A stretch of DNA of 64,000 nt from Mucilaginibacter arboris (lineage in GTDB: Bacteria; Bacteroidota; Bacteroidia; Sphingobacteriales; Sphingobacteriaceae), in NCBI RefSeq assembly GCF_009754915.1, contig NZ_WPIK01000003.1, positions 1 to 64,000 on the forward strand, given 5' to 3'. The notes beneath the pieces were generated by a model, which saw only the letters and a list, made by a program, of their open reading frames with translations, was not told the DNA's origin and made no database searches. How positions within the stretch are numbered: the stretch's first letter is position 1; every line of letters starts with the position of its first letter. The translations under genes were made by a program, and so were the position numbers. Below are positions 1 to 64,000 of the stretch, piece by piece.

Positions 1-82
1 TTAATTAGAAAAAGAATAACAAATAAACTAACCTAATTAAGCAAATTACCGTACAGCATGTTATAAAAACATTTTTACTTGT

Positions 83-349
83 ATGGAGATTGATTACATT
101 ATTTTAGACAGTAATTCTGCGGGTGAATTGGAACTGTTATTAGATGAGAAAGCCCTGGATGGTTACAAAGCAGTATCAATGAGTTCGTGTTACGACCCTA
201 ATAAAGGAATTGTTTATACGGCTTTAATGGTTAATTACGGATTAAATAGCCAGTTAGAAGATATAATTGCCCAGATTTCGGAAAAGTTAGATTCCATCAG
301 CACATCTTTATTATTAATTGAAACAAATACCGCTGATAACCTTGATTAG
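83..349 (+). CDS. small conserved-type protein, DUF1737/DUF4177-like
   Basis: An 88-residue acidic protein with no signal peptide or membrane segment, so probably cytosolic. The first 50 residues (YIILDSN, then a helix-like stretch rich in E and L, then GYKAVS) have the strand-helix-strand look of the small DUF1737/DUF4177 proteins, in which a long-winded loop follows an 'EKALDGYK'-type motif. That family has no established function, and the resemblance is by eye only. The tail from about residue 55 (SQLEDIIAQISEKLDSI) looks like an amphipathic helix that could dimerise. The ATG at 83 lies behind an AT-rich leader. No gene lies close downstream; the next 300 bases hold repeat elements. Confidence 0.6.
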   Translation: MEIDYIILDSNSAGELELLLDEKALDGYKAVSMSSCYDPNKGIVYTALMVNYGLNSQLEDIIAQISEKLDSISTSLLLIETNTADNLD

Positions 350-411
350 TTTTCAATTAAAAAAACCTCTGAATTAATAGCCTGTTTAAATTTATATCCG
401 CAGAATTTATA

Positions 412-423
412 ATGCTTCTTTTA
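412..423 (+). repeat. 12-mer repeat copy (ATGCTTCTTTTA)
   Basis: Exact copy followed by TG, then CCTGTAAATTTT, a slightly degenerate form of the usual AT-rich tail. It stands 60 nt beyond the 88-residue gene. Confidence 0.8.
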
Positions 424-444
424 TGCCTGTAAATTTTGTTTTTA

Positions 445-608
445 TTGAAGTTGTTTAAACTTTTTTTCTGGCCGATGCTTCTTTTATCAGCTAAAAATTG
501 GTGTTTACATTTAATCTATCAAAAAAACAATGGTTAACATTTTTTAGGTGATAAAAGAAGCATGACCCCAAAAAAAGCGGGCCAGAAAAAAAGTTTAAAC
601 AACTTCAA
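445..608. repeat. 164-bp MITE-like element with 29-bp perfect inverted ends
   Basis: Positions 445-473 and 580-608 are exact reverse complements over 29 nt; the arms begin TTGAAGTTGTTTAAAC and end TTTCTGGCC. Just inside each arm is an inverted copy of the 12-mer (475-486 plus, 552-563 minus), each with its AT tail pointing inward. The core of about 65 nt codes for nothing. The same GTTTAAAC...CTGGCC end recurs as the outer ends of the 690-bp elements at 17.0 and 31.3 kb, so this is one family. No transposase is present. A non-autonomous mobile element or a large structured repeat would both fit. Confidence 0.8.
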
Positions 609-650
609 CTTCAAAAAGGGTAATTGAAGCGTTTTCTTTTGAAAACAGGT

Positions 651-1304
651 TTAATTTCCAACCGGCATTTCCCGCAGTTGCTGCGGTGTTAATGGAACAA
701 ATCCTGTAGGTGTTGCAAATATGGAAGCAGGAACAGGCTCAAACCTGACTTCTTTAACGGTCGTTTTTGTTTTTACGCCGTTTTGATTGATGGTAAATTC
801 TAACGGAACGCCTAAAGCAGGATCCAGCATCAGGGTTAAAGAATTTGGAATGATGGAAATATCTTTCGTAAACCACATTTCTGTTGTTTCGCCGGAAAGT
901 TTATCCTTTACCAAATATTTAACGGCTTTAAAACCTGCAATTGTTTTGGTGTCTTTTTGCTGAGCGATGGTATGCGGCTGCAAATGTCCGGTTTCCAGGG
1001 ACTGCTCTGCTTTGCTGTAATCTACCACATATTGTTTAGCCGGAGATTTAAGCAATGCACGCATAAAGCCTGTTTTTTTATCTGTAATAATTGTTGTAGA
1101 TTCTTCATTTGATTTTTGGATGCTTACGGTAGAATCTCCTTTAAAATATACGGTTGCTTCTTTTGGCAGATACATTGCAAATTGTTTCAAGCTATCCGGC
1201 AACTGGTATTCTACCTGATAAATAATTGATCCTTCATCTGTACTTTTACGTTTGCATCCACACAGTAAAACCAATAAAGTCAAGGCAGTAAGTATTTTTT
1301 TCAT
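651..1304 (-). CDS. lipoprotein, DUF4412/GLPGLI-like
   Basis: A 217-residue predicted lipoprotein. The N-terminus MKKILTALTLLVLLCGC is a type II signal peptide with the lipidation cysteine at residue 17, so the mature protein should be membrane anchored in the envelope. The body starts with a strand-rich segment (IIYQVEYQLP), then a Thr-rich stretch, then a segment reading AGFKAVKYLVKDKLSGETTEMWFTK-like in pieces, which is the pattern of DUF4412 and related Bacteroidota proteins where a modified lipoprotein-like fold carries a conserved 'G.k..k....e.W.t' block. The assignment is by pattern only. No catalytic residues are evident. It is transcribed alone; the adjacent gaps on both sides hold repeats. 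Confidence 0.75.
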   Translation of the reverse strand: MKKILTALTLLVLLCGCKRKSTDEGSIIYQVEYQLPDSLKQFAMYLPKEATVYFKGDSTVSIQKSNEESTTIITDKKTGFMRALLKSPAKQYVVDYSKAEQSLETGHLQPHTIAQQKDTKTIAGFKAVKYLVKDKLSGETTEMWFTKDISIIPNSLTLMLDPALGVPLEFTINQNGVKTKTTVKEVRFEPVPASIFATPTGFVPLTPQQLREMPVGN

Positions 1305-1653
1305 TTTCTTCCTTCAATACTAATTATTGGCACAAGTATATTGATAATAGTTGTTGGAAAAAGCAGCATATTCTTGTAATACCTGATAGGTAGGTTTACC
1401 TGGCTTAAAAATTTATATCAGCATTATTGATAATGCTTCTTTTATGCCTATATTTTTTTGCTTTTGTTTTAACAGCTTATAGGCAGAAATGACACTGTTT
1501 TTTTGTTGCTAAAAGAAGCATCCAAACCAAACGAAACAATTAAAAATAAGACAGGCTGAACGATTGTAAAAGCTTTTTTGAAGTGGCTGCTGTAAGGTTA
1601 TTGTACAATAAGGTACTATCAGCCAATGTAATAACTTTTATTTTCACTTTTTT
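1305..1653. other. gene-free stretch with inverted 12-mer pair
   Basis: No ORF here has coding character. The only recognisable content is the inverted repeat pair at 1433-1521 and, at its 3' end, the promoter of the tRNA gene. Confidence 0.6.
1433..1521. repeat. inverted pair of 12-mer repeats forming a hairpin
   Basis: A plus-strand copy (1433-1444) faces a minus-strand copy (1510-1521). Between them GCCTATA (1446-1452) and TATAGGC (1478-1484) also pair, so the whole block can fold as an interrupted stem. Confidence 0.7.
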
Positions 1654-1684
1654 TTTGCAAAGATAAATTGCACTTCTATATTTG
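1654..1684 (+). promoter_or_regulatory. Bacteroidota-type sigma-A promoter of tRNA-Val
   Basis: TTTG at 1654-1657, 19 nt spacer, TATATTTG at 1677-1684 matches the TTTG-N19-TANNTTTG consensus exactly. The expected start point near 1690 lies about 10 nt before the tRNA. Confidence 0.75.
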
Positions 1685-1700
1685 CAGTCCCAAACGCAAG

Positions 1701-1775
1701 GGGAGATTAGCTCAGCTGGTTCAGAGCATCTGCCTTACAAGCAGAGGGTCACTGGTTCGAACCCAGTATCTCCCA
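1701..1775 (+). tRNA. tRNA-Val(UAC)
   Basis: A complete cloverleaf can be drawn. The acceptor stem is GGGAGAT (1701-1707) with ATCTCCC (1768-1774) and discriminator A at 1775. The D-arm contains AGCTCAG. The anticodon stem is TCTGC/GCAGA with loop CTTACAA, giving anticodon TAC (1736-1738). The variable loop is short. The T-arm is ACTGG TTCGAAC CCAGT (1751-1767). CCA is not encoded and would be added after transcription. The gene stands alone between a consensus promoter and a terminator. Confidence 0.95.
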
Positions 1776-1783
1776 CAATAATT

Positions 1784-1819
1784 AAAGCCCTTTAGATTCA
1801 TTTCTAAGGGGTTTTTGTT
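1784..1819 (+). terminator. intrinsic terminator of tRNA-Val
   Basis: AAAGCCCTTTAGA pairs with TCTAAGGGGTTT over 13 bp, including two G-U pairs, around a short loop, followed by a T-rich run. It begins 9 nt after the tRNA. Confidence 0.8.
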
Positions 1820-1883
1820 TTTAAATTACCTTAAAAAAAGAATACTCCTTTTATCAGATAAAAATTGCAAGAGTATATCAACT

Positions 1884-3257
1884 TCAAACATTTATAGTAA
1901 CTGTTTTCTCTGGATTGTTTTTGGCAAACTGATAAACCAGATTCTTTATATAATCATTTCCTGAAATAGGGGATAAGCTATCTTTTAATGCTTTTAAATC
2001 TACCTGGTTTAAATTTTCTTTCGTATAACCCATACCATAAAACTGGCCTTCTTCCATTAAAATCAGGCTTTGTTCTTCTGCTTCTCTTCCCTCATCATAA
2101 ATAATAAAAGTAGGCATATTTGCATGCAAATGTTCAACAGCCTTAACAACTCTTAGATTATAATCTGTTGCTGGTTCTTTTCCTTCACAAGCTCCTAAAC
2201 AATTATAGTGTTCAATGCCTAAACATTCCTGGCCGTTCTGCTGCAAAAAACATAGCTTCGGGCAAAGGTTAAAATCAATCATTAACTTTCGGAGTAAACC
2301 ATACCCTTCGGGCATCAAACCAAAAGTATAAATTGGTTTATTGTACTTTTTTTTCTTCCCGATTGCTAAACGTAAATATCCGTTCTGATCTTCAAACTGG
2401 TATAAAGCAAAAGCATGATCAAAACGTTTTAAAGCACGGTTATGTGCAGGCCATAATCTTTTAATTTCTGCGGCTTCTAAAATTAAAGCCATTAATTCTG
2501 TTCCGCAAACTTGCCAGGTAATGTTATAAATACCCTTTAAAAAATTCTGCCTTTGCTTGTTTGGGTTATTGCCGGTAAAATGACTGTTTACTCGTTTTTT
2601 AATGTTTTTAGCTTTCCCAACATAAATTACTTTACCTTTCTGATCGTGGAAATAATAAACGCCTGGATTTTTTGGCAGCATATCCATCACATTTTTAAGC
2701 AGGTTTGGAGGAAGAAGCTGTTCCTTCGATTTTTGTAATAATGATGCCTGAATGTGGCCGTTCTGATCGTTTTTTAAAAGCATTGAAAACAAAGCGGAAG
2801 TTGCAAAAGCATCGCCCATTGCCCGGTGCCTGCTTTCATTCTCGATCCCTAACTGATGGCAAAGTTTTCCTAAACTGTAAGAAGGGTAGCCAGGCAATAT
2901 TTTTCGGCTTAACCTAACTGTACAAAGCTTTTTACATTGCAAATTAAATCCTGCGGCTTCTAAATGATAGCGCACAAACGAATAATCGAAGTTAACGTTG
3001 TGGGCTATAAAAATTTTATCCTGTAATAAATCATAAATTTGGCCGGCAACTTCTGCAAAAGTTGGCGCTTCTTTTACCATATCATTATTAATGCCGGTTA
3101 AAGCCTGGATATAAACAGGAATTGGTTGTTGAGGATTAATTAAAGATTGAAACCGATGATAAACCTTTACACCATCGTGCAAAACAATTGCAATATCTGT
3201 AATCCCATTCGCGCTGGCATGTCCGCCCGTTGTTTCAATATCAACAATTGCATACAT
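1884..3257 (-). CDS. DEDDh 3'-5' exonuclease fused to UvrC-like GIY-YIG nuclease
   Basis: A 457-residue two-nuclease fusion. The N-terminal 170 residues are a DnaQ/epsilon-type exonuclease: ExoI D6 and E8 (VDIETTG), ExoII HNVNFD at 86-91, ExoIII H144 and D149. A GIY-YIG domain follows from about residue 195, with GVYYF at 199-203 and IYVGKAKN at 211-218. Further on, a cysteine cluster (LCFLQ...ECLG...YNCLGAC) matches the Cys region found after GIY-YIG in UvrC and Cho. The UvrC C-terminal RNase-H-like nuclease and HhH domains are absent. The family is known in Bacteroidota and related to Cho-type proteins; a DNA repair or DNA-processing role is inferred. It is transcribed alone, convergent with the tRNA unit. 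Confidence 0.9.
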   Translation of the reverse strand: MYAIVDIETTGGHASANGITDIAIVLHDGVKVYHRFQSLINPQQPIPVYIQALTGINNDMVKEAPTFAEVAGQIYDLLQDKIFIAHNVNFDYSFVRYHLEAAGFNLQCKKLCTVRLSRKILPGYPSYSLGKLCHQLGIENESRHRAMGDAFATSALFSMLLKNDQNGHIQASLLQKSKEQLLPPNLLKNVMDMLPKNPGVYYFHDQKGKVIYVGKAKNIKKRVNSHFTGNNPNKQRQNFLKGIYNITWQVCGTELMALILEAAEIKRLWPAHNRALKRFDHAFALYQFEDQNGYLRLAIGKKKKYNKPIYTFGLMPEGYGLLRKLMIDFNLCPKLCFLQQNGQECLGIEHYNCLGACEGKEPATDYNLRVVKAVEHLHANMPTFIIYDEGREAEEQSLILMEEGQFYGMGYTKENLNQVDLKALKDSLSPISGNDYIKNLVYQFAKNNPEKTVTINV

Positions 3258-3375
3258 ATACTAAAATTTATAAACTGTCCTATTAAAACCAACAGCCAAA
3301 CAAAGATAAGTAAAACTAAATTTGTTAGTAACATCAGGAAAATTAAATAGTTATGAAACACTAATTTTTAGGTGG

Positions 3376-3387
3376 TAAAAGAAGCAT
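3376..3387 (-). repeat. 12-mer repeat copy
   Basis: Exact minus-strand copy with the full tail (read on the minus strand: CC, ACC, TAAAAATTAG). It lies about 110 nt upstream of fabG. Confidence 0.8.
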
Positions 3388-3495
3388 CGATAACTGGAGG
3401 ATAAAACTGATTGAACTGAAGTAGAATCAAAACGAAAAGTCTTTTCGGCTTTATCTCAAAATTTCTAACTTCACCCCAAATCATTTTTAAATTAC

Positions 3496-4239
3496 ATGAA
3501 ATTATTAGAAGGAAAAGTAGCACTTGTTACCGGCGCTTCCAAAGGGATTGGACGTAAAATAGCGGAAAAATTTGCGGAACATGGCGCTAACGTTGCTTTT
3601 ACTTACTTGTCTTCAGTAGAAAAAGGACAGGCTTTAGAGCAGGAACTACAACAATTTGGAACACAAATAAAAGGTTATCAGTCTGATGCTTCCAAATTTG
3701 ATGAAGCAGAAAAATTAATCAATGATATTGTTGCTGATTTTGGAACGATTAATATTGTAGTAAATAACGCGGGAATTACCAAAGATGGTTTGCTAATGCG
3801 GATGACGGAACAACAGTGGGACGAGGTTTTGAACGTTAACTTGAAATCTATTTTTAATGTTACAAAAGCAGCATCAAAAATTATGATGAAAAACCGGAGC
3901 GGCGTTTTTATCAACATGAGTTCCGTTGTTGGTGTACAGGGAAATGCTGGTCAGTCTAATTATGCGGCATCAAAAGCCGGAATTATTGGTTTTTCAAAAT
4001 CGGTAGCAAAAGAATTAGGATCGAGAAATATCCGTACAAATGTTGTTGCTCCAGGATTTATCCGCACGGAAATGACAGAAGTTTTAGATCCGAAAGTGGT
4101 ACAAGGCTGGGCAGATGCTATTCCATTAAAACGTGCAGGCGAAACAGAAGATGTTGCCAATACTTGTGTTTTTTTAGCTTCCGATATGAGCAGTTATATT
4201 ACCGGTCAGGTTTTTCCGGTTGATGGCGGTATGCTTTAA
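3496..4239 (+). CDS. fabG: 3-oxoacyl-[acyl-carrier-protein] reductase FabG
   Basis: A 247-residue classical short-chain dehydrogenase, the usual FabG length. The nucleotide-binding motif TGASKGIG is at 12-19, NNAGITKDG follows near 90, and the catalytic Tyr156/Lys160 are in YAASK, with a Ser in the preceding INMSS strand. PGFIRTEM and the C-terminal GQVFPVDGGM are typical FabG signatures. It would reduce 3-ketoacyl-ACP with NADPH in fatty-acid elongation in the cytosol. No other fatty-acid gene is nearby. A DUF3253 gene follows 29 nt downstream on the same strand and may be cotranscribed. Other SDRs of unknown substrate look similar, so the name rests on the whole set of motifs. Confidence 0.92.
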   Translation: MKLLEGKVALVTGASKGIGRKIAEKFAEHGANVAFTYLSSVEKGQALEQELQQFGTQIKGYQSDASKFDEAEKLINDIVADFGTINIVVNNAGITKDGLLMRMTEQQWDEVLNVNLKSIFNVTKAASKIMMKNRSGVFINMSSVVGVQGNAGQSNYAASKAGIIGFSKSVAKELGSRNIRTNVVAPGFIRTEMTEVLDPKVVQGWADAIPLKRAGETEDVANTCVFLASDMSSYITGQVFPVDGGML

Positions 4240-4243
4240 ATTG

Positions 4244-4255
4244 ATGCTTCTTTTA
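4244..4255 (+). repeat. 12-mer repeat copy between fabG and DUF3253 gene
   Basis: It begins 5 nt after the fabG stop. Its AT tail (TCGACAAAAAATC) runs straight into the TTG start of the next gene at 4269. Confidence 0.85.
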
Positions 4256-4268
4256 TCGACAAAAAATC

Positions 4269-4529
4269 TTGAATCACGAAGCAATTGAAAAAGTAATTTT
4301 AGCGATGGCAACTGTACGTGGCGCTGATAAAACGATCTGCCCATCAGAAGTAGCCAGGGCAATGTTTGGTGAAAATTGGCGTTCAGAAATGCAAACTGTC
4401 CGTGATGCAGCGTTTGATTTATCGGCAAAAAAACAGGTAATTATATTGCAAAAAGGAAAAAAAGTTGGTCTGGCAAATTTAAAAGGTCCAATCCGCATCC
4501 AAATCAATACATCAACTGAAAATAATTAA
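4269..4529 (+). CDS. DUF3253 family protein
   Basis: An 86-residue basic protein. The stretch ARGADKTICPSEVAR-like (residues 15-30) and the downstream W..EM..VRDAAF...K..VIILQKGK pattern are the hallmarks of DUF3253, a small winged-helix-like family of unknown function. The only in-frame start that keeps the family N-terminus is TTG at 4269, placed immediately behind a copy of the dispersed 12-mer. The gene follows fabG closely on the same strand. There is no signal peptide. The family assignment is confident; a DNA-binding role is only suggested by its small helix-rich basic character. Confidence 0.85.
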   Translation: MNHEAIEKVILAMATVRGADKTICPSEVARAMFGENWRSEMQTVRDAAFDLSAKKQVIILQKGKKVGLANLKGPIRIQINTSTENN

Positions 4530-4568
4530 GATAATAAATTTAAACCGTAAATAGTTTTACAACCAAAT

Positions 4569-6665
4569 ATGCTGTATTTATTTTCGGTTTCTTGGGGAGC
4601 TGTTTCTGGTTGGTGGAGTTTTGGCTGTCTCGTTTTAGCCTTGTTGTACGCTTTTTTGTTGTACCAAAATCCAGCAAATATCAGCAAAAATTGGCGGAAT
4701 GCTTTGTTTGCAATCCGAACATGTGCTGTTTTTATCCTGTCTTTTTTGTTGCTGGCGCCGTTGGTTAAATCAGTCAGCAAACATCTGCAAAAACCATTGA
4801 TCCTGGTTTTGCAGGATAATTCTTCTTCGATCAAACAATTTCCCTCCAAAAATTTTAAGGTAACTTCTTTTATCCAGCAATTACATCAGCTTAAAAATAA
4901 TTTAGGCGATGATTATGATGTGCAGGAATTCAACTTCAGCAAAAACTTAAATAATGGTCTTTCTGATTCTTTAAACGGCAAACAAACTGATATTTCTGCT
5001 GCATTTCAAGCTTTAAATAATCGTTTTGGCAATCAAAATATTGGTGCCGTTATCCTGGCTTCCGATGGTTTGTATAATCATGGAAGTTCTCCGCTTAACA
5101 TCGCTTCTACCTTAAAAACCAATATTTATACGGTTGCTTTGGGTGATACCATTCCGCGTAAAGATATTTTAATCGATCATGTTGATTACAATAAAACAGT
5201 TTTTTTAGGGAATGATTTTATAGCTGATGTTTTTGTTGAAGCGCGACAAACGAAAGGCAAAAACCTGCAATTAAAAGTTGCAGAAGATGGAAAGCAAATT
5301 CTTTCCAAACAAATAAATGTTCCGGGAAACGATTTTAAAAAAGCCATTCCGTTAAAATTAAATGCTTCTAAAAAAGGTATCCGCAAATATCAAATAAGCT
5401 TAGTTCCTGTTGCTGATGAAATTTCTACCGCCAATAATTCGGAAACGATTTATGTAGAAGTGGTGGATAACCGAAAGAAAATCCTGATCCTGTATGAAGC
5501 GCCTCATCCGGATGTTGCCGCAATTAGGCAGTCTTTAGAAAGCAATCAGAATTACGAGGTTAAAACAAGTTTATGGAGCGATTTTGACGTTAGTAAACTC
5601 AATGATATTAGCCTGCTGATTTTAGAACAGTTGCCTAACAACCACATCAATTTACAACCTTTAATGCAACAGGCCGAACGGTTAAAACTTTCGGTTTGGT
5701 TTTTATTAGGCGCGCAAAGCAACCTTGTACAGTTAGCTTCTTTCCAAAAAGTAATCAGCATCAGTAGCAGCAATCAAAATATGCAGGAAGTTTTTGCTGC
5801 GCCCGATGCTTCTTTTACCAGCTTTATTTTGTCGGATTCTGCCCGTACAAAAATCAGTAATTTTCCGCCGCTGCTTGCGCCTTTTGGTAATTATAGTTTC
5901 GGTGCAGCAACTTCTGTGTTGTTTAAACAAAAAATCGGCAGCGTTTCTACCTCTTACCCTTTGCTTGCTTTTGCAGAAGAAAATGGCCGGCGGACAGCAG
6001 TTTTAACCGGAGAAGGTTTATGGCGATGGCGTTTAAATGAATTTCAGCAGTTTGGAAACCATCGTGCGGTAGATGAGCTGCTGTCGCAATCTGTTCAATA
6101 TTTATCCATCAAAAATAATCAGAAGCGGTTTAATGTTTCTACTTCAAAATCAGTTTTTGATGAAGATGAAAACGTAATGCTCCGGGCAGAACTTTATAAC
6201 AAAGCATTTGAATTGGTTAACCAGCCTGAGGTTGCTATCACCATCAAAAATAAAGAAGGGAAAACTTATAGTTACCAATTCTCCAGAAACAATCAATCGT
6301 ATCAATTAGATGCTGGAAGTTTGCCTGCCGGAGAATATGCTTATAACGCACAAACTAAATTAGGAAACGAAAATTTTAAAGCAGCCGGTAACTTCACCAT
6401 TAAAGCTTTAGTAGCCGAAGCTGCCCAAAGTGCTGCTGACCATCAGTTGTTGTATATGCTGGCAAAGCAAAACGGAGGCGAAATGGTTTTTCCGGAACAG
6501 TTAAACCAATTACCGGGGTTAATCCGAAAAAATGAAAACATTAAAACGGTTGCTTATGAAGACAACACTTATCGTGAACTAATTGATGAAAAGTGGATTT
6601 TTATATTGCTGCTTTTGCTGTTAAGTATGGAATGGTTTTTTAGAAGAAGAAATGGTGAAATTTAA
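4569..6665 (+). CDS. von Willebrand-type membrane protein (BatA/CoxE-region-like)
   Basis: A 698-residue envelope protein. Two hydrophobic segments near the N-terminus (about 10-30 and 45-65) anchor it, and a single hydrophobic helix precedes the C-terminal charged tail WFFRRRNGEI. In between lies a domain starting LILVLQDNSSSI with the D-x-S-x-S signature of a MIDAS metal site (about residues 80-88), followed by AVILASDGLYN, both typical of von Willebrand type A folds. The rest is strand-rich, probably extracytoplasmic. Such proteins are common in Bacteroidota, often beside the BatA/MoxR aerotolerance genes, which are not here. In-frame residues DASF near 413 are encoded by an exact 12-mer copy at 5806. 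Function unknown. Confidence 0.82.
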   Translation: MLYLFSVSWGAVSGWWSFGCLVLALLYAFLLYQNPANISKNWRNALFAIRTCAVFILSFLLLAPLVKSVSKHLQKPLILVLQDNSSSIKQFPSKNFKVTSFIQQLHQLKNNLGDDYDVQEFNFSKNLNNGLSDSLNGKQTDISAAFQALNNRFGNQNIGAVILASDGLYNHGSSPLNIASTLKTNIYTVALGDTIPRKDILIDHVDYNKTVFLGNDFIADVFVEARQTKGKNLQLKVAEDGKQILSKQINVPGNDFKKAIPLKLNASKKGIRKYQISLVPVADEISTANNSETIYVEVVDNRKKILILYEAPHPDVAAIRQSLESNQNYEVKTSLWSDFDVSKLNDISLLILEQLPNNHINLQPLMQQAERLKLSVWFLLGAQSNLVQLASFQKVISISSSNQNMQEVFAAPDASFTSFILSDSARTKISNFPPLLAPFGNYSFGAATSVLFKQKIGSVSTSYPLLAFAEENGRRTAVLTGEGLWRWRLNEFQQFGNHRAVDELLSQSVQYLSIKNNQKRFNVSTSKSVFDEDENVMLRAELYNKAFELVNQPEVAITIKNKEGKTYSYQFSRNNQSYQLDAGSLPAGEYAYNAQTKLGNENFKAAGNFTIKALVAEAAQSAADHQLLYMLAKQNGGEMVFPEQLNQLPGLIRKNENIKTVAYEDNTYRELIDEKWIFILLLLLLSMEWFFRRRNGEI

Positions 6666-6674
6666 AATTAACCA

Positions 6675-6686
6675 ATGCTTCTTTTA
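6675..6686 (+). repeat. 12-mer repeat copy overlapping the ftsB stop codon
   Basis: Read on the minus strand, the extended repeat supplies the last codons of the FtsB-like gene and its TAA stop (6684-6686). It lies 10 nt past the stop of the plus-strand gene. Confidence 0.85.
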
Positions 6687-7004
6687 TCGGCTAAAAATTG
6701 ATTTCTTCTCCTGCTTTTTCTCCGTCACAATCACAAAAACATCTTCGTTCGGTTTCTTCATCAAATACTTTTCGCGGGCAAATTTTTCTAATTTTTCTTT
6801 GTTTGAAGTCAGCTCGCTTAATTCCTGCTGTACTTTTGCCGTTTCTTTGGTGTAAAACTCGTGTTCTTCTTTTAATTTGTTTAATTGCTGACGATATTCG
6901 TACTGCGAAAGCAAATCGTTACGATCAAAAAAAACCAGCCACACTATAAAAATAGTACTGATCAGGAAATATTTATTTTTAAACAGATCGAGCAGGCGTT
7001 GCAT
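6684..7004 (-). CDS. septum formation initiator, FtsB/DivIC family
   Basis: About 106 residues with one transmembrane helix (ISTIFIVWLVFF) followed by the conserved FDRNDL motif and a long coiled coil (EYRQQLNKLKEEHEFY...ELSELTSNKEKLEKFAREKYL). This is the FtsB/DivIC layout: a bitopic protein whose periplasmic coiled coil works with FtsL and FtsQ in the divisome. An upstream ATG at 7043 is possible, but MQRLLDLFKNKYF from 7004 is the start expected for the family. In many Bacteroidota this gene lies directly after eno; here rhlE and a TlpA-like gene sit between them. The C-terminus and stop are formed by a dispersed repeat, so the tail KSIFSR is probably not family sequence. Confidence 0.88.
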   Translation of the reverse strand: MQRLLDLFKNKYFLISTIFIVWLVFFDRNDLLSQYEYRQQLNKLKEEHEFYTKETAKVQQELSELTSNKEKLEKFAREKYLMKKPNEDVFVIVTEKKQEKKSIFSR

Positions 7005-7134
7005 CAGAACAAACAATTGAATTTTCATTTTAAAGATAAGCAAGTAGTTTGGTTAATTGCAAGCATTTTAATACGATAAAAATCGGGCTTTGTTGCTTGC
7101 AAGTTGGAAACAATAAAACCCGATTTTTATGCCA

Positions 7135-7146
7135 TAAAAGAAGCAT
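7135..7146 (-). repeat. 12-mer repeat copy
   Basis: Exact minus-strand copy with tail TGGCATAAAAATC. It lies 14 nt beyond the rhlE stop, between rhlE and ftsB. Confidence 0.8.
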
Positions 7147-7160
7147 TTAAGCAAAAAGCT

Positions 7161-8429
7161 TTAGTTGGAAGCCCGGGATCGGCTTGAACTGCTGCTGTGT
7201 TTACGGCCTCTTAAATTTTCGCCAGAACGGTTTCCTTTTCCACGGTTCTGGCTACTGTTAGTTTTGGGCTGAAGTTTTTGTGCCATTGTTCCTTGTTTTG
7301 GCGGATAAGGATGATCTGCAACCGGGATGGTTTTGTTAATCAGTTTATGAATGTCCTGCAAAAATTCGTGTTCTTCGATATCACAAAAAGAAAATGCAAT
7401 GCCGCTTGCACCGGCGCGGCCGGTACGGCCAATACGGTGTACATAAGTTTCGGGAATGTTAGGCAATTCGTAATTAATTACGTGCGTTAATTCATCTACA
7501 TCAATTCCACGTGCGGCAATATCGGTAGCCACTAAAATGCGCGTTGTTCTTGCCTTAAAGTTGGTTAAAGCACGTTGCCTTGCATTTTGCGATTTATTTC
7601 CGTGGATCGCTTCTGCTGTAATATTCGCTTTTTGCAAATCTTTTACCACTTTATCTGCACCATGTTTGGTTCTGGTAAAAACCAACGCTGTCTCAATTGA
7701 TTTATCTTTCAGCACATGCAGCAGCAAATCCTTTTTATTGCTTTTTTCTACCATAAAAACAGCTTGCTGAATGGTTTCTGCCGTGGATGAAACCGGCGTA
7801 ACTTCAACTTTTTCCGGCTGATGTAAAATGGTATCTGCCAGGCTTTGGATTTCTTTTGGCATGGTTGCCGAGAAGAAAAGCGTTTGGCGATTTTGAGGCA
7901 GTTTTGCAATTACTTTTTTTACATCGTTTACAAAACCCATGTCCAGCATACGGTCTGCTTCGTCTAAAACTAAAATCTGAACGTGTTGCAGGTTTACAAA
8001 ACGCTGGTTCATTAAATCCAGTAAACGGCCAGGAGTAGCAACCAAAATATCCACGCCCCTCCTTAATGCTTCTGTTTGTGGATTTTGTGATACACCGCCA
8101 AAGATTACCAGATGTTTTAATCCCGTATTTTTTCCGTAAGCTTTAAAGCTTTCTTCGATCTGGATGGCCAGTTCGCGTGTTGGCGTTAAAATTAACGATT
8201 TAATCGTTTTTTGTTCTTTGTGCTGCTGTTTTTGCTGATATAAAAGCTGCAAAATAGGAATAGCAAAAGCGGCAGTTTTTCCGGTTCCGGTTTGGGCGCA
8301 GCCTAATAAATCTTTTCCTTTTAAAATTAGCGGGATAGATTGTTCCTGAATAGGAGTTGGCTGTGTATAACCCTCGTGTTTTAAAGCCTTGAGGATAGGC
8401 TCAATTAAATTTAATTCGTCAAATAACAT
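7161..8429 (-). CDS. rhlE: DEAD-box ATP-dependent RNA helicase, RhlE type
   Basis: A 422-residue DEAD-box helicase. The Q-motif TQPTPIQEQSIP is near residue 20-30, motif I is AQTGTGKT, Ia PTRELAIQI, Ib ATPGRLLD, motif II DEAD, III SAT, IV/V ATDIAARGID and VI HRIGRTGR. After the helicase core comes a basic Ser/Arg/Gly-rich tail (about 380-422), as in RhlE proteins, likely for RNA binding. Predicted role: cytosolic ATP-dependent RNA unwinding in ribosome assembly or RNA decay. The start at 8429 gives the expected N-terminus LFDELNL. It is transcribed alone. RhlE and other DEAD-box subtypes are hard to separate by motif, so the symbol is a best fit. Confidence 0.92.
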   Translation of the reverse strand: MLFDELNLIEPILKALKHEGYTQPTPIQEQSIPLILKGKDLLGCAQTGTGKTAAFAIPILQLLYQQKQQHKEQKTIKSLILTPTRELAIQIEESFKAYGKNTGLKHLVIFGGVSQNPQTEALRRGVDILVATPGRLLDLMNQRFVNLQHVQILVLDEADRMLDMGFVNDVKKVIAKLPQNRQTLFFSATMPKEIQSLADTILHQPEKVEVTPVSSTAETIQQAVFMVEKSNKKDLLLHVLKDKSIETALVFTRTKHGADKVVKDLQKANITAEAIHGNKSQNARQRALTNFKARTTRILVATDIAARGIDVDELTHVINYELPNIPETYVHRIGRTGRAGASGIAFSFCDIEEHEFLQDIHKLINKTIPVADHPYPPKQGTMAQKLQPKTNSSQNRGKGNRSGENLRGRKHSSSSSRSRASN

Positions 8430-8765
8430 GAAATGCTGTACTAAAATGTGCTAACACAACTGTATTAGCGGTCAGGTGATGTGCTTAAGATCAAAGCCGG
8501 TAATAGAGCGGGTAATAATAGTGCAAAGATACGTTTAATTTCTGTTTAGAAAATGAATGTTCTATTTTCTAATATCGTAGCCATTTTATTTTGATTTTCT
8601 ATAATTTGAAGTCAAGTCTTTCCCTTAGCTTACAACCAATCAAAGTTGTAGGTATTAAGGCAAATTGTCGCCTTCCAAATACACTCATAACCGTCCCCGC
8701 TTTCAATTTCTTTCATTTGCCCATGCTTTGTATTTCTTTGATGCGTTTCAGATTAAATTTAGCTA
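8430..8765. other. AT-rich gap without a recognisable gene
   Basis: The 336 bases between rhlE and the thioredoxin-like gene contain only short open frames without a family signature, and no 12-mer copy. I see no clear terminator. Confidence 0.5.
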
Positions 8766-10112
8766 TTATTTTATACCTGTTAAAAGACTTTCAATGTATT
8801 TTTCTGTTGCAGGATAAGATGGTAAAGGCCCTGACATCTTTATAATTTTAAAATCTTTATCAATGATAATTGTCCTTGGTAAAGACAGAATTTTATAAGG
8901 CAGCATCTGGGATTGTTCAGCAAAAAGTTGTAACCCTTGGGAATTTCTTTTTTTAAGGTTTTCTTTCCATTCAATCCTATTGTCATTTACACACAAAGCA
9001 ACAAAAGATATGTTAGGATTGTCAGCATATTTTTTCTTTATGTTTTCAAAAAATGGCATTTCTTCCAAACAAGGGCCACACCATGTTGCCCATAAGTCAA
9101 TAAAAATTATTTTCCCTTTTAAGCTACTTAATTTTACTTCATTGCTATTGATGTCATATGCGATAAAATCTTTAGCAGCGTCACCATTCCAGAATTGAGA
9201 TTTTAGGTTAAACGTTTCTTTAATAGCATTACGATAATTGCTATCTTTTATGGTGTCTATTTTCCCTTTTAACTTCAATAGCTTTTGTTTGTCTTCTATA
9301 GAATTAATCTGTCGAAATAATTCATGCGCATATTGCCAGTCCTTAATTTTGGAAACATCACTATTATTATCTTTAACTGAATCTAAAATTCTATAAGAGT
9401 TTTTACGAAAAGATTCTATTTTTAAAAAACTTGCATTTATAAGGCTCCTACAATATTTATTTAGATACTGCCCAGTTAAGCTATCAACCTCACCAAAGAT
9501 TTTTAATTGATTCTCTTGGGGAATCTTATTTTTATAAATAAAAATACCGGGTAAGAATTTAAAACTGTTAATTATATCAGCATCAATCCGTGCTTTTTCA
9601 AAAACAATAAAATCTTTAGACAGTAGCTTCGTTGAACTGAGTGTATCCCTCCTTTCCTGAGCTAATAATAGTATATTATCAATATTTTCTTTTATTGTTT
9701 TTTTTAAATTGAAACCTCCATCTAAATAAGACCCGGCCTTTGGTAAAGGAGTTGACCGAAGATAATTATTGGCAACTCTTGCAGAACCGTGAAATTCTGA
9801 TTTTAGAGGTTCTTTGTAATCTATCGTGACACTAAGTTTATCACCGGGAGAAAGATACATGACATTTCGGCCAAGCAGAAAATAGTTTGGTTGTTTTAAA
9901 GCAAACCTTATAGAAAAATATCCATTTTTATCGGGTACTAGTTCTCTTTCGTTATCTGGCAATCTTAAGTCTGCTAATTCTGAAAAATCTACTATAGTTG
10001 TTCTGGTGTTAAAATTTATAAGATGTCCAGTAATATAAACCTGCTGGTTATTCTGTGCATTAACTTTAGAAAATATAAATACAAATAAAATTATCGTTGC
10101 TTTTAATCTCAT
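8766..10112 (-). CDS. TlpA-like periplasmic thioredoxin-fold protein
   Basis: About 448 residues. The signal peptide is MRLKATIILFVFIFSKVNA, which puts the start at 10112; the longer frame to 10148 only adds an unlikely leader. The N-terminal part (VYITGHLINFNTRTTIVDF and on) resembles the DUF4369-type strand-rich domain often fused to TlpA domains in Bacteroidota. A helical middle region leads to a C-terminal AhpC-TSA/thioredoxin domain with FIDLWATWCGPC, the CxxC at about residue 345. It should act in the periplasm as a disulfide reductase or oxidase. Its substrate is unknown. Base composition is visibly more AT-rich than in rhlE and eno on either side, suggesting a separate origin. Confidence 0.88.
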   Translation of the reverse strand: MRLKATIILFVFIFSKVNAQNNQQVYITGHLINFNTRTTIVDFSELADLRLPDNERELVPDKNGYFSIRFALKQPNYFLLGRNVMYLSPGDKLSVTIDYKEPLKSEFHGSARVANNYLRSTPLPKAGSYLDGGFNLKKTIKENIDNILLLAQERRDTLSSTKLLSKDFIVFEKARIDADIINSFKFLPGIFIYKNKIPQENQLKIFGEVDSLTGQYLNKYCRSLINASFLKIESFRKNSYRILDSVKDNNSDVSKIKDWQYAHELFRQINSIEDKQKLLKLKGKIDTIKDSNYRNAIKETFNLKSQFWNGDAAKDFIAYDINSNEVKLSSLKGKIIFIDLWATWCGPCLEEMPFFENIKKKYADNPNISFVALCVNDNRIEWKENLKKRNSQGLQLFAEQSQMLPYKILSLPRTIIIDKDFKIIKMSGPLPSYPATEKYIESLLTGIK

Positions 10113-10246
10113 AATTACAAAGTTATTTTTAGTCTGATTAAAAAACATGATCGTTACCGAAAACAGTCATCTTCTTTCAAGAAGAAGCTTAGGGCGTAAA
10201 ATAACTATAATGGTAAAACAAACATATATTAATGATAAATTTACAA

Positions 10247-10272
10247 ACAAAAAGCCGGCTTTCGGCCGGCTT
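10247..10272 (-). terminator. intrinsic terminator of eno
   Basis: AAGCCGGC (10252-10259) pairs perfectly with GCCGGCTT (10265-10272) around a 5-nt loop. On the minus strand a TTTTTGTTTG tract follows, 25 nt beyond the eno stop. Confidence 0.88.
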
Positions 10273-10297
10273 AATACTTCTTTTAGCACTAAAAAAT

Positions 10298-11614
<1,317 letters not shown>

Positions 11615-11787
11615 TCAATCAAACTTAGTGTAAATAATACACCAATGCTTTTAACAAGCCAAATATACTAATTGCAAATATTTATATGGTAAAAGAAGTA
11701 GGTTTAAAAGCGTATTGTTAATGGGTAATAGTTAATAGCCATTGTTCCCGCTCATCGCCCTTACCTCATCGCTCATTCCTCTTCACC

Positions 11788-12891
11788 TCATTCCCATTTA
11801 AAAGTTTTTACAGCAATGGCATAAACAATAATTCCCCAGATGGCAAGAATTAAAAGCTGGTGGCCAACATCTGTTAAACCTGCGCCTTCAAAAGCAATTT
11901 TACGCATGGCATCATTTAAATAAGTTAAAGGAAGTGCTTTACTGATAGGTTGCAGCCAGGAAGGAAATGCACTGATGGAAAAAAAAGTGCCGGAAAGCAG
12001 GAATTGCGGCAACGTAACAATATTAGCAATAGGAGGGACGGAGCTTTCGTTCTTGGCAACTCCGGAAATAATAAACCCAAACCCCATAAAAACAATAACG
12101 CCGATTGCTGCCATAACCAGCATGTTAATTACAGTTGTAAAACCATGTATCAGCGTAAAACCAAAAGCGAAATGACCGATGAGGATGATAATTAAAGCAC
12201 CGATCAAAGCAAAAGTAATTCGCGCCAAAGCTTCACCTAAAACAATACTATAACGTTGCACAGGCGTAGCAAAAAAACGTTTGATAACCAAAGTAAGCCG
12301 CAAACTTAAAAACACGAAAGCTGTACCAAAAACGCCAGAACTAAGCAAAGAAAAACCTAATTGTCCGGGTAAAATAAAATCGATGGTTTTGTATTCCCGG
12401 CCTTCAACCGTTACTTCCTTTAATTCTGCAACCGGAGGAGGTGAACCTGGGGCATGTAAATTAATCTGGTAAAAAACGTTGTTTAGAAGCGATTTTAAAA
12501 TATTTCCTTTTTCCAGCGATGCTTTGGTATATTCTACATCAACAACATAAGCAGGAAGTTTGCCAGGATTGGTATGTATATCAATAATTCCATCTAAACG
12601 GCCTTTTTCCAATTCAGATCTCATTTCGGCAGCAGTTTCTGTTTCAACTAAATGGATTGCTTTAATTTTTGTTAAAGCCTGATAAATTGGGTTTTGCTGA
12701 TTGTTATCTTTTGCTACGCCAACATCAACCGTAATCCCTCCGCCTCCGATAAAACCAAAAACCAGAATAAAAATCAGCGGAAAAGCTAAAGTAAATACAA
12801 CGGAAGACGGACTGCGAAGGATGGAACGAAAGCTGGCTTTTGCCATTGCCAGCGTAGCTTTAAAATTACTGTAAGGTAGAGGTTGGTTCAT
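11788..12891 (-). CDS. ABC-2 type exporter permease
   Basis: A 367-residue membrane protein of the DrrB/YhhJ type. One helix near residues 28-50 (VVFTLAFPLIFILVFGFI) is followed by a large extracytoplasmic loop of about 130 residues, then five or six helices in the C-terminal half (from about 178 to the end). This is the type V exporter layout. The adjacent upstream gene on the same strand (115 nt away) encodes the matching ATPase, so the two form one exporter. Substrate unknown; drug, lipid or natural-product export would be usual for the family. The divergent PadR gene suggests drug- or stress-responsive control. Confidence 0.87.
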   Translation of the reverse strand: MNQPLPYSNFKATLAMAKASFRSILRSPSSVVFTLAFPLIFILVFGFIGGGGITVDVGVAKDNNQQNPIYQALTKIKAIHLVETETAAEMRSELEKGRLDGIIDIHTNPGKLPAYVVDVEYTKASLEKGNILKSLLNNVFYQINLHAPGSPPPVAELKEVTVEGREYKTIDFILPGQLGFSLLSSGVFGTAFVFLSLRLTLVIKRFFATPVQRYSIVLGEALARITFALIGALIIILIGHFAFGFTLIHGFTTVINMLVMAAIGVIVFMGFGFIISGVAKNESSVPPIANIVTLPQFLLSGTFFSISAFPSWLQPISKALPLTYLNDAMRKIAFEGAGLTDVGHQLLILAIWGIIVYAIAVKTFKWE

Positions 12892-13005
12892 AGAATTTAA
12901 GTTTGAGGTATCAGGTGTGAGCTTCTTTTATGTTACATATTTTATTTGAGAATGCTGTTTTTGCTACAGGCTGATGGCCCATACCTGTTAGCTCTTACCT
13001 GCATC

Positions 13006-13770
13006 CTACACTTCCCGCCAATCTTTCCCTGTCAACTGGATAAACACATCTTCCAGGTTAGCGCTTTTTACTTGTTTTTCACGTTCAAAACCTGATGCTA
13101 CCAATTCATCAATAAAATGATCGGGTGAATTTATACCAATAATTTTTCCGGTATCAACAAAAGCTACACGGTCGCACAAAACTTCCGCTTCATCCATATA
13201 ATGTGTGGTGATGACAACGGTAGTCCCGGTATCGCGAATACTGCGGATCAAATCCCATAAATTACGACGGGCCTGCGGATCTAAACCTGTGGTTGGTTCA
13301 TCCAAAAAAACAATTCTGGGATTATTAATAAGTGTTGTTGCGATAGAAAAACGCTGTTTTTGTCCGCCCGAAAGTTCTTTGTAACGTGCTTTTGCCTTAT
13401 CAGTTAAAGCCACTTTTGACAGCATTTCTATCGGATCAACAGCTATTCCGTACAAGCCAGAAAACAATTCAATCAGTTCGGTTAAGTTTAAATTTGGATA
13501 ATACCCTGCTGCCTGTAACTGTACACCGATTCTTTTTTTGATGCTTCCCGAGTCTTTATCTACCGAAAAACCATCTACAAAAACTTCTCCCGAAGTTTTA
13601 TTGCGCAGGGTTTCTAAAATTTCTAAAGTAGTTGTTTTACCTGCCCCGTTTGGGCCAAGCAAACCAAATATTTCTCCTTCAAAAACTTCAAAACTAATCT
13701 GGTCCACCGCAGTAAAATTATCATATTTTTTTACCAGGTTTTTTACGGTGATGATAGGCTTTTTACTCAT
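13006..13770 (-). CDS. ABC exporter ATP-binding protein
   Basis: A 254-residue ATPase with Walker A GPNGAGKT (about 38-45), signature LSGGQKQR (about 135), Walker B RIVFLDEP followed by TTGLD, and the switch His in VVITTHYMDEAE. The sequence is of the CcmA/DrrA/YhhG exporter class. It is the first gene of the pair with the ABC-2 permease downstream and powers that exporter at the inner face of the cytoplasmic membrane. The C-terminal 35 residues (KSANLEDVFIQLTGKDWREV) are the usual short tail of the class. Confidence 0.93.
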   Translation of the reverse strand: MSKKPIITVKNLVKKYDNFTAVDQISFEVFEGEIFGLLGPNGAGKTTTLEILETLRNKTSGEVFVDGFSVDKDSGSIKKRIGVQLQAAGYYPNLNLTELIELFSGLYGIAVDPIEMLSKVALTDKAKARYKELSGGQKQRFSIATTLINNPRIVFLDEPTTGLDPQARRNLWDLIRSIRDTGTTVVITTHYMDEAEVLCDRVAFVDTGKIIGINSPDHFIDELVASGFEREKQVKSANLEDVFIQLTGKDWREV

Positions 13771-13908
13771 ATTGTAAAGTTGAGCGAAGTAATCGAAAAA
13801 ATAATCAAATTATAGTAAAATGAATATATTTATTGGGTGTTTTTTAAGGATGAAAATGTTTAGGTCCCTTTAATGCTCCTGATGCTTTTTTATAAAAGGT
13901 ATATGTAA

Positions 13909-13941
13909 TTTGCTTACCTATTCCTTTTTCTTTTATATTTG
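13909..13941 (+). promoter_or_regulatory. promoter of the PadR gene, probably leaderless
   Basis: TTTG at 13909-13912, 21-nt spacer and TATATTTG at 13934-13941 match the Bacteroidota promoter. The ATG at 13947 begins 5 nt after the -7 box, so transcription would start at or within a base or two of the start codon. Confidence 0.6.
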
Positions 13942-13946
13942 TTTTT

Positions 13947-14285
13947 ATGAATGCAAGTCCGTTATTAAAAGGCACGCTGCAAACTATCATTTTGAAGTTA
14001 TTGGAAGATAATGACCGGATGTATGGTTATGAAATCAGCCAGAAAGTAAAAGAAGTTACTAAAGGCGAAATTGTGCTTACTCAGGGAGCTTTGTATCCGG
14101 CTTTACACAAATTGGAAGCGGATGGTTTACTGAAAACTTATACTGAAGTGGTAGATAACCGTGTACGTAAATATTACCACCTGACAGAAGAAGGTGAAAA
14201 AGATGTAGTTAACAAAATGAAAGAAGCGCAGGATTTTATTGAGCAATTGCAATCGATCTTAAATTTAAAACCTGATTTATTATGA
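13947..14285 (+). CDS. PadR family transcriptional regulator
   Basis: A 112-residue winged-helix repressor. The pattern LLKGTLQTIILKLLEDNDRMYGYEI (start near residue 5) and the following LTQGALYPALHKLEADGLL, then YYHLTEEG, are classic PadR. There is a short C-terminal helix for dimerisation. It is divergent from the ABC exporter genes and overlaps by ATGA the next plus-strand gene, a membrane protein that is now broken. PadR proteins commonly repress neighbouring transporters and themselves until a toxic ligand binds, so control of the exporter at 11.8-13.8 kb is a reasonable inference. Confidence 0.93.
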   Translation: MNASPLLKGTLQTIILKLLEDNDRMYGYEISQKVKEVTKGEIVLTQGALYPALHKLEADGLLKTYTEVVDNRVRKYYHLTEEGEKDVVNKMKEAQDFIEQLQSILNLKPDLL

Positions 14286-14959
14286 AACCAAGCTTGCAAC
14301 AGGAAGAAAATTTAAGAACATACTTGCGAAAAGAATTGCTTTATCGGGAAACATACTAAGAAGTTTACGATCATATTTTGACTGCACTGGAACAAAAGCC
14401 TTCTGAAATTTCTTTTCAAGATGCTGTTAATACAATTATAAATAATGACTTCGGCGGAGGAAAAGGTTTGGTAGAGATGGAAAAGAAATGTTATGAATCT
14501 GTTGTAGATGAAATGCTTGGCCAACAATGGAATTACCTTAAATCCAACTTCAAATTTCCAAACTTGTTTTATACTTTGATACTGCTTTTAACATTTTATT
14601 TTGTTGTTTCCAACATTCCATTTGCTCCTTTTATCATAGCTTTTTTACTTACAACCATAGTGGTGGTTTCTATTCTTACACTTGCAAGGTATTTTTATAT
14701 CGGGTATTTTACACTTGATACTAAAAATTCTATAAAGGATAAAATCATAGCAAGAATAGCGTCAATACCAGGAATGCTAATTCATCCGGGAATTATTTTT
14801 GTTTGGAGTTTTTTTTTAAATAGAAATACGAATAAGCTTAATTTACTGGTAACTAATCATGCTGTTATTGTCGCAATTTTCATATCCATGTTTATCTTGT
14901 ACATTATTTCTTTTATCAGACTAAACAGACAAGAGTTTAAGGTTTATATGATAAAGTAA
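14282..14959 (+). pseudogene. PadR-linked four-helix membrane protein interrupted by a nonsense codon
   Basis: The frame opens with ATG at 14282, overlapping the PadR stop as ATGA, and reads EENLRTYLRKELLYRETY before TAA at 14357-14359. Without any frame change it continues EVYDHILTALEQKPS and runs to 14959. A single G to T change of GAA explains the stop. The N-terminal part resembles the HAAS-type helical domain often encoded beside PadR; the rest has about four hydrophobic segments (residues 75-225 of the restored protein). A TTG at 14378 could restart translation, giving 193 residues. So this is either a recent pseudogene, a restarted shorter protein, or a sequencing error. Confidence 0.8.
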
Positions 14960-14977
14960 TTTGTTTTTTTATTCATT

Positions 14978-15487
14978 TTAATGATTTCTTTTCATCTCTC
15001 GCATCATTTCTCCATAACTTAAACCGTTAACGCTGGCATTTAAAGTTGCAGTTAACCGTTTGGTGCGTGTTGCTTCCGTTTTTGCTTCGTTTATCCACTT
15101 AAAATAATAATGCTGGTGCGATTTGGGCAAGCGGTTAAAGTTTTGCAAAGCTGCTGGTTCATCAGCAAAACATTCGGCCAAATCGTCCGGCATTTCCATT
15201 TTAAAGTCTTTGTCTTCTTCTAATTGCAGCTTTACCATGGCGCCTTTTCGTTTGCCTAAAGCTTTGCGCAATGCTGCTTTTACCGGCAAAATAAAATCGC
15301 CTTCACCCATCGGTATCAAAGCCATTCCATTAATCGCTACGCTGTCTAAAAAACCTTTTACCCGAAAGCTTAACTTGTTATCTGCTTTAATTTCGCAAGC
15401 AATAGCCGAAGGAATATGAAGATAAGTCCAGCCGGTTTTCTCGCCTTTTTCTGCAAATTGCAGTAGGGTTGCTGCTAATTCAACCAT
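14978..15487 (-). CDS. YdeI/OmpD-associated family protein with DUF1905 domain
   Basis: A 169-residue cytosolic protein. Residues 1-95 form a DUF1905 beta-barrel-like domain (GWTYLHIP, the FRVKGFLD strand, LPVKAALRKALGK). The C-terminal part from about 100 (LAECFADEPAALQNFNRLPKSHQ, then Y..WI..AKTEATR..RL) is the YdeI/OmpD-associated motif, whose conserved 'P.s....y..WI..AK....R..Ri' block is clear. The family is linked to bacteriocin or polymyxin tolerance in enterobacteria, but its chemistry is unknown. The gene is convergent with the membrane pseudogene. Confidence 0.9.
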   Translation of the reverse strand: MVELAATLLQFAEKGEKTGWTYLHIPSAIACEIKADNKLSFRVKGFLDSVAINGMALIPMGEGDFILPVKAALRKALGKRKGAMVKLQLEEDKDFKMEMPDDLAECFADEPAALQNFNRLPKSHQHYYFKWINEAKTEATRTKRLTATLNASVNGLSYGEMMREMKRNH

Positions 15488-15518
15488 ATCTTTTTTAAAA
15501 ATGCTTTTCTTTTGGTGA

Positions 15519-15530
15519 ATGCTTCTTTTA
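15519..15530 (+). repeat. 12-mer repeat copy
   Basis: Exact copy between two minus-strand genes, 31 nt upstream of the YdeI-like start and 31 nt after the stop of the VOC gene. The tail is TCAGGTAATTTTT. Confidence 0.8.
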
Positions 15531-15561
15531 TCAGGTAATTTTTAAGGAAGCTTCCGGGTAG

Positions 15562-16023
15562 CTAAAATTTATCAGTATTTACTTCAATCCAGTTATTGTC
15601 CGGGTCTTGAAAGTAAATTTGTTTTACGCCATCGGGCCTCAATTCCGGCGATTTACTGTTACCGGCCCAGTTGCCATATTTAACCTTCAGTTGATCCAGG
15701 TGCGCCGTAAACTCCTCTAAAACCGGAACATTAAAAGCCAGGTGAATATTTATATCGCGTTTTATAATTTCTTTTGCACCTTTTACAATATGCAATTGGG
15801 TATGCGGGCCTATGCGCAGCCAAACGTGGCGGCCATCATGAAAAGGTTCCGGTATTTCCTTTAATAACATTACATTTTTATAAAAATCGGTACTCTTTTG
15901 TAGGTCAACAACATAAACAGTGATGTGATCGACCGTAGGGCTAATTTGCGCAGTGGCTGTATTTTTTAAGAAAGGCAACAAAGCAAACAGTAAGAAAATG
16001 CAAGTAAAAAAAGCTTTTTTCAT
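15562..16023 (-). CDS. exported VOC (glyoxalase/dioxygenase fold) protein
   Basis: A 153-residue protein with an N-terminal signal peptide (hydrophobic stretch, cleavage likely after TATAQ near residue 26). The mature part is a vicinal oxygen chelate domain: VDHITVYVVDLQKSTDFY, then LRIGPHTQLHIV, INIHLAFNV and IYFQDPDNNWIEV, with the final Glu and the first His as likely metal ligands. An export signal on a VOC protein is less usual and suggests periplasmic action. Substrate unknown. Confidence 0.88.
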   Translation of the reverse strand: MKKAFFTCIFLLFALLPFLKNTATAQISPTVDHITVYVVDLQKSTDFYKNVMLLKEIPEPFHDGRHVWLRIGPHTQLHIVKGAKEIIKRDINIHLAFNVPVLEEFTAHLDQLKVKYGNWAGNSKSPELRPDGVKQIYFQDPDNNWIEVNTDKF

Positions 16024-16062
16024 CAGGTATAAATTGGTTTGATAAAGATAGTTGGAAAATTA

Positions 16063-16980
16063 TCAGCAATCAAAATCCATCTTGGCCAAATCAAAACCAT
16101 TGCCCCAACGTTCTTCAATTCCTAATCCAAACAACGCAAAATCATATTTCACCGGATCTTGCGGATCAAACTCCCGCAACTTTTCCGTCAGCTCCAAAGC
16201 TGTTTGCCAGTCGGTTTGTTTTCTGTTGATGAGTTTCAGTTTCCGGGCTACGCGGTCGACATGCAGATCACAGGGACAAATTAAATTGGCCGGACTTATT
16301 TTGTTCCAGATACCGAAATCAACACCTTGATTATCTTTCCGGACCATCCAACGCAAAAACATGTTCAAGCGTTTGCAGGTAGATTTTTGTTGGGGAGAAG
16401 AAACATGTTTGATGGTGCGGCGAGGGAAATCGGGCAGTGAAAAAAAGTAAGCACGAAAATGGTCCAGCATCGTTTCAGCATTGATGTCAGGCCGGGCCAA
16501 ATGCTGTGTATAACAAACCGGAGAAGAATTTTCTATGGTAAAAGAAGCATCCGCCGTTTCATCCATAAAACCTTCCCTGAAAACTGCTGTTTTTTTGATG
16601 CTGGTTACAAAAGGTAAAAAAGCATCTTCCAACGTTTCATACTGCTGATAATGCTGTTTAAAAAAAGCAACAAAATACAGCAGGTCAGTATCGTTAAATG
16701 TGCGGTGTTTAAACCCCAATAATGCTTTTAAATCCGTTTCCTGATGGTTTAAAATATAGTCAAAAGGGGAACCATCCATTCGTTCTATCAATTCATTACA
16801 CTTATTAATGATTGTTTTCCTTTGTCCCCAAGCTAATATGGCTGCAAAAAAAGCCATAATCTCCATATCCTGCTTTTTGCGGAACTGATGCGGAATAATG
16901 ATAGGATCGTTCTCAATAAATTCAGGCCGGTTGTATTGAATTACTTTTTCATCAAGGAAAAGTTTAAGGTTTTGAATCAT
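16063..16980 (-). CDS. TIGR02757 (DUF2400) family protein
   Basis: A 305-residue protein of the TIGR02757 family, recognised by EFIENDPIIIPHQF near the N-terminus, MEIMAFFAAILAWGQR, FKHRTFNDTDL and the C-terminal LNMFLRWMVRKD and CPCDLHVDRVARKL. The family is nearly all Bacteroidota and delta/epsilon-proteobacteria; its fold is reminiscent of HhH DNA glycosylases, but no activity is established. It is presumably cytosolic. Codons near residue 145 are an exact minus-orientation 12-mer copy (16539-16550), encoding DASFTIE-type residues. Monocistronic. Confidence 0.93.
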   Translation of the reverse strand: MIQNLKLFLDEKVIQYNRPEFIENDPIIIPHQFRKKQDMEIMAFFAAILAWGQRKTIINKCNELIERMDGSPFDYILNHQETDLKALLGFKHRTFNDTDLLYFVAFFKQHYQQYETLEDAFLPFVTSIKKTAVFREGFMDETADASFTIENSSPVCYTQHLARPDINAETMLDHFRAYFFSLPDFPRRTIKHVSSPQQKSTCKRLNMFLRWMVRKDNQGVDFGIWNKISPANLICPCDLHVDRVARKLKLINRKQTDWQTALELTEKLREFDPQDPVKYDFALFGLGIEERWGNGFDLAKMDFDC

Positions 16981-17045
16981 GAGGATGATTAAGTTTGTAC
17001 TTTCAATGGATAGTAAATTACTGGCTTATTTAAAATTAAACAGCA

Positions 17046-17735
17046 AACTTGTTTAAACTTTTTTTTCTGGCCTTCTTTTTTTTGGGTTGATACTTCTTTT
17101 ATCGCTTAAAAATATTAACCGCTGGTTTTTAATTTCTGTAGTGGATGTTTCTTTTATCACCTCAAAAATGTTAGGGCCTGTTTAAATTTTGTCCTTTTGT
17201 TTGATGCCCCTTTTATGCCATGATTTTTTTAAATGTTTGGTGGTTTTGGCTAAAGCCTGTTGCCGGTTATCCTTTGTCCACGGCCTGAAGGCCGTGGAAA
17301 CGGCCAATTAGAACATGGCCCGGGCGTCCTGTCTGCACAAGGCAATCCAGCATTGGTAAACAAAGGTTGTCGTAAAAGCTACGCTTTAAAATTGCCACGG
17401 CCTTCAGGCCGTGGTGGTAGAAACACAGGCGGCGGCTTTAGCCAAAAAAAGGGCATACAAAAAATTACGGAATAAATTTTAAACAGGCCTTAATGCTCAG
17501 GTTTTGATTTTTGGGTCGATGCTTCTTTTATCGCCTAAAAATGCTGGCCCTTGGATTTTTGATTTTTTGGCTGATGCTTCTTTTATCACCTAAAAATGTT
17601 GACCATTGTTTTTTTGATTATTTAAATGCAGGCAAACACCAATTTTTATCCGGTAAAAGAAGCATGGGCACGGTCCTGAACCTATCGAAGGGCCTTGTAA
17701 CTATTTAAACGAAGCCTAAAAGTTTAAACAACTTC
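17046..17735. repeat. compound palindromic repeat element, copy A1 (about 690 bp)
   Basis: Outer ends read AACTTGTTTAAACTTT and AAGTTTAAACAACTT, the same ends as the 164-bp element at 445. A nested inner element of about 315 bp (about 17176-17491) has ends GGCCTGTTTAAA and TTTAAACAGGCC. Inside that, TTTTGGCTAAAGCC (17244-17257) is inverted at 17434-17447, and the 20-nt palindrome CCACGGCCTGAAGGCCGTGG (17278-17297) reappears in its TTC form at 17395-17414. Outside the inner element are 12-mer copies at 17519, 17574 and 17654 plus near-matches at 17090 and 17144. It is almost identical to 31303-31992. No coding frame is convincing. Confidence 0.85.
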
Positions 17736-17808
17736 CTAAGTATAATATTTCTGTATTTTTGTTCATGGCCTATGTTTTTTAAAACATAACCTACAATTTA
17801 TAGGGCAT

Positions 17809-17850
17809 AAAAAAAGCATGACAAATTAAATACTTGCCATGCTTCTTTTA
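17809..17850 (-). terminator. terminator of cytochrome c gene built on a 12-mer repeat
   Basis: On the minus strand AAAAGAAGCATG (from the 12-mer copy at 17839-17850) pairs with CATGCTTTTTTT, 10 nt after the cytochrome stop, giving a 12-bp stem with a U tract. Confidence 0.65.
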
Positions 17851-17859
17851 CCAGGTAAA

Positions 17860-18324
17860 TTATTTGCCGTTTGCAGTGCGGGCAACGGTAACTTGTTTTA
17901 CCGTTATGGCACTGGCCTTATTGCCAAAATTACTGCGTACATAAGTAAGTACATCGGCAATATCCTGATCTTTTAAATAAGCAAAAGATGGCATTACGTT
18001 AGAATAATAATCGCCGTTGATCTCTACATCTTCTTTAAAACCGTTTAAAACAATTTTAATCAACCTGGCTTGATCGCCCAAAACCCATGGCGTTTTAATT
18101 AGTGGCGGGTTCATTCTTGGTACGCCGCCGCCATCTGCCTGATGGCAGGAAATGCAGGTTTGCGTAAAAACTTTTAAACCGTTTGCTGCGGATGCTTTAG
18201 CTGCTGCAGATGGAACAGGCTTTGCTTTAGTTGAAGCAGCTTTTGCTTTTGGCTTTTGTTTTGTTTGTGCCATCAGCAAAAAGCAAAATGGCGAAAGCAG
18301 CAAAACAATGATTAGTTTCTTCAT
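17860..18324 (-). CDS. c-type cytochrome, partner of the adjacent dehydrogenase
   Basis: A 154-residue secreted cytochrome c. The signal peptide (residues 1-20, ending FLLMAQ) is followed by a Lys/Ala/Pro-rich linker of about 28 residues. The haem-binding CISCH is at 57-61 and the distal Met ligand is in NVMPSFAY near residue 120. The C-terminal helix DQDIADVLTYVRSNFG is typical of class I cytochromes. The gene lies 6 nt after a sorbosone-dehydrogenase-like gene on the same strand, so the cytochrome is the probable electron acceptor in the periplasm. A hairpin made from a dispersed repeat follows the stop. Confidence 0.92.
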   Translation of the reverse strand: MKKLIIVLLLSPFCFLLMAQTKQKPKAKAASTKAKPVPSAAAKASAANGLKVFTQTCISCHQADGGGVPRMNPPLIKTPWVLGDQARLIKIVLNGFKEDVEINGDYYSNVMPSFAYLKDQDIADVLTYVRSNFGNKASAITVKQVTVARTANGK

Positions 18325-18330
18325 GGATTT

Positions 18331-19632
18331 TTATTTGTTATTGTAACTAATCTTGTAAATCGTGCCTTTAGAATCATCCGAAACATAAAGTGAACCATCT
18401 GGCCCTTGTGCCAACCCGCACGGGCGGTGGTCTGCCCGTCCTGATTTTACTTTATCCGGGCTTCCGGCAAAATTATCTGCAAAAACTTCCCATTTGCCTT
18501 CTGTATTTGGTCTGCCATTTTCAAACGGAACAAAAACTACAAAATAACCTGCCTGAGGTTCTGGTGCACGGTTCCAGGAGCCATGAAAAGCGATGAAAGC
18601 GCCGTTCTTGTACCTGGCAGGAAACTGGTTGCCGGTATAAAACAGCAAGCCGTTTGGCGCAAGGTGGCCAGGAAATGCAATAACGGGACTGATCGCTTTG
18701 GCTGATCCTTCTTTTTTGCCATCACCGCCATATTCTGGGGCCAATATTTTTTTCTTCTGGATCTGGTCGTAATATAAATATGGCCAGCCAGCGTCATCAC
18801 CTTTTTTTATAGCATACATACATTCTGCAGGTAAAATTGCTGATTGTTGTACGGTGTACATATCCGGAAAAATATCGTGCAACTGGTCGCGGCCATGCTG
18901 CATTACAAAAAGCTGGTTGTCCTGCTGGTTCCAGTCTAAACCAACTACGTTTCGTAAACCCATCGCGTAATGCGTTCCGTCGCCGTAAGTCTGGTTTAAT
19001 TTATCCGCTTTGAATTGCCATATCCCACCAGCCGAATCTAAGATCGGACAAGGGTTTCTGCCCATAGAACCTTTTTGACGATCTTCTTTTTGGCAGGAAT
19101 TAGAATAAGCGCCAACGTTTACATAAATATTACCGGCATTATCTAAAGTAATAGACTTACTTTCGTGTTCATGGCGGGAAAGCAAACCATGAACAATTTC
19201 TTCCGGCTTTGTGCCATCAATTACATGCTGCTGGTTATCTAATTTATATCGATACACATTTTCATCCGAAGAAGCATATAAATAGCCATTTTTGATAGCC
19301 ATTCCCGTACCACCATAAGTGCCGAAACCGGTAATATCATCGGCTTTGCCATCACCATTTTTATCATGCAGCATTAAAATGCCTTTTCCATTCCTTGCGC
19401 GGTTAATCTTAACATAAATATCTCCGGAACTGGTAACGGCGATATGCCTGGCCTGGCCTAAATTATCGGCAACAATTAAAGCAGAAAAACCGGAAGGTAG
19501 TTTTAAGCCGGATTCATCCGCTGCTTTTACGCTTTTTGCATTTTTCGGCGGTGCTGGTTTTGCTGCAAAAAATAGTGCAGAACCGGCTAAAGCGGCTAAC
19601 ACTACAGACGTTTTTATAGTTGTTTTTTTCAT
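18331..19632 (-). CDS. sorbosone dehydrogenase family protein (PQQ-type beta-propeller)
   Basis: A 433-residue exported protein. The signal peptide is followed by KLPSGFSALIVADNLGQARHI-type start of the glucose/sorbosone dehydrogenase six-bladed propeller. Propeller-like repeats include SGDIYVKIN, NGYLYASSDENVYRYKL, NIYVNVGAYSN, AMGLRNVVGLDWN, APNGLLFYTGNQFP, AFHGSWNRAPE and the C-terminal GSLYVSDDSKGTIYKI. Residues such as H and R near RHEHESK could contribute to cofactor binding. Predicted role: periplasmic oxidation of a sugar or aldose, with electrons passed to the cytochrome c encoded 6 nt downstream. The true substrate and whether PQQ is bound are not shown by sequence. Confidence 0.88.
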   Translation of the reverse strand: MKKTTIKTSVVLAALAGSALFFAAKPAPPKNAKSVKAADESGLKLPSGFSALIVADNLGQARHIAVTSSGDIYVKINRARNGKGILMLHDKNGDGKADDITGFGTYGGTGMAIKNGYLYASSDENVYRYKLDNQQHVIDGTKPEEIVHGLLSRHEHESKSITLDNAGNIYVNVGAYSNSCQKEDRQKGSMGRNPCPILDSAGGIWQFKADKLNQTYGDGTHYAMGLRNVVGLDWNQQDNQLFVMQHGRDQLHDIFPDMYTVQQSAILPAECMYAIKKGDDAGWPYLYYDQIQKKKILAPEYGGDGKKEGSAKAISPVIAFPGHLAPNGLLFYTGNQFPARYKNGAFIAFHGSWNRAPEPQAGYFVVFVPFENGRPNTEGKWEVFADNFAGSPDKVKSGRADHRPCGLAQGPDGSLYVSDDSKGTIYKISYNNK

Positions 19633-19715
19633 AAAAAAAAGATGCTTGGATATTTATTGCTGAACAGTTTAAAACAAGATTAAGTTTGATGTAAAAGCAA
19701 CCAATAACTTATGTA

Positions 19716-19727
19716 ATGCTTCTTTTA
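19716..19727 (+). repeat. 12-mer repeat copy
   Basis: Exact copy with tail CAAGGTAAAAATT in the divergent gap between the dehydrogenase and the DUF2911 gene. Confidence 0.8.
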
Positions 19728-19852
19728 CAAGGTAAAAATTTACAAAGCAAATTAAACTGATTAAATGCTTTTATGCACCATTTCCTTTAGCAAAATTTAT
19801 TTCCTTCCATAAATTTTCTGCATCTTCGTTTAACAAAATAGAAGAACCAACC

Positions 19853-20380
19853 ATGAAAAAATTATTACTGTGCCTGCTAACAGGCGCCTTGTTTACAACT
19901 TATTCTGCAAACGCGCAGGATAAAAACAAACCTCGCCCAAGTTTGCCTGATACCGTTAAAACAACTACCGCAAATGGTGTAAACATTGAAATTGATTACA
20001 GTCGCCCTTCTGTTAAAGGCCGTACGATTGGCAAAGATTTAGAGCCGATGGAAGGAAAAGTTTGGCGTGCCGGTGCCAACGAAGCCACTTCTTTTATTGT
20101 AAGTAAAGATGTGAAGGTTGAAGGAAAAGCCTTGCCTGCTGGTAAATATGCTTTTTTTACTATTAAAAATGGTAACGAGTGGACTTTGATCTTCAACAAA
20201 ACCTGGAAAACCTGGGGTGCTTTTGACTATGAAAAAAACAAAGGTGAGGACGCTTTGCAAGTAAAAGTGAAGGAGAAAAAAGCACCGTCATTTGCAGAGA
20301 AAGTTACTTACACCATTGACAAAAGTGGTAAAGTATCTCTATCTTGGGGTGATTACTTAGTAAACTTTACTGTAAAATAA
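19853..20380 (+). CDS. DUF2911 family exported protein
   Basis: A 175-residue protein with signal peptide (cleavage after about residue 21, NAQDK). The mature part shows the DUF2911 pattern: RPSLPDTVKTT, DYSRPSVKGRTIG, GKVWRAGANEAT, then GKYAFFTIKNGNEWTLIFNK and WGAFDYEKNKGEDAL. The family is nearly confined to Bacteroidota and is thought to fold as a small beta protein in the periplasm. No enzymatic role is known. Transcribed alone, upstream of cspA by 55 nt; the two could be in one transcript but their functions are unrelated. Confidence 0.92.
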   Translation: MKKLLLCLLTGALFTTYSANAQDKNKPRPSLPDTVKTTTANGVNIEIDYSRPSVKGRTIGKDLEPMEGKVWRAGANEATSFIVSKDVKVEGKALPAGKYAFFTIKNGNEWTLIFNKTWKTWGAFDYEKNKGEDALQVKVKEKKAPSFAEKVTYTIDKSGKVSLSWGDYLVNFTVK

Positions 20381-20435
20381 ATAGTAGTTACGATATTTAA
20401 TCTATACCTTAGCAGAATTATAAATACAAATTACA

Positions 20436-20633
20436 ATGCAAAAAGAAGGTACAGTTAAATTTTTTAACGAAACAAAAGGCTTCGGATTTATTATTCCGGA
20501 AAACGCAGGTGAAGAAGATGTATTCGTTCACTCTTCCGGCCTGATTGATCAGATCCGCGAAAACGACAAAGTAAAATACGATGTTGAACGTGGCAAAAAA
20601 GGCCTGAACGCGGTAAATGTACAAGTTATCTAA
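20436..20633 (+). CDS. cspA: cold-shock-domain RNA chaperone
   Basis: A 65-residue single cold-shock domain. RNP1-like KGFGFI (about 14-19) and RNP2-like VFVHSSGL (about 29-36) are clear, as is the GTVKFFN start. It binds single-stranded RNA and DNA in the cytosol and resolves secondary structure. The length is the usual CspA size. A strong terminator follows 34 nt after the stop. Whether it is induced by cold cannot be told from the sequence; the symbol is used as the family name. Confidence 0.93.
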   Translation: MQKEGTVKFFNETKGFGFIIPENAGEEDVFVHSSGLIDQIRENDKVKYDVERGKKGLNAVNVQVI

Positions 20634-20666
20634 TCCAAGATATAATAATCATTAATCGTTGAGAAA

Positions 20667-20697
20667 AGCTGCTTCTGTTAAAGAAGCGGCTTTTTTT
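20667..20697 (+). terminator. intrinsic terminator of cspA
   Basis: AGCTGCTTC pairs with GAAGCGGCT (one G-U) over 9 bp around TGTTAAA, followed by a T7 run. Confidence 0.88.
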
Positions 20698-20773
20698 GTG
20701 GGATAAAAATTAAATTGTTTTCTTAAATCGATAAAACGTTTTAATTTAGTCTTAAATAAAATTAGATGAATAA

Positions 20774-20935
20774 ATGAATTTTAACACGTCACTAATTAAG
20801 TATAAAAATAAACCAAGATTAAAAGCTATTATTCATGTTTTATTAATGATTGTTATAATCAAAATAACTGGCTCGATTTTAGACTTATGGCCTTTGGCAA
20901 AACATTTATTGACGGACTTTTACCAGAAATTTTAA
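20774..20935 (+). CDS. possible small membrane protein (53 aa)
   Basis: An ATG-started frame of 53 codons with a basic N-terminus (KYKNKPRLK), a hydrophobic core (IIHVLLMIVIIKITG) and a polar tail. It is plausible as a one-helix membrane peptide, but there is no family match and the surrounding sequence is AT-rich and unconserved-looking. Treat as uncertain. Confidence 0.3.
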   Translation: MNFNTSLIKYKNKPRLKAIIHVLLMIVIIKITGSILDLWPLAKHLLTDFYQKF

Positions 20936-21042
20936 AAGGAGTTATCTTGAGATTGATTTTGAGCAAAAGGATGTAAAAATATAAATCGCCCTAAAAATTG
21001 AGTTGGATAATTTGTATTACGAATTCTCAACTAAAACTACTT

Positions 21043-21204
21043 TTACAACAAAATATATTTGTCTTCGTAGTCCTTAACCAGTATTAACAGTTGCTCCAAT
21101 TCTTCAAATTCAGGAGTTCCTGGTTCAGCATGAAAAATGCTGATTGTACGTTCAAGGGCTTTCTTATACGCTATTTCGCTTTTGATTACTTTCCAATCGT
21201 TCAT
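21043..21204 (-). pseudogene. HigA-type antitoxin, N-terminal remnant (53 aa)
   Basis: The frame reads IKSEIAYKKALERTISIF then HAEPGTPEFEELEQLLILVKDYE in consecutive pieces. This is the N-terminal helix pair of HigA-family antitoxins, where the motif 'AEPGTPE..ELE.L..LV..YE' precedes the helix-turn-helix domain. Here translation ends at residue 53 (KYILL), so the DNA-binding domain is missing. I found no HTH continuation in any frame downstream and no HigB toxin upstream. It is best read as a relic, though an independent small protein cannot be excluded. Confidence 0.55.
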
Positions 21205-21290
21205 ACTTCTAATTTGTTATTGGTTTCATGGGGATATCAATCCACTTTATAGTAGAATAAATTTCTAACCTTTTGACAAGCGGTCTATTG

Positions 21291-21554
21291 TTAACTTCTA
21301 CTATAATTTTTCAAAGTAAAACCCTTTGTAGTAAAAAGAATTCTTAAAATTACAATTGCCCCAAATATTTTGATAGCGATGCTTGTAATTGTACCCATTG
21401 TTAACCCTAAATTGTACGCCACAGAATGAACACCAGATAAACTGAAACTTATACCGAAAACCTTCTTTATCAAGTCTATCAAAAACAAAACAACTGCTAT
21501 TTTCGCAATTGTTAAAGCCGCAGGATTTTTAAAAATTAAGTTTAGTTTTCTCAT
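21291..21554 (-). CDS. small membrane protein, unknown
   Basis: An 87-residue protein with a basic N-terminus and two hydrophobic segments (about 17-32 and 52-74, the latter TSIAIKIFGAIVILRILF). It has no recognisable family. It lies among decayed toxin-antitoxin genes but shows no toxin signature itself. The start ATG has an A-rich upstream context. Function unknown; moderate confidence that it is expressed. Confidence 0.5.
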   Translation of the reverse strand: MRKLNLIFKNPAALTIAKIAVVLFLIDLIKKVFGISFSLSGVHSVAYNLGLTMGTITSIAIKIFGAIVILRILFTTKGFTLKNYSRS

Positions 21555-21609
21555 TGGAAATGATTGTTGAGAAAATAGTTTCTAAATGTATAATTTATTT
21601 TGTAACCTT

Positions 21610-21810
21610 TCAATCTTCCTCCACAACCTCAACCACGCGTCCAACCTGCCCGTCTTCCAAGCGTACTTTTATGCCGCGGGAATGAAAGGTAGAACTTGTC
21701 AATAAATCCTTTACAATCCCGCGTGTGCGTTTTCCGCTTCGCTGATCTTTTTTCAGGATAATGTCAACCTCCAGTCCTGCATAAATGTTACTTCTGTTTT
21801 GTCCGTTCAT
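21610..21810 (-). CDS. YwbE family protein
   Basis: A 66-residue protein that matches YwbE (DUF2196) closely: NIYAGLEVDIILKKDQRSG, RGIVKDLLT and HSRGIKVRLEDGQVGRV cover nearly its full length. YwbE proteins are small basic beta-rich proteins found across many bacteria; no function is established, though the fold and charge suggest nucleic-acid binding. Monocistronic. Confidence 0.93.
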   Translation of the reverse strand: MNGQNRSNIYAGLEVDIILKKDQRSGKRTRGIVKDLLTSSTFHSRGIKVRLEDGQVGRVVEVVEED

Positions 21811-21916
21811 TAAATTTACTTTTATTGTTGTAAAATTATTCGGGTTGCCAATCTAAAAGAATGAATTGAAGTTTGATATAAGATAAATCCGGTTGGATAA
21901 CGGAAAAACTAAAACT

Positions 21917-22241
21917 TTATTCAGTTAAATTAACAAGTATTGATTTGATCTTTATTTTTAAGGCTTCATCAATTTTGCCAATAATCAACTCAACTAATCC
22001 TTTTTCTAATGTTGCAATTTTATGTACACGAACAAATAGAGGGCAGTTTTAGGCCGCATTTCTCCCACTCATTTATTAAAACATCTTGAGGAGTATCATA
22101 AATCTTACTGGTTATCCTGCAAACAATAATATCTCCGTCATCGCAATTATTGATAAGGAGAGCAGGCCTTCTTTTGTACGTATGCCCATCGGTAAAAGGA
22201 AATTTTAATAACAGAATATCGCCGAAATTCAATTTATCCAA
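21917..22241 (-). pseudogene. PemK/MazF-family toxin with a frameshift
   Basis: The frame from ATG at 22241 reads FGDILLLKFPFTDGHTYKRR, PALLINNCDDGDIIVCRI and LINEWEKCGLKLPSI, all PemK/MazF hallmarks, then hits a stop at 22020 after 73 residues. Removing one T from the ATTTG run near 22034-22036 restores VRVHKIATLEKGLVELIIG and on to a stop at 21917, giving the normal length of about 108 residues. The toxin, an mRNA interferase in active relatives, should therefore be inactive or made only by slippage. The partner antitoxin gene lies 3 nt upstream. Confidence 0.82.
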
Positions 22242-22244
22242 TTA

Positions 22245-22478
22245 TTAAATAGAGTTATCGTAAATTGAATCGGAATCAGCGTATCCTTTTAAGAATTGCT
22301 CTTGTACCGTTTGTTGTACAATTGGATCATGATGATGGAAAGTATGCGTGCCATTATCTTCTATTAAAACAATAACCCTTATCTCCTTGTCTTTGTTGCT
22401 TTCTAAGGCTGATTGTATGTTTGGGGGAACAAGGATTTGATTATCTTTTAATTTTGTTATAAATTCTAGTGCTTCCAT
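22245..22478 (-). CDS. antitoxin-like partner of the PemK/MazF toxin
   Basis: A 77-residue acidic protein. The N-terminal MEALEFITKLKDNQILVPP resembles the short DNA-binding strand region of antitoxins paired with Bacteroidota PemK-like toxins, and the C-terminal half (HHHDPIVQQTVQEQFLKGY) ends in a tail likely to wrap the toxin. It precedes the toxin gene by 3 nt on the same strand, the usual antitoxin-first order. Identification depends on this context more than on sequence. The gene is intact although the toxin is frameshifted. Confidence 0.7.
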   Translation of the reverse strand: MEALEFITKLKDNQILVPPNIQSALESNKDKEIRVIVLIEDNGTHTFHHHDPIVQQTVQEQFLKGYADSDSIYDNSI

Positions 22479-22577
22479 CGCCGCTTGTTTTTATAAAGAT
22501 AGATATATTTTAAACGTCACGAACCGCCTTGGCCTACAAGTGCTGTACAAAAATATACTCGTTGCCTTGTTCGCCCA

Positions 22578-23909
22578 TTAACTTAATAATTGCTGCACCG
22601 CCGCATTTACCTTTTTAAACGGAAACTGCTGCAGCACATCCTGCATACATTCTGTTATTTCCTCATTGCATAAATTACCAATGCTTCCTTCGTGTGTATG
22701 GTTTACCGTTTTTTGCGGGTTAAAAGAAGCATTCTCAATTGCGGCGCCAATTTGTTTATAAGCTTCGCGGAAAGGGACGCCGCTTAAAACCAAACGGTTT
22801 GTTTCTTCTACGCTGAATAAATATTTATAACGCTCATCTTCCAGAATTGCTTCTTTTACCGTGATATTTTCCAGCATAAAAGTTGCCATGTGCAAACATT
22901 CTTTTAAATCTGTAAAAGCAGGAAATAAGGTTTCTTTTAACAGTTGCAGATCACGATGATAACCGGAAGGAAGATTTGTCGTCATCAAAGCGATATCATT
23001 TGGCAAAGCCTGGATGCGGTTACATTTGCCGCGCATAATTTCCCAAACATCCGGATTTTTTTTATGCGGCATAATGCTTGAACCAGTTGTTAACTGATCG
23101 GGATAGCTTACAAAAGAAAAGTTCTGGCTCAAATACAAGCATTGGTCCATTGCCATTTTAGCTAAGGTTGCCGCAATGGCAGACAAAGCCTGAGCGATAA
23201 TCCGTTCTGTTTTTCCGCGACCCATCAAAGCATAAACTACATTGTAGTTCAGGCTTTCAAAACCTAATAATTTTGTGGTAAGTGTTCGGTTTAAAGGGAA
23301 AGAAGAACCATAACCTGCTGCCGCTCCCAAAGGATTTTTATTGCTGATTTTATAAGCTGCCAAAACCATTTCCAGGTCATCCACCAAACTTTCGGCATAA
23401 GCGCCAAACCATAAACCGAAAGACGATGGCATGGCAATTTGCAAATGTGTATAACCCGGAAGTAAAATGTCTTTATATTGATCGCTTAGTTTGATAAGTA
23501 AGTTAAAAAGCGTTTGGACCTGCTCCACAATTTCCTGTAATTCGTGGCGGAAGAATAATTTCAGATCAACCAGAACCTGGTCATTTCTTGATCGTCCGCT
23601 GTGGATTTTCTTTCCTGCTTCGCCGATACGTTGCGTTAGCATCCATTCTACTTGCGAATGTACATCTTCAACTTCTGGTTGAATGGTAAAGTTTCCGGCT
23701 TCAATTTCTTTATAAATAGCTTTCAATTCTTTTTGAACTGAAGCTAAATCTGCTGCACTCATCAAACCAATACTTTCCAGCATTTGCGTGTGCGCCAAAG
23801 AGCCAAGCACATCAAAAGCTGCTAACTGCAGGTCGAATTCCCGGTCGCGCCCAACAGTAAAGTTTTCTACCAGTTGGTTTACAGAAATATTTTTTTGCCA
23901 GATTTTCAT
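22578..23909 (-). CDS. argH: argininosuccinate lyase
   Basis: A 443-residue fumarase/aspartase-superfamily enzyme that splits argininosuccinate to arginine and fumarate. Family signature GSSIMPHKKNPD is present (around residue 275), as are SGRSRNDQV near residue 105 and the YTHLQIAMPSSFG segment near 160. Typical ArgH is about 460 residues; this shorter form is usual in Bacteroidota. It forms a convergent-free pair with the M20 deacylase upstream on the same strand (93 nt gap), so both probably belong to arginine synthesis. Codons near residue 395 are an exact 12-mer copy (22721-22732). Confidence 0.96.
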   Translation of the reverse strand: MKIWQKNISVNQLVENFTVGRDREFDLQLAAFDVLGSLAHTQMLESIGLMSAADLASVQKELKAIYKEIEAGNFTIQPEVEDVHSQVEWMLTQRIGEAGKKIHSGRSRNDQVLVDLKLFFRHELQEIVEQVQTLFNLLIKLSDQYKDILLPGYTHLQIAMPSSFGLWFGAYAESLVDDLEMVLAAYKISNKNPLGAAAGYGSSFPLNRTLTTKLLGFESLNYNVVYALMGRGKTERIIAQALSAIAATLAKMAMDQCLYLSQNFSFVSYPDQLTTGSSIMPHKKNPDVWEIMRGKCNRIQALPNDIALMTTNLPSGYHRDLQLLKETLFPAFTDLKECLHMATFMLENITVKEAILEDERYKYLFSVEETNRLVLSGVPFREAYKQIGAAIENASFNPQKTVNHTHEGSIGNLCNEEITECMQDVLQQFPFKKVNAAVQQLLS

Positions 23910-24002
23910 TGTTTTCTTTTGAGCGAATGTTAAATTGCAGATACTGTTTTTATCATGTATTTTTTATCATCTATGATCCATGAACTATAAACCATAATCT
24001 TT

Positions 24003-25079
24003 TCATCTCACTAACTGGTCCAGCATTTTAATATACAGTTCAATTCCTTCTCTAATTTCATCTACATAAACAAATTCATCTGCCATGTGCGAGCGCCCGG
24101 AATCGCCGGGGCCTAATTTAATGGAAGGAATATCTAAAAGCGATTGATCTGAAGTGGTAGGCGAGCCGTAAGTTGTTCTTCCCAAAGCAATTCCGGCTTG
24201 TACAATTGGATGATCTTTTGGAATAGAAGAAGGTTTTAAGCGAATAGAACGCGGTTTTACTTCGCAATCCACCTGTTCTCTAATCATGTCCAAAACTTCT
24301 TCGTTCCGGTAAGCATCGGTAACGCGCACATCAACCGTAAACGTACAAGTTGCCGGAACGACATTGTGCTGCGAACCAGCATTAATAATGGTTACCGACA
24401 TTTTGATCGGCCCGAAAACTTCCGATTCTTTCGGGAAACGATACGTGCGGAACCATTGTATATCTTTCATCGCTTTATAAATCGCATTGTCGCCTTCTTC
24501 CCGTGCAGCATGTCCGGCACGGCCGAAACTTGTACAATCTAAAACCATCAAACCTCGTTCGGCAATGGCTAACTGCATTAAAGTTGGTTCGCCTACAATC
24601 CCAAAATCTAATTTCCCAAGTTCTGGCACAATCAGTTCCAGTCCGTTATTTCCTGAAATTTCTTCTTCCGCAGTAGTTGCCAGGCAGAAATTATATTTTA
24701 AATCAGATTGATTATAATAGTACAAGAACGTGGCGATCAAAGAAACTAAACATCCTCCCGCATCATTACTGCCTAAACCAAACAGCTTTCCCTCTTCTAT
24801 TTTAGCATCATAAGGATCGCGTGTATAACCGGAATTTGGCTTAACAGTATCATGATGGGAATTTAATAAAATAGTAGGTTTGGCCGGATCAAAATGCTTG
24901 TTCCAGGCCCAAATATTATTCAGTTTCCGGTGCGTTTTAACGCCGTAAGCAACCAGAAAACTGTTGATAATTTCTGCAGTAATATTTTCTTCCCGGCTAA
25001 AAGAAGGCGTTGCGATCAGCTGCTGTAATAATTGTGTAGCCTGCTGAAATAAAGTATCGGTACTAAGCATATTTAACAA
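24003..25079 (-). CDS. M20 metallo-deacylase of arginine biosynthesis (ArgE-like)
   Basis: A 358-residue M20 peptidase-family enzyme: LNSHHDTVKP (metal His and Asp), GLGSNDAGGCLVS, TAEEEISG (catalytic Glu pair) and GPGDSGRSHMADEFV (final metal His). It lies just upstream of argH. In Bacteroidota the acyl group is removed from citrulline rather than ornithine, because carbamoylation happens on N-acylornithine; an M20 enzyme linked to argH is therefore likely an N-acetyl- or N-succinyl-citrulline deacylase. That substrate assignment is inference from family and context; a generic acetylornithine deacetylase is the alternative. Cytosolic, two-zinc enzyme. Confidence 0.88.
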   Translation of the reverse strand: MLNMLSTDTLFQQATQLLQQLIATPSFSREENITAEIINSFLVAYGVKTHRKLNNIWAWNKHFDPAKPTILLNSHHDTVKPNSGYTRDPYDAKIEEGKLFGLGSNDAGGCLVSLIATFLYYYNQSDLKYNFCLATTAEEEISGNNGLELIVPELGKLDFGIVGEPTLMQLAIAERGLMVLDCTSFGRAGHAAREEGDNAIYKAMKDIQWFRTYRFPKESEVFGPIKMSVTIINAGSQHNVVPATCTFTVDVRVTDAYRNEEVLDMIREQVDCEVKPRSIRLKPSSIPKDHPIVQAGIALGRTTYGSPTTSDQSLLDIPSIKLGPGDSGRSHMADEFVYVDEIREGIELYIKMLDQLVR

Positions 25080-25552
25080 GCCAGACCTAAAATCCGGCAG
25101 GCAAAAATAGTGTTTTGTTTAGGAAGATTGTCTAAGCAGCAGGCAGGATTGTTTCCACGATTTTTTAGCCGGTAAAAGAAGCATTCATTTGATCTGCCAT
25201 TACAACAACTGTTTAAATTAATTTATGCTGATGCTCCTTTTATCAGATATTTTTCGTTGCCGCACTTTTTGTTTGATGTAGAAGTCTTTTCTGATGATTG
25301 AATTTCGCCAATTATTAAAAACCATTGATAAAAGAAGTATTGATTCTTAAAAATTGTAACATTTTAAGTAAGAAGTAATAAAATTATCATTATTTTTTAT
25401 AATTTATTGTATTTTTCGAAAAACTACATGTTTTTATAAATTTAAAAAACGATTAGAAATGTATTTTATTGATTTTTATAACAAAATATTCTGAATGGAA
25501 ATAGATAAAATTATTTTTTGGAGAATTAAGTATAAAAAAGTTTAAATATTAA
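25080..25552. other. AT-rich divergent intergenic region
   Basis: No gene is visible. It holds a 12-mer copy at 25173-25184 and two near-matches (about 25225 with CTCC for CTTC, and 25327 with GTAT for GCAT). The stretch after 25380 is very AT-rich and probably contains the metalloprotease promoter; I find no exact -7/-33 pair. Confidence 0.5.
25173..25184 (-). repeat. 12-mer repeat copy
   Basis: Exact minus-strand copy with tail CCGGCTAAAAAATC. Confidence 0.8.
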
Positions 25553-28102
25553 ATGATGAAATATTATTTACCCTTAACTACAGCCGCAATGCTTACGGTT
25601 AGTGCTATCACTTCGGCCCAAAACAGGCCAGTTTCAGCAGAAGGCCGCGGAACAGAAGCCCGGCCAGCCGCAACGCTAACATCTATCACACAAAACCTCA
25701 AAAAGTTTGACGGTTTTTATACCTTTTATTATGATGAACGTGCTGGAAAGGTTTATTTGGAGATCAACAGCTTTGATAAAGACTTTTTGTATTTCAGCTC
25801 CCTGATTGATGGCGTAGGAAATGGCGGACCGGAACGCGGACAAGCTTCGTCTGTAATTACCCGTTTTATTAAAGTTGGGCCGAAAGTTTTTTTAGTGCAG
25901 CCTGTTACCAATTACCGTTCGGTTAATGGTAATGCTGATGAAAAGAAAGCCGTGGAAAATGCTTTTGCCAAATCTGTTGTTTTTGGTTTTTCGCCAGTTG
26001 CTGTTGAAGGAAATAAAGTACTGATCGATTTAACGCCTTTTATTATTCGTGACAGTCAGAAAATTGGTGATGTGTTAGGCACTTCCGGTGGAAATCCCGG
26101 TGCTGCTATTTCCCGCAGTGCTAACCGCGGCATTACTGGCGGCGCTGCTGGCGGCGGTTACCGTTTGGATGAAACGCGTTCTGCTGTTTTTATGGATAAT
26201 ACCAAAAACTTCCCTAAAAACTCTGAGTTTGAAGCGTTGCTTACCTTTACCGGAAATGCTGGCAGAGGCGGAGGTTTTGGCCGCGGCGGCGGTATTGCTG
26301 CTGATCCTTCTGCAGTTACCGTACGGATGCACCAGGCTTTTGTAGAATTGCCTGATAACAACTTTAAACCACGGAAATTTGATCCGCGTTCTGGATTTAA
26401 CCAGTTTTCTTATTACGATTTTTCTGCTCCAATGACTGAGCCACTTGTTAAACGGTTTACTGCCCGTCATCGCTTAGAAAAGAAAAATCCTAATGCTGCT
26501 GTGAGTGAACCGGTAGAACCGATTGTGTATTATATAGACAGAGGCGCGCCGCCGCTGATTAAAAAAGCTTTGATAGAAGGCGGCAGTTGGTGGGACCAGG
26601 CTTTTGAAGCAGCAGGCTATAAAAATGCTTTCCAGGTAAAAGAGCTGCCGGAAGGCGCCGACCCAATGGACATTCGTTACAACGTAGTAAACTGGGTAAA
26701 CCGTTCAGGAAGTCCGGAACGCGCATTTTCTTATGGTTCTTCTTATATCGACCCGCGGACCGGCGAAATCATAAAAGGTGTGGTTACTTTAGGTTCCGAT
26801 CGCCACCGTCAGGATTATTTAATCGCCGAAGGCTTGCTTCAACCTTATGAAGATGGTAAAAAAGTATCGCCAAAACTGGAGCAAATGGCTTTGGCACGTA
26901 TCCGTCAGCTTTCTGCTCACGAGATCGGCCATACTTTGGGTTTGTATCACAATTTTACTTCCAGTACGCATGGTAGGGCTTCGGTGATGGATTATCCTTT
27001 CCCGCGTTTTACCATGAAAGCTGATGGTTCGATCGATGTTTCTGATGCTTACGCTACCGGGATTGGTTCTTGGGATAAACGTGCCATTATGTGGGGATAT
27101 TCAGAATTCCCGAAAGGAACAAATGAGAATGTTGAGCTGGATAAGATCATGAAAGAAACCTTAGCGCAAGGACATATCTTTATTCCGGATATTGGCGGCG
27201 GAGTCCATCCTTTGGCACATCAGTGGGACGAAGGCGCAAATGCTGTAGATCAGTTAAACAAACTGATGCTTGTTCGTCGTCATGTTCTGGATAATTTTTC
27301 TGAAAAAGCTATCAGGCAAGATGCACCGATGGCAACTTTAGAAGAAGTTTTAGTGCCGATGTATTTGTTGCACCGTTACCAGATCGAAGCGGTTTCTAAC
27401 TCGCTTGGTGGTTTGTATTTTACCCATGCTTTAAAAAATGATGGCGAAATTGTTACCAAAATGGTAGAACCGGCAGAACAATGGCGCGCTTTTGATGCTT
27501 TAATGAGTACCATTACGCCCGATGCTTTGGCACTTCCCGAAGCTTTGATTGCAAAAATTCCGCCTCGTCCGGTAGGTTATCCTTCCACCGTCGAAACTTT
27601 TGGCGGCCATACCGGCGTTACTTTTGATCCGATTGGCGCTGCTGAAACTGCTACCAATGCTACTTTATCTTATCTGATGAACTCGGAACGTGCCGCACGT
27701 TTGATTGAATACAACGCGCGCGACAGCAAACAACCTGGTTTATTAGCAGTGTTGGATAAATTACTAACCCAAACCTGGAAAGCGCCGGCAGTATCAGGGT
27801 ACAAAGGCGAATTACAGATTTTGGTAGATAACATCACCCTAAAATATTTATTGGGAATGGCTGCCGATAACCGTGCCGGAGAAAATGTGAGGGGAGAAGC
27901 GTTGCTAAAAATTAATGAACTGCAGCAATGGATGAACAGTAGTTTAGCCACGGCAGCACCAAAACAAAAAGCTGCCTTGTATTTTGCTTTAGCTCAGATT
28001 GAAGATTTCCACAAAAATCCAGATAAATACCAACCAGGTCCATCGCTTGAAATGCCGCCAGGAGCACCTATTGGTATGCCGGATAATGAATTTGAATTTT
28101 AA
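25553..28102 (+). CDS. exported zinc-dependent metalloprotease (DUF5117/DUF5118 type)
   Basis: An 849-residue secreted protein with signal peptide ending near ITSAQ (residue 23). N-terminal strand-rich domains (KKFDGFYTFYYDERAGKVYL and LDETRSAVFMDNTKNFP) match the DUF5118/DUF5117 architecture. The metzincin-like zinc site HEIGHTLGLYH starts at residue 456, with a family-typical SVMDY Met-turn after it. A long helical C-terminal domain follows. A Gly-rich loop around residues 180-245 is low complexity. It is probably a periplasmic or outer-membrane-associated peptidase; substrate unknown. Monocistronic, with long AT-rich flanks on both sides. Confidence 0.93.
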   Translation: MMKYYLPLTTAAMLTVSAITSAQNRPVSAEGRGTEARPAATLTSITQNLKKFDGFYTFYYDERAGKVYLEINSFDKDFLYFSSLIDGVGNGGPERGQASSVITRFIKVGPKVFLVQPVTNYRSVNGNADEKKAVENAFAKSVVFGFSPVAVEGNKVLIDLTPFIIRDSQKIGDVLGTSGGNPGAAISRSANRGITGGAAGGGYRLDETRSAVFMDNTKNFPKNSEFEALLTFTGNAGRGGGFGRGGGIAADPSAVTVRMHQAFVELPDNNFKPRKFDPRSGFNQFSYYDFSAPMTEPLVKRFTARHRLEKKNPNAAVSEPVEPIVYYIDRGAPPLIKKALIEGGSWWDQAFEAAGYKNAFQVKELPEGADPMDIRYNVVNWVNRSGSPERAFSYGSSYIDPRTGEIIKGVVTLGSDRHRQDYLIAEGLLQPYEDGKKVSPKLEQMALARIRQLSAHEIGHTLGLYHNFTSSTHGRASVMDYPFPRFTMKADGSIDVSDAYATGIGSWDKRAIMWGYSEFPKGTNENVELDKIMKETLAQGHIFIPDIGGGVHPLAHQWDEGANAVDQLNKLMLVRRHVLDNFSEKAIRQDAPMATLEEVLVPMYLLHRYQIEAVSNSLGGLYFTHALKNDGEIVTKMVEPAEQWRAFDALMSTITPDALALPEALIAKIPPRPVGYPSTVETFGGHTGVTFDPIGAAETATNATLSYLMNSERAARLIEYNARDSKQPGLLAVLDKLLTQTWKAPAVSGYKGELQILVDNITLKYLLGMAADNRAGENVRGEALLKINELQQWMNSSLATAAPKQKAALYFALAQIEDFHKNPDKYQPGPSLEMPPGAPIGMPDNEFEF

Positions 28103-28649
28103 ACCTCAGTATATTTTTTGCTGGCAAAAGCAGTAATTTATAAGATTAGGTTTCGTGCTTTTACAATAAAATAAGTGAAATAGTTGTTGTTTAAAGGAAG
28201 AGGACAGAAAGGTTTTCTTCCTTTTTCTATAAAGTGTAAAGGATATGAATTATGAGGCCAGACAACAGGAACATTATAATTTAACAAACCGGTTATTAAT
28301 GAAAGGCTGTTTTTACCGGCAAAAAATTAGCAACAATCAAAATAAGGTTATTTTGTAGTTAAACAAGCAGATTTTTATCCGGTAAAAGAAGCATTGTTAT
28401 TGTGGCCTGATCATTAAAATAAAATCGAAATGTTGGGCCAGGCTTTACTTTAGATAAAAATGTTTTTAATAATTGCTGTTACGCTAAAACCTGCTAATCG
28501 ATACATTTCTGTTGTTTAACGGCACATTGCTTTTTTTATAGGGCAAAAATTAGATTTTAGAAGCGTAAAACCTCATTCTTAATAATCTTAAAACTTAATT
28601 AACTTATTGCTGCTTAATTCCGTACATTGATTAGTTATCCCTTAAAAAG
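28103..28649. other. AT-rich gap with repeat copy, no gene
   Basis: The 547 bases contain one exact 12-mer copy (28383-28394, minus) and several short palindromic stretches. No frame looks coding. Confidence 0.5.
28383..28394 (-). repeat. 12-mer repeat copy
   Basis: Exact minus-strand copy with tail CCGGATAAAAATCTG, nearly identical to the copies at 17654 and 31910. Confidence 0.8.
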
Positions 28650-29738
28650 ATGAAAAATAAATACGCTATTGCCCCGCAATTTTTTTATTTGTTGTTTGTA
28701 ATACTTGTTGCATCATCCTGTAAAAAAGATAGCACAGCATCAAAGCCTGTTTCTGCCACTCCGGTTACGTTAGGCATGTATGAAGCCGGAAGCGGGAGCA
28801 ACAAAAGAGTATTTATTCCGATTACAGGGATCGGCACACAAAGTGTAACTTATTATGGTATTTTTGATACAGGTTCTTCCGGGATGACGATAGACGCAAC
28901 AGGTATTTTGCCAGCTTCTATGATTACCAGTTCCGGTATTCAGGTAACCGGTGATTCGGTTGTAAACGGTATTACCGTTACTTCCCAACAAGCTGTTGTT
29001 AGTTATGGCGATAAAACAAGTACAACCAAAGAATACGGCAATTTGGCTTATGCTGATGTTACTATTGGCGACCAAAACGGCAATCTCACATTAAAGCGCG
29101 TCCCGATTTTTTTATATTACAAAATTGTTGACGGCAGCGGCACGAAGTTAGCAGCTCATTCCAGTGATGTATTTGGCGTAGGGCCGGGTATTAGTTATGC
29201 CAACAGTGCTATTGCAAGCCCTTTAAGTTATTATTCGCCGGGTACTAATTTAACAAAGGGTTTTAAACTCGCTACGCTTAATACTTCAAGCTTTACCAGT
29301 AACGGAACTTTTGTAGCAGGGTTGCTTTCTATCGGGCTTACTTCGGCGGATTTATCTTCCAACGGGTTTATCATGCATCCGCTTACTTATAGTTCAACTG
29401 GCGGGTATTCGCCCAATATTCCTGCTACCATAACTTATAACGGCACAAGCACCGCTGCCCAGGTTTTGTTTGATACCGGTACACCATCTGTCACAATTAT
29501 TGAAGATCAAAAAGCTACCAGCGGTGTAGGCAGCTTACCTGCAAATTCTGTTGTAACGGTTACTACCAATAAAGGCTTTACTTATCAATATACTACCACA
29601 ACCACATCAAACCTTACCGCGATACAAAACCCAAACAATACCGCCGATTACCGTACTATTTTTAGCATAGATTTTTTTATTAACAATGAAATTTTGACTG
29701 ATTATGCCGGCCATCAAATTGGTTTAAAAAACTTTTAG
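28650..29738 (+). CDS. lipoprotein with two DTG motifs (possible bilobal aspartic peptidase)
   Basis: A 362-residue predicted lipoprotein (lipobox VASSC, Cys at about 24). FDTGSSG has its Asp at residue 73 and LFDTGTPS its Asp at residue 275. Each is preceded by a hydrophobic strand and followed by Ser/Thr, as in the two catalytic Asp-Thr-Gly sites of pepsin-like enzymes, and their spacing of 202 residues is near pepsin's. The family may be close to DUF3443 retropepsin-like proteins. Eukaryotic-style pepsins are rare in bacteria. Whether flap and active-site geometry exist cannot be told here. The protein is Thr/Ser-rich and should face the periplasm or cell surface. Confidence 0.8.
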   Translation: MKNKYAIAPQFFYLLFVILVASSCKKDSTASKPVSATPVTLGMYEAGSGSNKRVFIPITGIGTQSVTYYGIFDTGSSGMTIDATGILPASMITSSGIQVTGDSVVNGITVTSQQAVVSYGDKTSTTKEYGNLAYADVTIGDQNGNLTLKRVPIFLYYKIVDGSGTKLAAHSSDVFGVGPGISYANSAIASPLSYYSPGTNLTKGFKLATLNTSSFTSNGTFVAGLLSIGLTSADLSSNGFIMHPLTYSSTGGYSPNIPATITYNGTSTAAQVLFDTGTPSVTIIEDQKATSGVGSLPANSVVTVTTNKGFTYQYTTTTTSNLTAIQNPNNTADYRTIFSIDFFINNEILTDYAGHQIGLKNF

Positions 29739-29820
29739 CAGTTGTAAGCTTAAAAATACTTACCTGATCCTTTGCCTGTTAAATCATTTTTAGGATTCAT
29801 TAAACATAAGTTTTAGGTGA

Positions 29821-29832
29821 TAAAAGAAGCAT
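29821..29832 (-). repeat. 12-mer repeat copy
   Basis: Exact minus-strand copy with tail TCACCTAAAACTTA, 83 nt after the DTG-lipoprotein stop. Confidence 0.8.
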
Positions 29833-29895
29833 CCTTGATTAATAAGCCAGCAAATACAAAAAGTTAAGGCTTAGCTTTTTGTACAACTAATAAGT

Positions 29896-29928
29896 AAAAT
29901 CCTGTTTAAACCAAATCACAGGATTTTT
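29896..29928 (+). terminator. possible terminator hairpin
   Basis: AAATCCTGT (29897-29905) pairs with ACAGGATTT (29918-29926) and is followed by TT. It is 160 nt beyond the nearest upstream stop, so its owner is unclear. Confidence 0.35.
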
Positions 29929-30028
29929 ACAGAATTCAACTTTACTTTAGCCCTAACAATAAGTTTAAATTGCTGCAAAATTAAGTTCTATGTCCGATTC
30001 TAAACACGTTCAATAATTACATGCCCTT

Positions 30029-31255
30029 TTGAAACCTGTAAAAATTTGGTGGCTATGCCACTTCCTGATGCTGTATCCAATAACTTTACTTGCAAAGGAA
30101 AAAACCTACTGTTTGGAGAATAGAAGTACTTCCCCTTTAAAAGACACGGTAGTAGCCCAAAAAGATATTATCGATATCATCCGTTCTTTTCGTAAAAAAC
30201 CTCCGGCCAGAACAGATTCTGTTTCCAAACAGTTTAATTTTTCGCTTGTCCCTTCTGCCGGCTATACCTTGTCAACAGGTTTTGCTGCAGACTTGTCTGG
30301 AAACGTTGTTTTTTATACGGATAAAAACAGTACCGAAAAACTTTCTACCGCATTTTCTAACGTCACTTACGATCAGCATAAGCAATTTTTATTTCATACC
30401 AACACTAATATCTGGTCTAAAAATCTTAATTATAATTACATTGGCGACTGGCGTTTCCTTAAATATCCTGAAAGCACATTTGGGTTAGGAAGTTTAACTA
30501 CAGAGGGCGAAACCAACCTGATCAATTATTCCTACTTTCGGTTTTATCAAACTGTTCTTAGAAAAATTTATTCCAGTCTTTATACCGGGTTTGGATATAA
30601 TTTTGATTATCATTATCACATAACCCAAACCGGAAATGCCGATAAAACTATTTCTGATTTTAAAATCTATGGTTTAAATTCCAAGTCAAGGTCATCAGGC
30701 TTAACTTATAATTTGTTGTTTGACAACAGAAAAAATCCTGTTAACCCTTTAAACGGGGTTTACGCCAATGCTATTTACCGCTCTAACTTTCAGTTTTTAG
30801 GAAGTGATTCCAACTGGCAATCTTTAACATTCGATTTTAGAAAGTATTTTAAAGTTGGAGAAAAATCTAATAATATACTTGCTTTTTGGATGCTTGACTG
30901 GCTTATCTTGAACGGACATCCACCTTATCTTGATTTGCCAAGCACGGGCTGGGACACAAACGGAAATACCGGAAGAGGGTATCCGCAGGGAAGGTTTAGA
31001 GGCAACGGTATGTTGTACCTGGAGGGCGAATATCGTTTTAACATTACCAGGAATGGCTTGTTAGGTGGCGTGGTATTTACAAACTTAGAAAGCTTTTCAA
31101 GTTATCAGGATAGTAAATTTCAAAGAATATTACCCGGCTATGGGCCAGGGTTAAGAATTAAGTTTAACAAGCACTCTAACACCAACTTGTGTATCGATTA
31201 CGGCATTGGCAACAGCTCGCAAGGTTTTTTTGTTAATTTAGGTGAGGTATTTTAA
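30029..31255 (+). CDS. outer-membrane beta-barrel, BamA/TamA (surface antigen) C-terminal type
   Basis: A 408-residue exported protein; the start is TTG at 30029 and the leader reads IWWLCHFLMLYPITLLAKEK. After a short periplasmic segment with KDIIDIIRSFRKKP, the rest alternates aromatic-rich amphipathic strands (SAGYTLSTGFAADLSGNVVF, FGLGSLTTEGE, GLTYNLLFDNRKNPV, RGYPQGRFRGN), ending with FFVNLGEVF, a C-terminal aromatic outer-membrane signature. The DNRKNPVNPLNG and GRFRGN segments match the Omp85 surface antigen domain (compare RGF motif). No POTRA repeats are visible, so it is a barrel-only relative. Role unknown, possibly lipid or protein transport. Confidence 0.85.
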   Translation: MKPVKIWWLCHFLMLYPITLLAKEKTYCLENRSTSPLKDTVVAQKDIIDIIRSFRKKPPARTDSVSKQFNFSLVPSAGYTLSTGFAADLSGNVVFYTDKNSTEKLSTAFSNVTYDQHKQFLFHTNTNIWSKNLNYNYIGDWRFLKYPESTFGLGSLTTEGETNLINYSYFRFYQTVLRKIYSSLYTGFGYNFDYHYHITQTGNADKTISDFKIYGLNSKSRSSGLTYNLLFDNRKNPVNPLNGVYANAIYRSNFQFLGSDSNWQSLTFDFRKYFKVGEKSNNILAFWMLDWLILNGHPPYLDLPSTGWDTNGNTGRGYPQGRFRGNGMLYLEGEYRFNITRNGLLGGVVFTNLESFSSYQDSKFQRILPGYGPGLRIKFNKHSNTNLCIDYGIGNSSQGFFVNLGEVF

Positions 31256-31302
31256 GCGATAAAAGAAGTATTAACAATCTGAGGGCTAAAAATTAAACAG
31301 CG

Positions 31303-31992
31303 AAGTTGTTTAAATTTTTTTCTGGCCCGCTTTTTTTTGGGTTGATGCTTCTTTTATCGCTTAAAAATATTAACAGCTGGTTTTTAATTTCTGTAGTTGA
31401 TGTTTCTTTTATCACCTCAAAAATGTTAGGGCCTGTTTAAATTTTGTCTTTTTGTTTGATGCCCTTTTATGCCATGATTTTTTAAATGTTTTGTGGTTTT
31501 GGCTAAAGCCTGTTGCCGCTTATCCTTTGTCCACGGCCTGAAGGCCGTGGCAACCGCAATTAGAACATGGCCCGGGCGTCCTGTCCGCACAGGGCAATCC
31601 AGCATTGGTAAACAAAGGTTGTCGTAAAAACTACGCTTTAAAATTGCCACGGCCTTCAGGCCGTGGGTGGTAGAAACACAGGCAGCGGCTTTAGCCAAAA
31701 AAAGAAGCATACAAAAAATTGCGGAATAAATTTTAAACAGGCCTTAATGCTCAGGTTTTGATTTTTGGGTCGATGCTTCTTTTATCGCCTAAAAATGCTG
31801 GCCCTTGGATTTTTGATTTTTTTAGGCTGATGCTTCTTTTATCACCTAAAAATGTTAACCATTGTTTTTTTGATTATTTAAATGCAGGCAAACACCAGTT
31901 TTTATCCGGTAAAAGAAGCATGGGCACGGTCCTGAACATATCGAAGGGCCTTGTACCTATTTAAACGAAGCCTAAAAGTTTAAACAACTTCA
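31303..31992. repeat. compound palindromic repeat element, copy A2 (about 690 bp)
   Basis: Near-identical, same-orientation copy of 17046-17735. It has the same outer ends (GAAGTTGTTTAAA and TTTAAACAACTTC), the nested GGCCTGTTTAAA ends (about 31432 and 31744), both GGCC palindromes and the GGCTAAAGCC inverted pair. Exact 12-mer copies are at 31345, 31773, 31830 and 31910. Differences from A1 are scattered single bases and 1-nt indels. Confidence 0.85.
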
Positions 31993-32039
31993 GCATTTAA
32001 ACAAGTACGAAAATTATTTTCGGTTATTTTTTTGTGGGA

Positions 32040-32051
32040 TAAAAGAAGCAT
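32040..32051 (-). repeat. 12-mer repeat copy
   Basis: Exact minus-strand copy with tail TCCCACAAAAAAATA, 48 nt beyond the compound element A2. Confidence 0.8.
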
Positions 32052-32191
32052 AGCGTTGCCTGTATTAAAAGGTAATAATAGTTGTGAAAAAATACATCTA
32101 TAAAATAAGGTTAATTGTTAAATAAGCAAGGTTAAGTAAAAACGGAAGCTTTTTGCAGAAACTATTCTTTACTGTTTAATGTTAACCCAAT

Positions 32192-32500
32192 ATGAATAGG
32201 AACGTATTTTTTTTAGTGAAAGATCCTAAGGATGCCTGCCGCGATATTATCCGTTCCAGAGACACTGATCTGAAAATTATGGTTTATTGTTTAAACCAGG
32301 TTGATTTCAAGCCGCATCCGGATGAAATACAGTTATATGCAGATGACCATGGAAACCCGCTTGCTTTTGAAACCATCAACATTAAATCGGAAGATGCCCT
32401 GGATGTTGCAGCTGCCATCCAATGGTATGCAAAATATATTGGTTATCCCGAAATGGAAATCTTACCTGAAGACCCGCGCTCTGAGTATAACCTGGATTAA
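32192..32500 (+). CDS. hypothetical protein, 102 aa
   Basis: A soluble acidic protein with no signal peptide: NRNVFFLVKDPKDACRDII, then a strand-loop pattern and a helix (DALDVAAAIQWYAKYIGYPE) and an acidic tail (ILPEDPRSEYNLD). No family is recognised. Its stop codon TAA shares its last A with a 12-mer repeat copy at 32500. It stands alone between the A2 element and an unrelated lipoprotein. Confidence 0.65.
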   Translation: MNRNVFFLVKDPKDACRDIIRSRDTDLKIMVYCLNQVDFKPHPDEIQLYADDHGNPLAFETINIKSEDALDVAAAIQWYAKYIGYPEMEILPEDPRSEYNLD

Positions 32501-32511
32501 TGCTTCTTTTA
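32500..32511 (+). repeat. 12-mer repeat copy overlapping a stop codon
   Basis: Exact copy whose first A is the last base of the TAA stop of the 102-residue gene; tail CCGGTAGTTTTTAG. Confidence 0.8.
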
Positions 32512-32947
32512 CCGGTAGTTTTTAGTTAAACTTAAAGAACAGGGAAACCGTTTTCTATTTCTATAGGGTGTGGAACAGATGGAACGTTTGTAATAGGAAA
32601 GTTTTCCCAAAATTCCCCAATTGGTTACTTTTCAAATTTCTTTGCCTTAAAAATCTACACCTTTCAATATTTATTTTCCTTCTTTTTGGGTTGATGGTTT
32701 ACGGTTAACTTTTCTTCTGTTTTAATAAACCTGCCTTAGCATTTATTTTATTTCTTTTCTTATTGCTTGGTGCTGTCGGGTTTTTCCTGGCACGAAACCT
32801 TTTGCTGTTGCCGCTATTAACTCTCTGCTGATTTTTGCCTGGTAAAAGAAGCATGCGGTTTTGCTGTGCCTTCCCCTGGCATTTTTATTGGCTATCCCTC
32901 TGCGGGATCAATCAACAAAAAGTTTAAAAAATTAAAAAAGCACCGTC
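32512..32947. other. gap without a clear gene
   Basis: The 430 bases before the next lipoprotein contain T-rich pyrimidine tracts and one 12-mer copy (32843-32854, minus; tail CCAGGCAAAAATC). I see no coding frame. Confidence 0.5.
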
Positions 32948-33529
32948 ATGAAAAAAGTATTACTCTTCGCCCTTTCTGCCCTGGCATTCGTTTCCTGCAA
33001 AAAAGACAAAGGCACTACCCCTCCAACTTCCCTTCCGGTTACCGGAACTTACGCTGCCCTGAACATCAAAACTACCGGCCAGGTTGTTAAAATGTCTGTT
33101 ACGGCTAATATGCTAAACCTTATTTATAACGAAGACGTGACGCTGCTTTTGGATTCGGACAAACTGGGACAAAGCTGGGCGGTACACTTAAAAGAAGATT
33201 TTTCTGGCACACAGCTTTCCAACTTCGATTACCACTCCATGACAAAATATGGTGTGAACGCCACCAATTGGGTCGATGATAACCTGAACAACATTGTAAT
33301 CCACAGCAGCAAAGACACGCTGATCAACAACAAAATATTTGTAAAAAAACGCATCACCCGTTCTTTCATCTACCAAAAACAATACAATTCATTAGCAGAT
33401 GCAACAATGGTATTGAACCAGATGCTGAAACAGACCGACATCCTTACCTTCAGCTCTTACTATGCACCAACAGATCCTGAAACTGCTGCTGCCGTAAATA
33501 CCGCAAAGCTTACTTATGTAAAAATGTAA
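32948..33529 (+). CDS. lipoprotein, unknown
   Basis: A 193-residue lipoprotein: signal peptide MKKVLLFALSALAFVSC with lipidation Cys at 17, then a short KKDKGTTPP spacer. The mature part is strand- and helix-mixed with no recognised family. Codon use is noticeably richer in C-ending codons than neighbouring genes, which may mean high expression or foreign origin. A GC-rich terminator follows at 33625. Confidence 0.7.
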   Translation: MKKVLLFALSALAFVSCKKDKGTTPPTSLPVTGTYAALNIKTTGQVVKMSVTANMLNLIYNEDVTLLLDSDKLGQSWAVHLKEDFSGTQLSNFDYHSMTKYGVNATNWVDDNLNNIVIHSSKDTLINNKIFVKKRITRSFIYQKQYNSLADATMVLNQMLKQTDILTFSSYYAPTDPETAAAVNTAKLTYVKM

Positions 33530-33624
33530 TCCGGGAGAATTGCCCGACAGCTATAACTATTCAATTGTAAAACCAATAATTTCCTATAAAAACCAGACAG
33601 TGTTAATTTTTTAAACGATTCCAG

Positions 33625-33652
33625 AAGGGGACGGAAGTTCCGTCCCCTTTAT
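33625..33652 (+). terminator. intrinsic terminator of lipoprotein gene
   Basis: AAGGGGACGGA (33625-33635) pairs perfectly with TCCGTCCCCTT (33639-33649) around AGT, followed by TATTAAA. This is 11 bp of stem, 95 nt after the stop. The hairpin could also serve the convergent aldo/keto reductase gene, whose stop is at 33723. Confidence 0.75.
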
Positions 33653-33722
33653 TAAAAAGCAAATCGTTTAACAAATCCAGGATTTTCTTACCTGTCATTT
33701 AAAATCCCCGCCTGGCTGTTTT

Positions 33723-34574
33723 TTATGCTGATAAAGTTTCCAGTTCGCTTAAATCTTCCTGATTTAGTTCCACCGATAAAGTTTTCATATTTTCCTCCAA
33801 ATGGTTCACACTTGAAGTGCCAGGGATCAGCAAAATATTGGGGGAATGGTGCAATAACCAACTTAATGCAATCTGTTGTACAGTTGCATTCTTTTTTTGT
33901 GCCAAAGCCGTAATTTTTTTCATTCCTTCTTCGTTCCCGCCGTTTAACGGAAACCAGGGAATAAAAGCAATCTGGTTATCTGCACAATATTTTAATTCGG
34001 CTTCCCATTTGCGGTTATCCACACTGTACATGTTCTGTACCGAAACGATCTTTACATATTGCTGCGCTTTTTTAATGTCTTCAACACTTACTTCAGATAA
34101 GCCGATATGTTTGATTTTACCTTCCTGCTGTGCATTTTTCAAAAACTCCAGCGAATCTTCAAAAGGCACATTCGGATCTATGCGGTGCAATTGGTACAAA
34201 TCAATTTGCTCTAATTTCAGGCGTTTCAAACTTCCTTCCAGAGCCTCTTTTAAATGCTCCGGGCTTGAATTAATTGGCCATTGGTCTGGCCCTGTTCGTG
34301 TTAAACCGCCTTTGGTTGCAATTACCAATCCATCAGCATAAGGATGAAGTGCTTCTGCAATCAGTTCTTCTGATACATGCGGGCCATAGCTATCGGCTGT
34401 ATCAATAAAATTTACGCCTAATTCGACCGCTTTTTGTAAAACCCGGATAGCTTCTGCTTTATCTTTCGGCGGTCCCCAAATACCTTTTCCGGTGATCCGC
34501 ATAGCGCCGTAACCTAAACGGTTTACAGTTAAATCGCCACCAATGGTATAAGTTGTTTTGAATGATGTGCTCAT
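33723..34574 (-). CDS. aldo/keto reductase
   Basis: A 283-residue TIM-barrel oxidoreductase of the AKR superfamily. NFIDTADSYGPH carries the catalytic Asp/Tyr, ATKGG the catalytic Lys, LYQLHRIDP the His, then HIGLSEVSVEDI and the NADPH-binding C-terminal GTSSVNHLEENM. Predicted to reduce aldehydes or ketones with NADPH in the cytosol; the specific substrate is unknown. Monocistronic. Confidence 0.95.
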   Translation of the reverse strand: MSTSFKTTYTIGGDLTVNRLGYGAMRITGKGIWGPPKDKAEAIRVLQKAVELGVNFIDTADSYGPHVSEELIAEALHPYADGLVIATKGGLTRTGPDQWPINSSPEHLKEALEGSLKRLKLEQIDLYQLHRIDPNVPFEDSLEFLKNAQQEGKIKHIGLSEVSVEDIKKAQQYVKIVSVQNMYSVDNRKWEAELKYCADNQIAFIPWFPLNGGNEEGMKKITALAQKKNATVQQIALSWLLHHSPNILLIPGTSSVNHLEENMKTLSVELNQEDLSELETLSA

Positions 34575-34652
34575 TGTTTCTCTATTATTTTAATAGGTTA
34601 ACAGGAAACAATTTAGATTTGTTCAGTTTTTAAAGATCAGATTAATGTAAGG

Positions 34653-35288
34653 TTACTGGTTAAAATTGATTGGTATCGTATAAGCTGTCCTTGTTAAAAT
34701 ACCACTTTGACTACCCGGTTGCCATTTCGGACTTGCTTTCAGAACTCTTATGGCTTCCTCATCAGCTTCTTTGCTTAATCCTTTTAAAACTCTGATTTCT
34801 GTTAAGGAGCCATCTTTTTCTACCACAAAAGAAGTTATCAATCTTCCTTTTATACCTTTAGGACAATCAAGATTTTTATGCAGATAAGCACCGAAGGCTT
34901 CTTCTCCTCCCGGAAACATAGGCAATTTTTCAACAACTCCAAAGCTTACAATATCATTATGTTGATTTGAGGCTGAATCTGACTGAACAACTTTTTGTGC
35001 CGATGCTTCTTTTATCCCCATAAAAACAGCAAATATGGCCGCAGCAGAAAGCCAGCGTTTCCAAAAAGTTTTTGGCGGGGAAGGAGCTAATTGAGATTGT
35101 TGAAACCTTCCGCAAACTTTAGTTGTACTGCTCATTAAATAAGCGGCAATTTCATCAGGAGTTTTATTGGTAAAATCAATAACTGTTTTCTGGCAGTTGT
35201 TGCAAAAACGTCCGTCTTTTACAACTATCATTTCTTCCCAGCTACGGTTACAGGTGAAGGTTAAACGGGCGATTGGCTGATTTTCCAT
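34653..35288 (-). CDS. TonB-like protein with N-terminal Cys motif
   Basis: A 211-residue protein. The N-terminal part has the Bacteroidota motif CNRSWEEM...GRFCNNCQKTVIDFTN...KVCGRF with regularly spaced cysteines (likely a metal- or redox-binding domain on the cytosolic side), then a hydrophobic segment (RWLSAAAIFAVFMGIKEASA), then a TonB C-terminal domain (KGIKGRLITSFVVEKDGSL, VLKASPKWQPG). It may supply energy to an outer membrane transporter or act as an anti-sigma-like sensor. Codons for KEASA at 35003-35014 are an exact 12-mer with the extended tail. Confidence 0.85.
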   Translation of the reverse strand: MENQPIARLTFTCNRSWEEMIVVKDGRFCNNCQKTVIDFTNKTPDEIAAYLMSSTTKVCGRFQQSQLAPSPPKTFWKRWLSAAAIFAVFMGIKEASAQKVVQSDSASNQHNDIVSFGVVEKLPMFPGGEEAFGAYLHKNLDCPKGIKGRLITSFVVEKDGSLTEIRVLKGLSKEADEEAIRVLKASPKWQPGSQSGILTRTAYTIPINFNQ

Positions 35289-35300
35289 AGCTTCTATATT

Positions 35301-35909
35301 TTATAAACTCGCTTCCTCAAAAACCTCCTCTAAATTCAGAACAAAACCCGGTAGAACGGGCGTAGTCACTTCATCACCTGAAGTTAAAACTTTAGAAGGA
35401 ATATATTTTCCTGCTTCATTCAAAGTGTATTTTAAAAACGATTGCGAAACAGGCCAAACAATCCAATATTCCTGAACGCCTGCTTCCTCGTAAATTTCGT
35501 ATTTGTTCCGGAGTTCTTTTTTGTTATTTCCGGGTGAAAGGATTTCTACAACAATATCCGGTGTGCCGATACAGCCGCGGTCATCCAACTTGCTTAAATC
35601 ACAAATCACAGAAATATCCGGTTGTAGAACAGTTGTAATGGTTTCATCAGAAGCGTTTTTTCTGGAAAACCGCACATCAAAAGGCGCTGAATAAACATGG
35701 CAAGGTTTCCGTTCTAAAAATATAGAGAACTTTTTAAAAAGTATTCCTGATAATCTTTGATGAAATCTGCCCGGCGCCGGTGTCATCTTAAATAATTTAC
35801 CTTTTAAAATTTCCAGGCGGTCTTCAAATGTCCATTGCAAATAATCCGCGTAGGTATACGTTTTATCAAAATCCAGGTCGCTTAATTGCATGGCAGGTAA
35901 TTTGTTCAA
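35301..35909 (-). CDS. Uma2 family (DUF820) restriction-endonuclease-like protein
   Basis: A 202-residue PDDEXK-fold protein. LEILKGKLFKMTPAPGRFHQ, PFDVRF, DISVICDLSKLDDRGCIGTPD, VVEILSPGNNKKELRNKYEIYEEAGVQEYWIVWP carry the conserved D...E-x-L catalytic pattern of Uma2/DUF820. These proteins are often multicopy and of unknown target. It lies 12 nt upstream of the TonB-like gene and may be cotranscribed, without clear functional link. Confidence 0.92.
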   Translation of the reverse strand: MNKLPAMQLSDLDFDKTYTYADYLQWTFEDRLEILKGKLFKMTPAPGRFHQRLSGILFKKFSIFLERKPCHVYSAPFDVRFSRKNASDETITTVLQPDISVICDLSKLDDRGCIGTPDIVVEILSPGNNKKELRNKYEIYEEAGVQEYWIVWPVSQSFLKYTLNEAGKYIPSKVLTSGDEVTTPVLPGFVLNLEEVFEEASL

Positions 35910-35948
35910 TCAAAAATAACATTAAAATTAGTAAAGTTTTGGTAGCTG

Positions 35949-35960
35949 ATGCTTCTTTTA
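35949..35960 (+). repeat. 12-mer repeat copy
   Basis: Exact copy with full tail CCACCTAAAAATCAG, 40 nt upstream of the Uma2 gene. Confidence 0.8.
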
Positions 35961-36046
35961 CCACCTAAAAATCAGTGTCTATTTTTGTTTGGGTGAAGCA
36001 ATTTCAGTAACACGCCTAATAGTGCAGTACTGTTTTGATAGGATAA

Positions 36047-36886
36047 CTAATCTCTCAAAAACTCCACACACTTTTCACAAACTTCCTTCAAAGCAGCAGG
36101 AAGCACATCCTCAAAATAAGGATGCGCAGAATTAAAAGTATGGTTAGCTTCCGGCACAATAACCAGTTCTGCATTTGGCTGCTTGTCTTTCAATTCCAAG
36201 GCATGGCTGATGTTTACTGTAGGGTCAGTATCTCCATGAACAATAAGCCAGGGTTGTTTAATTTCGGCAGCAGCTAAAAAAATATTTAAGCGTTTTTGAT
36301 TTTGGCCAAGATCATCCAGCAAGGTTGCTTTTACAGGCAATTGCTGGTTAGTGCGCGAATTGATGAAGTATTGTTTTCCGGTTAACCGCCATTGTGCTTC
36401 TGCCTCTTTTGGCCATAAGTTATGAAAATCTGCAACAGAAGCCCAGGTAATTAATTTTTTAACGCGTTCATCTTCAGCAGTTTTAATAATGCTGATGCCG
36501 CCGCCCTTGCTGTGCCCAATCAGGAATACTGTTTTTACCGGCAAAAAATTGGAACCGTTCGTTGCAAAATCAATTACCAATTTTAAATCTTCCAGTTGTT
36601 TAGAAAAAGTATTGTTGCTAAAGGCTTCCAGGTCAACAAAATCTAAAGGATGTTCTGGTGTTGTTCCGTTGTGTGAGAAGTTGAATTTCAAGAAACGGAA
36701 ACCATATTCTGCAAAGTACCGGGCCACTAAATTATGCGTTCCCCAGTCTTTAAACCCTTTAAAACCATGTGCAAAAATTACCAATGGTGCTTCCCGGTTG
36801 CGTATATCAAAAGTTAGATCGGCAAGCATATTTCTGCCGGAAGCGCCGGGAATTAAAAAAGTTTCTTGTTTGATGTAATCTGTCAT
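36047..36886 (-). CDS. alpha/beta hydrolase (dienelactone-hydrolase-like)
   Basis: A 279-residue hydrolase. IFAHGFKGFKDWG supplies the oxyanion region, VFLIGHSKGGG the nucleophile Ser in G-x-S-x-G, WLIVHGDTDPTVNISHA the Asp, and VPEANHTFNS the His. There is no signal peptide. Substrate unknown. A 12-mer copy begins 6 nt upstream of its ATG, so the repeat lies in the 5' untranslated region. Confidence 0.93.
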   Translation of the reverse strand: MTDYIKQETFLIPGASGRNMLADLTFDIRNREAPLVIFAHGFKGFKDWGTHNLVARYFAEYGFRFLKFNFSHNGTTPEHPLDFVDLEAFSNNTFSKQLEDLKLVIDFATNGSNFLPVKTVFLIGHSKGGGISIIKTAEDERVKKLITWASVADFHNLWPKEAEAQWRLTGKQYFINSRTNQQLPVKATLLDDLGQNQKRLNIFLAAAEIKQPWLIVHGDTDPTVNISHALELKDKQPNAELVIVPEANHTFNSAHPYFEDVLPAALKEVCEKCVEFLRD

Positions 36887-36891
36887 GTTGA

Positions 36892-36903
36892 ATGCTTCTT
36901 TTA
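36892..36903 (+). repeat. 12-mer repeat copy next to a start codon
   Basis: Its complement, AAAAGAAGCATTCAAC, directly precedes the hydrolase ATG at 36886 on the minus strand; tail TCGGGTAAAAATTTG. Confidence 0.8.
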
Positions 36904-36936
36904 TCGGGTAAAAATTTGTTTTTATGTTATTGTCAT

Positions 36937-37013
36937 CCTAAACTTGTTTCAGGATCCCTCATGCTGGACCATACAAAATGCTTTTCACGAGGGATACCGA
37001 AACGAGTTTAGTA
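36937..37013. repeat. intergenic palindrome (CCTAAACTTGTTTCAGG type)
   Basis: Positions 36937-36960 and 36989-37013 form an imperfect stem of about 24 bp (CCTAAACTTGTTTC pairs with GAAACGAGTTTAG). A 12-mer copy follows at 37028-37039. This is the widespread GTCATCCTGAAC... type of intergenic palindrome seen in many Bacteroidota. Confidence 0.75.
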
Positions 37014-37027
37014 TTACAGAAAAAACA

Positions 37028-37039
37028 ATGCTTCTTTTA
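37028..37039 (+). repeat. 12-mer repeat copy
   Basis: Exact copy 24 nt before the DoxX stop, with tail TCAACCTAAAATTG. Confidence 0.8.
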
Positions 37040-37063
37040 TCAACCTAAAATTGTTGTTTGATG

Positions 37064-37444
37064 TTAATCTTTCCGGTGCCAGTAAGCCCAGGCAATTAAA
37101 ATAGCTTGTAAAGGCAACCGGACCCAAGCACCTGTTTTGGTAACCGCTAAATTTCCAAGCATAAAAGGAGCAAGTTGGACCATGTAAATATGTGCCGGAA
37201 TAAAAGCAAGGAGCATTAAAATAATACCATAAACGGCGTATTTTCTGGTTGGTTTAAAAATCAGCATCAACCCAAAAAGGATCTCAAAAAAGCCGGCCAA
37301 TAAATTTAAAACTTTTGGAAGAGGAAGATATGGCGGTATCAGTTTTAAATAAGCTGCGGGATGAACGAAATGATTGCTTCCGGCCACGAGATACAAGGCA
37401 ATTAAAAGGATTAAACTGATTTTTTTAAAGCTTAACATAGGCAA
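37064..37444 (-). CDS. DoxX-family membrane protein
   Basis: A 126-residue protein with four predicted helices: residues 8-25, a second around 42-60 (LNLLAGFFEILFGLMLIF), a third around 70-88 (YGIILMLLAFIPAHIY) and one at the C-terminus. The sequence AGSNHFVHPAAYLKLIPPYLP near residue 22 is typical of DoxX/MauE proteins in Bacteroidota. Physiological role unclear. Monocistronic. Confidence 0.88.
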   Translation of the reverse strand: MPMLSFKKISLILLIALYLVAGSNHFVHPAAYLKLIPPYLPLPKVLNLLAGFFEILFGLMLIFKPTRKYAVYGIILMLLAFIPAHIYMVQLAPFMLGNLAVTKTGAWVRLPLQAILIAWAYWHRKD

Positions 37445-37599
37445 GCTTATAGATTTTGTGCAATAGGGAAATCAGTTAATTGTAAAAACCTTTATTTTTA
37501 CTACAATTTAAACCCATTCTAAATACATGTGTTTGACAAAGTGCTGACACATCAGCCACCTGCTGTTGCTTACTTTTGTCAGTCTTTAGAACAGCGGCC

Positions 37600-38826
37600 T
37601 TGAAGTATTTAAAAGTTATTGCCTTTACACACAAACAGATTGAACTGAAAGAACTCGGGAAACTGGTTATTTGTCAGGAAAATCTGACTGCCAAGTTACA
37701 AGAAGCTAAAGGGCATTTCCAAATACCGGAAATTTTTTATTTAGCCACCTGCAACCGTGTTGAATTTGTGATGGCTACATCGCAGGTAGTTGATAAAAAC
37801 TTTGCACGCGAATTTATTGGTTTTCTTAACATTGGCCTTTGTCCGCATTTTCTCGAAACCTTTATTTCCGGCGCTTCTATTTACGAAGAAAAGGAAGCTT
37901 TAAACCATTTATTGCGCACTTCCTGCTCGATGGAAAGTTTGGTAGTTGGCGAAAAGGAGATTTTGGCCCAAATGCGTAAAGCTTATGAATGCTGCCGTTC
38001 GGCGCACTTAACCGGAGATTATTTGCGATTGGTGATGAACCATGTTGTAAAAGCGGCTAAAGAAGTTTATACCGATACCAATATTTCCCGCAACCCAATC
38101 TCTGTGGTTTCTTTGGCTTACCGAAAATTACGGGAACTTGCTTTAACATCGAACGCACGAATACTAATTATTGGCGCAGGCGAAACCAACAAAAATATTT
38201 CCAAGTATCTGCAAAAGCACAAGTATTCCAACTTTGCTGTTTTTAACCGTACAAAATCTAAGGCAGAAGCCCTGGCCGCCGAACTGAAGGGAAAAGCTTA
38301 TGATTTGGCAGATCTGGCCAACTATCAGGAAGGTTTCGATGTGATCATTACCTGTACTTCTTCAGTCGAGCCGATCATCACCAAAGAAATCTATAAAACA
38401 TTGTTAAACGGCGAAACAAACCGTAAAACAATTGTTGACTTGGCCATTCCGAATGATACTACTGCCGAAGTAATTGAGCAGTTTCCGGTCAATTATATTG
38501 AAGTGCATACGCTGAACGAGCTTTCTAAAAGCAATTTGCAGGAACGCTGCCAGGAATTGATCCATGCAGAAAAAATTATCGAACAAAACATCATCGAATT
38601 TATTCCGGTTTTAAAACAACGCCGTATAGAACTGGCGATGCGCGCGGTGCCGGAAAAAATTAAGGAAATACGCAAAAGAGCGGTTGATTCTGTTTTTGCA
38701 GATGAAATTCGATCTATGGACGATCAATCCCGCGAGGTGCTGGAAAAGATTATCAATTACATGGAGAAAAAATACATCAGCGTACCCATGCGGATGGCCA
38801 AAGAAATCATGTTAAGCGACAACTGA
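37600..38826 (+). CDS. hemA: glutamyl-tRNA reductase
   Basis: About 408 residues. The best start is TTG at 37600 (KYLKVIAFTHKQ), rather than the TTG at 37576 that would add 8 residues. Signatures are TCNRVEF with the catalytic Cys, GEKEILAQMRKAYE, and the NADPH-binding segment ARILIIGAGETNKNI, then a C-terminal dimer helix. It converts glutamyl-tRNA-Glu to glutamate-1-semialdehyde, the first step of the C5 route to tetrapyrroles. It is the first gene of a plus-strand heme cluster (hemA, hemCD, hemB, hemL, hemE, hemJ), so its regulation probably sets flux through the pathway. Confidence 0.96.
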   Translation: MKYLKVIAFTHKQIELKELGKLVICQENLTAKLQEAKGHFQIPEIFYLATCNRVEFVMATSQVVDKNFAREFIGFLNIGLCPHFLETFISGASIYEEKEALNHLLRTSCSMESLVVGEKEILAQMRKAYECCRSAHLTGDYLRLVMNHVVKAAKEVYTDTNISRNPISVVSLAYRKLRELALTSNARILIIGAGETNKNISKYLQKHKYSNFAVFNRTKSKAEALAAELKGKAYDLADLANYQEGFDVIITCTSSVEPIITKEIYKTLLNGETNRKTIVDLAIPNDTTAEVIEQFPVNYIEVHTLNELSKSNLQERCQELIHAEKIIEQNIIEFIPVLKQRRIELAMRAVPEKIKEIRKRAVDSVFADEIRSMDDQSREVLEKIINYMEKKYISVPMRMAKEIMLSDN

Positions 38827-38846
38827 TTTCGCCCGGCTTTTTGCTG

Positions 38847-38858
38847 ATGCTTCTTTTA
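38847..38858 (+). repeat. 12-mer repeat copy
   Basis: Exact copy 21 nt after the hemA stop, tail TCGTCAGAAAATTT. It is the last copy before a gap without copies that reaches 44541. Confidence 0.8.
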
Positions 38859-38944
38859 TCGTCAGAAAATTTCCATTTCTACAGATAAGTCCCCGTAGTT
38901 TTTCTTAAAAAACTAACTTTGCGCTATATTCAAAAAGCAAAACC

Positions 38945-40525
38945 TTGAACAGAAAAATTACTATAGGAACACGCGGTAGCGATTTAGCTTTATGGCAGGC
39001 TAACTTTGTTAAAGACCGGTTAGCCGAAATAAACGTTCTGGCAGAGCTTAAAATCATCAAAACACAAGGCGACCGTATTTTAAACCTCAGCTTTGATAAG
39101 CTGGAAGGAAAAGGTTTTTTTACCAAAGAGCTGGAAGAAGAACTGCTGGCCGGAACAATCGATCTGGCTGTACATTCGCATAAAGACTTGCCTACCGAAA
39201 ACCCGTCCGGATTAATTATTGCTGCCGTTTCTAAACGGGAAGACCCATCAGAGCTGTTGCTGATCCTGAAGGATTGCGTGGATGTTAAGCAAAAGCTTTC
39301 GGTAAAATTTGGTGCTTTGGTTGGCACTTCTTCCAATCGTCGTAAAGCCCAGTTGTTGGCTGTTCGTCCTGATTTGGAAATTGCAGAATTACGAGGCAAT
39401 GTGCCAACCCGCATCAACAAACTCCGACATGAAGAATACGATGCGATTATGCTGGCAAAAGCTGGTATTGTAAGGCTTGGTTTGGATATGAGCGAGTTTT
39501 ATGTAGAAGATTTAGGACCGACAGAATTTATCCCGGCACCGGCACAAGGTGTTTTGGCCATTCAAATCCGCGAAAACGATAAAGAACTTTTTGATGTATT
39601 GCAAAACCTGCACCATCCGGAAGTTGCCGAAGCTTTAGCCGTTGAACGTAAAGTTTTGCGTTTATTTGGCGGCGGCTGCCATTTGCCTTTAGGTTGTTAC
39701 TGCCGAAAGGAAGATGATCAGTTCCAGGTTTTTACCTCTAAAGCTACCGAAGGCGAAAAAATACCTGACCGCTATTTTACACAAGCACCAACAATTGAAG
39801 GCTTGCCAGAAAAAGTGGTAGCTAAATTTAATAAGGAGCGAAAGCTTCCGGCTACTGTTTTTATATCCAGGGATTTATCGGCACAAAGTTATTTCCGCAG
39901 GGCGATAGAAAAAAATGGTGTACAGATAGAAGCACGTTCTTTAATCCGTACCGTTCCGGTAATTACCAAGCTTGATCCTTATATTTTAAGAAATGTTGAC
40001 TGGGTATTTTTCACCAGTAAAAACGGTGTCGAATACTTTTTTAACCTGCAACCGCAATTGCCTAAAAAAGTAAAATTCGGTGTGATGGGAAGTGGTTCTG
40101 AAAATGCTTTGCGTTCGTTTGGCTACCGGGCAGATTATGTTGGCGAAAGTGTGGACAGCGCAGATGTTGGGGCTGAATTTGCAAAACTGGCTAACGGTTG
40201 TACCATCTTGTTTCCGGCAACCGAAGAACCAATGCGAAGCATTCATCAGGCTTTATCTGCAGGAACAAAAAAAATTGATTTGCCTGTTTACGAAACCGTA
40301 CTGGAAGAAAATGCAGAAGCATCAGCAGCAGAAGTACTGATTTTTACCAGTCCTTCTAACGTTGAAGCTTATTTTGCCGATAATCTATTAGACATTGGAC
40401 AACAGGTAATTGCCATCGGTAAATCAACCGGAAAAAAACTGGATGAAATTGGCGTAAAGTACACGTTGCCTTTTTCTCCGGATGAAATTGGTTTGGCAGA
40501 AGCTGTTTTTGGTTTGGAAGTTTGA
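38945..40525 (+). CDS. hemC-hemD: hydroxymethylbilane synthase fused to uroporphyrinogen-III synthase
   Basis: A 526-residue fusion. Residues 1 to about 295 are HemC: KITIGTRGSDLALWQANFV, HSHKDLPTE, GTSSNRRKAQLLAVRPD, and FGGGCHLPLGC with the dipyrromethane-binding Cys at residue 245. From about 300 to the end is HemD: TVFISRDLSAQSYFRRA, WVFFTSKNGVEYFF, FTSPSNVEAYF and VIAIGKSTGKKL. One chain would turn four porphobilinogen molecules into hydroxymethylbilane and then ring-close it to uroporphyrinogen III, channelling an unstable intermediate. The start is TTG (38945). The gene is 118 nt after hemA on the same strand. Confidence 0.93.
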   Translation: MNRKITIGTRGSDLALWQANFVKDRLAEINVLAELKIIKTQGDRILNLSFDKLEGKGFFTKELEEELLAGTIDLAVHSHKDLPTENPSGLIIAAVSKREDPSELLLILKDCVDVKQKLSVKFGALVGTSSNRRKAQLLAVRPDLEIAELRGNVPTRINKLRHEEYDAIMLAKAGIVRLGLDMSEFYVEDLGPTEFIPAPAQGVLAIQIRENDKELFDVLQNLHHPEVAEALAVERKVLRLFGGGCHLPLGCYCRKEDDQFQVFTSKATEGEKIPDRYFTQAPTIEGLPEKVVAKFNKERKLPATVFISRDLSAQSYFRRAIEKNGVQIEARSLIRTVPVITKLDPYILRNVDWVFFTSKNGVEYFFNLQPQLPKKVKFGVMGSGSENALRSFGYRADYVGESVDSADVGAEFAKLANGCTILFPATEEPMRSIHQALSAGTKKIDLPVYETVLEENAEASAAEVLIFTSPSNVEAYFADNLLDIGQQVIAIGKSTGKKLDEIGVKYTLPFSPDEIGLAEAVFGLEV

Positions 40526-40574
40526 GGTATTTCAGGACGACCATTAACAGGCGGTATAACCTTAAACAATAAAA

Positions 40575-41018
40575 ATGATGAAAATAGAAATTCCAAATTG
40601 GCTCATAATACTTGGGGCAATTGGACAAATGTTTACAGCAATAATTTATCCTTACATAAGGCACGTAGTGTTTGACTGGTATAACGATATAAAGAAATTA
40701 AAACCATTGAATCAAGAAATTGCAAAAACTTACGGTCGCTATATTCAAGGACTAAATTTTTCCTTTGGACTAATTTCAATTTTATTTACAGAGGATTTAA
40801 AAAATCATACTGGTTTAGCGGTTGCTTTAACCGGACTTATTGCAGCTTACTGGACAGGAAAAGTAATTACACAATTTTCATATTACCCGATGTATGAGAT
40901 TCCAAAGAAAGTAATTTTCAAAATTGGGGAAATTTTAATGAATACATTATTCGTTTCGTTTTCATTAATATTCATTTGGCTTTTTGTTTCAAATCTTTTA
41001 GGTTATTTAGGCAAGTAA
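40575..41018 (+). CDS. four-helix membrane protein, unknown
   Basis: A 147-residue membrane protein with helices near 8-26, 59-74, 79-95 and 117-142. No family is recognised. It is more AT-rich than hemC/D and hemB and overlaps the next gene by TAATG, so the two are translationally coupled. Both genes interrupt the otherwise coherent heme cluster and look like later insertions. Confidence 0.6.
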   Translation: MMKIEIPNWLIILGAIGQMFTAIIYPYIRHVVFDWYNDIKKLKPLNQEIAKTYGRYIQGLNFSFGLISILFTEDLKNHTGLAVALTGLIAAYWTGKVITQFSYYPMYEIPKKVIFKIGEILMNTLFVSFSLIFIWLFVSNLLGYLGK

Positions 41019-41911
41019 TGACAAACAGAAAAATAATTTTAGGAGGTGGTACAGGCTTTGTTGGCAAGTATTTAACAGAAAAGTTTACAGATTTAGGTTA
41101 TAAAGTAATTATAATTTCACGACAAAAAGATAATATCAAATGGCAAGACACCAAAGCTATTATAGAAGCTATTGACAATTCAGAGTTAGTTATAAACCTT
41201 GCGGGAAAATCTGTCGACTGTCGCTACAATGATAAGAACAAAGAAGAAATTTTAATATCGAGAACCGAAACTACCAAAGCACTTGGAGAAGCAATTTTAC
41301 AATGCAGCAATCCTCCTGAACTTTGGATAAATTCAAGCACAGCAACCATCTATCGACACGCTGAAGACCGGCCAATGACAGAAAGCGAAGGGGAAATTGG
41401 AAGCGGATTTTCTGTTAATGTTGCGACAGGTTGGGAAAAGGCATTTTTTGATTTTAAATTACCAAAGACAAGGCAGGTTGCTTTACGAATGGCAATTGTG
41501 TTAGGGAAAAACGGTGGAGTAATGACACCATTTATTAATCTTGTTCGTTTTGGTTTAGGCGGACAACAAGGAAATGGAAAGCAAATGTTTAGTTGGATAC
41601 ACATCGCTGACTTGTTCAACATCATAACTTATTTACAAACCCATAAAGAATTGGCTGGAGTTTATAATTGTTCATCACCTAATCCTGTTGACAACAAAAC
41701 CCTAATGAAAATATTCAGACAGACAATGAATATAAAAATTGGTTTGCCCTCTCCAAAATTATTCCTTGAAATCGGTGCAGTATTTATTAAGACAGAAACA
41801 GAACTAATATTAAAAAGCCGTTGGGTACTTCCTGAAAGACTTTTAGATGCTGGTTATAATTTTAAATATGCAACAATTGACAAAGCATTGAAAAATATTT
41901 TAGATAAGTAA
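41018..41911 (+). CDS. TIGR01777-type NAD-dependent epimerase/SDR protein
   Basis: About 297 residues; the start is ATG at 41018, overlapping the stop of the upstream membrane gene. The Rossmann motif GGGTGFVGKYL is at the N-terminus, followed by LVINLAGKSVDCRY, the AsnSer strand WINSSTATIY with YRH (catalytic-like Tyr), and the family's LGKNGGVMTPFI and FSWIHIADLF. The C-terminal segment LPSPKLFLEIGAVFIKTETEL is the DUF1731-type tail of the YfcH/TIGR01777 group. Substrate unknown. It is cotranscribed with the membrane protein and is not a heme enzyme. Confidence 0.9.
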   Translation: MTNRKIILGGGTGFVGKYLTEKFTDLGYKVIIISRQKDNIKWQDTKAIIEAIDNSELVINLAGKSVDCRYNDKNKEEILISRTETTKALGEAILQCSNPPELWINSSTATIYRHAEDRPMTESEGEIGSGFSVNVATGWEKAFFDFKLPKTRQVALRMAIVLGKNGGVMTPFINLVRFGLGGQQGNGKQMFSWIHIADLFNIITYLQTHKELAGVYNCSSPNPVDNKTLMKIFRQTMNIKIGLPSPKLFLEIGAVFIKTETELILKSRWVLPERLLDAGYNFKYATIDKALKNILDK

Positions 41912-42114
41912 CAGGACTTCTTAAATATACGCAATAATATGAGTAGTTAGCTAATAACAATCAGCTTTCAGTCAATAGCAGACTACTTTTAAAAACTATG
42001 GTTTTGTAAATGATTCGTCATAAATATACGAGAACTCTAATAATCAAATGTTGTTGGTTCCAAGCATTCGTTTATAATACCAACTGTTTTTAGCTAATAA
42101 TTACCAATAAAGAT

Positions 42115-43086
42115 ATGTTACAGAGGCCAAGAAGAAACCGGAAATCAGAAGTGATCCGGCAAATGGTTCAGGAAACGGTTTTACAACCGGCTAACCTGAT
42201 TTTTCCATTATTTATTGTAGATGGAAATGCGCAGAAAACAGAAGTTAATTCGATGCCGGGCATTTTCCGTCATTCTATTGATAATTTGCTGCGCGAAGTA
42301 GAAAGTTGCGCTAAATTAGGTTTAAAAGCTTTCGACCTTTTTCCCAATATTGAAGAATCTTTAAAAGATAAATATGCCACAGAAAGTTACCGCGAAAACA
42401 GCTTGTATTTAAGGGCGATAAAAGAAGTAAAGCAACATTTCCCTGAAGTATGTGTGGTTACAGATGTTGCGATGGACCCTTACAGTTCTGACGGGCACGA
42501 CGGTATTGTAGAAAACGGAGAGATTTTAAACGATGAAACACTCGAAGTTTTAGGTAAAATGGCTTTGGCACATGCGCAGGCCGGAGCAGATATTATTGCA
42601 CCATCGGATATGATGGACGGGCGCGTAGCTTACATTCGCAAAGTGTTGGATGAAAATAAATTTACCAATGTTTCCATCATGTCTTATGCAGCTAAGTACG
42701 CAAGCGCCTTTTACGGGCCGTTTCGCGATGCTTTAAAATCTGCCCCAAAACATGGCGATAAAAAGAGCTACCAGATGAACCCGGCCAATCAAAAAGAAGC
42801 ATTAATTGAAGCGCGTTTGGATGAGGAAGAAGGTGCAGATTTTTTAATGGTAAAACCTGCATTGCCTTATTTGGACGTGATCAAATTATTGCACGATAAT
42901 TTTGAATTGCCCATTGCGGCTTATAACGTAAGCGGAGAATATGCCATGATCAAAGCAGCAGTACAAAAAGGCTGGCTGGACGAGCGACGGTCTATTATGG
43001 AGGTTTTATTAGGTATTCGCCGCGCCGGTGCAACTGCCATTTTAACGTACCACGCTAAAGAAGTGCTGGAAAAAGGGTGGTTGTAG
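42115..43086 (+). CDS. hemB: delta-aminolevulinic acid dehydratase (porphobilinogen synthase), Asp-type
   Basis: A 323-residue TIM-barrel enzyme that condenses two 5-aminolevulinate molecules to porphobilinogen. The Schiff-base lysines are in SYAAKYASAFYGPFR and FLMVKPALPYLD. The metal region reads DVAMDPYSSDGHDG, with Asp where Zn-dependent enzymes have a Cys triad, so this belongs to the Mg-dependent class without the Zn site. The N-terminus RPRRNRKSEVIRQM is the usual active-site-lid arm. It is downstream of hemC/D but separated from it by two non-heme genes. Confidence 0.96.
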   Translation: MLQRPRRNRKSEVIRQMVQETVLQPANLIFPLFIVDGNAQKTEVNSMPGIFRHSIDNLLREVESCAKLGLKAFDLFPNIEESLKDKYATESYRENSLYLRAIKEVKQHFPEVCVVTDVAMDPYSSDGHDGIVENGEILNDETLEVLGKMALAHAQAGADIIAPSDMMDGRVAYIRKVLDENKFTNVSIMSYAAKYASAFYGPFRDALKSAPKHGDKKSYQMNPANQKEALIEARLDEEEGADFLMVKPALPYLDVIKLLHDNFELPIAAYNVSGEYAMIKAAVQKGWLDERRSIMEVLLGIRRAGATAILTYHAKEVLEKGWL

Positions 43087-43170
43087 AAGAGGAAAAAGGT
43101 GAAAGGATAAAGGAAAAAAGGCTTTCCGGAGACAGAAACTGGCAACGGATAACAGGCAACAGAAAAGAAA

Positions 43171-44535
43171 ATGAATTTAATAAAAGATACAGAAACAGCC
43201 GCAGAAGAATTGGCAGCACATCCAACAAGCAAACCGGATATTAGCCGCGAAAAATCTGCTGAATTATACGAGAAAGCTAAAGCATATTTTCCTGGCGGCG
43301 TAAACTCGCCGGTCCGGGCTTTTAAATCTGTTTATGGTACGCCTTTGTTTATCCAGAAAGGTGATGGCTGCCGTATTTGGGATGCGGATGGAAACGGGTT
43401 TATTGATTTCTGTTGTTCCTGGGGGCCGTTAATTTTAGGTCATAATCATCCTCACGTTCGCGAAAAAGTAACCGAAACGATGCAAAATGGCATGTCTTTC
43501 GGTGCACCAACCGCTTTAGAAAATGAACTGGCAGAACTGATTTTAAAGCACAATAAATATATTCAGAAACTGCGTTTTGTAAGTTCCGGAACAGAAGCGG
43601 TGATGTCCGCCATTCGGTTAGCGCGCGGTTATACCAAACGCGATAAGATTTTAAAATTTGAAGGCTGCTATCATGGCCATGTAGATTCTTTGCTGGTAAA
43701 AGCAGGTTCCGGTTTGGTTACTTTCGGCGAAACTTCCTCCGCAGGTGTTCCAAAATCTTTTGCTGATGAAACCATTGTGGTTCCGTTGAATGACCGCGAA
43801 GCTTTGAAATTAGCTTTTGAAGAATTTAAAGATCAGATTGCAGCAGTTATTATCGAACCTGTTCCGGCCAATAACGGTTTGTTGTTGCAGGAAAAGGAGT
43901 TTCTGAAATATTTACGAGAAATTTGTACGGTAAACAAAGCATTGCTCATTTTTGATGAGGTAATTTCTGGTTTCCGTTTAGGTTTTGAAGGCGCTTCCGG
44001 TTTTTATCAAATCAAGCCTGATATCATTACTTACGGCAAAATTATTGGCGGTGGTTTACCGGTTGGCGCTTATGGTTCTTCCGCAGAAATCATGTCGAAC
44101 ATTTCTCCCGAAGGTTCTGTTTATCAGGCAGGGACATTATCAGGAAACCCGGTTGCCATGTCTGCCGGAATTGCACAATTAAGCGAATTGGCCAAACCAG
44201 GTTTTTACGAAGAACTGAATGCCAAAGCAGCAGCGTTTGCAAATGCCATTCAGCAATATGCAACAGAAAAAGGCTTCAAACTAAAAGTTTTTCATGTTGG
44301 TTCTATCTTTTGGTTTGCTTTTACAGATCAGGAAAGCATCCGAAGGGCAGATGAAATTGATGCTTCAAGCATGGAAAAGTTCAAGTTGTTCCATCGCGAA
44401 TTGTTAAACCGGGGCATTTATATCGGCCCTTCCGGTTACGAGGTTGGTTTTGTTTCATCAGTTCATACAAAAGATGATCTGGAAAAAGCAAAACTGGCGA
44501 TATTTGAAAGTTTGGATTTTGTGTTTAAAAACTAA
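43171..44535 (+). CDS. hemL: glutamate-1-semialdehyde 2,1-aminomutase
   Basis: A 454-residue class III PLP aminotransferase. YFPGGVNSPVRAFKSVYGTP, FRLGFEGASGFYQI, the PLP lysine in TYGKIIGGGLPVGAYG and SGNPVAMSAG are all typical. It isomerises glutamate-1-semialdehyde to 5-aminolevulinate. The product is about 25 residues longer at the N-terminus than usual; a start near SREKSAELYEKAK would restore the normal length but no internal Met is there. It is 84 nt after hemB. A 12-mer copy starts 6 nt after its stop. Confidence 0.96.
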   Translation: MNLIKDTETAAEELAAHPTSKPDISREKSAELYEKAKAYFPGGVNSPVRAFKSVYGTPLFIQKGDGCRIWDADGNGFIDFCCSWGPLILGHNHPHVREKVTETMQNGMSFGAPTALENELAELILKHNKYIQKLRFVSSGTEAVMSAIRLARGYTKRDKILKFEGCYHGHVDSLLVKAGSGLVTFGETSSAGVPKSFADETIVVPLNDREALKLAFEEFKDQIAAVIIEPVPANNGLLLQEKEFLKYLREICTVNKALLIFDEVISGFRLGFEGASGFYQIKPDIITYGKIIGGGLPVGAYGSSAEIMSNISPEGSVYQAGTLSGNPVAMSAGIAQLSELAKPGFYEELNAKAAAFANAIQQYATEKGFKLKVFHVGSIFWFAFTDQESIRRADEIDASSMEKFKLFHRELLNRGIYIGPSGYEVGFVSSVHTKDDLEKAKLAIFESLDFVFKN

Positions 44536-44540
44536 GATAC

Positions 44541-44552
44541 ATGCTTCTTTTA
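44541..44552 (+). repeat. 12-mer repeat copy
   Basis: Exact copy 6 nt after the hemL stop, tail TGGCATAAATTATA. It also lies just before the histidine kinase gene. Confidence 0.8.
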
Positions 44553-44587
44553 TGGCATAAATTATAGTGTATTTAATTAAGATTACG

Positions 44588-45457
44588 ATGCGCAAACCAT
44601 TTATAATTTTCTACTTCCTAATTTTTTATACGCTTGCCGAATTGATTTGGTGGAGCGTATTACTGGTTCGTTCTCAGCCTGGAAGAATTGGAATGATTTT
44701 AGGCGAACTTGCTGTTTTTATCGCTATATTTTCTGTTGGCGCTTACTTTCTGCATAAATCTATTAATAACGAAAGAAGGTTACATCAGCAACAAAAAAAC
44801 TTCCTGCTTTCCGTTACGCACGAACTTAAATCGCCGTTGGCTTCCATTAAATTATATCTTCAAACCATTCAAAAACGCGATTTAAACCGCGAACAGCAAC
44901 TTAATTTCATCAGTAAAAGTCTGGTTGATATTGAACGGTTGAATGATATGGTAGAGAACATGCTGATTGCTTCACGGATCGACAACAGTTCTTATACTTT
45001 TCCGAAAGAAAAATTTAATCTGTCAGAACTGGTCCAAACGATAGTCAGCCGTTTGCAAATCAATAAATGCGATTGTAACCAGCAGATCATTTCTGCTGAT
45101 GTTGATCCGGATGTTGAAATTGTTGGCGATAAGTTTGCCCTTTCTTCCATGATCAATAACCTGGTAGAAAATGCCATTAAATATTCTGGCCCGTGCGAAG
45201 TGGTAGAAGTAAAGTTGAAACGTAAAGAACAATCGGTACATTTAATGGTTGCAGATCATGGTATCGGTATTGCTGATGTAGAAAAACCCCGCATTTTTGA
45301 TAAGTTTTACCGTGTTGGCAACGAAGATACCAGAAACACAAAAGGTACAGGCCTTGGTTTATTTATTGTGAAACACGTGTTGGATAAGCATGATGCCACC
45401 ATAAAAGTACGTGATAATAAACCATCAGGCAGTATATTTGAAGTTGTTTTTGCGTAA
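44588..45457 (+). CDS. sensor histidine kinase
   Basis: About 289 residues from ATG at 44588 (an in-frame GTG at 44567 is less likely). Two N-terminal membrane helices (residues 5-24, 34-54) with only a short loop between them suggest a sensor without an extracytoplasmic domain. H-box: FLLSVTHELKSPLASIKLYL (His phosphoacceptor), N-box LVENAIKYS, G-boxes DHGIGI and GTGLGLFIVK. The response regulator lies 25 nt downstream, and both sit inside the heme cluster between hemL and hemE, so they may respond to heme, iron or oxygen supply. The stimulus is an inference. Confidence 0.93.
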   Translation: MRKPFIIFYFLIFYTLAELIWWSVLLVRSQPGRIGMILGELAVFIAIFSVGAYFLHKSINNERRLHQQQKNFLLSVTHELKSPLASIKLYLQTIQKRDLNREQQLNFISKSLVDIERLNDMVENMLIASRIDNSSYTFPKEKFNLSELVQTIVSRLQINKCDCNQQIISADVDPDVEIVGDKFALSSMINNLVENAIKYSGPCEVVEVKLKRKEQSVHLMVADHGIGIADVEKPRIFDKFYRVGNEDTRNTKGTGLGLFIVKHVLDKHDATIKVRDNKPSGSIFEVVFA

Positions 45458-45482
45458 ACACCAATTTCTTAAACCCACAATA

Positions 45483-46184
45483 ATGAGTAAGAAAAGAATT
45501 TTACTGGTAGAAGATGAAGAGCACCTGCTCGAAGCCATTAAATTAAACCTGGAGCTGGAAGGTTACAAGGTTTCGAGCGCCGTTAACGGTAAAAAAGCAT
45601 TACAGATTTATAAAGAAGAGCGTTTTAATTTGATTATTCTGGATGTGATGCTGCCGGAAATTGATGGTTTTCAGGTAGCTGAAACGATCCGATTGGAAAA
45701 TTCTGAAGTGCCAATCATGTTTTTAACAGCTAAAAACACCAATGAAGACCGTGTAAACGGTTTGAAAAAAGGTGCAGATGATTACCTGACCAAGCCTTTT
45801 AATCTGGAAGAACTGATTTTAAGGGTGAATAACTTAGTTAAAAGAGGTTTAAAAGGTGATGAACTGAAAGAGTTTAACAGTTATAAAATTGGTGATAAAA
45901 CGATCCATTTCAATTCTTTTGAGCTGATTAATGATGACGGGACCATCACACCACTTACTAAAAAAGAAACCATGCTGCTTAAACTGCTGATTGAACGCCG
46001 GAACGAAGCGGTATCGCGTGAGCAAATTTTGGAAACAGTGTGGAATTACGATGTTTATCCATCTACCCGGACAATTGATAATTTTATCCTGACCTTCCGT
46101 AAATATTTTGAACCTGATCCTAAAAACCCGGTTTTCTTTCATTCTATCCGTGGCGTAGGCTATAAATTTACTGATAATCACTAA
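45483..46184 (+). CDS. OmpR/PhoB-family response regulator
   Basis: About 233 residues. A receiver domain (ILLVEDEEHLLEAIKLNLEL, LIILDVMLPEIDG with the phospho-Asp, PIMFLTA, GADDYLTKPF) is followed by a winged-helix OmpR/PhoB DNA-binding domain (LTKKETMLLKLLIERR, SREQILETVWNYDVYPSTRTIDNF-like). The start is ATG at 45483; the longer frame from 45411 lies inside the kinase gene. It pairs with the kinase just upstream. Confidence 0.95.
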   Translation: MSKKRILLVEDEEHLLEAIKLNLELEGYKVSSAVNGKKALQIYKEERFNLIILDVMLPEIDGFQVAETIRLENSEVPIMFLTAKNTNEDRVNGLKKGADDYLTKPFNLEELILRVNNLVKRGLKGDELKEFNSYKIGDKTIHFNSFELINDDGTITPLTKKETMLLKLLIERRNEAVSREQILETVWNYDVYPSTRTIDNFILTFRKYFEPDPKNPVFFHSIRGVGYKFTDNH

Positions 46185-46189
46185 TATTA

Positions 46190-46717
46190 ATGTTTACTAA
46201 CCGGGCACGGCAGCTGGTTATTGCAGTTTTTATCTTGGTCCTGCTGTTTGGTATTTACGAACAGGTATATGAAATAACAGGGGCTGCCCTGCTGGCCATT
46301 GGCATTTTGCTTTGGGGATATTTTAAAGAAGGGACAGTAATACTGGCCGCAAAAGATTTTCACGATAAAAACTACGAAAAAACAGAAGCTTTGCTAAACC
46401 AGGTTGCCCGGCCACACTGGTTAGCCAAAAAGCGGCGGGGCTATTACGAATATATGATGGGCGGCATCTCTCTCCAAAAACAAGATTTTGAGGCCGCAGA
46501 ACAACACTACGAAATTGCTGTTCAATTTCCGCTTCGTTCTGTAAATGATCATGTTGCTGCTCTGGTCCATGTAGCCAACATCAGTTTAAGGCAGCATCGT
46601 TTTGATAAGGCAGAAGCCTATCTCAGCCTCGCTAAAAAGCAAGACAATCAAATTACTGCCCGTATGCGCGAGGTTATTACAAAACTCGAAAGAGAAATTA
46701 AACAACGTAAAATTTAG
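46190..46717 (+). CDS. membrane-anchored TPR protein
   Basis: A 175-residue protein with two membrane helices (about 9-24, 28-44) and a TPR-like helical array (FHDKNYEKTEALLNQVA, GGISLQKQDFEAAEQHYEIAVQF, HVAALVHVANISLRQHRFDKAEAYLSLAKKQ). It starts 6 nt after the response regulator and lies in the same run of genes, so it may act with the two-component system or in a membrane assembly. No exact family identified. Confidence 0.82.
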   Translation: MFTNRARQLVIAVFILVLLFGIYEQVYEITGAALLAIGILLWGYFKEGTVILAAKDFHDKNYEKTEALLNQVARPHWLAKKRRGYYEYMMGGISLQKQDFEAAEQHYEIAVQFPLRSVNDHVAALVHVANISLRQHRFDKAEAYLSLAKKQDNQITARMREVITKLEREIKQRKI

Positions 46718-46721
46718 CTAT

Positions 46722-46791
46722 ATGCTTCTTTTATCCTCCTAAAACGTACAACCCGCAACTTATAACTTACAACTTTTTGATGCTTCTTTTA
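46722..46791 (+). repeat. two tandem 12-mer repeat copies
   Basis: Exact copies at 46722-46733 (5 nt after the TPR stop) and 46780-46791, the latter with tail TCACATAAAAATT directly before the hemE start at 46805. Between them lies a stutter of short AACTT- and ACAAC-type phrases. Confidence 0.8.
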
Positions 46792-46804
46792 TCACATAAA
46801 AATT

Positions 46805-47830
46805 ATGATCAATACTTTACTGCTTGATGCAGCCTTTTCTAAACCTACCGAACGTCCTCCAGTTTGGATGATGCGCCAGGCAGGCCGGTTTATGCCGCAA
46901 TACTGGGAAATCAAGAACAAATATTCTTTTTTGGAGATGTGCAAAACACCGGAAATTGCTGCCGATGTTACTATGCTGCCGGTTGATTTGCTGGATGTAG
47001 ATGCTGCTATTTTGTTTTCTGATATTCTGGTTACTGCCGAAGCAATGGGTGGCGATTTGAGTTTTACACAAGGCATTGGCCCGAAGTTTGCAAATCCGGT
47101 CCGTACCCTTGCTGATATAGAAAAGCTGGAAACCGAAGTAGGGGATAAACTGCAATATGTTGCAGATGCGATAAAAGTAATACAGCAGCGTTTAAACGGT
47201 AAAATTCCACTGATTGGTTTTGCCGGTGCCCCTTTTACCGTAATGAGTTATTTAGTGGAAGGCGGTTCGTCAAAAGATTTTAAACTAACCAAACTAATGC
47301 TGCATAACGAACCAGGGCTGGCACATCGTTTATTGGCAAAAATTGCAACTGTAACTGCTGATTATTTGAATTTACAAATTGCCGCAGGTGTAAATGCCGT
47401 ACAAATATTTGATAGCTGGGCACAAGCTTTAAGCTGGGATGATTATACCGAATTTTCTCATCGTTACATTACCGGGATCATCAGTAAATTAAACCGTAAG
47501 GATATTCCTGTGATCTCTTTTTGTAAAGGAAGTTCGGTTTTTGCGCCGCTAATGGCCGAAGCAAAACCAGATGTAATTTCGATAGATTGGAACGTTGATT
47601 TGCTTGATATTAAAAATAGGTTGCCAAAAGAAGTAGCTGTACAGGGAAACCTGGATCCGCATATTTTGTATGCTGATAAAAAGGTGATCAAAGAACGTAT
47701 TTACCGTTTGTTTGAAAGGATGCGTGGTGAGAATGGTTTTATATTTAATCTTGGCCATGGTATTATGCCAGATATTCCTTTTGATAATGTAAAGTATGCA
47801 GTTGAAGTGGTAAAAGAGTTTCGATATTAA
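46805..47830 (+). CDS. hemE: uroporphyrinogen decarboxylase
   Basis: A 341-residue decarboxylase that removes four acetate carboxyls from uroporphyrinogen III to give coproporphyrinogen III. The signatures RPPVWMMRQAGRFMPQY (catalytic Arg/Gln), FAGAPFTVMSYLVEGG, FDSWAQALSWDDY and GLGHGIM-like LGHGIMPDIP are clear. Cytosolic dimer in relatives. It follows the two-component system genes and precedes hemJ on the same strand. Confidence 0.97.
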   Translation: MINTLLLDAAFSKPTERPPVWMMRQAGRFMPQYWEIKNKYSFLEMCKTPEIAADVTMLPVDLLDVDAAILFSDILVTAEAMGGDLSFTQGIGPKFANPVRTLADIEKLETEVGDKLQYVADAIKVIQQRLNGKIPLIGFAGAPFTVMSYLVEGGSSKDFKLTKLMLHNEPGLAHRLLAKIATVTADYLNLQIAAGVNAVQIFDSWAQALSWDDYTEFSHRYITGIISKLNRKDIPVISFCKGSSVFAPLMAEAKPDVISIDWNVDLLDIKNRLPKEVAVQGNLDPHILYADKKVIKERIYRLFERMRGENGFIFNLGHGIMPDIPFDNVKYAVEVVKEFRY

Positions 47831-47873
47831 TAAATATTATATTCTCCTATTCATCGATTAACATTCGTCGTTT

Positions 47874-47957
47874 TGTCATTCCAATGATAGGAGGAATCTT
47901 CATCAAAGCAGAACAAATAATAGTTCGAAGAAGATTTCTCCCTTTGGCCGAAATGAC
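47874..47957. repeat. intergenic palindrome (TGTCATTCC/GGAGGAATCTT type)
   Basis: Positions 47874-47900 and 47931-47957 are imperfect reverse complements with TGTCATT and AATGACA ends and GGAATCTT/AAGATTTC inner segments. It lies between hemE and hemJ and is the common Bacteroidota TGTCATTCCGA-style intergenic repeat. Confidence 0.75.
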
Positions 47958-47978
47958 AGAAGTATAAAAATTCAGGCA

Positions 47979-47990
47979 TAAAAGAAGCAT
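47979..47990 (-). repeat. 12-mer repeat copy containing the hemJ start codon
   Basis: Exact minus-strand copy. On the plus strand it reads TAAAAGAAGCAT and its AT is the first two bases of the hemJ ATG (47989), so it forms the A-rich translation-initiation context as well. Confidence 0.85.
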
Positions 47991-48522
47991 GTACCTCTAT
48001 CTGAAAGCCATTCATATCATTTTTGTAGTAAGCTGGATGGCCGGGCTTTTTTATCTGGTGCGTTTATTTATTTATCACACAGAAGCAAAACAACGATCTG
48101 AAACAGAACAGAAAATACTGTTTGCACAGTTTGAAGTAATGGAGCGAAAGCTATACGGAATTATTACTGTCCCAGCCATGATTTTAACGTTGATGGCAGG
48201 CATTGCAATGGCGTATTTGCAACCTTTCTGGCTGCAACAAAGCTGGTTGCAAGTAAAATTAGGTTTTGTATTAGCGATGGTGGTTTACACTTTCATCTGC
48301 CAAAAAATGATGAAGCAGTTGCGAAACGGCATTTTTAAATATACTTCTACACAATTACGTATCTGGAATGAAGTTGCTACTATATTGCTTTTTGCCATAG
48401 TTTTTCTGGCTGTACTTAAAAATGCTGTTGACTGGATTTATGGTTTGATCGGTTTGTTAGTGTTTGCGATGATTATTATGTCGGCCGTGAAGATTTATAA
48501 GTATTATCGGTTGAAGAAGTAG
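47989..48522 (+). CDS. hemJ: HemJ-type protoporphyrinogen IX oxidase (CopD-like)
   Basis: A 177-residue four-helix membrane protein. KAIHIIFVVSWMAGLFYLVRLFIYH (read in pieces) places two His residues in the first helix region, followed by EVMERKLYGIITVPAMILTLMAGIAMAY and a second conserved segment WLQVKLGFVLAMVVYT, as in HemJ (UPF0093), where the histidines are thought to bind heme. It oxidises protoporphyrinogen to protoporphyrin IX. Position at the end of the heme cluster supports the name over a copper-transport CopD role. Confidence 0.92.
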   Translation: MYLYLKAIHIIFVVSWMAGLFYLVRLFIYHTEAKQRSETEQKILFAQFEVMERKLYGIITVPAMILTLMAGIAMAYLQPFWLQQSWLQVKLGFVLAMVVYTFICQKMMKQLRNGIFKYTSTQLRIWNEVATILLFAIVFLAVLKNAVDWIYGLIGLLVFAMIIMSAVKIYKYYRLKK

Positions 48523-48966
48523 AATAAAACGATAAAAACCAAACAGAAGAAGGTTTTAGGAGTAGTTAAATTAATTTCAAATCACTGTATTTGTAGGCTT
48601 CTTCATCTATTTCAATTTTCCCCCATAAGTTTAACAACTTTTCTTGGTTTTTCATTCTGATATACATTTCCAGTGCTTTTTCAACTACCTGTTTCTTGGT
48701 TTTGGAGTTACCTGCCTTTAATGCCTTTTCCATTAGCTGGTCGTCATATCTATATTGGTTCTCATGTGCGTAAAATTTTAATGGAGATACACAACGTATA
48801 TAAAAGCAACGGAAATTAAATGTCTATTACACTTATTGATTACGTAAATAGGCATTATGTTATAACAAGGTTTCTATAGGTTGCAATATTAAGCCAACAA
48901 TGAAAATTTATAAGTATTTTCAATTGAAAAAGTAGAGCTTTGGAAAAATACTGTCAGCTTACTGCT
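48523..48966. other. relic region with a second copy of the hemJ end
   Basis: The 444 bases between hemJ and the NYN gene contain a frameshifted VapB-like antitoxin (48566-48765) and, at 48900-48935, a 36-nt segment matching the last 36 nt of hemJ (48487-48522) at 30 of 36 positions, including the TAG stop. No intact gene is present. Confidence 0.65.
48566..48765 (-). pseudogene. VapB-like antitoxin with a one-base deletion
   Basis: ATG at 48765 gives MRTNID and then stops. Assuming one base is missing in the next codon, the frame becomes DDQLMEKALKAGNSKTKKQV, VEKALEMYIRMKNQEKLL, NLWGKIEIDEEAY, a typical VapB antitoxin of about 66 residues ending at 48566. The second frame alone also has an ATG at 48733, allowing a 55-residue product. 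I find no VapC toxin next to it. It is read as a pseudogene or as a truncated antitoxin without its partner. Confidence 0.75.
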
Positions 48967-49728
48967 TTACTTTTTCCTGATATAAATATGTTTAATATTA
49001 TGTTTGCCCGTATCCCGCTCATCAATTTCAAATCTGTTAATACTTTTTATTAAGGGCAGCATTTTAGCAAAACCGTAATTCCGGGAGTCGAAATCAGGTT
49101 TCTTTTTGAGCATTAAATTTCCTAATTCACCTAAAAACGCCCAGCCGTTTTCGTCTGCTAAATCGGTTATACTATCTGTTAACAGTTTGATTACTTCAGG
49201 ATCAATTTTACTTAATGGTTCAGCTACCGTTTTCTTTGCATTTTTTAAGGTTTTCTTCTTGCCAGTTTCTGGTGGACTTACAATTTCTTTTTTTAGAATT
49301 TCAATGTAAATAAACTTATCGCAGGCGGTTATGAACGGCGTTAAAGTTTTCTTTTCGCCAATTCCAATCACTTTCATGCCAGCTTCCCGAAGGCGGGTAG
49401 CAAGCCGGGTAAAATCGCTGTCACTGGAAACGATACAAAAGCCATCTACTTTTCCGGTGTATAAAATATCCATCGCATCTATAATCAGCGCACTATCACT
49501 TGCATTCTTTCCGGTAGAGTAGCTGTATTGCTGGATAGGCGTAATGGCATTTTCTAACAGAACATTTTTCCAGCCGGAAACAGTTGGTTTTGTCCAATCT
49601 GCATAGATCCTTTTAAAAGTAGGTGTTCCATATTTTGCAATTTCCTCAAACATTTCTTTCACATTGGCATAAGGTACATTGTCTGCATCAATCAATACGG
49701 CCAGTTTGAGGTCTTTTTTAGTTTCCAT
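48967..49728 (-). CDS. NYN-domain (LabA/DUF88) protein with LOTUS-like C-terminus
   Basis: A 253-residue protein. The N-terminal PIN-like NYN domain is AVLIDADNVPYANVKEMF, VSGWKNVLLENAI, SDSALIIDAMDIL and CIVSSDSDFTRLATRL, with Asp residues at the metal-site positions. The C-terminal part (LLTDSITDLADENGWAFLGELGNLMLKKKPDFDSRNYG) matches the OST-HTH/LOTUS RNA-binding domain. A role in RNA processing or decay is likely by family; no partner is visible nearby. Cytosolic. Confidence 0.93.
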   Translation of the reverse strand: METKKDLKLAVLIDADNVPYANVKEMFEEIAKYGTPTFKRIYADWTKPTVSGWKNVLLENAITPIQQYSYSTGKNASDSALIIDAMDILYTGKVDGFCIVSSDSDFTRLATRLREAGMKVIGIGEKKTLTPFITACDKFIYIEILKKEIVSPPETGKKKTLKNAKKTVAEPLSKIDPEVIKLLTDSITDLADENGWAFLGELGNLMLKKKPDFDSRNYGFAKMLPLIKSINRFEIDERDTGKHNIKHIYIRKK

Positions 49729-49845
49729 TATCAGGTAAATTGTGTAGGATAGGTTGTTTTGGTATGGCTCGTTTTTATACTTTTGCCATCACTTCAGCTA
49801 CAAAATCCTTCTAACACAGTTAGATTATTTATAAAGATACAAAAC

Positions 49846-49932
49846 CTACCTCACCAACTTCCCATCCTTCCAAACCATCTTTGCTTGTTTCACTGCTTTA
49901 ATACCTTCCGCCGGATTACCTTCCACTGCCGT
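49846..49932 (-). pseudogene. C-terminal remnant of an amidohydrolase
   Basis: The 29 codons read TAVEGNPAEGIKAVKQAKMV then WKDGKLVR and stop at 49846. This is the typical end of imidazolonepropionase/dihydroorotase-like amidohydrolases, where a strand with 'EGNP...I' is followed by 'VWKDGK'. Upstream the frame is broken and the enzyme core is missing. It therefore looks like the residue of a lost gene. Confidence 0.55.
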
Positions 49933-50022
49933 AAATATATGTTAGATTTACCCCGGTAATAGAAGCATTAAAAATATCGATCGGAAAAGTTTAAACAAAT
50001 GCATAGCTTAATTTTAATAGGG

Positions 50023-50090
50023 TAAAAGAAGCATCAGCAGAATTGCCTGCAATACCAGCTATGGAACAAGGTTAGCAGATGCTTCTTTTA
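50023..50090. repeat. inverted pair of 12-mer repeats
   Basis: A minus-strand copy (50023-50034) faces a plus-strand copy (50079-50090), forming a long stem with a loop of about 44 nt, 45 nt beyond the AsmA stop. Confidence 0.75.
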
Positions 50091-50134
50091 TGCACTTAAA
50101 ATAAGTGGCTAACCAGGATAAATTGAGGTTTAGT

Positions 50135-52555
50135 TTAATGATGGTTTTTGTTCCAGCCAAACTTAATTTTGCCGTTTTCGCCATCGCTTGCCAGAATGTG
50201 TAAAACAATTCCCTTCATCCTTCTTTCCTGTTTTTCCTGCTGATTTGTAATCCCTTCATCTTTTTTAGGGTTGCGTAAAGGAATATCCAAGGCAATATTT
50301 GTTCCTTTTGAAAGCGAATAAATGCCGGCAACATTCATATTTAAAACACTCGAATTAATCATCATTGGGTTGATGGTAATTTTATCGCCATGCAAATCAA
50401 ACTTTCCGTCCAGGTTGTTAAAAGTAATATTGTTAAGGTTACGTAACGGAAATGCAAATTTGCCAACATTTGTAATCGGTTCAAAATCTAATAATGCGCC
50501 TTTTTTCAGGTTTAAATTCACTGTTCCGTTTATAGATCTTGGAACAATTTTACCCTGATCGGTAAGGTTACCAGAAATGTTTGATTTTAAAAACAAGAAG
50601 CCGCGCAGGTTTTTGTAAGTAAAATCTTTCAGGCCAAAATTATCAAACGAGTAAAAGAAGTTGCTGATATTTACATTGTTAACGCTGGTATTGATTGCAA
50701 AATGATTTAAAACGCCATTTTGTGTAATCCTGCCGTTCAGATTAACAGAACCGCCTGAATTTTTTACCTGCACATTTTTCATTTCTATACCCGTTTCCGA
50801 TAGCAGTAAATCTGCATTTACATCCGTAGCCATAAACTTAAAATAGTAAGCTTTGTCCACATGCAAATGCATATCTGCGCTGCCTTTTTCTAACACTGTA
50901 TTAAGTTGATCGGCAAAGTTAGTGCTGTTTCTTTTCTTAACCGTTGTGCTTCGTTTACCAGATAAAAAACCTAAAAATTCGCCTAAATATAATTGCGGGC
51001 TGCGTATTTGCCAGTTCACCAGAATCTTCTCGGGTGCGGTATAATACAAGTTCAGGAAATTTTTTACGCTTCCTTCCATATAAACAATACTTCTTCCGCT
51101 TTGTAAATGAATGTTTTTTAAGTAAAGGTCATCGCCGGTAAAATTGAGCGAGATGGAAGTATTTTTAAAATTAAGCTTGCGCGGCAGGTAATTAACATCT
51201 GCATTTTTAATGTTAACCAAGCCATGAACAATTGGTTTAACTAACTTAAAATCAACAATATTTGCGGTATAACTCAAATCAAGATCAGCCGTGCCTTTGG
51301 TTAGGTTTAGTGTTTCAGAAAACAAATGGTTTAGCCTTGCTACTGCAAATTTCGATTTTAATTTTCCGGCAGCAATTGGTTTATTGAGGTTACTGATAAT
51401 GCCGGTATCAACCCTAAAAGGAACCTGCTCATAGTTGCCTGTAAGCTGATAAATTTTAATGGCCGAATTTTCATCCGTCAAACCTTTTCCCTTGATATAA
51501 TTATTGGTAAAAGCAGCCTGGAAACTACAACTGTCCACCGTGCCTTCGGGTGTGCTGAGTGTATTGTTTTTAACCGTACATTTTACATCAATTGCCGGAT
51601 CGCCGCCTTTGTTAAAACTACCTGCAATAACGGCATTTACATCAAAGGGATGTTTTAAATCAAACATATTTAAATGCGAGGTAATATTAGGGGCAAGCAG
51701 GGCAGATGCACGTTTCCACAAAATTTCGTGCTCGGTAATATCAATGGTAAAATCTCCGGGGTTCTTTATGGTACTGAATTTACCTGAGATAATAAAAGGG
51801 TCATCGCCAATATTTAATGTATTTGGAGCTACCGTAATGATGCCATTTGTTGCATTAAAAGCAGCAACTATTGTTCCCTGTAATAGTTTATCTTTGATAA
51901 AACTTCCGCGTAAGGTGTTAAAAGCCATGCTTTTAGCAAGTACTTTTAGGTTGAGGTTAGCGTTCCAGTCATCGTTCTTGTAATCAATTTTGCCTTTTAA
52001 ATTATCAACAGCAAAATGAAAAAGTTTATGTCCTTTTTGATTATCAAGGATGAAATTAACCTGGTTTAGATAAAACTGCCTTACTTCTGCTGTAGAATTA
52101 TCATTTTTAGCTGCGCTACTTTTTGGTTTTTCCTGCTTCCTTAAAACAAAGGTATTGCTGTAACCTGTACTATCGGTATATAAATAAATGGTAGCCTGGT
52201 CAAGCCCCATTTTATTAATTTTAATGGCGCCGTGCATTAATGCAAAAGCATTAACAGAAATATTAAAGTTTTTAGCTTCCAGCAAAGTATGGTGATGGAC
52301 TTTCCACAAACTATCGCGCAAAACAACATCTTTCAAGGTAACTGAAATGCCGGGGAAACCACTTAAAAAAGAAGGGTTCATGCTGGCTATGGTTAAAGTG
52401 CCGCCATGCAGGTTTTTGTTAAGTTCTTTGATAATTGCATTCAGGAAATATTGTTTATGAAAGTTAATATAGGAAGTTGCTGCTACCAAAGCAATCAAAA
52501 GTAATCCTACAAGAATGGCAAATATTTTAAATAGAGTTTTTAACCAGCGCGGCAT
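50135..52555 (-). CDS. AsmA-family membrane-anchored protein
   Basis: An 806-residue protein with one N-terminal membrane helix (residues 9-27, KIFAILVGLLLIALVAATSY) and a long strand-rich periplasmic body with repeats of the 'g.l.i..l....' kind. The start PRWLKTLFKIFA and the segment LTIASMNPSFLSGFPGISVTLKDVV are typical AsmA; the C-terminal SKGTNIALDIPLRNPK fits the same family. AsmA-like proteins form hydrophobic grooves thought to carry lipids between membranes; that role is inferred here. Monocistronic. Confidence 0.9.
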   Translation of the reverse strand: MPRWLKTLFKIFAILVGLLLIALVAATSYINFHKQYFLNAIIKELNKNLHGGTLTIASMNPSFLSGFPGISVTLKDVVLRDSLWKVHHHTLLEAKNFNISVNAFALMHGAIKINKMGLDQATIYLYTDSTGYSNTFVLRKQEKPKSSAAKNDNSTAEVRQFYLNQVNFILDNQKGHKLFHFAVDNLKGKIDYKNDDWNANLNLKVLAKSMAFNTLRGSFIKDKLLQGTIVAAFNATNGIITVAPNTLNIGDDPFIISGKFSTIKNPGDFTIDITEHEILWKRASALLAPNITSHLNMFDLKHPFDVNAVIAGSFNKGGDPAIDVKCTVKNNTLSTPEGTVDSCSFQAAFTNNYIKGKGLTDENSAIKIYQLTGNYEQVPFRVDTGIISNLNKPIAAGKLKSKFAVARLNHLFSETLNLTKGTADLDLSYTANIVDFKLVKPIVHGLVNIKNADVNYLPRKLNFKNTSISLNFTGDDLYLKNIHLQSGRSIVYMEGSVKNFLNLYYTAPEKILVNWQIRSPQLYLGEFLGFLSGKRSTTVKKRNSTNFADQLNTVLEKGSADMHLHVDKAYYFKFMATDVNADLLLSETGIEMKNVQVKNSGGSVNLNGRITQNGVLNHFAINTSVNNVNISNFFYSFDNFGLKDFTYKNLRGFLFLKSNISGNLTDQGKIVPRSINGTVNLNLKKGALLDFEPITNVGKFAFPLRNLNNITFNNLDGKFDLHGDKITINPMMINSSVLNMNVAGIYSLSKGTNIALDIPLRNPKKDEGITNQQEKQERRMKGIVLHILASDGENGKIKFGWNKNHH

Positions 52556-52798
52556 TGTTCAAAAATTTATTAGCTAAGGTTTACAGGTTTACTTTGTTTG
52601 TGCAAAAAGCGGAAAAACCAAAATGTTTTACAATATATTTAGAATGATGAATATAAGTAAAAGTATGCTCTTTTGAACAATAATTATTCGGGTGGCTGCC
52701 ATTTATACACTAATTTTTACCTGGTAAAAACAGTATCTGTAATTTTATTTCTGCAGGTATGCAACCAATTTAAAACATACGTCATCTTGTTTATATAA

Positions 52799-53365
52799 AT
52801 GATGCTTTTGGAACACAGGCTAACAGAGTTGATTGAAGGCTGCCGTTTGGGCAACCGGAAAGCGCAGGAAACGCTTTACAAACTTTTTGCTGCTAAAATG
52901 TTAGGTGTTTGCCTGCGTTACGCTACCGATAAAATGGAAGCAGAAGATATGCTGCAAAACGGATTTATTAAAGTATTTGGAAAGCTAAAAGACTTTAAAG
53001 GAGAGGGTTCTTTTGAAGGCTGGGTAAGGCGGATCATGGTTCATAGTTCTATCGAATATTACCGCAAGCACCATAAAATGATGCAACTGGTAGAAATGGA
53101 TGCACCAGGCGCAGAACAATCGGTAAATGCTGTTGCAGCAAGCAGTTTGGAAGCAAAAGATTTGCTGGCAATGATACAGACTTTGCCTGCCGGTTACCGG
53201 ATGGTTTTTAATTTATACGCGATGGAAGGTTTTTCGCACAAAGAGATCGGGGCGATGTTACAAATTAGTGAAGGCGCATCAAAATCGCAACTGTCCAGGG
53301 CACGCACAATTTTAAAAGAAATGGTTAACAAAATGGAAGGAGTAAGGTATGAAGATTTCGGATAA
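52799..53365 (+). CDS. ECF-type RNA polymerase sigma factor
   Basis: A 188-residue sigma-70 family ECF factor. Region 2 (RKAQETLYKLFAAKMLGVCLRYATDKMEAEDMLQNGFIKVFGKL) and region 4 (GYRMVFNLYAMEGFSHKEIGAMLQISEGASKSQLSRARTIL) are clear. There is no transmembrane segment. It is the first gene of a three-gene operon with an anti-sigma-like membrane protein (overlap of 17 nt) and an outer membrane barrel, so it may sense envelope stress or a surface substrate. Two adjacent ATGs are available as start. Confidence 0.95.
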   Translation: MMLLEHRLTELIEGCRLGNRKAQETLYKLFAAKMLGVCLRYATDKMEAEDMLQNGFIKVFGKLKDFKGEGSFEGWVRRIMVHSSIEYYRKHHKMMQLVEMDAPGAEQSVNAVAASSLEAKDLLAMIQTLPAGYRMVFNLYAMEGFSHKEIGAMLQISEGASKSQLSRARTILKEMVNKMEGVRYEDFG

Positions 53366-54125
53366 AGAACTGGATGATCTGTTTCAATCCAAACTAAACA
53401 ACCTGGAGACAGAACCTGATGCAAGGGTTTGGAACAATATTTCGGCACAACTCAACATAAAACCAAAAAAGAAAAGCATCATCATGTCAATCTTGCAAAT
53501 TGCTGCAAGTATGGTAATTGTGTTTTCAGCCGGATGGCTGTTGCTCCGGCAAAATGATCAGCTTGTAAAAAAACCGCTTCCGCAAAAAGTAGTTAAGCTT
53601 GAATTGAAACGGCCGCCAACCGCAATTCAGGAAAGTGAAAGCTTGGTTAAGAAAAAGGTGCTTCTTTTATCTGCTAAAAATAAGGTGATAAAAGAAGCAT
53701 GGACATCTAAAAGAAAACATCATGCAATTGCTTTAAAGCCTGAAATCGGACCAGAACAAGATGATGCTTCAACCCAAACACTGGCACAAAATAAGCAAGA
53801 ACAGGATTTACAAAAAAGTAATATTACCCAAAGCAGAATTGCTGTTGTGCCCGATATTGCAACAAGTTTGAATGTACAACCCGAAAATGAAACGCCGGTA
53901 ACAACACCCGTTAAACCACCAGTTTTAGCTGTTAAAAGAAGCATGCCGGTAACCGTTGCCAAACATAAAGGCATCCGTACTGTTGGCGATCTTGTGAATT
54001 TAGTAATGGCCAAAGTTGATAAGCGCCAGGACAAGCTGATCGAGTTTACAGATAGTGATGATGGTGAAGAATCAAACATAACCGGCATTAACCTTGGTAT
54101 TATCAGCCTTAAAAAAGAAAAATAA
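53349..54125 (+). CDS. putative anti-sigma factor / membrane regulator
   Basis: A 258-residue protein with the N-terminal helix typical of the anti-sigma cluster (DKELDDLFQSKLNNLETEPD, then VWNNISAQLNI), one membrane helix (about 45-64, SMVIVFSAGWLLL), and a low-complexity Lys/Thr/Pro-rich extracytoplasmic part. It overlaps the sigma-factor gene by 17 nt. Anti-sigma activity is inferred from context and layout. Two exact 12-mer copies (53689 and 53933, minus orientation) and one 1-nt variant (53659) lie inside its coding region, where the encoded residues (KEAW, KRSM, LLLSAKN) are low-constraint. Confidence 0.78.
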   Translation: MKISDKELDDLFQSKLNNLETEPDARVWNNISAQLNIKPKKKSIIMSILQIAASMVIVFSAGWLLLRQNDQLVKKPLPQKVVKLELKRPPTAIQESESLVKKKVLLLSAKNKVIKEAWTSKRKHHAIALKPEIGPEQDDASTQTLAQNKQEQDLQKSNITQSRIAVVPDIATSLNVQPENETPVTTPVKPPVLAVKRSMPVTVAKHKGIRTVGDLVNLVMAKVDKRQDKLIEFTDSDDGEESNITGINLGIISLKKEK

Positions 54126-54143
54126 CCTAAATTTTAAATCTAT

Positions 54144-54950
54144 ATGAAACGCTTACTTTTTACCATAACTTTTTGTAGTTTACTGGTTCCGGTTTTCGCA
54201 CAAATCAAAACAGATTCTGCTATCACTCAAACAGATACCTCCCGGGCTAAAAAACATGGCTACAAACTGTTAATTGGTATTAAAACTAAAACTGATACAG
54301 TTAAAACTAAAATTGTAAAAAAATCATCAGGCTTTAATTTCGGCCTTACCTTTTCCCGTTTTGATCTTGGTTTTGCCCGCTTGCTTGATAATGGTAGTTT
54401 TACCTTATCTTCTAAAAACCAGTTCCTGGATTATAAAGGCGGCAAAACTGCTTATGTAGGTTTTGATGTTTTGCAGATGGGCTATCGTTTTAACCCGTAT
54501 TTTAAAGTTTATTTAGCCGGTGGTTTTGATTGGACATTGATCCGTTTGCGCCAGAATATCACCATTCAGGAAAATACTTCCACCTTAACTTATACTACAG
54601 ATAATGTTAATTATAGCAAAAACCGTTTTTCGGCCAGTTATCTGCGTATTCCTTTAGCTTTTGATTTCAGGACGAAAGATGATAAACGCGGCAACAAATT
54701 TCATTTTACTGCCGGCCCTGAAATTGGTTTTTTGCTAAATGGAAAAGTGAAACAAATTAGTGACGAGTTCGGCAAGAAGAAGTTTTACGATAATTATCAT
54801 TTTAACCAGTTTCGTTATGGCGCTTACGCCCGCGTCGGCTATAAAAGCTTGGGCTTATTCGTGAAGTATTACCAAAATGGAATGTTTGAAAATAGTCCAG
54901 ATCAAAACGGATTGAAAAATATGAACTTTGGATTGACTTTTGGGCTTTAA
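54144..54950 (+). CDS. outer-membrane beta-barrel protein (PorT/OmpX-like)
   Basis: A 268-residue exported protein: signal peptide MKRLLFTITFCSLLVPVFA, then a Lys/Thr-rich linker and amphipathic strands (GFNFGLTFSRFDLGFARLL, AYVGFDVLQMGYRF, KVYLAGGFDWTLIRLRQ, GAYARVGYKSLGLF) ending NMNFGLTFGL, an aromatic-terminated strand. It is the last gene of the sigma/anti-sigma operon. Function unknown; it may be the envelope component whose production the sigma factor controls. Confidence 0.85.
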   Translation: MKRLLFTITFCSLLVPVFAQIKTDSAITQTDTSRAKKHGYKLLIGIKTKTDTVKTKIVKKSSGFNFGLTFSRFDLGFARLLDNGSFTLSSKNQFLDYKGGKTAYVGFDVLQMGYRFNPYFKVYLAGGFDWTLIRLRQNITIQENTSTLTYTTDNVNYSKNRFSASYLRIPLAFDFRTKDDKRGNKFHFTAGPEIGFLLNGKVKQISDEFGKKKFYDNYHFNQFRYGAYARVGYKSLGLFVKYYQNGMFENSPDQNGLKNMNFGLTFGL

Positions 54951-55026
54951 GCATCTACCGTTTCAGTTTTATACATCAGGAAAAACTTAACTTCCCTGAT
55001 GTTTAAATATTTCAATCCATTCTCTT

Positions 55027-55201
55027 AGAAGCTGTTTAAATTATTTTCCATGCTTCTTTTATCGCCTTAAAATCTGTGATCCACTTGCTTTTTTTAATTG
55101 CCACGGCCTTCAGGCCGTGGGCGGTAAAAACACAGGAAGCGGCTTTAGCCCAAAAAAGAAACATACAAAAAATTCACTGAATAAATTTTAAACAGCTTCT
55201 T
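55027..55201. repeat. short derivative of the compound repeat element
   Basis: Terminal inverted repeats AGAAGCTGTTTAAA...TTTAAACAGCTTCT bound a 175-bp element. It retains only the right part of the inner element of A1/A2, including one CCACGGCCTTCAGGCCGTGG palindrome and GGCTTTAGCC, plus a 12-mer copy at 55050-55061. Its right end overlaps the 3' end of the MNT relic, which suggests insertion into that gene or capture of its end. Confidence 0.75.
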
Positions 55202-55536
55202 AATTCAGGGATATTTGTTTTAACAGTATCATAAGATATATATTCTACGGTTTCTAAAATATTCGGGCCAATATGCTTGCTTAGCGATTGTTCAGTAATA
55301 AGGTCAACTTTATTTTCGAACAGATCTTCCAAAAAATAAACAATGCTAAGGTAATTTTGAAAGGTCTTTTTCTCTTGCCTGATGTCAACTAATAAATCTA
55401 TATCACTTTTTTATGGTTGCTTTATTTTTAACATAAGAACCCAAAGGCCAATCTCCCGAACGCCAAAAGCAGAAAGCTGTGCTTTATTAGCAGACAGTTT
55501 TTCTAAAATAATATCTTTTGTAAGCGGAGAACGCAT
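55174..55536 (-). pseudogene. MNT-type nucleotidyltransferase (minimal NTase) with frameshifts
   Basis: ATG at 55536 reads LTKDIILEKLSANKAQLSAF then FGVREIGL, but the following GSYVKNKATIKK is in another frame and KSDIDLLVDIRQEKKTFQNY returns to the first. This matches the MNT antitoxin signature G-S-x(9-12)-S-D-I-D-L-L. Later residues (VDLITEQSLSKHIGPNILETVEY) also fit. Two single-base changes therefore break it. In intact MNT/HEPN modules the NTase neutralises a HEPN toxin; no HEPN gene lies here. Confidence 0.78.
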
Positions 55537-55587
55537 AATCAAAAATACTAAATAAACCGGAAATTCTGTTTTACGTATCTTTACCAA

Positions 55588-56604
55588 ATGACAGAATCTA
55601 TGCCTTTTTTAGAGGTAAAAAATGTAACCAAATTATTTGCAGGCGAAAAAATATCAGGTGTTAAAAATATAAGTTTAAGTATTGCTGAAGGTAAAATTAC
55701 AGCGATTATTGGACGGAGCGGAAGCGGAAAATCAACTTTATTAAATTTAATTTATGGATTGATTGATCCTGATGCAGGCAGGATTACATTTTTAGGAGAA
55801 CGTGTTTGGGGGCCTGCAGAAAAACTGATTCCCGGTCACGATCAAATGAAAATGGTTACCCAGCAATCCGATCATTTGAACCATTATGCAAAAGTTTGGG
55901 ATAATGTAGCTTCGTTGCTGCCTAACACCAATCTAACTTATAAATCAGCAAAAACAACCGAAGTATTACAGCAATTACGTTTGCTGGATTTAAAAGAAAG
56001 GCGTGTTGCAGATTTGAGCGGCGGCGAACGCCAGCGTGTTTCTATTGCACGTGCGTTGGTTGCTAACCCAAAAGTTTTGTTGCTGGACGAGCCTTTTAAC
56101 CAGGTTGATGCTTCTTTTAGGGACAATTTGCAGCAGGATATACGGGAAATAGTCCGGCAAACAGGATTAACCGTGATCATGGTTTCGCATGATCCGCAAG
56201 AAGTTTTATCGCTGGCAGATGAATTAGTTGTTTTAAAAGATGGCGAAGTAGTTGAAGCAGGAAACCCACAGCAATTGTATCAGCAGCCTGAAAATTTATA
56301 TACAGCTACTTTGCTGGCAAACGGTACTGTTTTTAATGGCATAAAAGCAGCATCCTTAGGAATTGCTACCAAAAAAAAAACAATAATGGTTTATGCAGAA
56401 GGATTTTATATCGATAAAAACAGCATTGAAAACCTGTGTACAATTGAAGCGGTTTTATTTAAAGGGTTTTACGAAGAACTGGTTTTGAACAATGGCACAG
56501 TAAAATTTAAAACAATTAATTTAAACGTAGGGGCATACCAAACAGGAGATCGGGTTAGTGTTACAATAAAACAGTTTTTAACTTTTGAAGAAGGGCTTGC
56601 TTAG
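55588..56604 (+). CDS. ABC transporter ATP-binding protein with TOBE-like tail
   Basis: A 338-residue ATPase of the importer type. Walker A GRSGSGKS (about 43-50), signature LSGGERQR (about 143), Walker B KVLLLDEPF and the H-loop MVSHDPQEV are present. The C-terminal 100 residues (ATLLANGTVFNGIKAASLG and on) resemble the TOBE regulatory domain of PotA/CysA-like ATPases. No permease gene is adjacent, so its transport partner is unknown. The FNQVDASF residues near 175 are encoded by an exact 12-mer (56108). Its stop overlaps the ilvA stop on the other strand by 4 nt. Confidence 0.92.
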   Translation: MTESMPFLEVKNVTKLFAGEKISGVKNISLSIAEGKITAIIGRSGSGKSTLLNLIYGLIDPDAGRITFLGERVWGPAEKLIPGHDQMKMVTQQSDHLNHYAKVWDNVASLLPNTNLTYKSAKTTEVLQQLRLLDLKERRVADLSGGERQRVSIARALVANPKVLLLDEPFNQVDASFRDNLQQDIREIVRQTGLTVIMVSHDPQEVLSLADELVVLKDGEVVEAGNPQQLYQQPENLYTATLLANGTVFNGIKAASLGIATKKKTIMVYAEGFYIDKNSIENLCTIEAVLFKGFYEELVLNNGTVKFKTINLNVGAYQTGDRVSVTIKQFLTFEEGLA

Positions 56605-57848
56605 ATAAAATATTCAAACAAATTATTATCGTTGTTGATCTCTTTGTAATCAAAACGGTTTTCTTTCATGCGGCTGATTAACGAGGCGTAATCTTCTTTA
56701 TCTTTCAACTCGATACAAACCAATGCCGGCCCGCTTTCCCGTTCTGTTTTTTTCACAAACTCAAAACGGGTAATATCATCGGTTGGCCCTAAAACCTTGT
56801 TGGCAAACAAACGCAAAGCGCCCGGGCGTTGCGGGAAACGTACGATAAAGTAATGCTTTAATCCTTCGTATAACAAAGATCGTTCTTTAATTTCCTGCAA
56901 ACGGTCAATGTCGTTATTGCCGCCGCTGATAACGCAAACTACTTTTTTGCCTGCTATTTTATCTTTGCAGAAATCCAAGGCAGAAACAGATAAAGCGCCA
57001 GCAGGTTCGGCAACAATGGCATCCTCGTTGTATAATTTCAGGATAGTGGTACAAACTTTTCCTTCGGGGATCAGCAGCATTTCGTCTAATACTTCATGGC
57101 ACAACTGGTAAGTGATATAGCCAACCCTTTTTACAGAAGCGCCATCCACAAAACGATTAATCGTATCCAAAGTAACCGGTTCTAAGTGTGCAAAAGCCTG
57201 GTACATAGAAGGTGCGCCTTCCGGTTCTGTTCCGATTAAGCTAACATCCGGTTTGTGTTGACGGATAAACTGGCCTAAACCCGCTGCTAATCCGCCACCG
57301 CCAACAGGCATAATGATCGTATCCACCTCAGGTAAATCTTCTAGGATTTCTACACCAACAGTTCCCTGTCCTTCTATAATTTGTAAATTATCAAAAGGCG
57401 GAATAAAAGTTAAACCGTGCAATTGTGTGTATGCCAATGCTTCTGCCAGGCAATCATCAAAAGTATCTCCAACAAGGATCGTCTCAACCATGCCATTGCC
57501 AAACATGCGTGTTTGATTAACCTTTTGCTTGGGTGTAATTTCAGGCATAAAAATAACTCCTTTGGTGCCTAATTTATTACAGGAAAAGGCAACGCCCTGC
57601 GCATGGTTGCCGGCGCTTGCGCAAACTACGCCGCGCTGCAATTGCTCTTCGCTTAGCTGGCTGATCATGTTATAAGCGCCGCGGAGTTTATAAGAGCGTA
57701 CTATTTGTAAATCTTCCCTTTTCAGGTAAACTTCGCAGTTGTATTTAACCGATAAATGGTGGTTGTACTGTAAAGGTGTGCGGTTAACTACGTTTTTTAG
57801 CCTGTTATAGGCGGCCAAAAAATCAAGTTGTTGTGTTTCTGTTTCCAT
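56601..57848 (-). CDS. ilvA: threonine ammonia-lyase (threonine dehydratase)
   Basis: A 415-residue PLP enzyme. YLKREDLQIVRSYKLRGAYNM has the PLP Lys in SYKLRGAYN, GGGGLAAGLGQF binds phosphate, and ASAGNHAQGVAFSC is characteristic of beta-family dehydratases. The C-terminal 90 residues hold an ACT-like regulatory domain (RPGALRLFANKVLGP and on), so it should respond to isoleucine or valine. It converts threonine to 2-oxobutanoate for isoleucine synthesis. It is the last gene of the branched-chain operon; its stop is interlocked with the convergent ABC ATPase stop. Confidence 0.95.
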   Translation of the reverse strand: METETQQLDFLAAYNRLKNVVNRTPLQYNHHLSVKYNCEVYLKREDLQIVRSYKLRGAYNMISQLSEEQLQRGVVCASAGNHAQGVAFSCNKLGTKGVIFMPEITPKQKVNQTRMFGNGMVETILVGDTFDDCLAEALAYTQLHGLTFIPPFDNLQIIEGQGTVGVEILEDLPEVDTIIMPVGGGGLAAGLGQFIRQHKPDVSLIGTEPEGAPSMYQAFAHLEPVTLDTINRFVDGASVKRVGYITYQLCHEVLDEMLLIPEGKVCTTILKLYNEDAIVAEPAGALSVSALDFCKDKIAGKKVVCVISGGNNDIDRLQEIKERSLLYEGLKHYFIVRFPQRPGALRLFANKVLGPTDDITRFEFVKKTERESGPALVCIELKDKEDYASLISRMKENRFDYKEINNDNNLFEYFI

Positions 57849-57868
57849 GGGCTGAAATGCTGCGGCAA

Positions 57869-59035
57869 CTACCTGGCGCTTGCTACTGTAATTAAGCCAA
57901 GTAAGTCGTCATCGTTAAGGTCTAATTTGCTGTCGGCTAAAGTTAAAAAGCGTTTGTAGGTTTCGTCTAATTCGGTTTTGCTAAGCTGATGTCCTAAACG
58001 TTCTAAATGAAATCTCAGGGCATGACGCCCGCTGCGTGCGGTCAATACAATACTGGCGCTTGGAAAGCCAACGTCTTCCGGTTTGATGATCTCGTAATTT
58101 TCGCGGTTTTTCAGGAACCCATCCTGATGGATACCAGAACTATGCGCAAAAGCATTGCTGCCAACGATCGCTTTATTTGGCTGTACGGGCATCCGCATTT
58201 GCGTGCTTACCATCCGGCTTAATTCATAAAAGGCTTTGGTGTTGATGTGATCGATATTAAGGTTGAGGCTTTGATGGGTTTTCAGGATCATCACTACTTC
58301 TTCTATCGATGTATTTCCTGCACGTTCGCCAATGCCGTTGATCGTTCCTTCAATTTGTCGTGCGCCATTTTGTAGGCCCGAAACAGAATTAGCAGTGGCT
58401 AAACCGAGATCATTATGGCAATGAACAGAAATAATAGCCTGATCGATATTTTTTACGTTTTCTTTTAAAAATCTGATCTTGCTGCCGTACTGGTCCGGCA
58501 GGCAATACCCGTTTGTGTCCGGTATATTTACCACCGTGGCGCCCGCCGCAATAACGGCTTCTATCATTTTAGCTAAATACTCAATATCTGCACGCCCGGC
58601 ATCTTCTGCATAAAACTCAATATCTTCTACAAAACCTTTGGCATATTTTACAGCAGTAACCGCACGTTCCAGTATTTCTTCGCGAGTGCTGTTAAACTTA
58701 TGCCTGATATGCATATCCGAAGCGCCAATGCCGGTATGGATACGCGGATGTTTGGCATACTGCAACGAAGCAACAGCCGAATCAATATCGCCTTTATGTG
58801 CACGGGTTAAAGCACAAACAATAGGGTTTTTAACGGCTTTGGATATTTCTACAACACTTTGGAAATCACCGGGACTGGAAACCGGGAAACCGGCTTCAAT
58901 TACGTCCACGCCCAGAGCTTCCAGTTCTTTTGCAATTTCAATTTTTTCGCTGGTACTTAACTGGCATCCCGGAACCTGTTCGCCATCGCGAAGTGTGGTG
59001 TCAAAAATGTAGATATGGTTTGGGTCGTGTAACAT
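57869..59035 (-). CDS. leuA: 2-isopropylmalate synthase, short form
   Basis: 388 residues with the start at 59035 ([19 protein letters not shown]); the longer frame to 59086 begins inside an intergenic stutter repeat and is unlikely. [14 protein letters not shown] carries the metal Asp, [12 protein letters not shown] the metal His pair, [12 protein letters not shown] and [11 protein letters not shown] the substrate loop. The catalytic barrel and part of the linker are present but the C-terminal leucine-binding regulatory domain of classical LeuA (about 130 residues) is absent. It catalyses the first step of leucine synthesis. It is the seventh gene of a minus-strand branched-chain operon. Confidence 0.95.
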
Positions 59036-59050
59036 ATTTTTGGTTTTTTG

Positions 59051-59114
59051 GGTTTGAGGTACGAGGTTTGAGGTACGAGGTTGCAAAGCCCTACTACCTC
59101 GTGCCTCAAACCTC
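59051..59114. repeat. stutter repeat with inverted copy
   Basis: GGTTTGAGGTACGAGG occurs twice in tandem (59051-59066 and 59065-59080), and CCTCGTGCCTCAAACC follows in inverted orientation (59097-59112). It separates leuA from the methyltransferase stop and supplies the spurious N-terminal extension of the leuA frame. Confidence 0.7.
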
Positions 59115-59870
59115 TTTTATCGCTATAAATCTTAATCTTTTATAATCGGCATACCATTCGCCATCGCGCTGATAATACGGTCCTAATTGTTGTGCGAGTT
59201 CCTGCAAAATTTCCTGTTGGTGTGCTTCTTTTATGCCAGTAAAAAAGTCGGAAGCAAACATCGTGGCCCATTTTTTTACGCCTTCGGCCTGGTCCTGCAA
59301 TAAGGTTTCGCGGTCAAAAAGGGCAGCGTAAGTAACTTTAAAACCGGCTTTTTCCAGCATAGAAGTATATTCTCCAACGGAAGGAAAAAACAGGTATTCC
59401 ATTTGCGACTGCTGCTTGTATCCGTATCGATCTAAAATATTTTTTAATGCCGAGATCATTTTTTCAACATTGCCTTTGCCGCCCATTTCGGCTACAAATC
59501 TTCCGCCCGGTTTTAATGCCTTAAAAACAGCATTCATCATTTTAGGTTGATTTTTAGCTTTGATCCAATGCAAAACAGCATTAGAAAAAACAGCGTTAAA
59601 AGAAGCATCGTAACCTAAATCAGTTGCATCTGCAACTTTAAATTCTGTTTGCGGATAACTTTGCTTTGCTTTTTCAATCATTTCTGCCGAACTATCGACG
59701 CCCAAAACTATTGCACCTTCTTCGCGGATGACATTGGTAAGATAACCGGAGCCGCAACCTAAATCCAGGATATGTTCTCCAGGTTTTGGTTCCAGCAACT
59801 GTAAAAAGTTCTCTCCGTATTTAAATACGAAATCGTGTTTTTGATCGTACAGTTCAGCATTCCATTTCAT
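59106..59870 (-). CDS. SAM-dependent methyltransferase (class I)
   Basis: A 254-residue methyltransferase. [16 protein letters not shown] (motif I), [25 protein letters not shown] and [10 protein letters not shown] are typical of the class including trans-aconitate methyltransferase. The start ATG overlaps the leuB stop by 4 nt (ATGA), implying translational coupling. What it methylates, and whether it belongs to leucine synthesis, is unknown. Two 12-mer-like sequences are in its coding region: an exact copy at 59597-59608 and a one-base variant at 59223. Confidence 0.88.
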
Positions 59871-60958
59871 ATTGATACGGCTTGTTGTAGGTGGTCTAAT
59901 AGTTTTTGTCCCATTTGTTCTGTTCCCAAAACTTTGGTTACGTCATCTTTGGTGTTAGCAATATCGCTTGTGCGATAGCCTTTTTTTAATGTTTGTTCTA
60001 CAGCCTGAGTTACGGCTTTTGCTTCTTCTTTTAAGCCGAAGCCAATTTCTAACATCAAAGCAACGGATAGGATAGAAGCAAGCGGATTTGCAATATTTTT
60101 TCCGGCGATGTCATGTGCTGAACCATGGATTGGTTCAAAAAAACCAGTTCCGTCTCCGATAGAAGCCGAGGCCAGCATTCCCATTGAACCGGCGATCTGC
60201 GAAGCTTCATCCGTTAAAATATCTCCGAATAAATTGGCTGTTAAAACCACGTCGAATTTCTTAGGATTTTTTACCAATTGCATGGCTGCATTGTCTATAA
60301 ACATGTGTTCCGTTTCTACGTCGGGATATTCTTTGGCAATTTCCTGAACTGTTTCACGCCATAATCTCGAAGATTCCAACACATTTGCTTTATCAACCGA
60401 ACATAATTTATGGCGACGTAAACGGGCAGCTTCGTAAGCTTTGCGCGCAATGCGTTCTACTTCATATCGATGATAAATCATTAAATCAGAAGCTGTATTC
60501 CGGTCTTCCGATCTTTTTTTCTCACCAAAATAAACGTCTCCTGTTAATTCACGAAAAAACAAAATATCAGTTCCTTTTAATATTTCCGGTTTTAAGCTGG
60601 AAGCATCTAAAAGTTCATCAAATAAAAGAATAGGGCGTAAATTAGCGTACAAGCCAAGTTCTTTGCGTATTTTTAATAAACCTTGCTCCGGGCGTATTTT
60701 TAGTGACGGATCATTATCGTATTTAGCATGACCCACCGCTCCAAACAAAATAGCATCGCTTGCTTTAGCTTTTTCCAGCGTTTCATCCGGTAATGGGTTT
60801 CCCGTAGCTTCAATTGCTGCATGCCCCATCATAGCAGTATCAAAAGTGAATTCGTGCCCGTACTGAAAAGCAATTTGTTCTAAAACAGCTTTTCCCCAGG
60901 TAGTAACTTCCGGGCCAATGCCATCACCAGGGATGATTAATATATGTTTTTTTGCCAT
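59867..60958 (-). CDS. leuB: 3-isopropylmalate dehydrogenase
   Basis: A 363-residue NAD-dependent decarboxylating dehydrogenase. IPGDGIGPEV, LRPEQGLLKIRKELGLYANLRP (with substrate Arg), RELTGDVYFGEKK, VDKANVLESSRLWRET (metal-binding Asp region), EHMFIDNAAMQLV and EPIHGSAHDIAGKNIANP are clear signatures. It converts 3-isopropylmalate to 4-methyl-2-oxopentanoate. The stop overlaps the methyltransferase start by 4 nt. A palindrome with a 12-mer lies upstream between leuD and leuB. Confidence 0.97.
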   Translation of the reverse strand: MAKKHILIIPGDGIGPEVTTWGKAVLEQIAFQYGHEFTFDTAMMGHAAIEATGNPLPDETLEKAKASDAILFGAVGHAKYDNDPSLKIRPEQGLLKIRKELGLYANLRPILLFDELLDASSLKPEILKGTDILFFRELTGDVYFGEKKRSEDRNTASDLMIYHRYEVERIARKAYEAARLRRHKLCSVDKANVLESSRLWRETVQEIAKEYPDVETEHMFIDNAAMQLVKNPKKFDVVLTANLFGDILTDEASQIAGSMGMLASASIGDGTGFFEPIHGSAHDIAGKNIANPLASILSVALMLEIGFGLKEEAKAVTQAVEQTLKKGYRTSDIANTKDDVTKVLGTEQMGQKLLDHLQQAVSI

Positions 60959-60997
60959 TGTATTTTGTTCGTCTTGTATTTATCCGCACTGTCATAT

Positions 60998-61094
60998 CGA
61001 CCTTAAGGAGAAATCTTATTCAAAATGATATTTTTATCTGCTAAAAGAAGCATTGAAGGCCTGTTATTTCGATGAAGCTTTCTCCTTAAGGTCG
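60998..61094. repeat. intergenic palindrome containing a 12-mer copy
   Basis: CGACCTTAAGGAGAAA (60998-61013) pairs with TTTCTCCTTAAGGTCG (61079-61094). The loop carries a 12-mer copy at 61042-61053 with tail GCAGATAAAAATA. It separates leuD from leuB. Confidence 0.8.
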
Positions 61095-61118
61095 AAATGA
61101 AAAAACCGAAATAACAAA

Positions 61119-61715
61119 TTATATCACCTTGCTTCTTTCGTAAGTTTCAATCCAGTCCTTGTTGTTCAGCACGTAATCAATATCATCGTAACCGTTTAAT
61201 AAGCAAGCTTTTTTATAGGGATTGATCTCGAAATTTTCCTGTTCTCCGGTACTGCAAATTTTGATAAACTGCTGTTCCAAGTCAACTTCCACTTCGGTAT
61301 GGCGGTCTTTGGCTACTTCCGTAAAAATGCGGTCTAAAAAGTAATCGCTTACCTGAACCGGCAGCAGGCCATTGTTCAGCGCATTTCCTTTAAAAATATC
61401 TGCAAAAAAACTACTGACCACTACGTCGAAACCATAATCAGCAATGGCCCATGCAGCATGCTCACGACTACTGCCACAACCGAAATTTTTGCCAGCCACT
61501 AAAATTTTGCCGGAGTAAAGAGGATTATTTAAAATAAATTCCTGCTTTGGTTGTCCGTTGATATCAAAACGCCAGTCGCAAAATAAATTCTGGCCAAAAC
61601 CTTCCCGCGTTGTGGCTTTTAAAAAACGCGCTGGAATAATTTGATCAGTATCAATATTTTCAACTTGCAGCGGTACTACACTTGATTGGATATGTTTGAA
61701 AATTTTAGTGGACAT
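61119..61715 (-). CDS. leuD: 3-isopropylmalate dehydratase small subunit
   Basis: A 198-residue swivel-domain protein. [38 protein letters not shown] and the [21 protein letters not shown] segment are typical of LeuD. It joins LeuC to isomerise 2- to 3-isopropylmalate. A GxxExxY gene lies between leuC and leuD in the operon, and a palindromic repeat lies between leuD and leuB. Confidence 0.97.
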
Positions 61716-61765
61716 TGTCTGAACCTGAATTTTTAGAATTAATAAATTTTAGAATTATGGAAAGT

Positions 61766-62182
61766 TTAGTTTTCTAATAAATTGCTATTGAACTTTTTGT
61801 TTAATAACCTTTTGAATTGTAAACTTTTGCTTCCAAAGTTAATGAGCAAACCAGTTTGCATATTATAAGCTTCCAGATAGTTTAGTGCTTGTGCAAGATG
61901 AACGTCTTCCAAATTAATGATTGCTTTCAACTCCACCATAATTGAATTTTCTACAAAGAAATCTACACGTCTTGTTCCTATGTGTTCCAATCTGTAATAA
62001 ATAGCCATTTCCATTTCTCTTTGAAAATTTAGCTTATCCAAACTCATTTCTATTGCTAAAGCTCTTTGATAAATTACTTCCTGAAAGCCGTTTCCTAATG
62101 TTGAATGAACACGCATTGAACAACCTATAATCTTTCCTGTGCAATCATTAAACTCTTCGGAAGTTCTTTTTAAGTTATTCAT
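61766..62182 (-). CDS. GxxExxY domain protein
   Basis: A 138-residue PDDEXK-like protein. GNGFQEVIYQRALAIEM carries the GxxExxY motif (G-F-Q-E-V-I-Y), and VDFFVENSIMVELKAI the D...E-x-K catalytic-like pattern. The family (TIGR04256) is widespread in Bacteroidota but its function is unknown. It is inserted between leuC and leuD, 21 nt after leuC, and 50 nt before leuD; no leucine-pathway role is known. Its base composition looks more AT-rich than that of the leu genes. Confidence 0.93.
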   Translation of the reverse strand: MNNLKRTSEEFNDCTGKIIGCSMRVHSTLGNGFQEVIYQRALAIEMSLDKLNFQREMEMAIYYRLEHIGTRRVDFFVENSIMVELKAIINLEDVHLAQALNYLEAYNMQTGLLINFGSKSLQFKRLLNKKFNSNLLEN

Positions 62183-62203
62183 TTTCTCGAAATTTTGCTA
62201 ATT

Positions 62204-63625
62204 CTAAAATTCCACAAATTCCGGTTCAGACAGCATTTCCCGAACATCCGTAACCCTACCCGTAACCGCCGCCGCTGCCGCCGTAAGCGGACTGGCCAAA
62301 AACGTACGTGCATTAGGCCCTTGTCTTCCTTCAAAGTTTCTGTTTGAGGTTGATACACAATATTTTCCTGCCGGAATTTTATCTTCATTCATTCCTAAAC
62401 AAGCGCTGCAACCGGGTTCGCGAAGAAAAAATCCTGCAGATTCAAATACTTTGTCCAATCCTTCTGCAATGGCCTGTAATTGCACTTGTTTTGATCCTGG
62501 AACAATCCACGCGGTAACATGCGGCGCTTTATGTCTTCCTTTTACAAACTCGGCAACCTGGCGTAAGTCTTCAATACGGGAATTGGTACAACTGCCGATG
62601 AAAACGTAATCAATTGGTTTGCCCAGGATTTCGGTATTGTCCTGCAAAGCCATGTAATCGAGCGCTTTCTGATAAGAATTTTGCTCATGCTGTTCCAATG
62701 CTTCTTTTGCAGGTATATTTTGGGTGATGCCAATGCCCATTCCCGGATTGGTACCGTAGGTGATCATTGGTTCGATATCTGCTGCATTGAAATATAAAAC
62801 CTCGTCAAAAACAGCATCCTTGTCAGAGTACAACGTTTTCCACCATGCCAATGCTTTATCCCAAGCTTCGCCTTTTGGTGCAAATTCTTTATCTTTTACA
62901 TAATCAAAAGTAGTTTGGTCGGGAGCGATCATGCCGCCGCGTGCACCCATTTCGATGCTCATATTACAGATCGTCATCCGGCCTTCCATACTCAAACCTC
63001 TGATCGTGTCGCCTGCATATTCCACAAAATAACCCGTGCCGCCGGCAGCAGAAATTTTAGAAATAATGTAGAGGATAATATCTTTTGCGCCTACGCCAAA
63101 CGGTAACTTTCCGTTCACTTCAATCTTCATTCGTTTTGGTTTAGATTGAAGGAGGCATTGTGTTGCTAAAACCTGTTCTACCTGCGAAGTGCCGATGCCA
63201 AAAGCAATCGTTCCGAATGCGCCATGTGTTGAAGTGTGGCTATCACCGCAAACAATGGTTTTTCCCGGAATGGTTATGCCTAATTCTGGCCCGATTACGT
63301 GTACAATTCCCTGATATGGATGGCCGAGGCCGTATAGTTCTACACCAAATTCTGCACAGTTTTTGGTCAGCATATCTACTTGCTTGCGCGAAAGTTCTTC
63401 GCGTATCGGTTGGTCCTGATGAATGGTTGGAACGTTATGATCTGCCGTTGCAACGGTTTGTTTCGGACGAAAAACCGGAATTCCACGTACACGCAAACCA
63501 TCAAAAGCCTGCGGACTGGTTACTTCGTGGATAAAATGCGTATCAATATATAAAACATCCGGAAAACCTTCTGAACGGTTGACTATATGCGCATCCCAGA
63601 TTTTATCAAATAATGTTTGTCCCAT
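62204..63625 (-). CDS. leuC: 3-isopropylmalate dehydratase large subunit
   Basis: A 473-residue aconitase-family subunit, the usual LeuC length. The [4Fe-4S] cysteines are in [13 protein letters not shown] and [31 protein letters not shown] and the N-terminal [14 protein letters not shown] are family signatures. With LeuD it isomerises 2-isopropylmalate. A 12-mer copy lies upstream at 63684, between ilvC and leuC. Confidence 0.97.
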
Positions 63626-63683
63626 TTTCTTTCAGTTTTGTGTTGTCGGTTGCGGGTTCCCAGTTCTGGCTGACTTCAGCGCT

Positions 63684-63695
63684 ATGCTTCTTTTA
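63684..63695 (+). repeat. 12-mer repeat copy
   Basis: Exact copy with tail TCACCCTAAAACTTA in the ilvC-leuC spacer, next to another AACTT/ACAAC stutter. Confidence 0.8.
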
Positions 63696-63738
63696 TCACC
63701 CTAAAACTTACAACCCGCAACTTACAACCTACAACTTC

Positions 63739-64000
63739 TTATGCTTCTACTTCCTGATTTTCAGGACGAAGGCTTCTTACTGTTTTACCAGCCTGCCAGA
63801 TTTCGCTGTCACGTAATTCTGCTAATTCAGCATCAAGTTTTTCGCGGTAATCCGGTTGGCTGTTAGAATCGATAGAACGTTGAGATTCTTTTCCTGTTGC
63901 TACGCTTTCATATAATTCTTCGAAAACAGGTTTGGTTGCATCACGGAATTTTTTCCACCAGTCCAGAGCGCCGCGTTGTGCTGTGGTTGAGCAATTGGCG
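63739..64000 (-). CDS. ilvC: ketol-acid reductoisomerase, C-terminal part (5' end outside window)
   Basis: The last 86 codons before the window edge read ANCSTTAQRGALDWW, KKFRDATKPVFEELYESVA, RSIDSNSQPDYREKL, WQAGKTVRSLRPEN and stop at 63739. This is the C-terminal helical domain of IlvC, with the conserved RGALDWW and RSLRPE. The enzyme makes 2,3-dihydroxy-isovalerate. It is the first gene in view of the minus-strand branched-chain operon; upstream genes and the promoter lie outside the window. The frame has no start here because it is cut by the window end. Confidence 0.93.
   Translation of the reverse strand, partial: ANCSTTAQRGALDWWKKFRDATKPVFEELYESVATGKESQRSIDSNSQPDYREKLDAELAELRDSEIWQAGKTVRSLRPENQEVEA

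Follow-up and report, generated by a model that had tools for sequence, protein, structure and literature searches.

Nested IS5-type MITEs in Mucilaginibacter arboris and an abundant 12-mer of the genus as a candidate DNA uptake sequence

Type IV pili serve Neisseria and Haemophilus in DNA uptake (PMC7965970), and the Neisseriaceae and Pasteurellaceae are described as the only families known to discriminate their own DNA at this step by short enriched motifs (PMC12616744, 2025). The copies number 1,465 in Haemophilus and 1,892 in N. meningitidis (PMC7811141). Among the Bacteroidota, competition experiments show a preference for own DNA in Riemerella columbina; the k-mers listed in the same work are candidates only, A/T-rich words of up to 10 bp with at most one C or G (PMC7965970). 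The likeness to the reading put forward below is a self-DNA preference in Bacteroidota; the difference is that the available text of that paper lists no 12-mer signal of the present kind. These k-mers aside, a literature search made largely outside subscription journals found no uptake motif in Bacteroidota and no report of natural competence or DNA uptake for Mucilaginibacter or the Sphingobacteriaceae.

The window, the whole stretch of 64,000 nucleotides that was analysed (G000:C23:1-64000), lies in a genome of 4.16 Mb in 83 contigs (G000), which was compared with two congeners, G002 and G027. It is rich in a 12-mer, TAAAAGAAGCAT, that resembles the DUS of Neisseriaceae and the USS of Pasteurellaceae in its length (their cores have 9-12 bp), in its counts, in being a lineage-specific word and in having copies on both strands, coding as well as intergenic; as in the Haemophilus USS, an A/T tract lies beside the core (PMC7811141). 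Unlike those signals, it belongs to the Bacteroidota, is a different word and has its A/T tract upstream of the core; the PF00437 ATPase is not found in three genomes of the genus, all 48 MITEs analysed carry the word, and its role as a signal is a prediction.

Two kinds of mobile element are also close to what is seen in the window. IS5-family insertion sequences and their MITEs have an IS5-family transposase, short terminal inverted repeats (TIRs) beginning with GA, 3-bp target duplications and gene-less derivatives with common ends, and all of these features recur here. The present MITEs differ in being nested, in their cargo of a REP-like doublet or another hairpin, and in holding one to six copies of the genus motif. 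REP/BIME repeats with a RAYT or an IS200-type Y1 transposase are likewise matched in having inverted palindrome doublets, of which some lack MITE ends, together with units beside a Y1 gene. The differences are a unit made of two palindromes, a foot that is usually CAATT rather than GTAG, and a transposase that scores as IS200. In the available text of PMC3733652, GTAG repeats are listed for phyla other than Bacteroidetes, while CGTC repeats are listed also for Bacteroidetes.

The original prediction described a 690-bp nested palindromic element present in two nearly identical copies. Both copies are there, with 95.7% identity over 694 aligned columns and slightly refined bounds, and the predicted nested inverted ends, GGCTAAAGCC/GGCTTTAGCC pair and two CCACGGCC palindromes are all seen in the compound element, whose parts are:

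17045-17735, plus strand: compound element copy 1, an outer IS5-type MITE with nested contents; left end AAACTTGTTTAAAC, right end GTTTAAACAACTTC; no 3-bp duplication
17175-17489, plus strand: inner MITE-type block of copy 1, with ends GGCCTGTTTAAATTTT and AAATTTTAAACAGGCC; standalone relatives were aligned
17244-17447, plus strand: REP-like inverted doublet of copy 1, reading TTTTGGCTAAAGCC ... CCACGGCCTGAAGGCCGTGG (17278-17297) ... CCACGGCCTTCAGGCCGTGG (17395-17414) ... GGCTTTAGCCAAAA; homologues occur elsewhere
31302-31991, plus strand: compound element copy 2, with the target duplication AGC on both sides; four exact motifs, six at up to one mismatch
31430-31743, plus strand: inner MITE-type block of copy 2, including the REP-like doublet, with palindromes at 31531-31550 and 31648-31667; aligned

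The 690-bp repeat is almost certainly a nest of three layers, in which an outer IS5-type MITE holds an inner IS5-type block that in turn holds a REP-like inverted palindrome doublet. The nest is a new combination of known kinds. The ends of the outer MITE are GAAGTTGTTTAAAC, and target duplications of the family are 3 bp long. When the genome was searched by BLAST with one 690-bp copy, 126 matches had E<=0.01, and six of these, the window copy among them, span the query from 1 to 690; the search scored 40 of the 1,371 first-look candidates. Fourteen aligned loci have common ends and unrelated flanks, and the same end type is common to 48 MITEs and one insertion sequence, so the boundaries do not vary from copy to copy. 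Tandem duplication is rejected as the origin, since the flanks of these 14 aligned loci are unrelated. The two compound copies themselves have about 13 bases of left flank in common (AAAATTAAACAGC; 17032-17044 and 31289-31301), and their right flanks differ. Elsewhere in the genome, at G000:C67:176211-176695 (L015), successive head-to-tail BLAST pieces, four of them of about 105-115 bp, match the motif-bearing part beside an inner-type block, and this stretch is probably a tandem array. A search of the window against Rfam at the gathering threshold gave nothing but one tRNA, whose gene lies at 1701-1775.

Convergent pairs of ends of the type GA[AG]GTTGTTTAAAC or GAAGCTGTTTAAA, with up to one mismatch, number 51 in 500,246 bases of G000, many of which were fetched for such ends or for similarity to the 690-bp query. 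Two pairs, one of 1,097 bp with two different end types and one of 1,836 bp with poor ends, were left out of the count of target duplications, leaving 49 elements; the motif count below also leaves out the insertion sequence, leaving 48 MITEs. Identical 3-bp flanks are found in 33 of the 49 elements, against 5.2 expected with re-paired flanks, while at lengths of 1, 2 and 4-8 only 0-6 flank pairs are identical, an excess not comparable to that at 3 bp. The commonest duplications are AAT/ATT (16 of the 33). The short TIRs are common to copies whose flanks are unrelated. The spread suggested in the original prediction is thus supported, by the target duplications, as transposition. The duplication is missing in 16 of the 49 elements, including the copy at 17045-17735, for which no explanation other than a non-transpositional origin is offered.

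Two simple MITEs of the window are:

55028-55199, plus strand: separate MITE of 172 bp with ends GAAGCTGTTTAAATT and AATTTTAAACAGCTTC, a palindrome at 55101-55120, one exact motif and the target duplication TTA; the site is empty in G027
447-606, plus strand: MITE of 160 bp that shares its end type with the outer element; two exact motifs, both directed outward; the 3-bp flanks differ from each other

The first of these had been taken for a truncated third copy of the compound element (55027-55201). It is instead an independent insertion, because it is bounded by GAAGCTGTTTAAA ends of its own with TTA next to each, and because the orthologous place in G027 reads through with a single TTA. At the corresponding intergenic gap (54951-55236 in the window, C81:6118-6348 in G002), where the window has the 172-bp MITE, G002 has a different MITE-like element and G027 has none. 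A near-perfect hairpin, ACTAAAGACCTATAAGGTTTT...CTTATAGGTCTTTAGT, is the cargo of further MITEs of the family (G000:C3:87473-87813, C7:50983-51267 and C23:157948-158241); this long hairpin is unlike the REP-like doublet and sits between motif-bearing arms.

An insertion sequence of 855 bp at G000:C3:132881-133735 has the ends GAAACTGTTTAAATTTTG...TTTAAACAGTTTC (GAAACTGTTTAAA) and is flanked by TTA on each side. Its IS5 transposase is coded in two frames. It has a DDE_Tnp_1 domain (E 3.5e-26), and the C-terminal frame scores 132.4 bits to the NCBIfam IS5 model NF033580, for which the cut-off is 110; the other frame, with the DUF4096 N-terminal part, scores 69.3 bits to the same model. The full-length transposase is matched once in G000, nowhere in G002 or G027 at E<=1e-10, and at E<=1e-40 in none of the 200 other genomes of a family sample of 201. 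In G000 there are also two partial matches (residues 127-196) that continue into TTTAAACAGGCC, which is the end of the inner block, and both layers therefore have IS5-type ends. With ends of matching type and a predicted IS5 transposase, the 855-bp element qualifies as the candidate autonomous partner. Because its ends, similar as they are to those of the outer MITE, differ from them by some bases, we infer rather than observe that its transposase would move the outer MITE in trans.

The core of the inner block consists of two units, GGCTAAAGCC-N-CCACGGCCTnnAGGCCGTGG, in inverted orientation. With one mismatch allowed, the larger palindrome occurs 52 times in G000, 22 times in G002 and not at all in G027, and three times in total in two of 38 other genomes. 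Among 13 pairs fetched as separate loci from G000 and G002, nine are without an exact TGTTTAAA or TTTAAACA (L236, L240-L243, L245 and L247-L249), with look-alikes of these ends in L240 and L241; the other four (L237, L238, L244 and L246) have at least one exact TGTTTAAA or TTTAAACA. Four Y1_Tnp genes are present in the three genomes, two in G000 and one each in G002 and G027. The gene at G000:C56:196866-197207 has palindrome units on both sides, the nearest 3' unit being degenerate; no such palindrome was seen in the loci fetched for the remaining three genes. Scored against curated models, the protein of the C56 gene exceeds the threshold for IS200/IS605 (57.5 bits, cut-off 55) and stays below that of NF047646 for REP-associated tyrosine transposases (24.6 bits, cut-off 80). 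No GTAG tag is found at the foot of the palindromes, where the genus usually has GCAATT. A related palindrome unit with a CTAC/GTAG foot occurs in L250, from a genome of another family of the class (G213), and suggests an old REP-like unit in the class.

These observations bear on the likeness to REP elements moved by RAYT transposases that was first remarked on. It holds for the innermost layer, whose units match those around a Y1 transposase gene of the same genome, and it does not extend to the outer layers, with their IS5-type TIRs and 3-bp duplications. Of the two partners to be looked for, a RAYT or an insertion sequence with the same ends, the former is not supported by the REP-associated model and the latter was found as an IS5-type element with similar ends. 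A RAYT-driven REP/BIME array spanning all layers of the compound element is most improbable in view of the outer and inner ends, the 3-bp duplications, the IS5 transposase with like ends, the failed REP-transposase model and the three out of four Y1 genes that lack such palindromes nearby. A RAYT/REP origin of the outer layers is ruled out by the target duplications, the IS5 transposase and that same failed model.

The 12-mer TAAAAGAAGCAT occurs at up to one mismatch five times in copy 1 of the compound element and six times in copy 2. The sites in copy 1 are:

17090-17101, minus strand: motif with one mismatch (TAAAAGAAGTAT)
17145-17156, minus strand: motif with one mismatch
17519-17530, minus strand: exact motif
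17574-17585, minus strand: exact motif
17654-17665, plus strand: exact motif

In the window as a whole there are 46 exact and 18 one-mismatch copies, while the reversed word is found 0 times exactly and once with one mismatch. The complete G000 genome has 1,947 copies (965 forward and 982 reverse), compared with 0 + 1 for the reversed pattern; G002 has 2,114 (1,059 + 1,055) and G027 has 1,118 (520 + 598). The word is abundant in three of the 151 family genomes, all three of the window's genus, and the 148 others have at most 10 copies each. In a class sample of 247 genomes it is abundant in one, the window's own, the other 246 again having at most 10 each. A search of a public genome collection with an extended pattern of 23 positions gave at least 68 stretches among the matches listed, all from uncultured Mucilaginibacter sp. 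SRR12240180_bin.4 and Sphingobacteriaceae bacterium Lichen_MAGs_lobaria3. No comparable 10-mer was found in one stretch from each of 20 other genera (17 of 20 kb and three of 11.6, 11.2 and 1.1 kb), where no word exceeded 6 copies, compared with 19 copies in a 20-kb part of the window; each sample being small, this is weak evidence that other genera lack such a word.

The word is also sharply defined. A 284-kb stretch of C23 has 163 exact copies, against 81 for all 36 one-mismatch variants together. Among these variants TAAAAGAAGTAT is by far the commonest (30 of 81 in C23 of G000 and 17 of 40 in C12 of G027) and is perhaps a tolerated variant. The full signal reads AWWWWW-N4-GN-TAAAAGAAGCAT, its core being present in the compound element. 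Intergenic and coding copies of the three species agree in having an A and then A/T bases at about -12 to -7, and a G at -2, the G002 and G027 sets for this layout having been obtained largely by searching with the motif pattern. A depletion in foreign islands is neither supported nor contradicted, the largest motif-free gap in the 284 kb (14.8 kb) being within the random range (99% point, 16.7 kb).

With one mismatch allowed, none of the 48 MITEs is without the motif, although this is not 48 independent events because the MITEs share descent and some were found via similarity to the 690-bp element. Over the 16,828 bases that these elements occupy there are 141 copies, and the 111 exact ones amount to 6.6 per kb. 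One or more outward-pointing pairs are present in 42 of the elements. In 200 random draws of equally long segments from the 109 MITE-free gaps of C23, an average of 24.9 of the 48 segments, and never more than 34, held the motif. The same pair is present in ten G002 loci fetched by BLAST with the motif-pair part, several of which have TGTTTAAA-type ends. Such regularity is what would be expected if the motif were a structural part of the MITE, a transposase site or a remnant of a TIR, with single copies being the relics of decayed or excised MITEs. The 855-bp insertion sequence, which has no motif even at two mismatches, argues otherwise: the motif is therefore not a needed part of an IS5 element, and its identity with an IS5 end or transposase site is rejected. 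The wider distribution of the motif is also against this explanation. In 1,011,443 bases from the three species there are 575 copies, at densities that are raised because the segments came via a motif pattern search (66 of the 72 were fetched for the extended motif). Only 98 of the 575 lie near a TIR core, and 105 are in ORFs of at least 120 aa (60 on the same strand and 45 on the opposite one); the remainder consists of 222 in co-directional, 94 in convergent and 62 in divergent gaps and 92 in no counted class. Some of the ORFs that hold a motif have known domains (Pfam families were matched by five of the seven such window ORFs scanned), and some of the motifs in such ORFs are exact in both relatives. 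Coding and intergenic examples of such conservation are:

61042-61053, plus strand: intergenic motif standing alone, with exact counterparts at the orthologous positions of both relatives
44541-44552, minus strand: another lone intergenic motif, likewise with exact orthologous counterparts in both relatives
56108-56119, minus strand: exact motif within the ORF 55588-56604, which has an ABC-transporter domain; both relatives have the exact word too
59597-59608, plus strand: exact motif in a methyltransferase-domain ORF on the minus strand (59106-59870), exact in both relatives

Over C23:35000-69000, 14 of 21 motifs can be aligned to a relative, at 66-86% local identity, and seven cannot. Ten of the 14 are identical, one is exact but offset by a gap, two have one-base changes (both to GTAT) and one is lost; by simple arithmetic, a 12-mer free to change would be expected to remain intact in about 7% of cases at 80% identity. 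In the reverse view, 10 of 18 G027 motifs align to C23 (eight identical, two with one mismatch), as do eight of 14 in C81 of G002 (five identical, one exact but offset, two changed with an alignment gap) and none of the four in C118 of G002. When repeats are included in the alignment set, 25 of 31 motifs are identical and four have one mismatch. Outside MITEs, orthologues that differ do so mostly by single substitutions, with a few gapped cases, and no clean insertion of a motif was found among this small sample of aligned cases; the motif at 55050 came inside the insertion of the 172-bp MITE. The substitutions, together with the positions of the motif in ORFs and away from TIR cores and its absence from the insertion sequence, make it improbable that it is a structural MITE part.

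The placement of the motif relative to genes was examined in the first 264 kb of C23, which were not selected for the motif. Even though ORFs of at least 150 aa cover 80% of this sequence (gene calls being simple ORFs), only 33 of its 154 copies are within them, 20 on the same strand and 13 on the opposite one. In the gaps there are 67 copies between co-directional genes (2.4 per kb), 25 between convergent genes (2.1) and 26 between divergent genes (1.9); convergent gaps are thus not the densest in this unselected control. The motif is common near stop codons. In the larger set with 575 copies, orientation within 150 bp of stops is even (130 same versus 117 opposite, p=0.45); at the same distance from starts, copies in the direction of the gene are in excess (104 versus 65, p=0.003).

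In favour of a transcription terminator or RNA processing signal, the motif is common near stop codons and inverted pairs of it can form stems; the even orientation at stops, the 1.9 copies per kb in divergent gaps and the single word, which is not palindromic, make such a signal very improbable. As to a role as promoter or terminator, the gap-type and orientation counts speak against both, save for the lean near starts.

The chief rival to an uptake role is an abundant DNA-binding protein, a nucleoid, chromosome-organising or regulatory protein specific to the genus, for which the 12-mer would be the binding site without any part in uptake. The preference for intergenic DNA (33 of 154 copies in ORFs that cover most of the sequence), the orientation bias near starts, the conservation of the motif and the lack of a PF00437 match in the genus are all consistent with such a protein. 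It is harder to reconcile with nearly 2,000 exact sites of 12 bp, with ORF copies on both strands in both sets of sequence (20 and 13; 60 and 45), and with convergent gaps, in which no promoter is expected, having a density (2.1 per kb) similar to that of divergent (1.9) and co-directional (2.4) gaps. To our knowledge, no bacterial regulator has so many near-invariant sites. A binding protein of this type is considered unlikely.

A short, lineage-specific, strand-indifferent word, kept against mutation within genes and between them, points to DNA uptake, and the reading of the nest and its motif that is moderately favoured here is that the motif is a DNA uptake (self-recognition) sequence of natural transformation. 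A surface receptor would prefer DNA that bears the motif, and copies would accumulate on both strands, in and between genes. The MITEs would move in trans by the IS5-family transposase, leaving 3-bp target duplications, and those carrying the motif, mostly as outward pairs, would spread and be homogenised with the preferentially imported DNA. If the motif does serve uptake, a MITE with several signals would be imported and exchanged at a higher rate, and the presence of the motif in the MITEs could be understood in this way; they would then be hitch-hiking on uptake. The machinery gives a mixed picture. ComEC (PF03772) is present in all five genomes searched, three of the genus and two outgroups, and does not discriminate. 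The PilB/PilT-type ATPase (PF00437) is matched in none of the three genomes of the genus and is present in 11 of 61 genomes searched. Two observations could count against uptake: the motifs are strongly intergenic with a lean near starts that is also expected of a regulatory site, and their presence in all MITEs may mean that they serve the MITE.

More tentatively, and as a prediction from genome sequence that falls a little short of likely, the genus may have a DNA uptake signal system, which would have no precedent in Bacteroidota or anywhere beyond Neisseriaceae and Pasteurellaceae, operating without the type IV pilus ATPase. Its resident MITEs would have taken up the signal, mostly as outward pairs; a transposon family without genes would thereby travel with natural transformation and distribute uptake signals over the genome. 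The presence of the word in all 48 MITEs suggests a link between the spread of transposons and transformation. If this is true, the genus would provide an independent case, in another phylum and with a different machine, on which ideas about the purpose and origin of uptake signals could be tested, and it would supply an exact word to assay.
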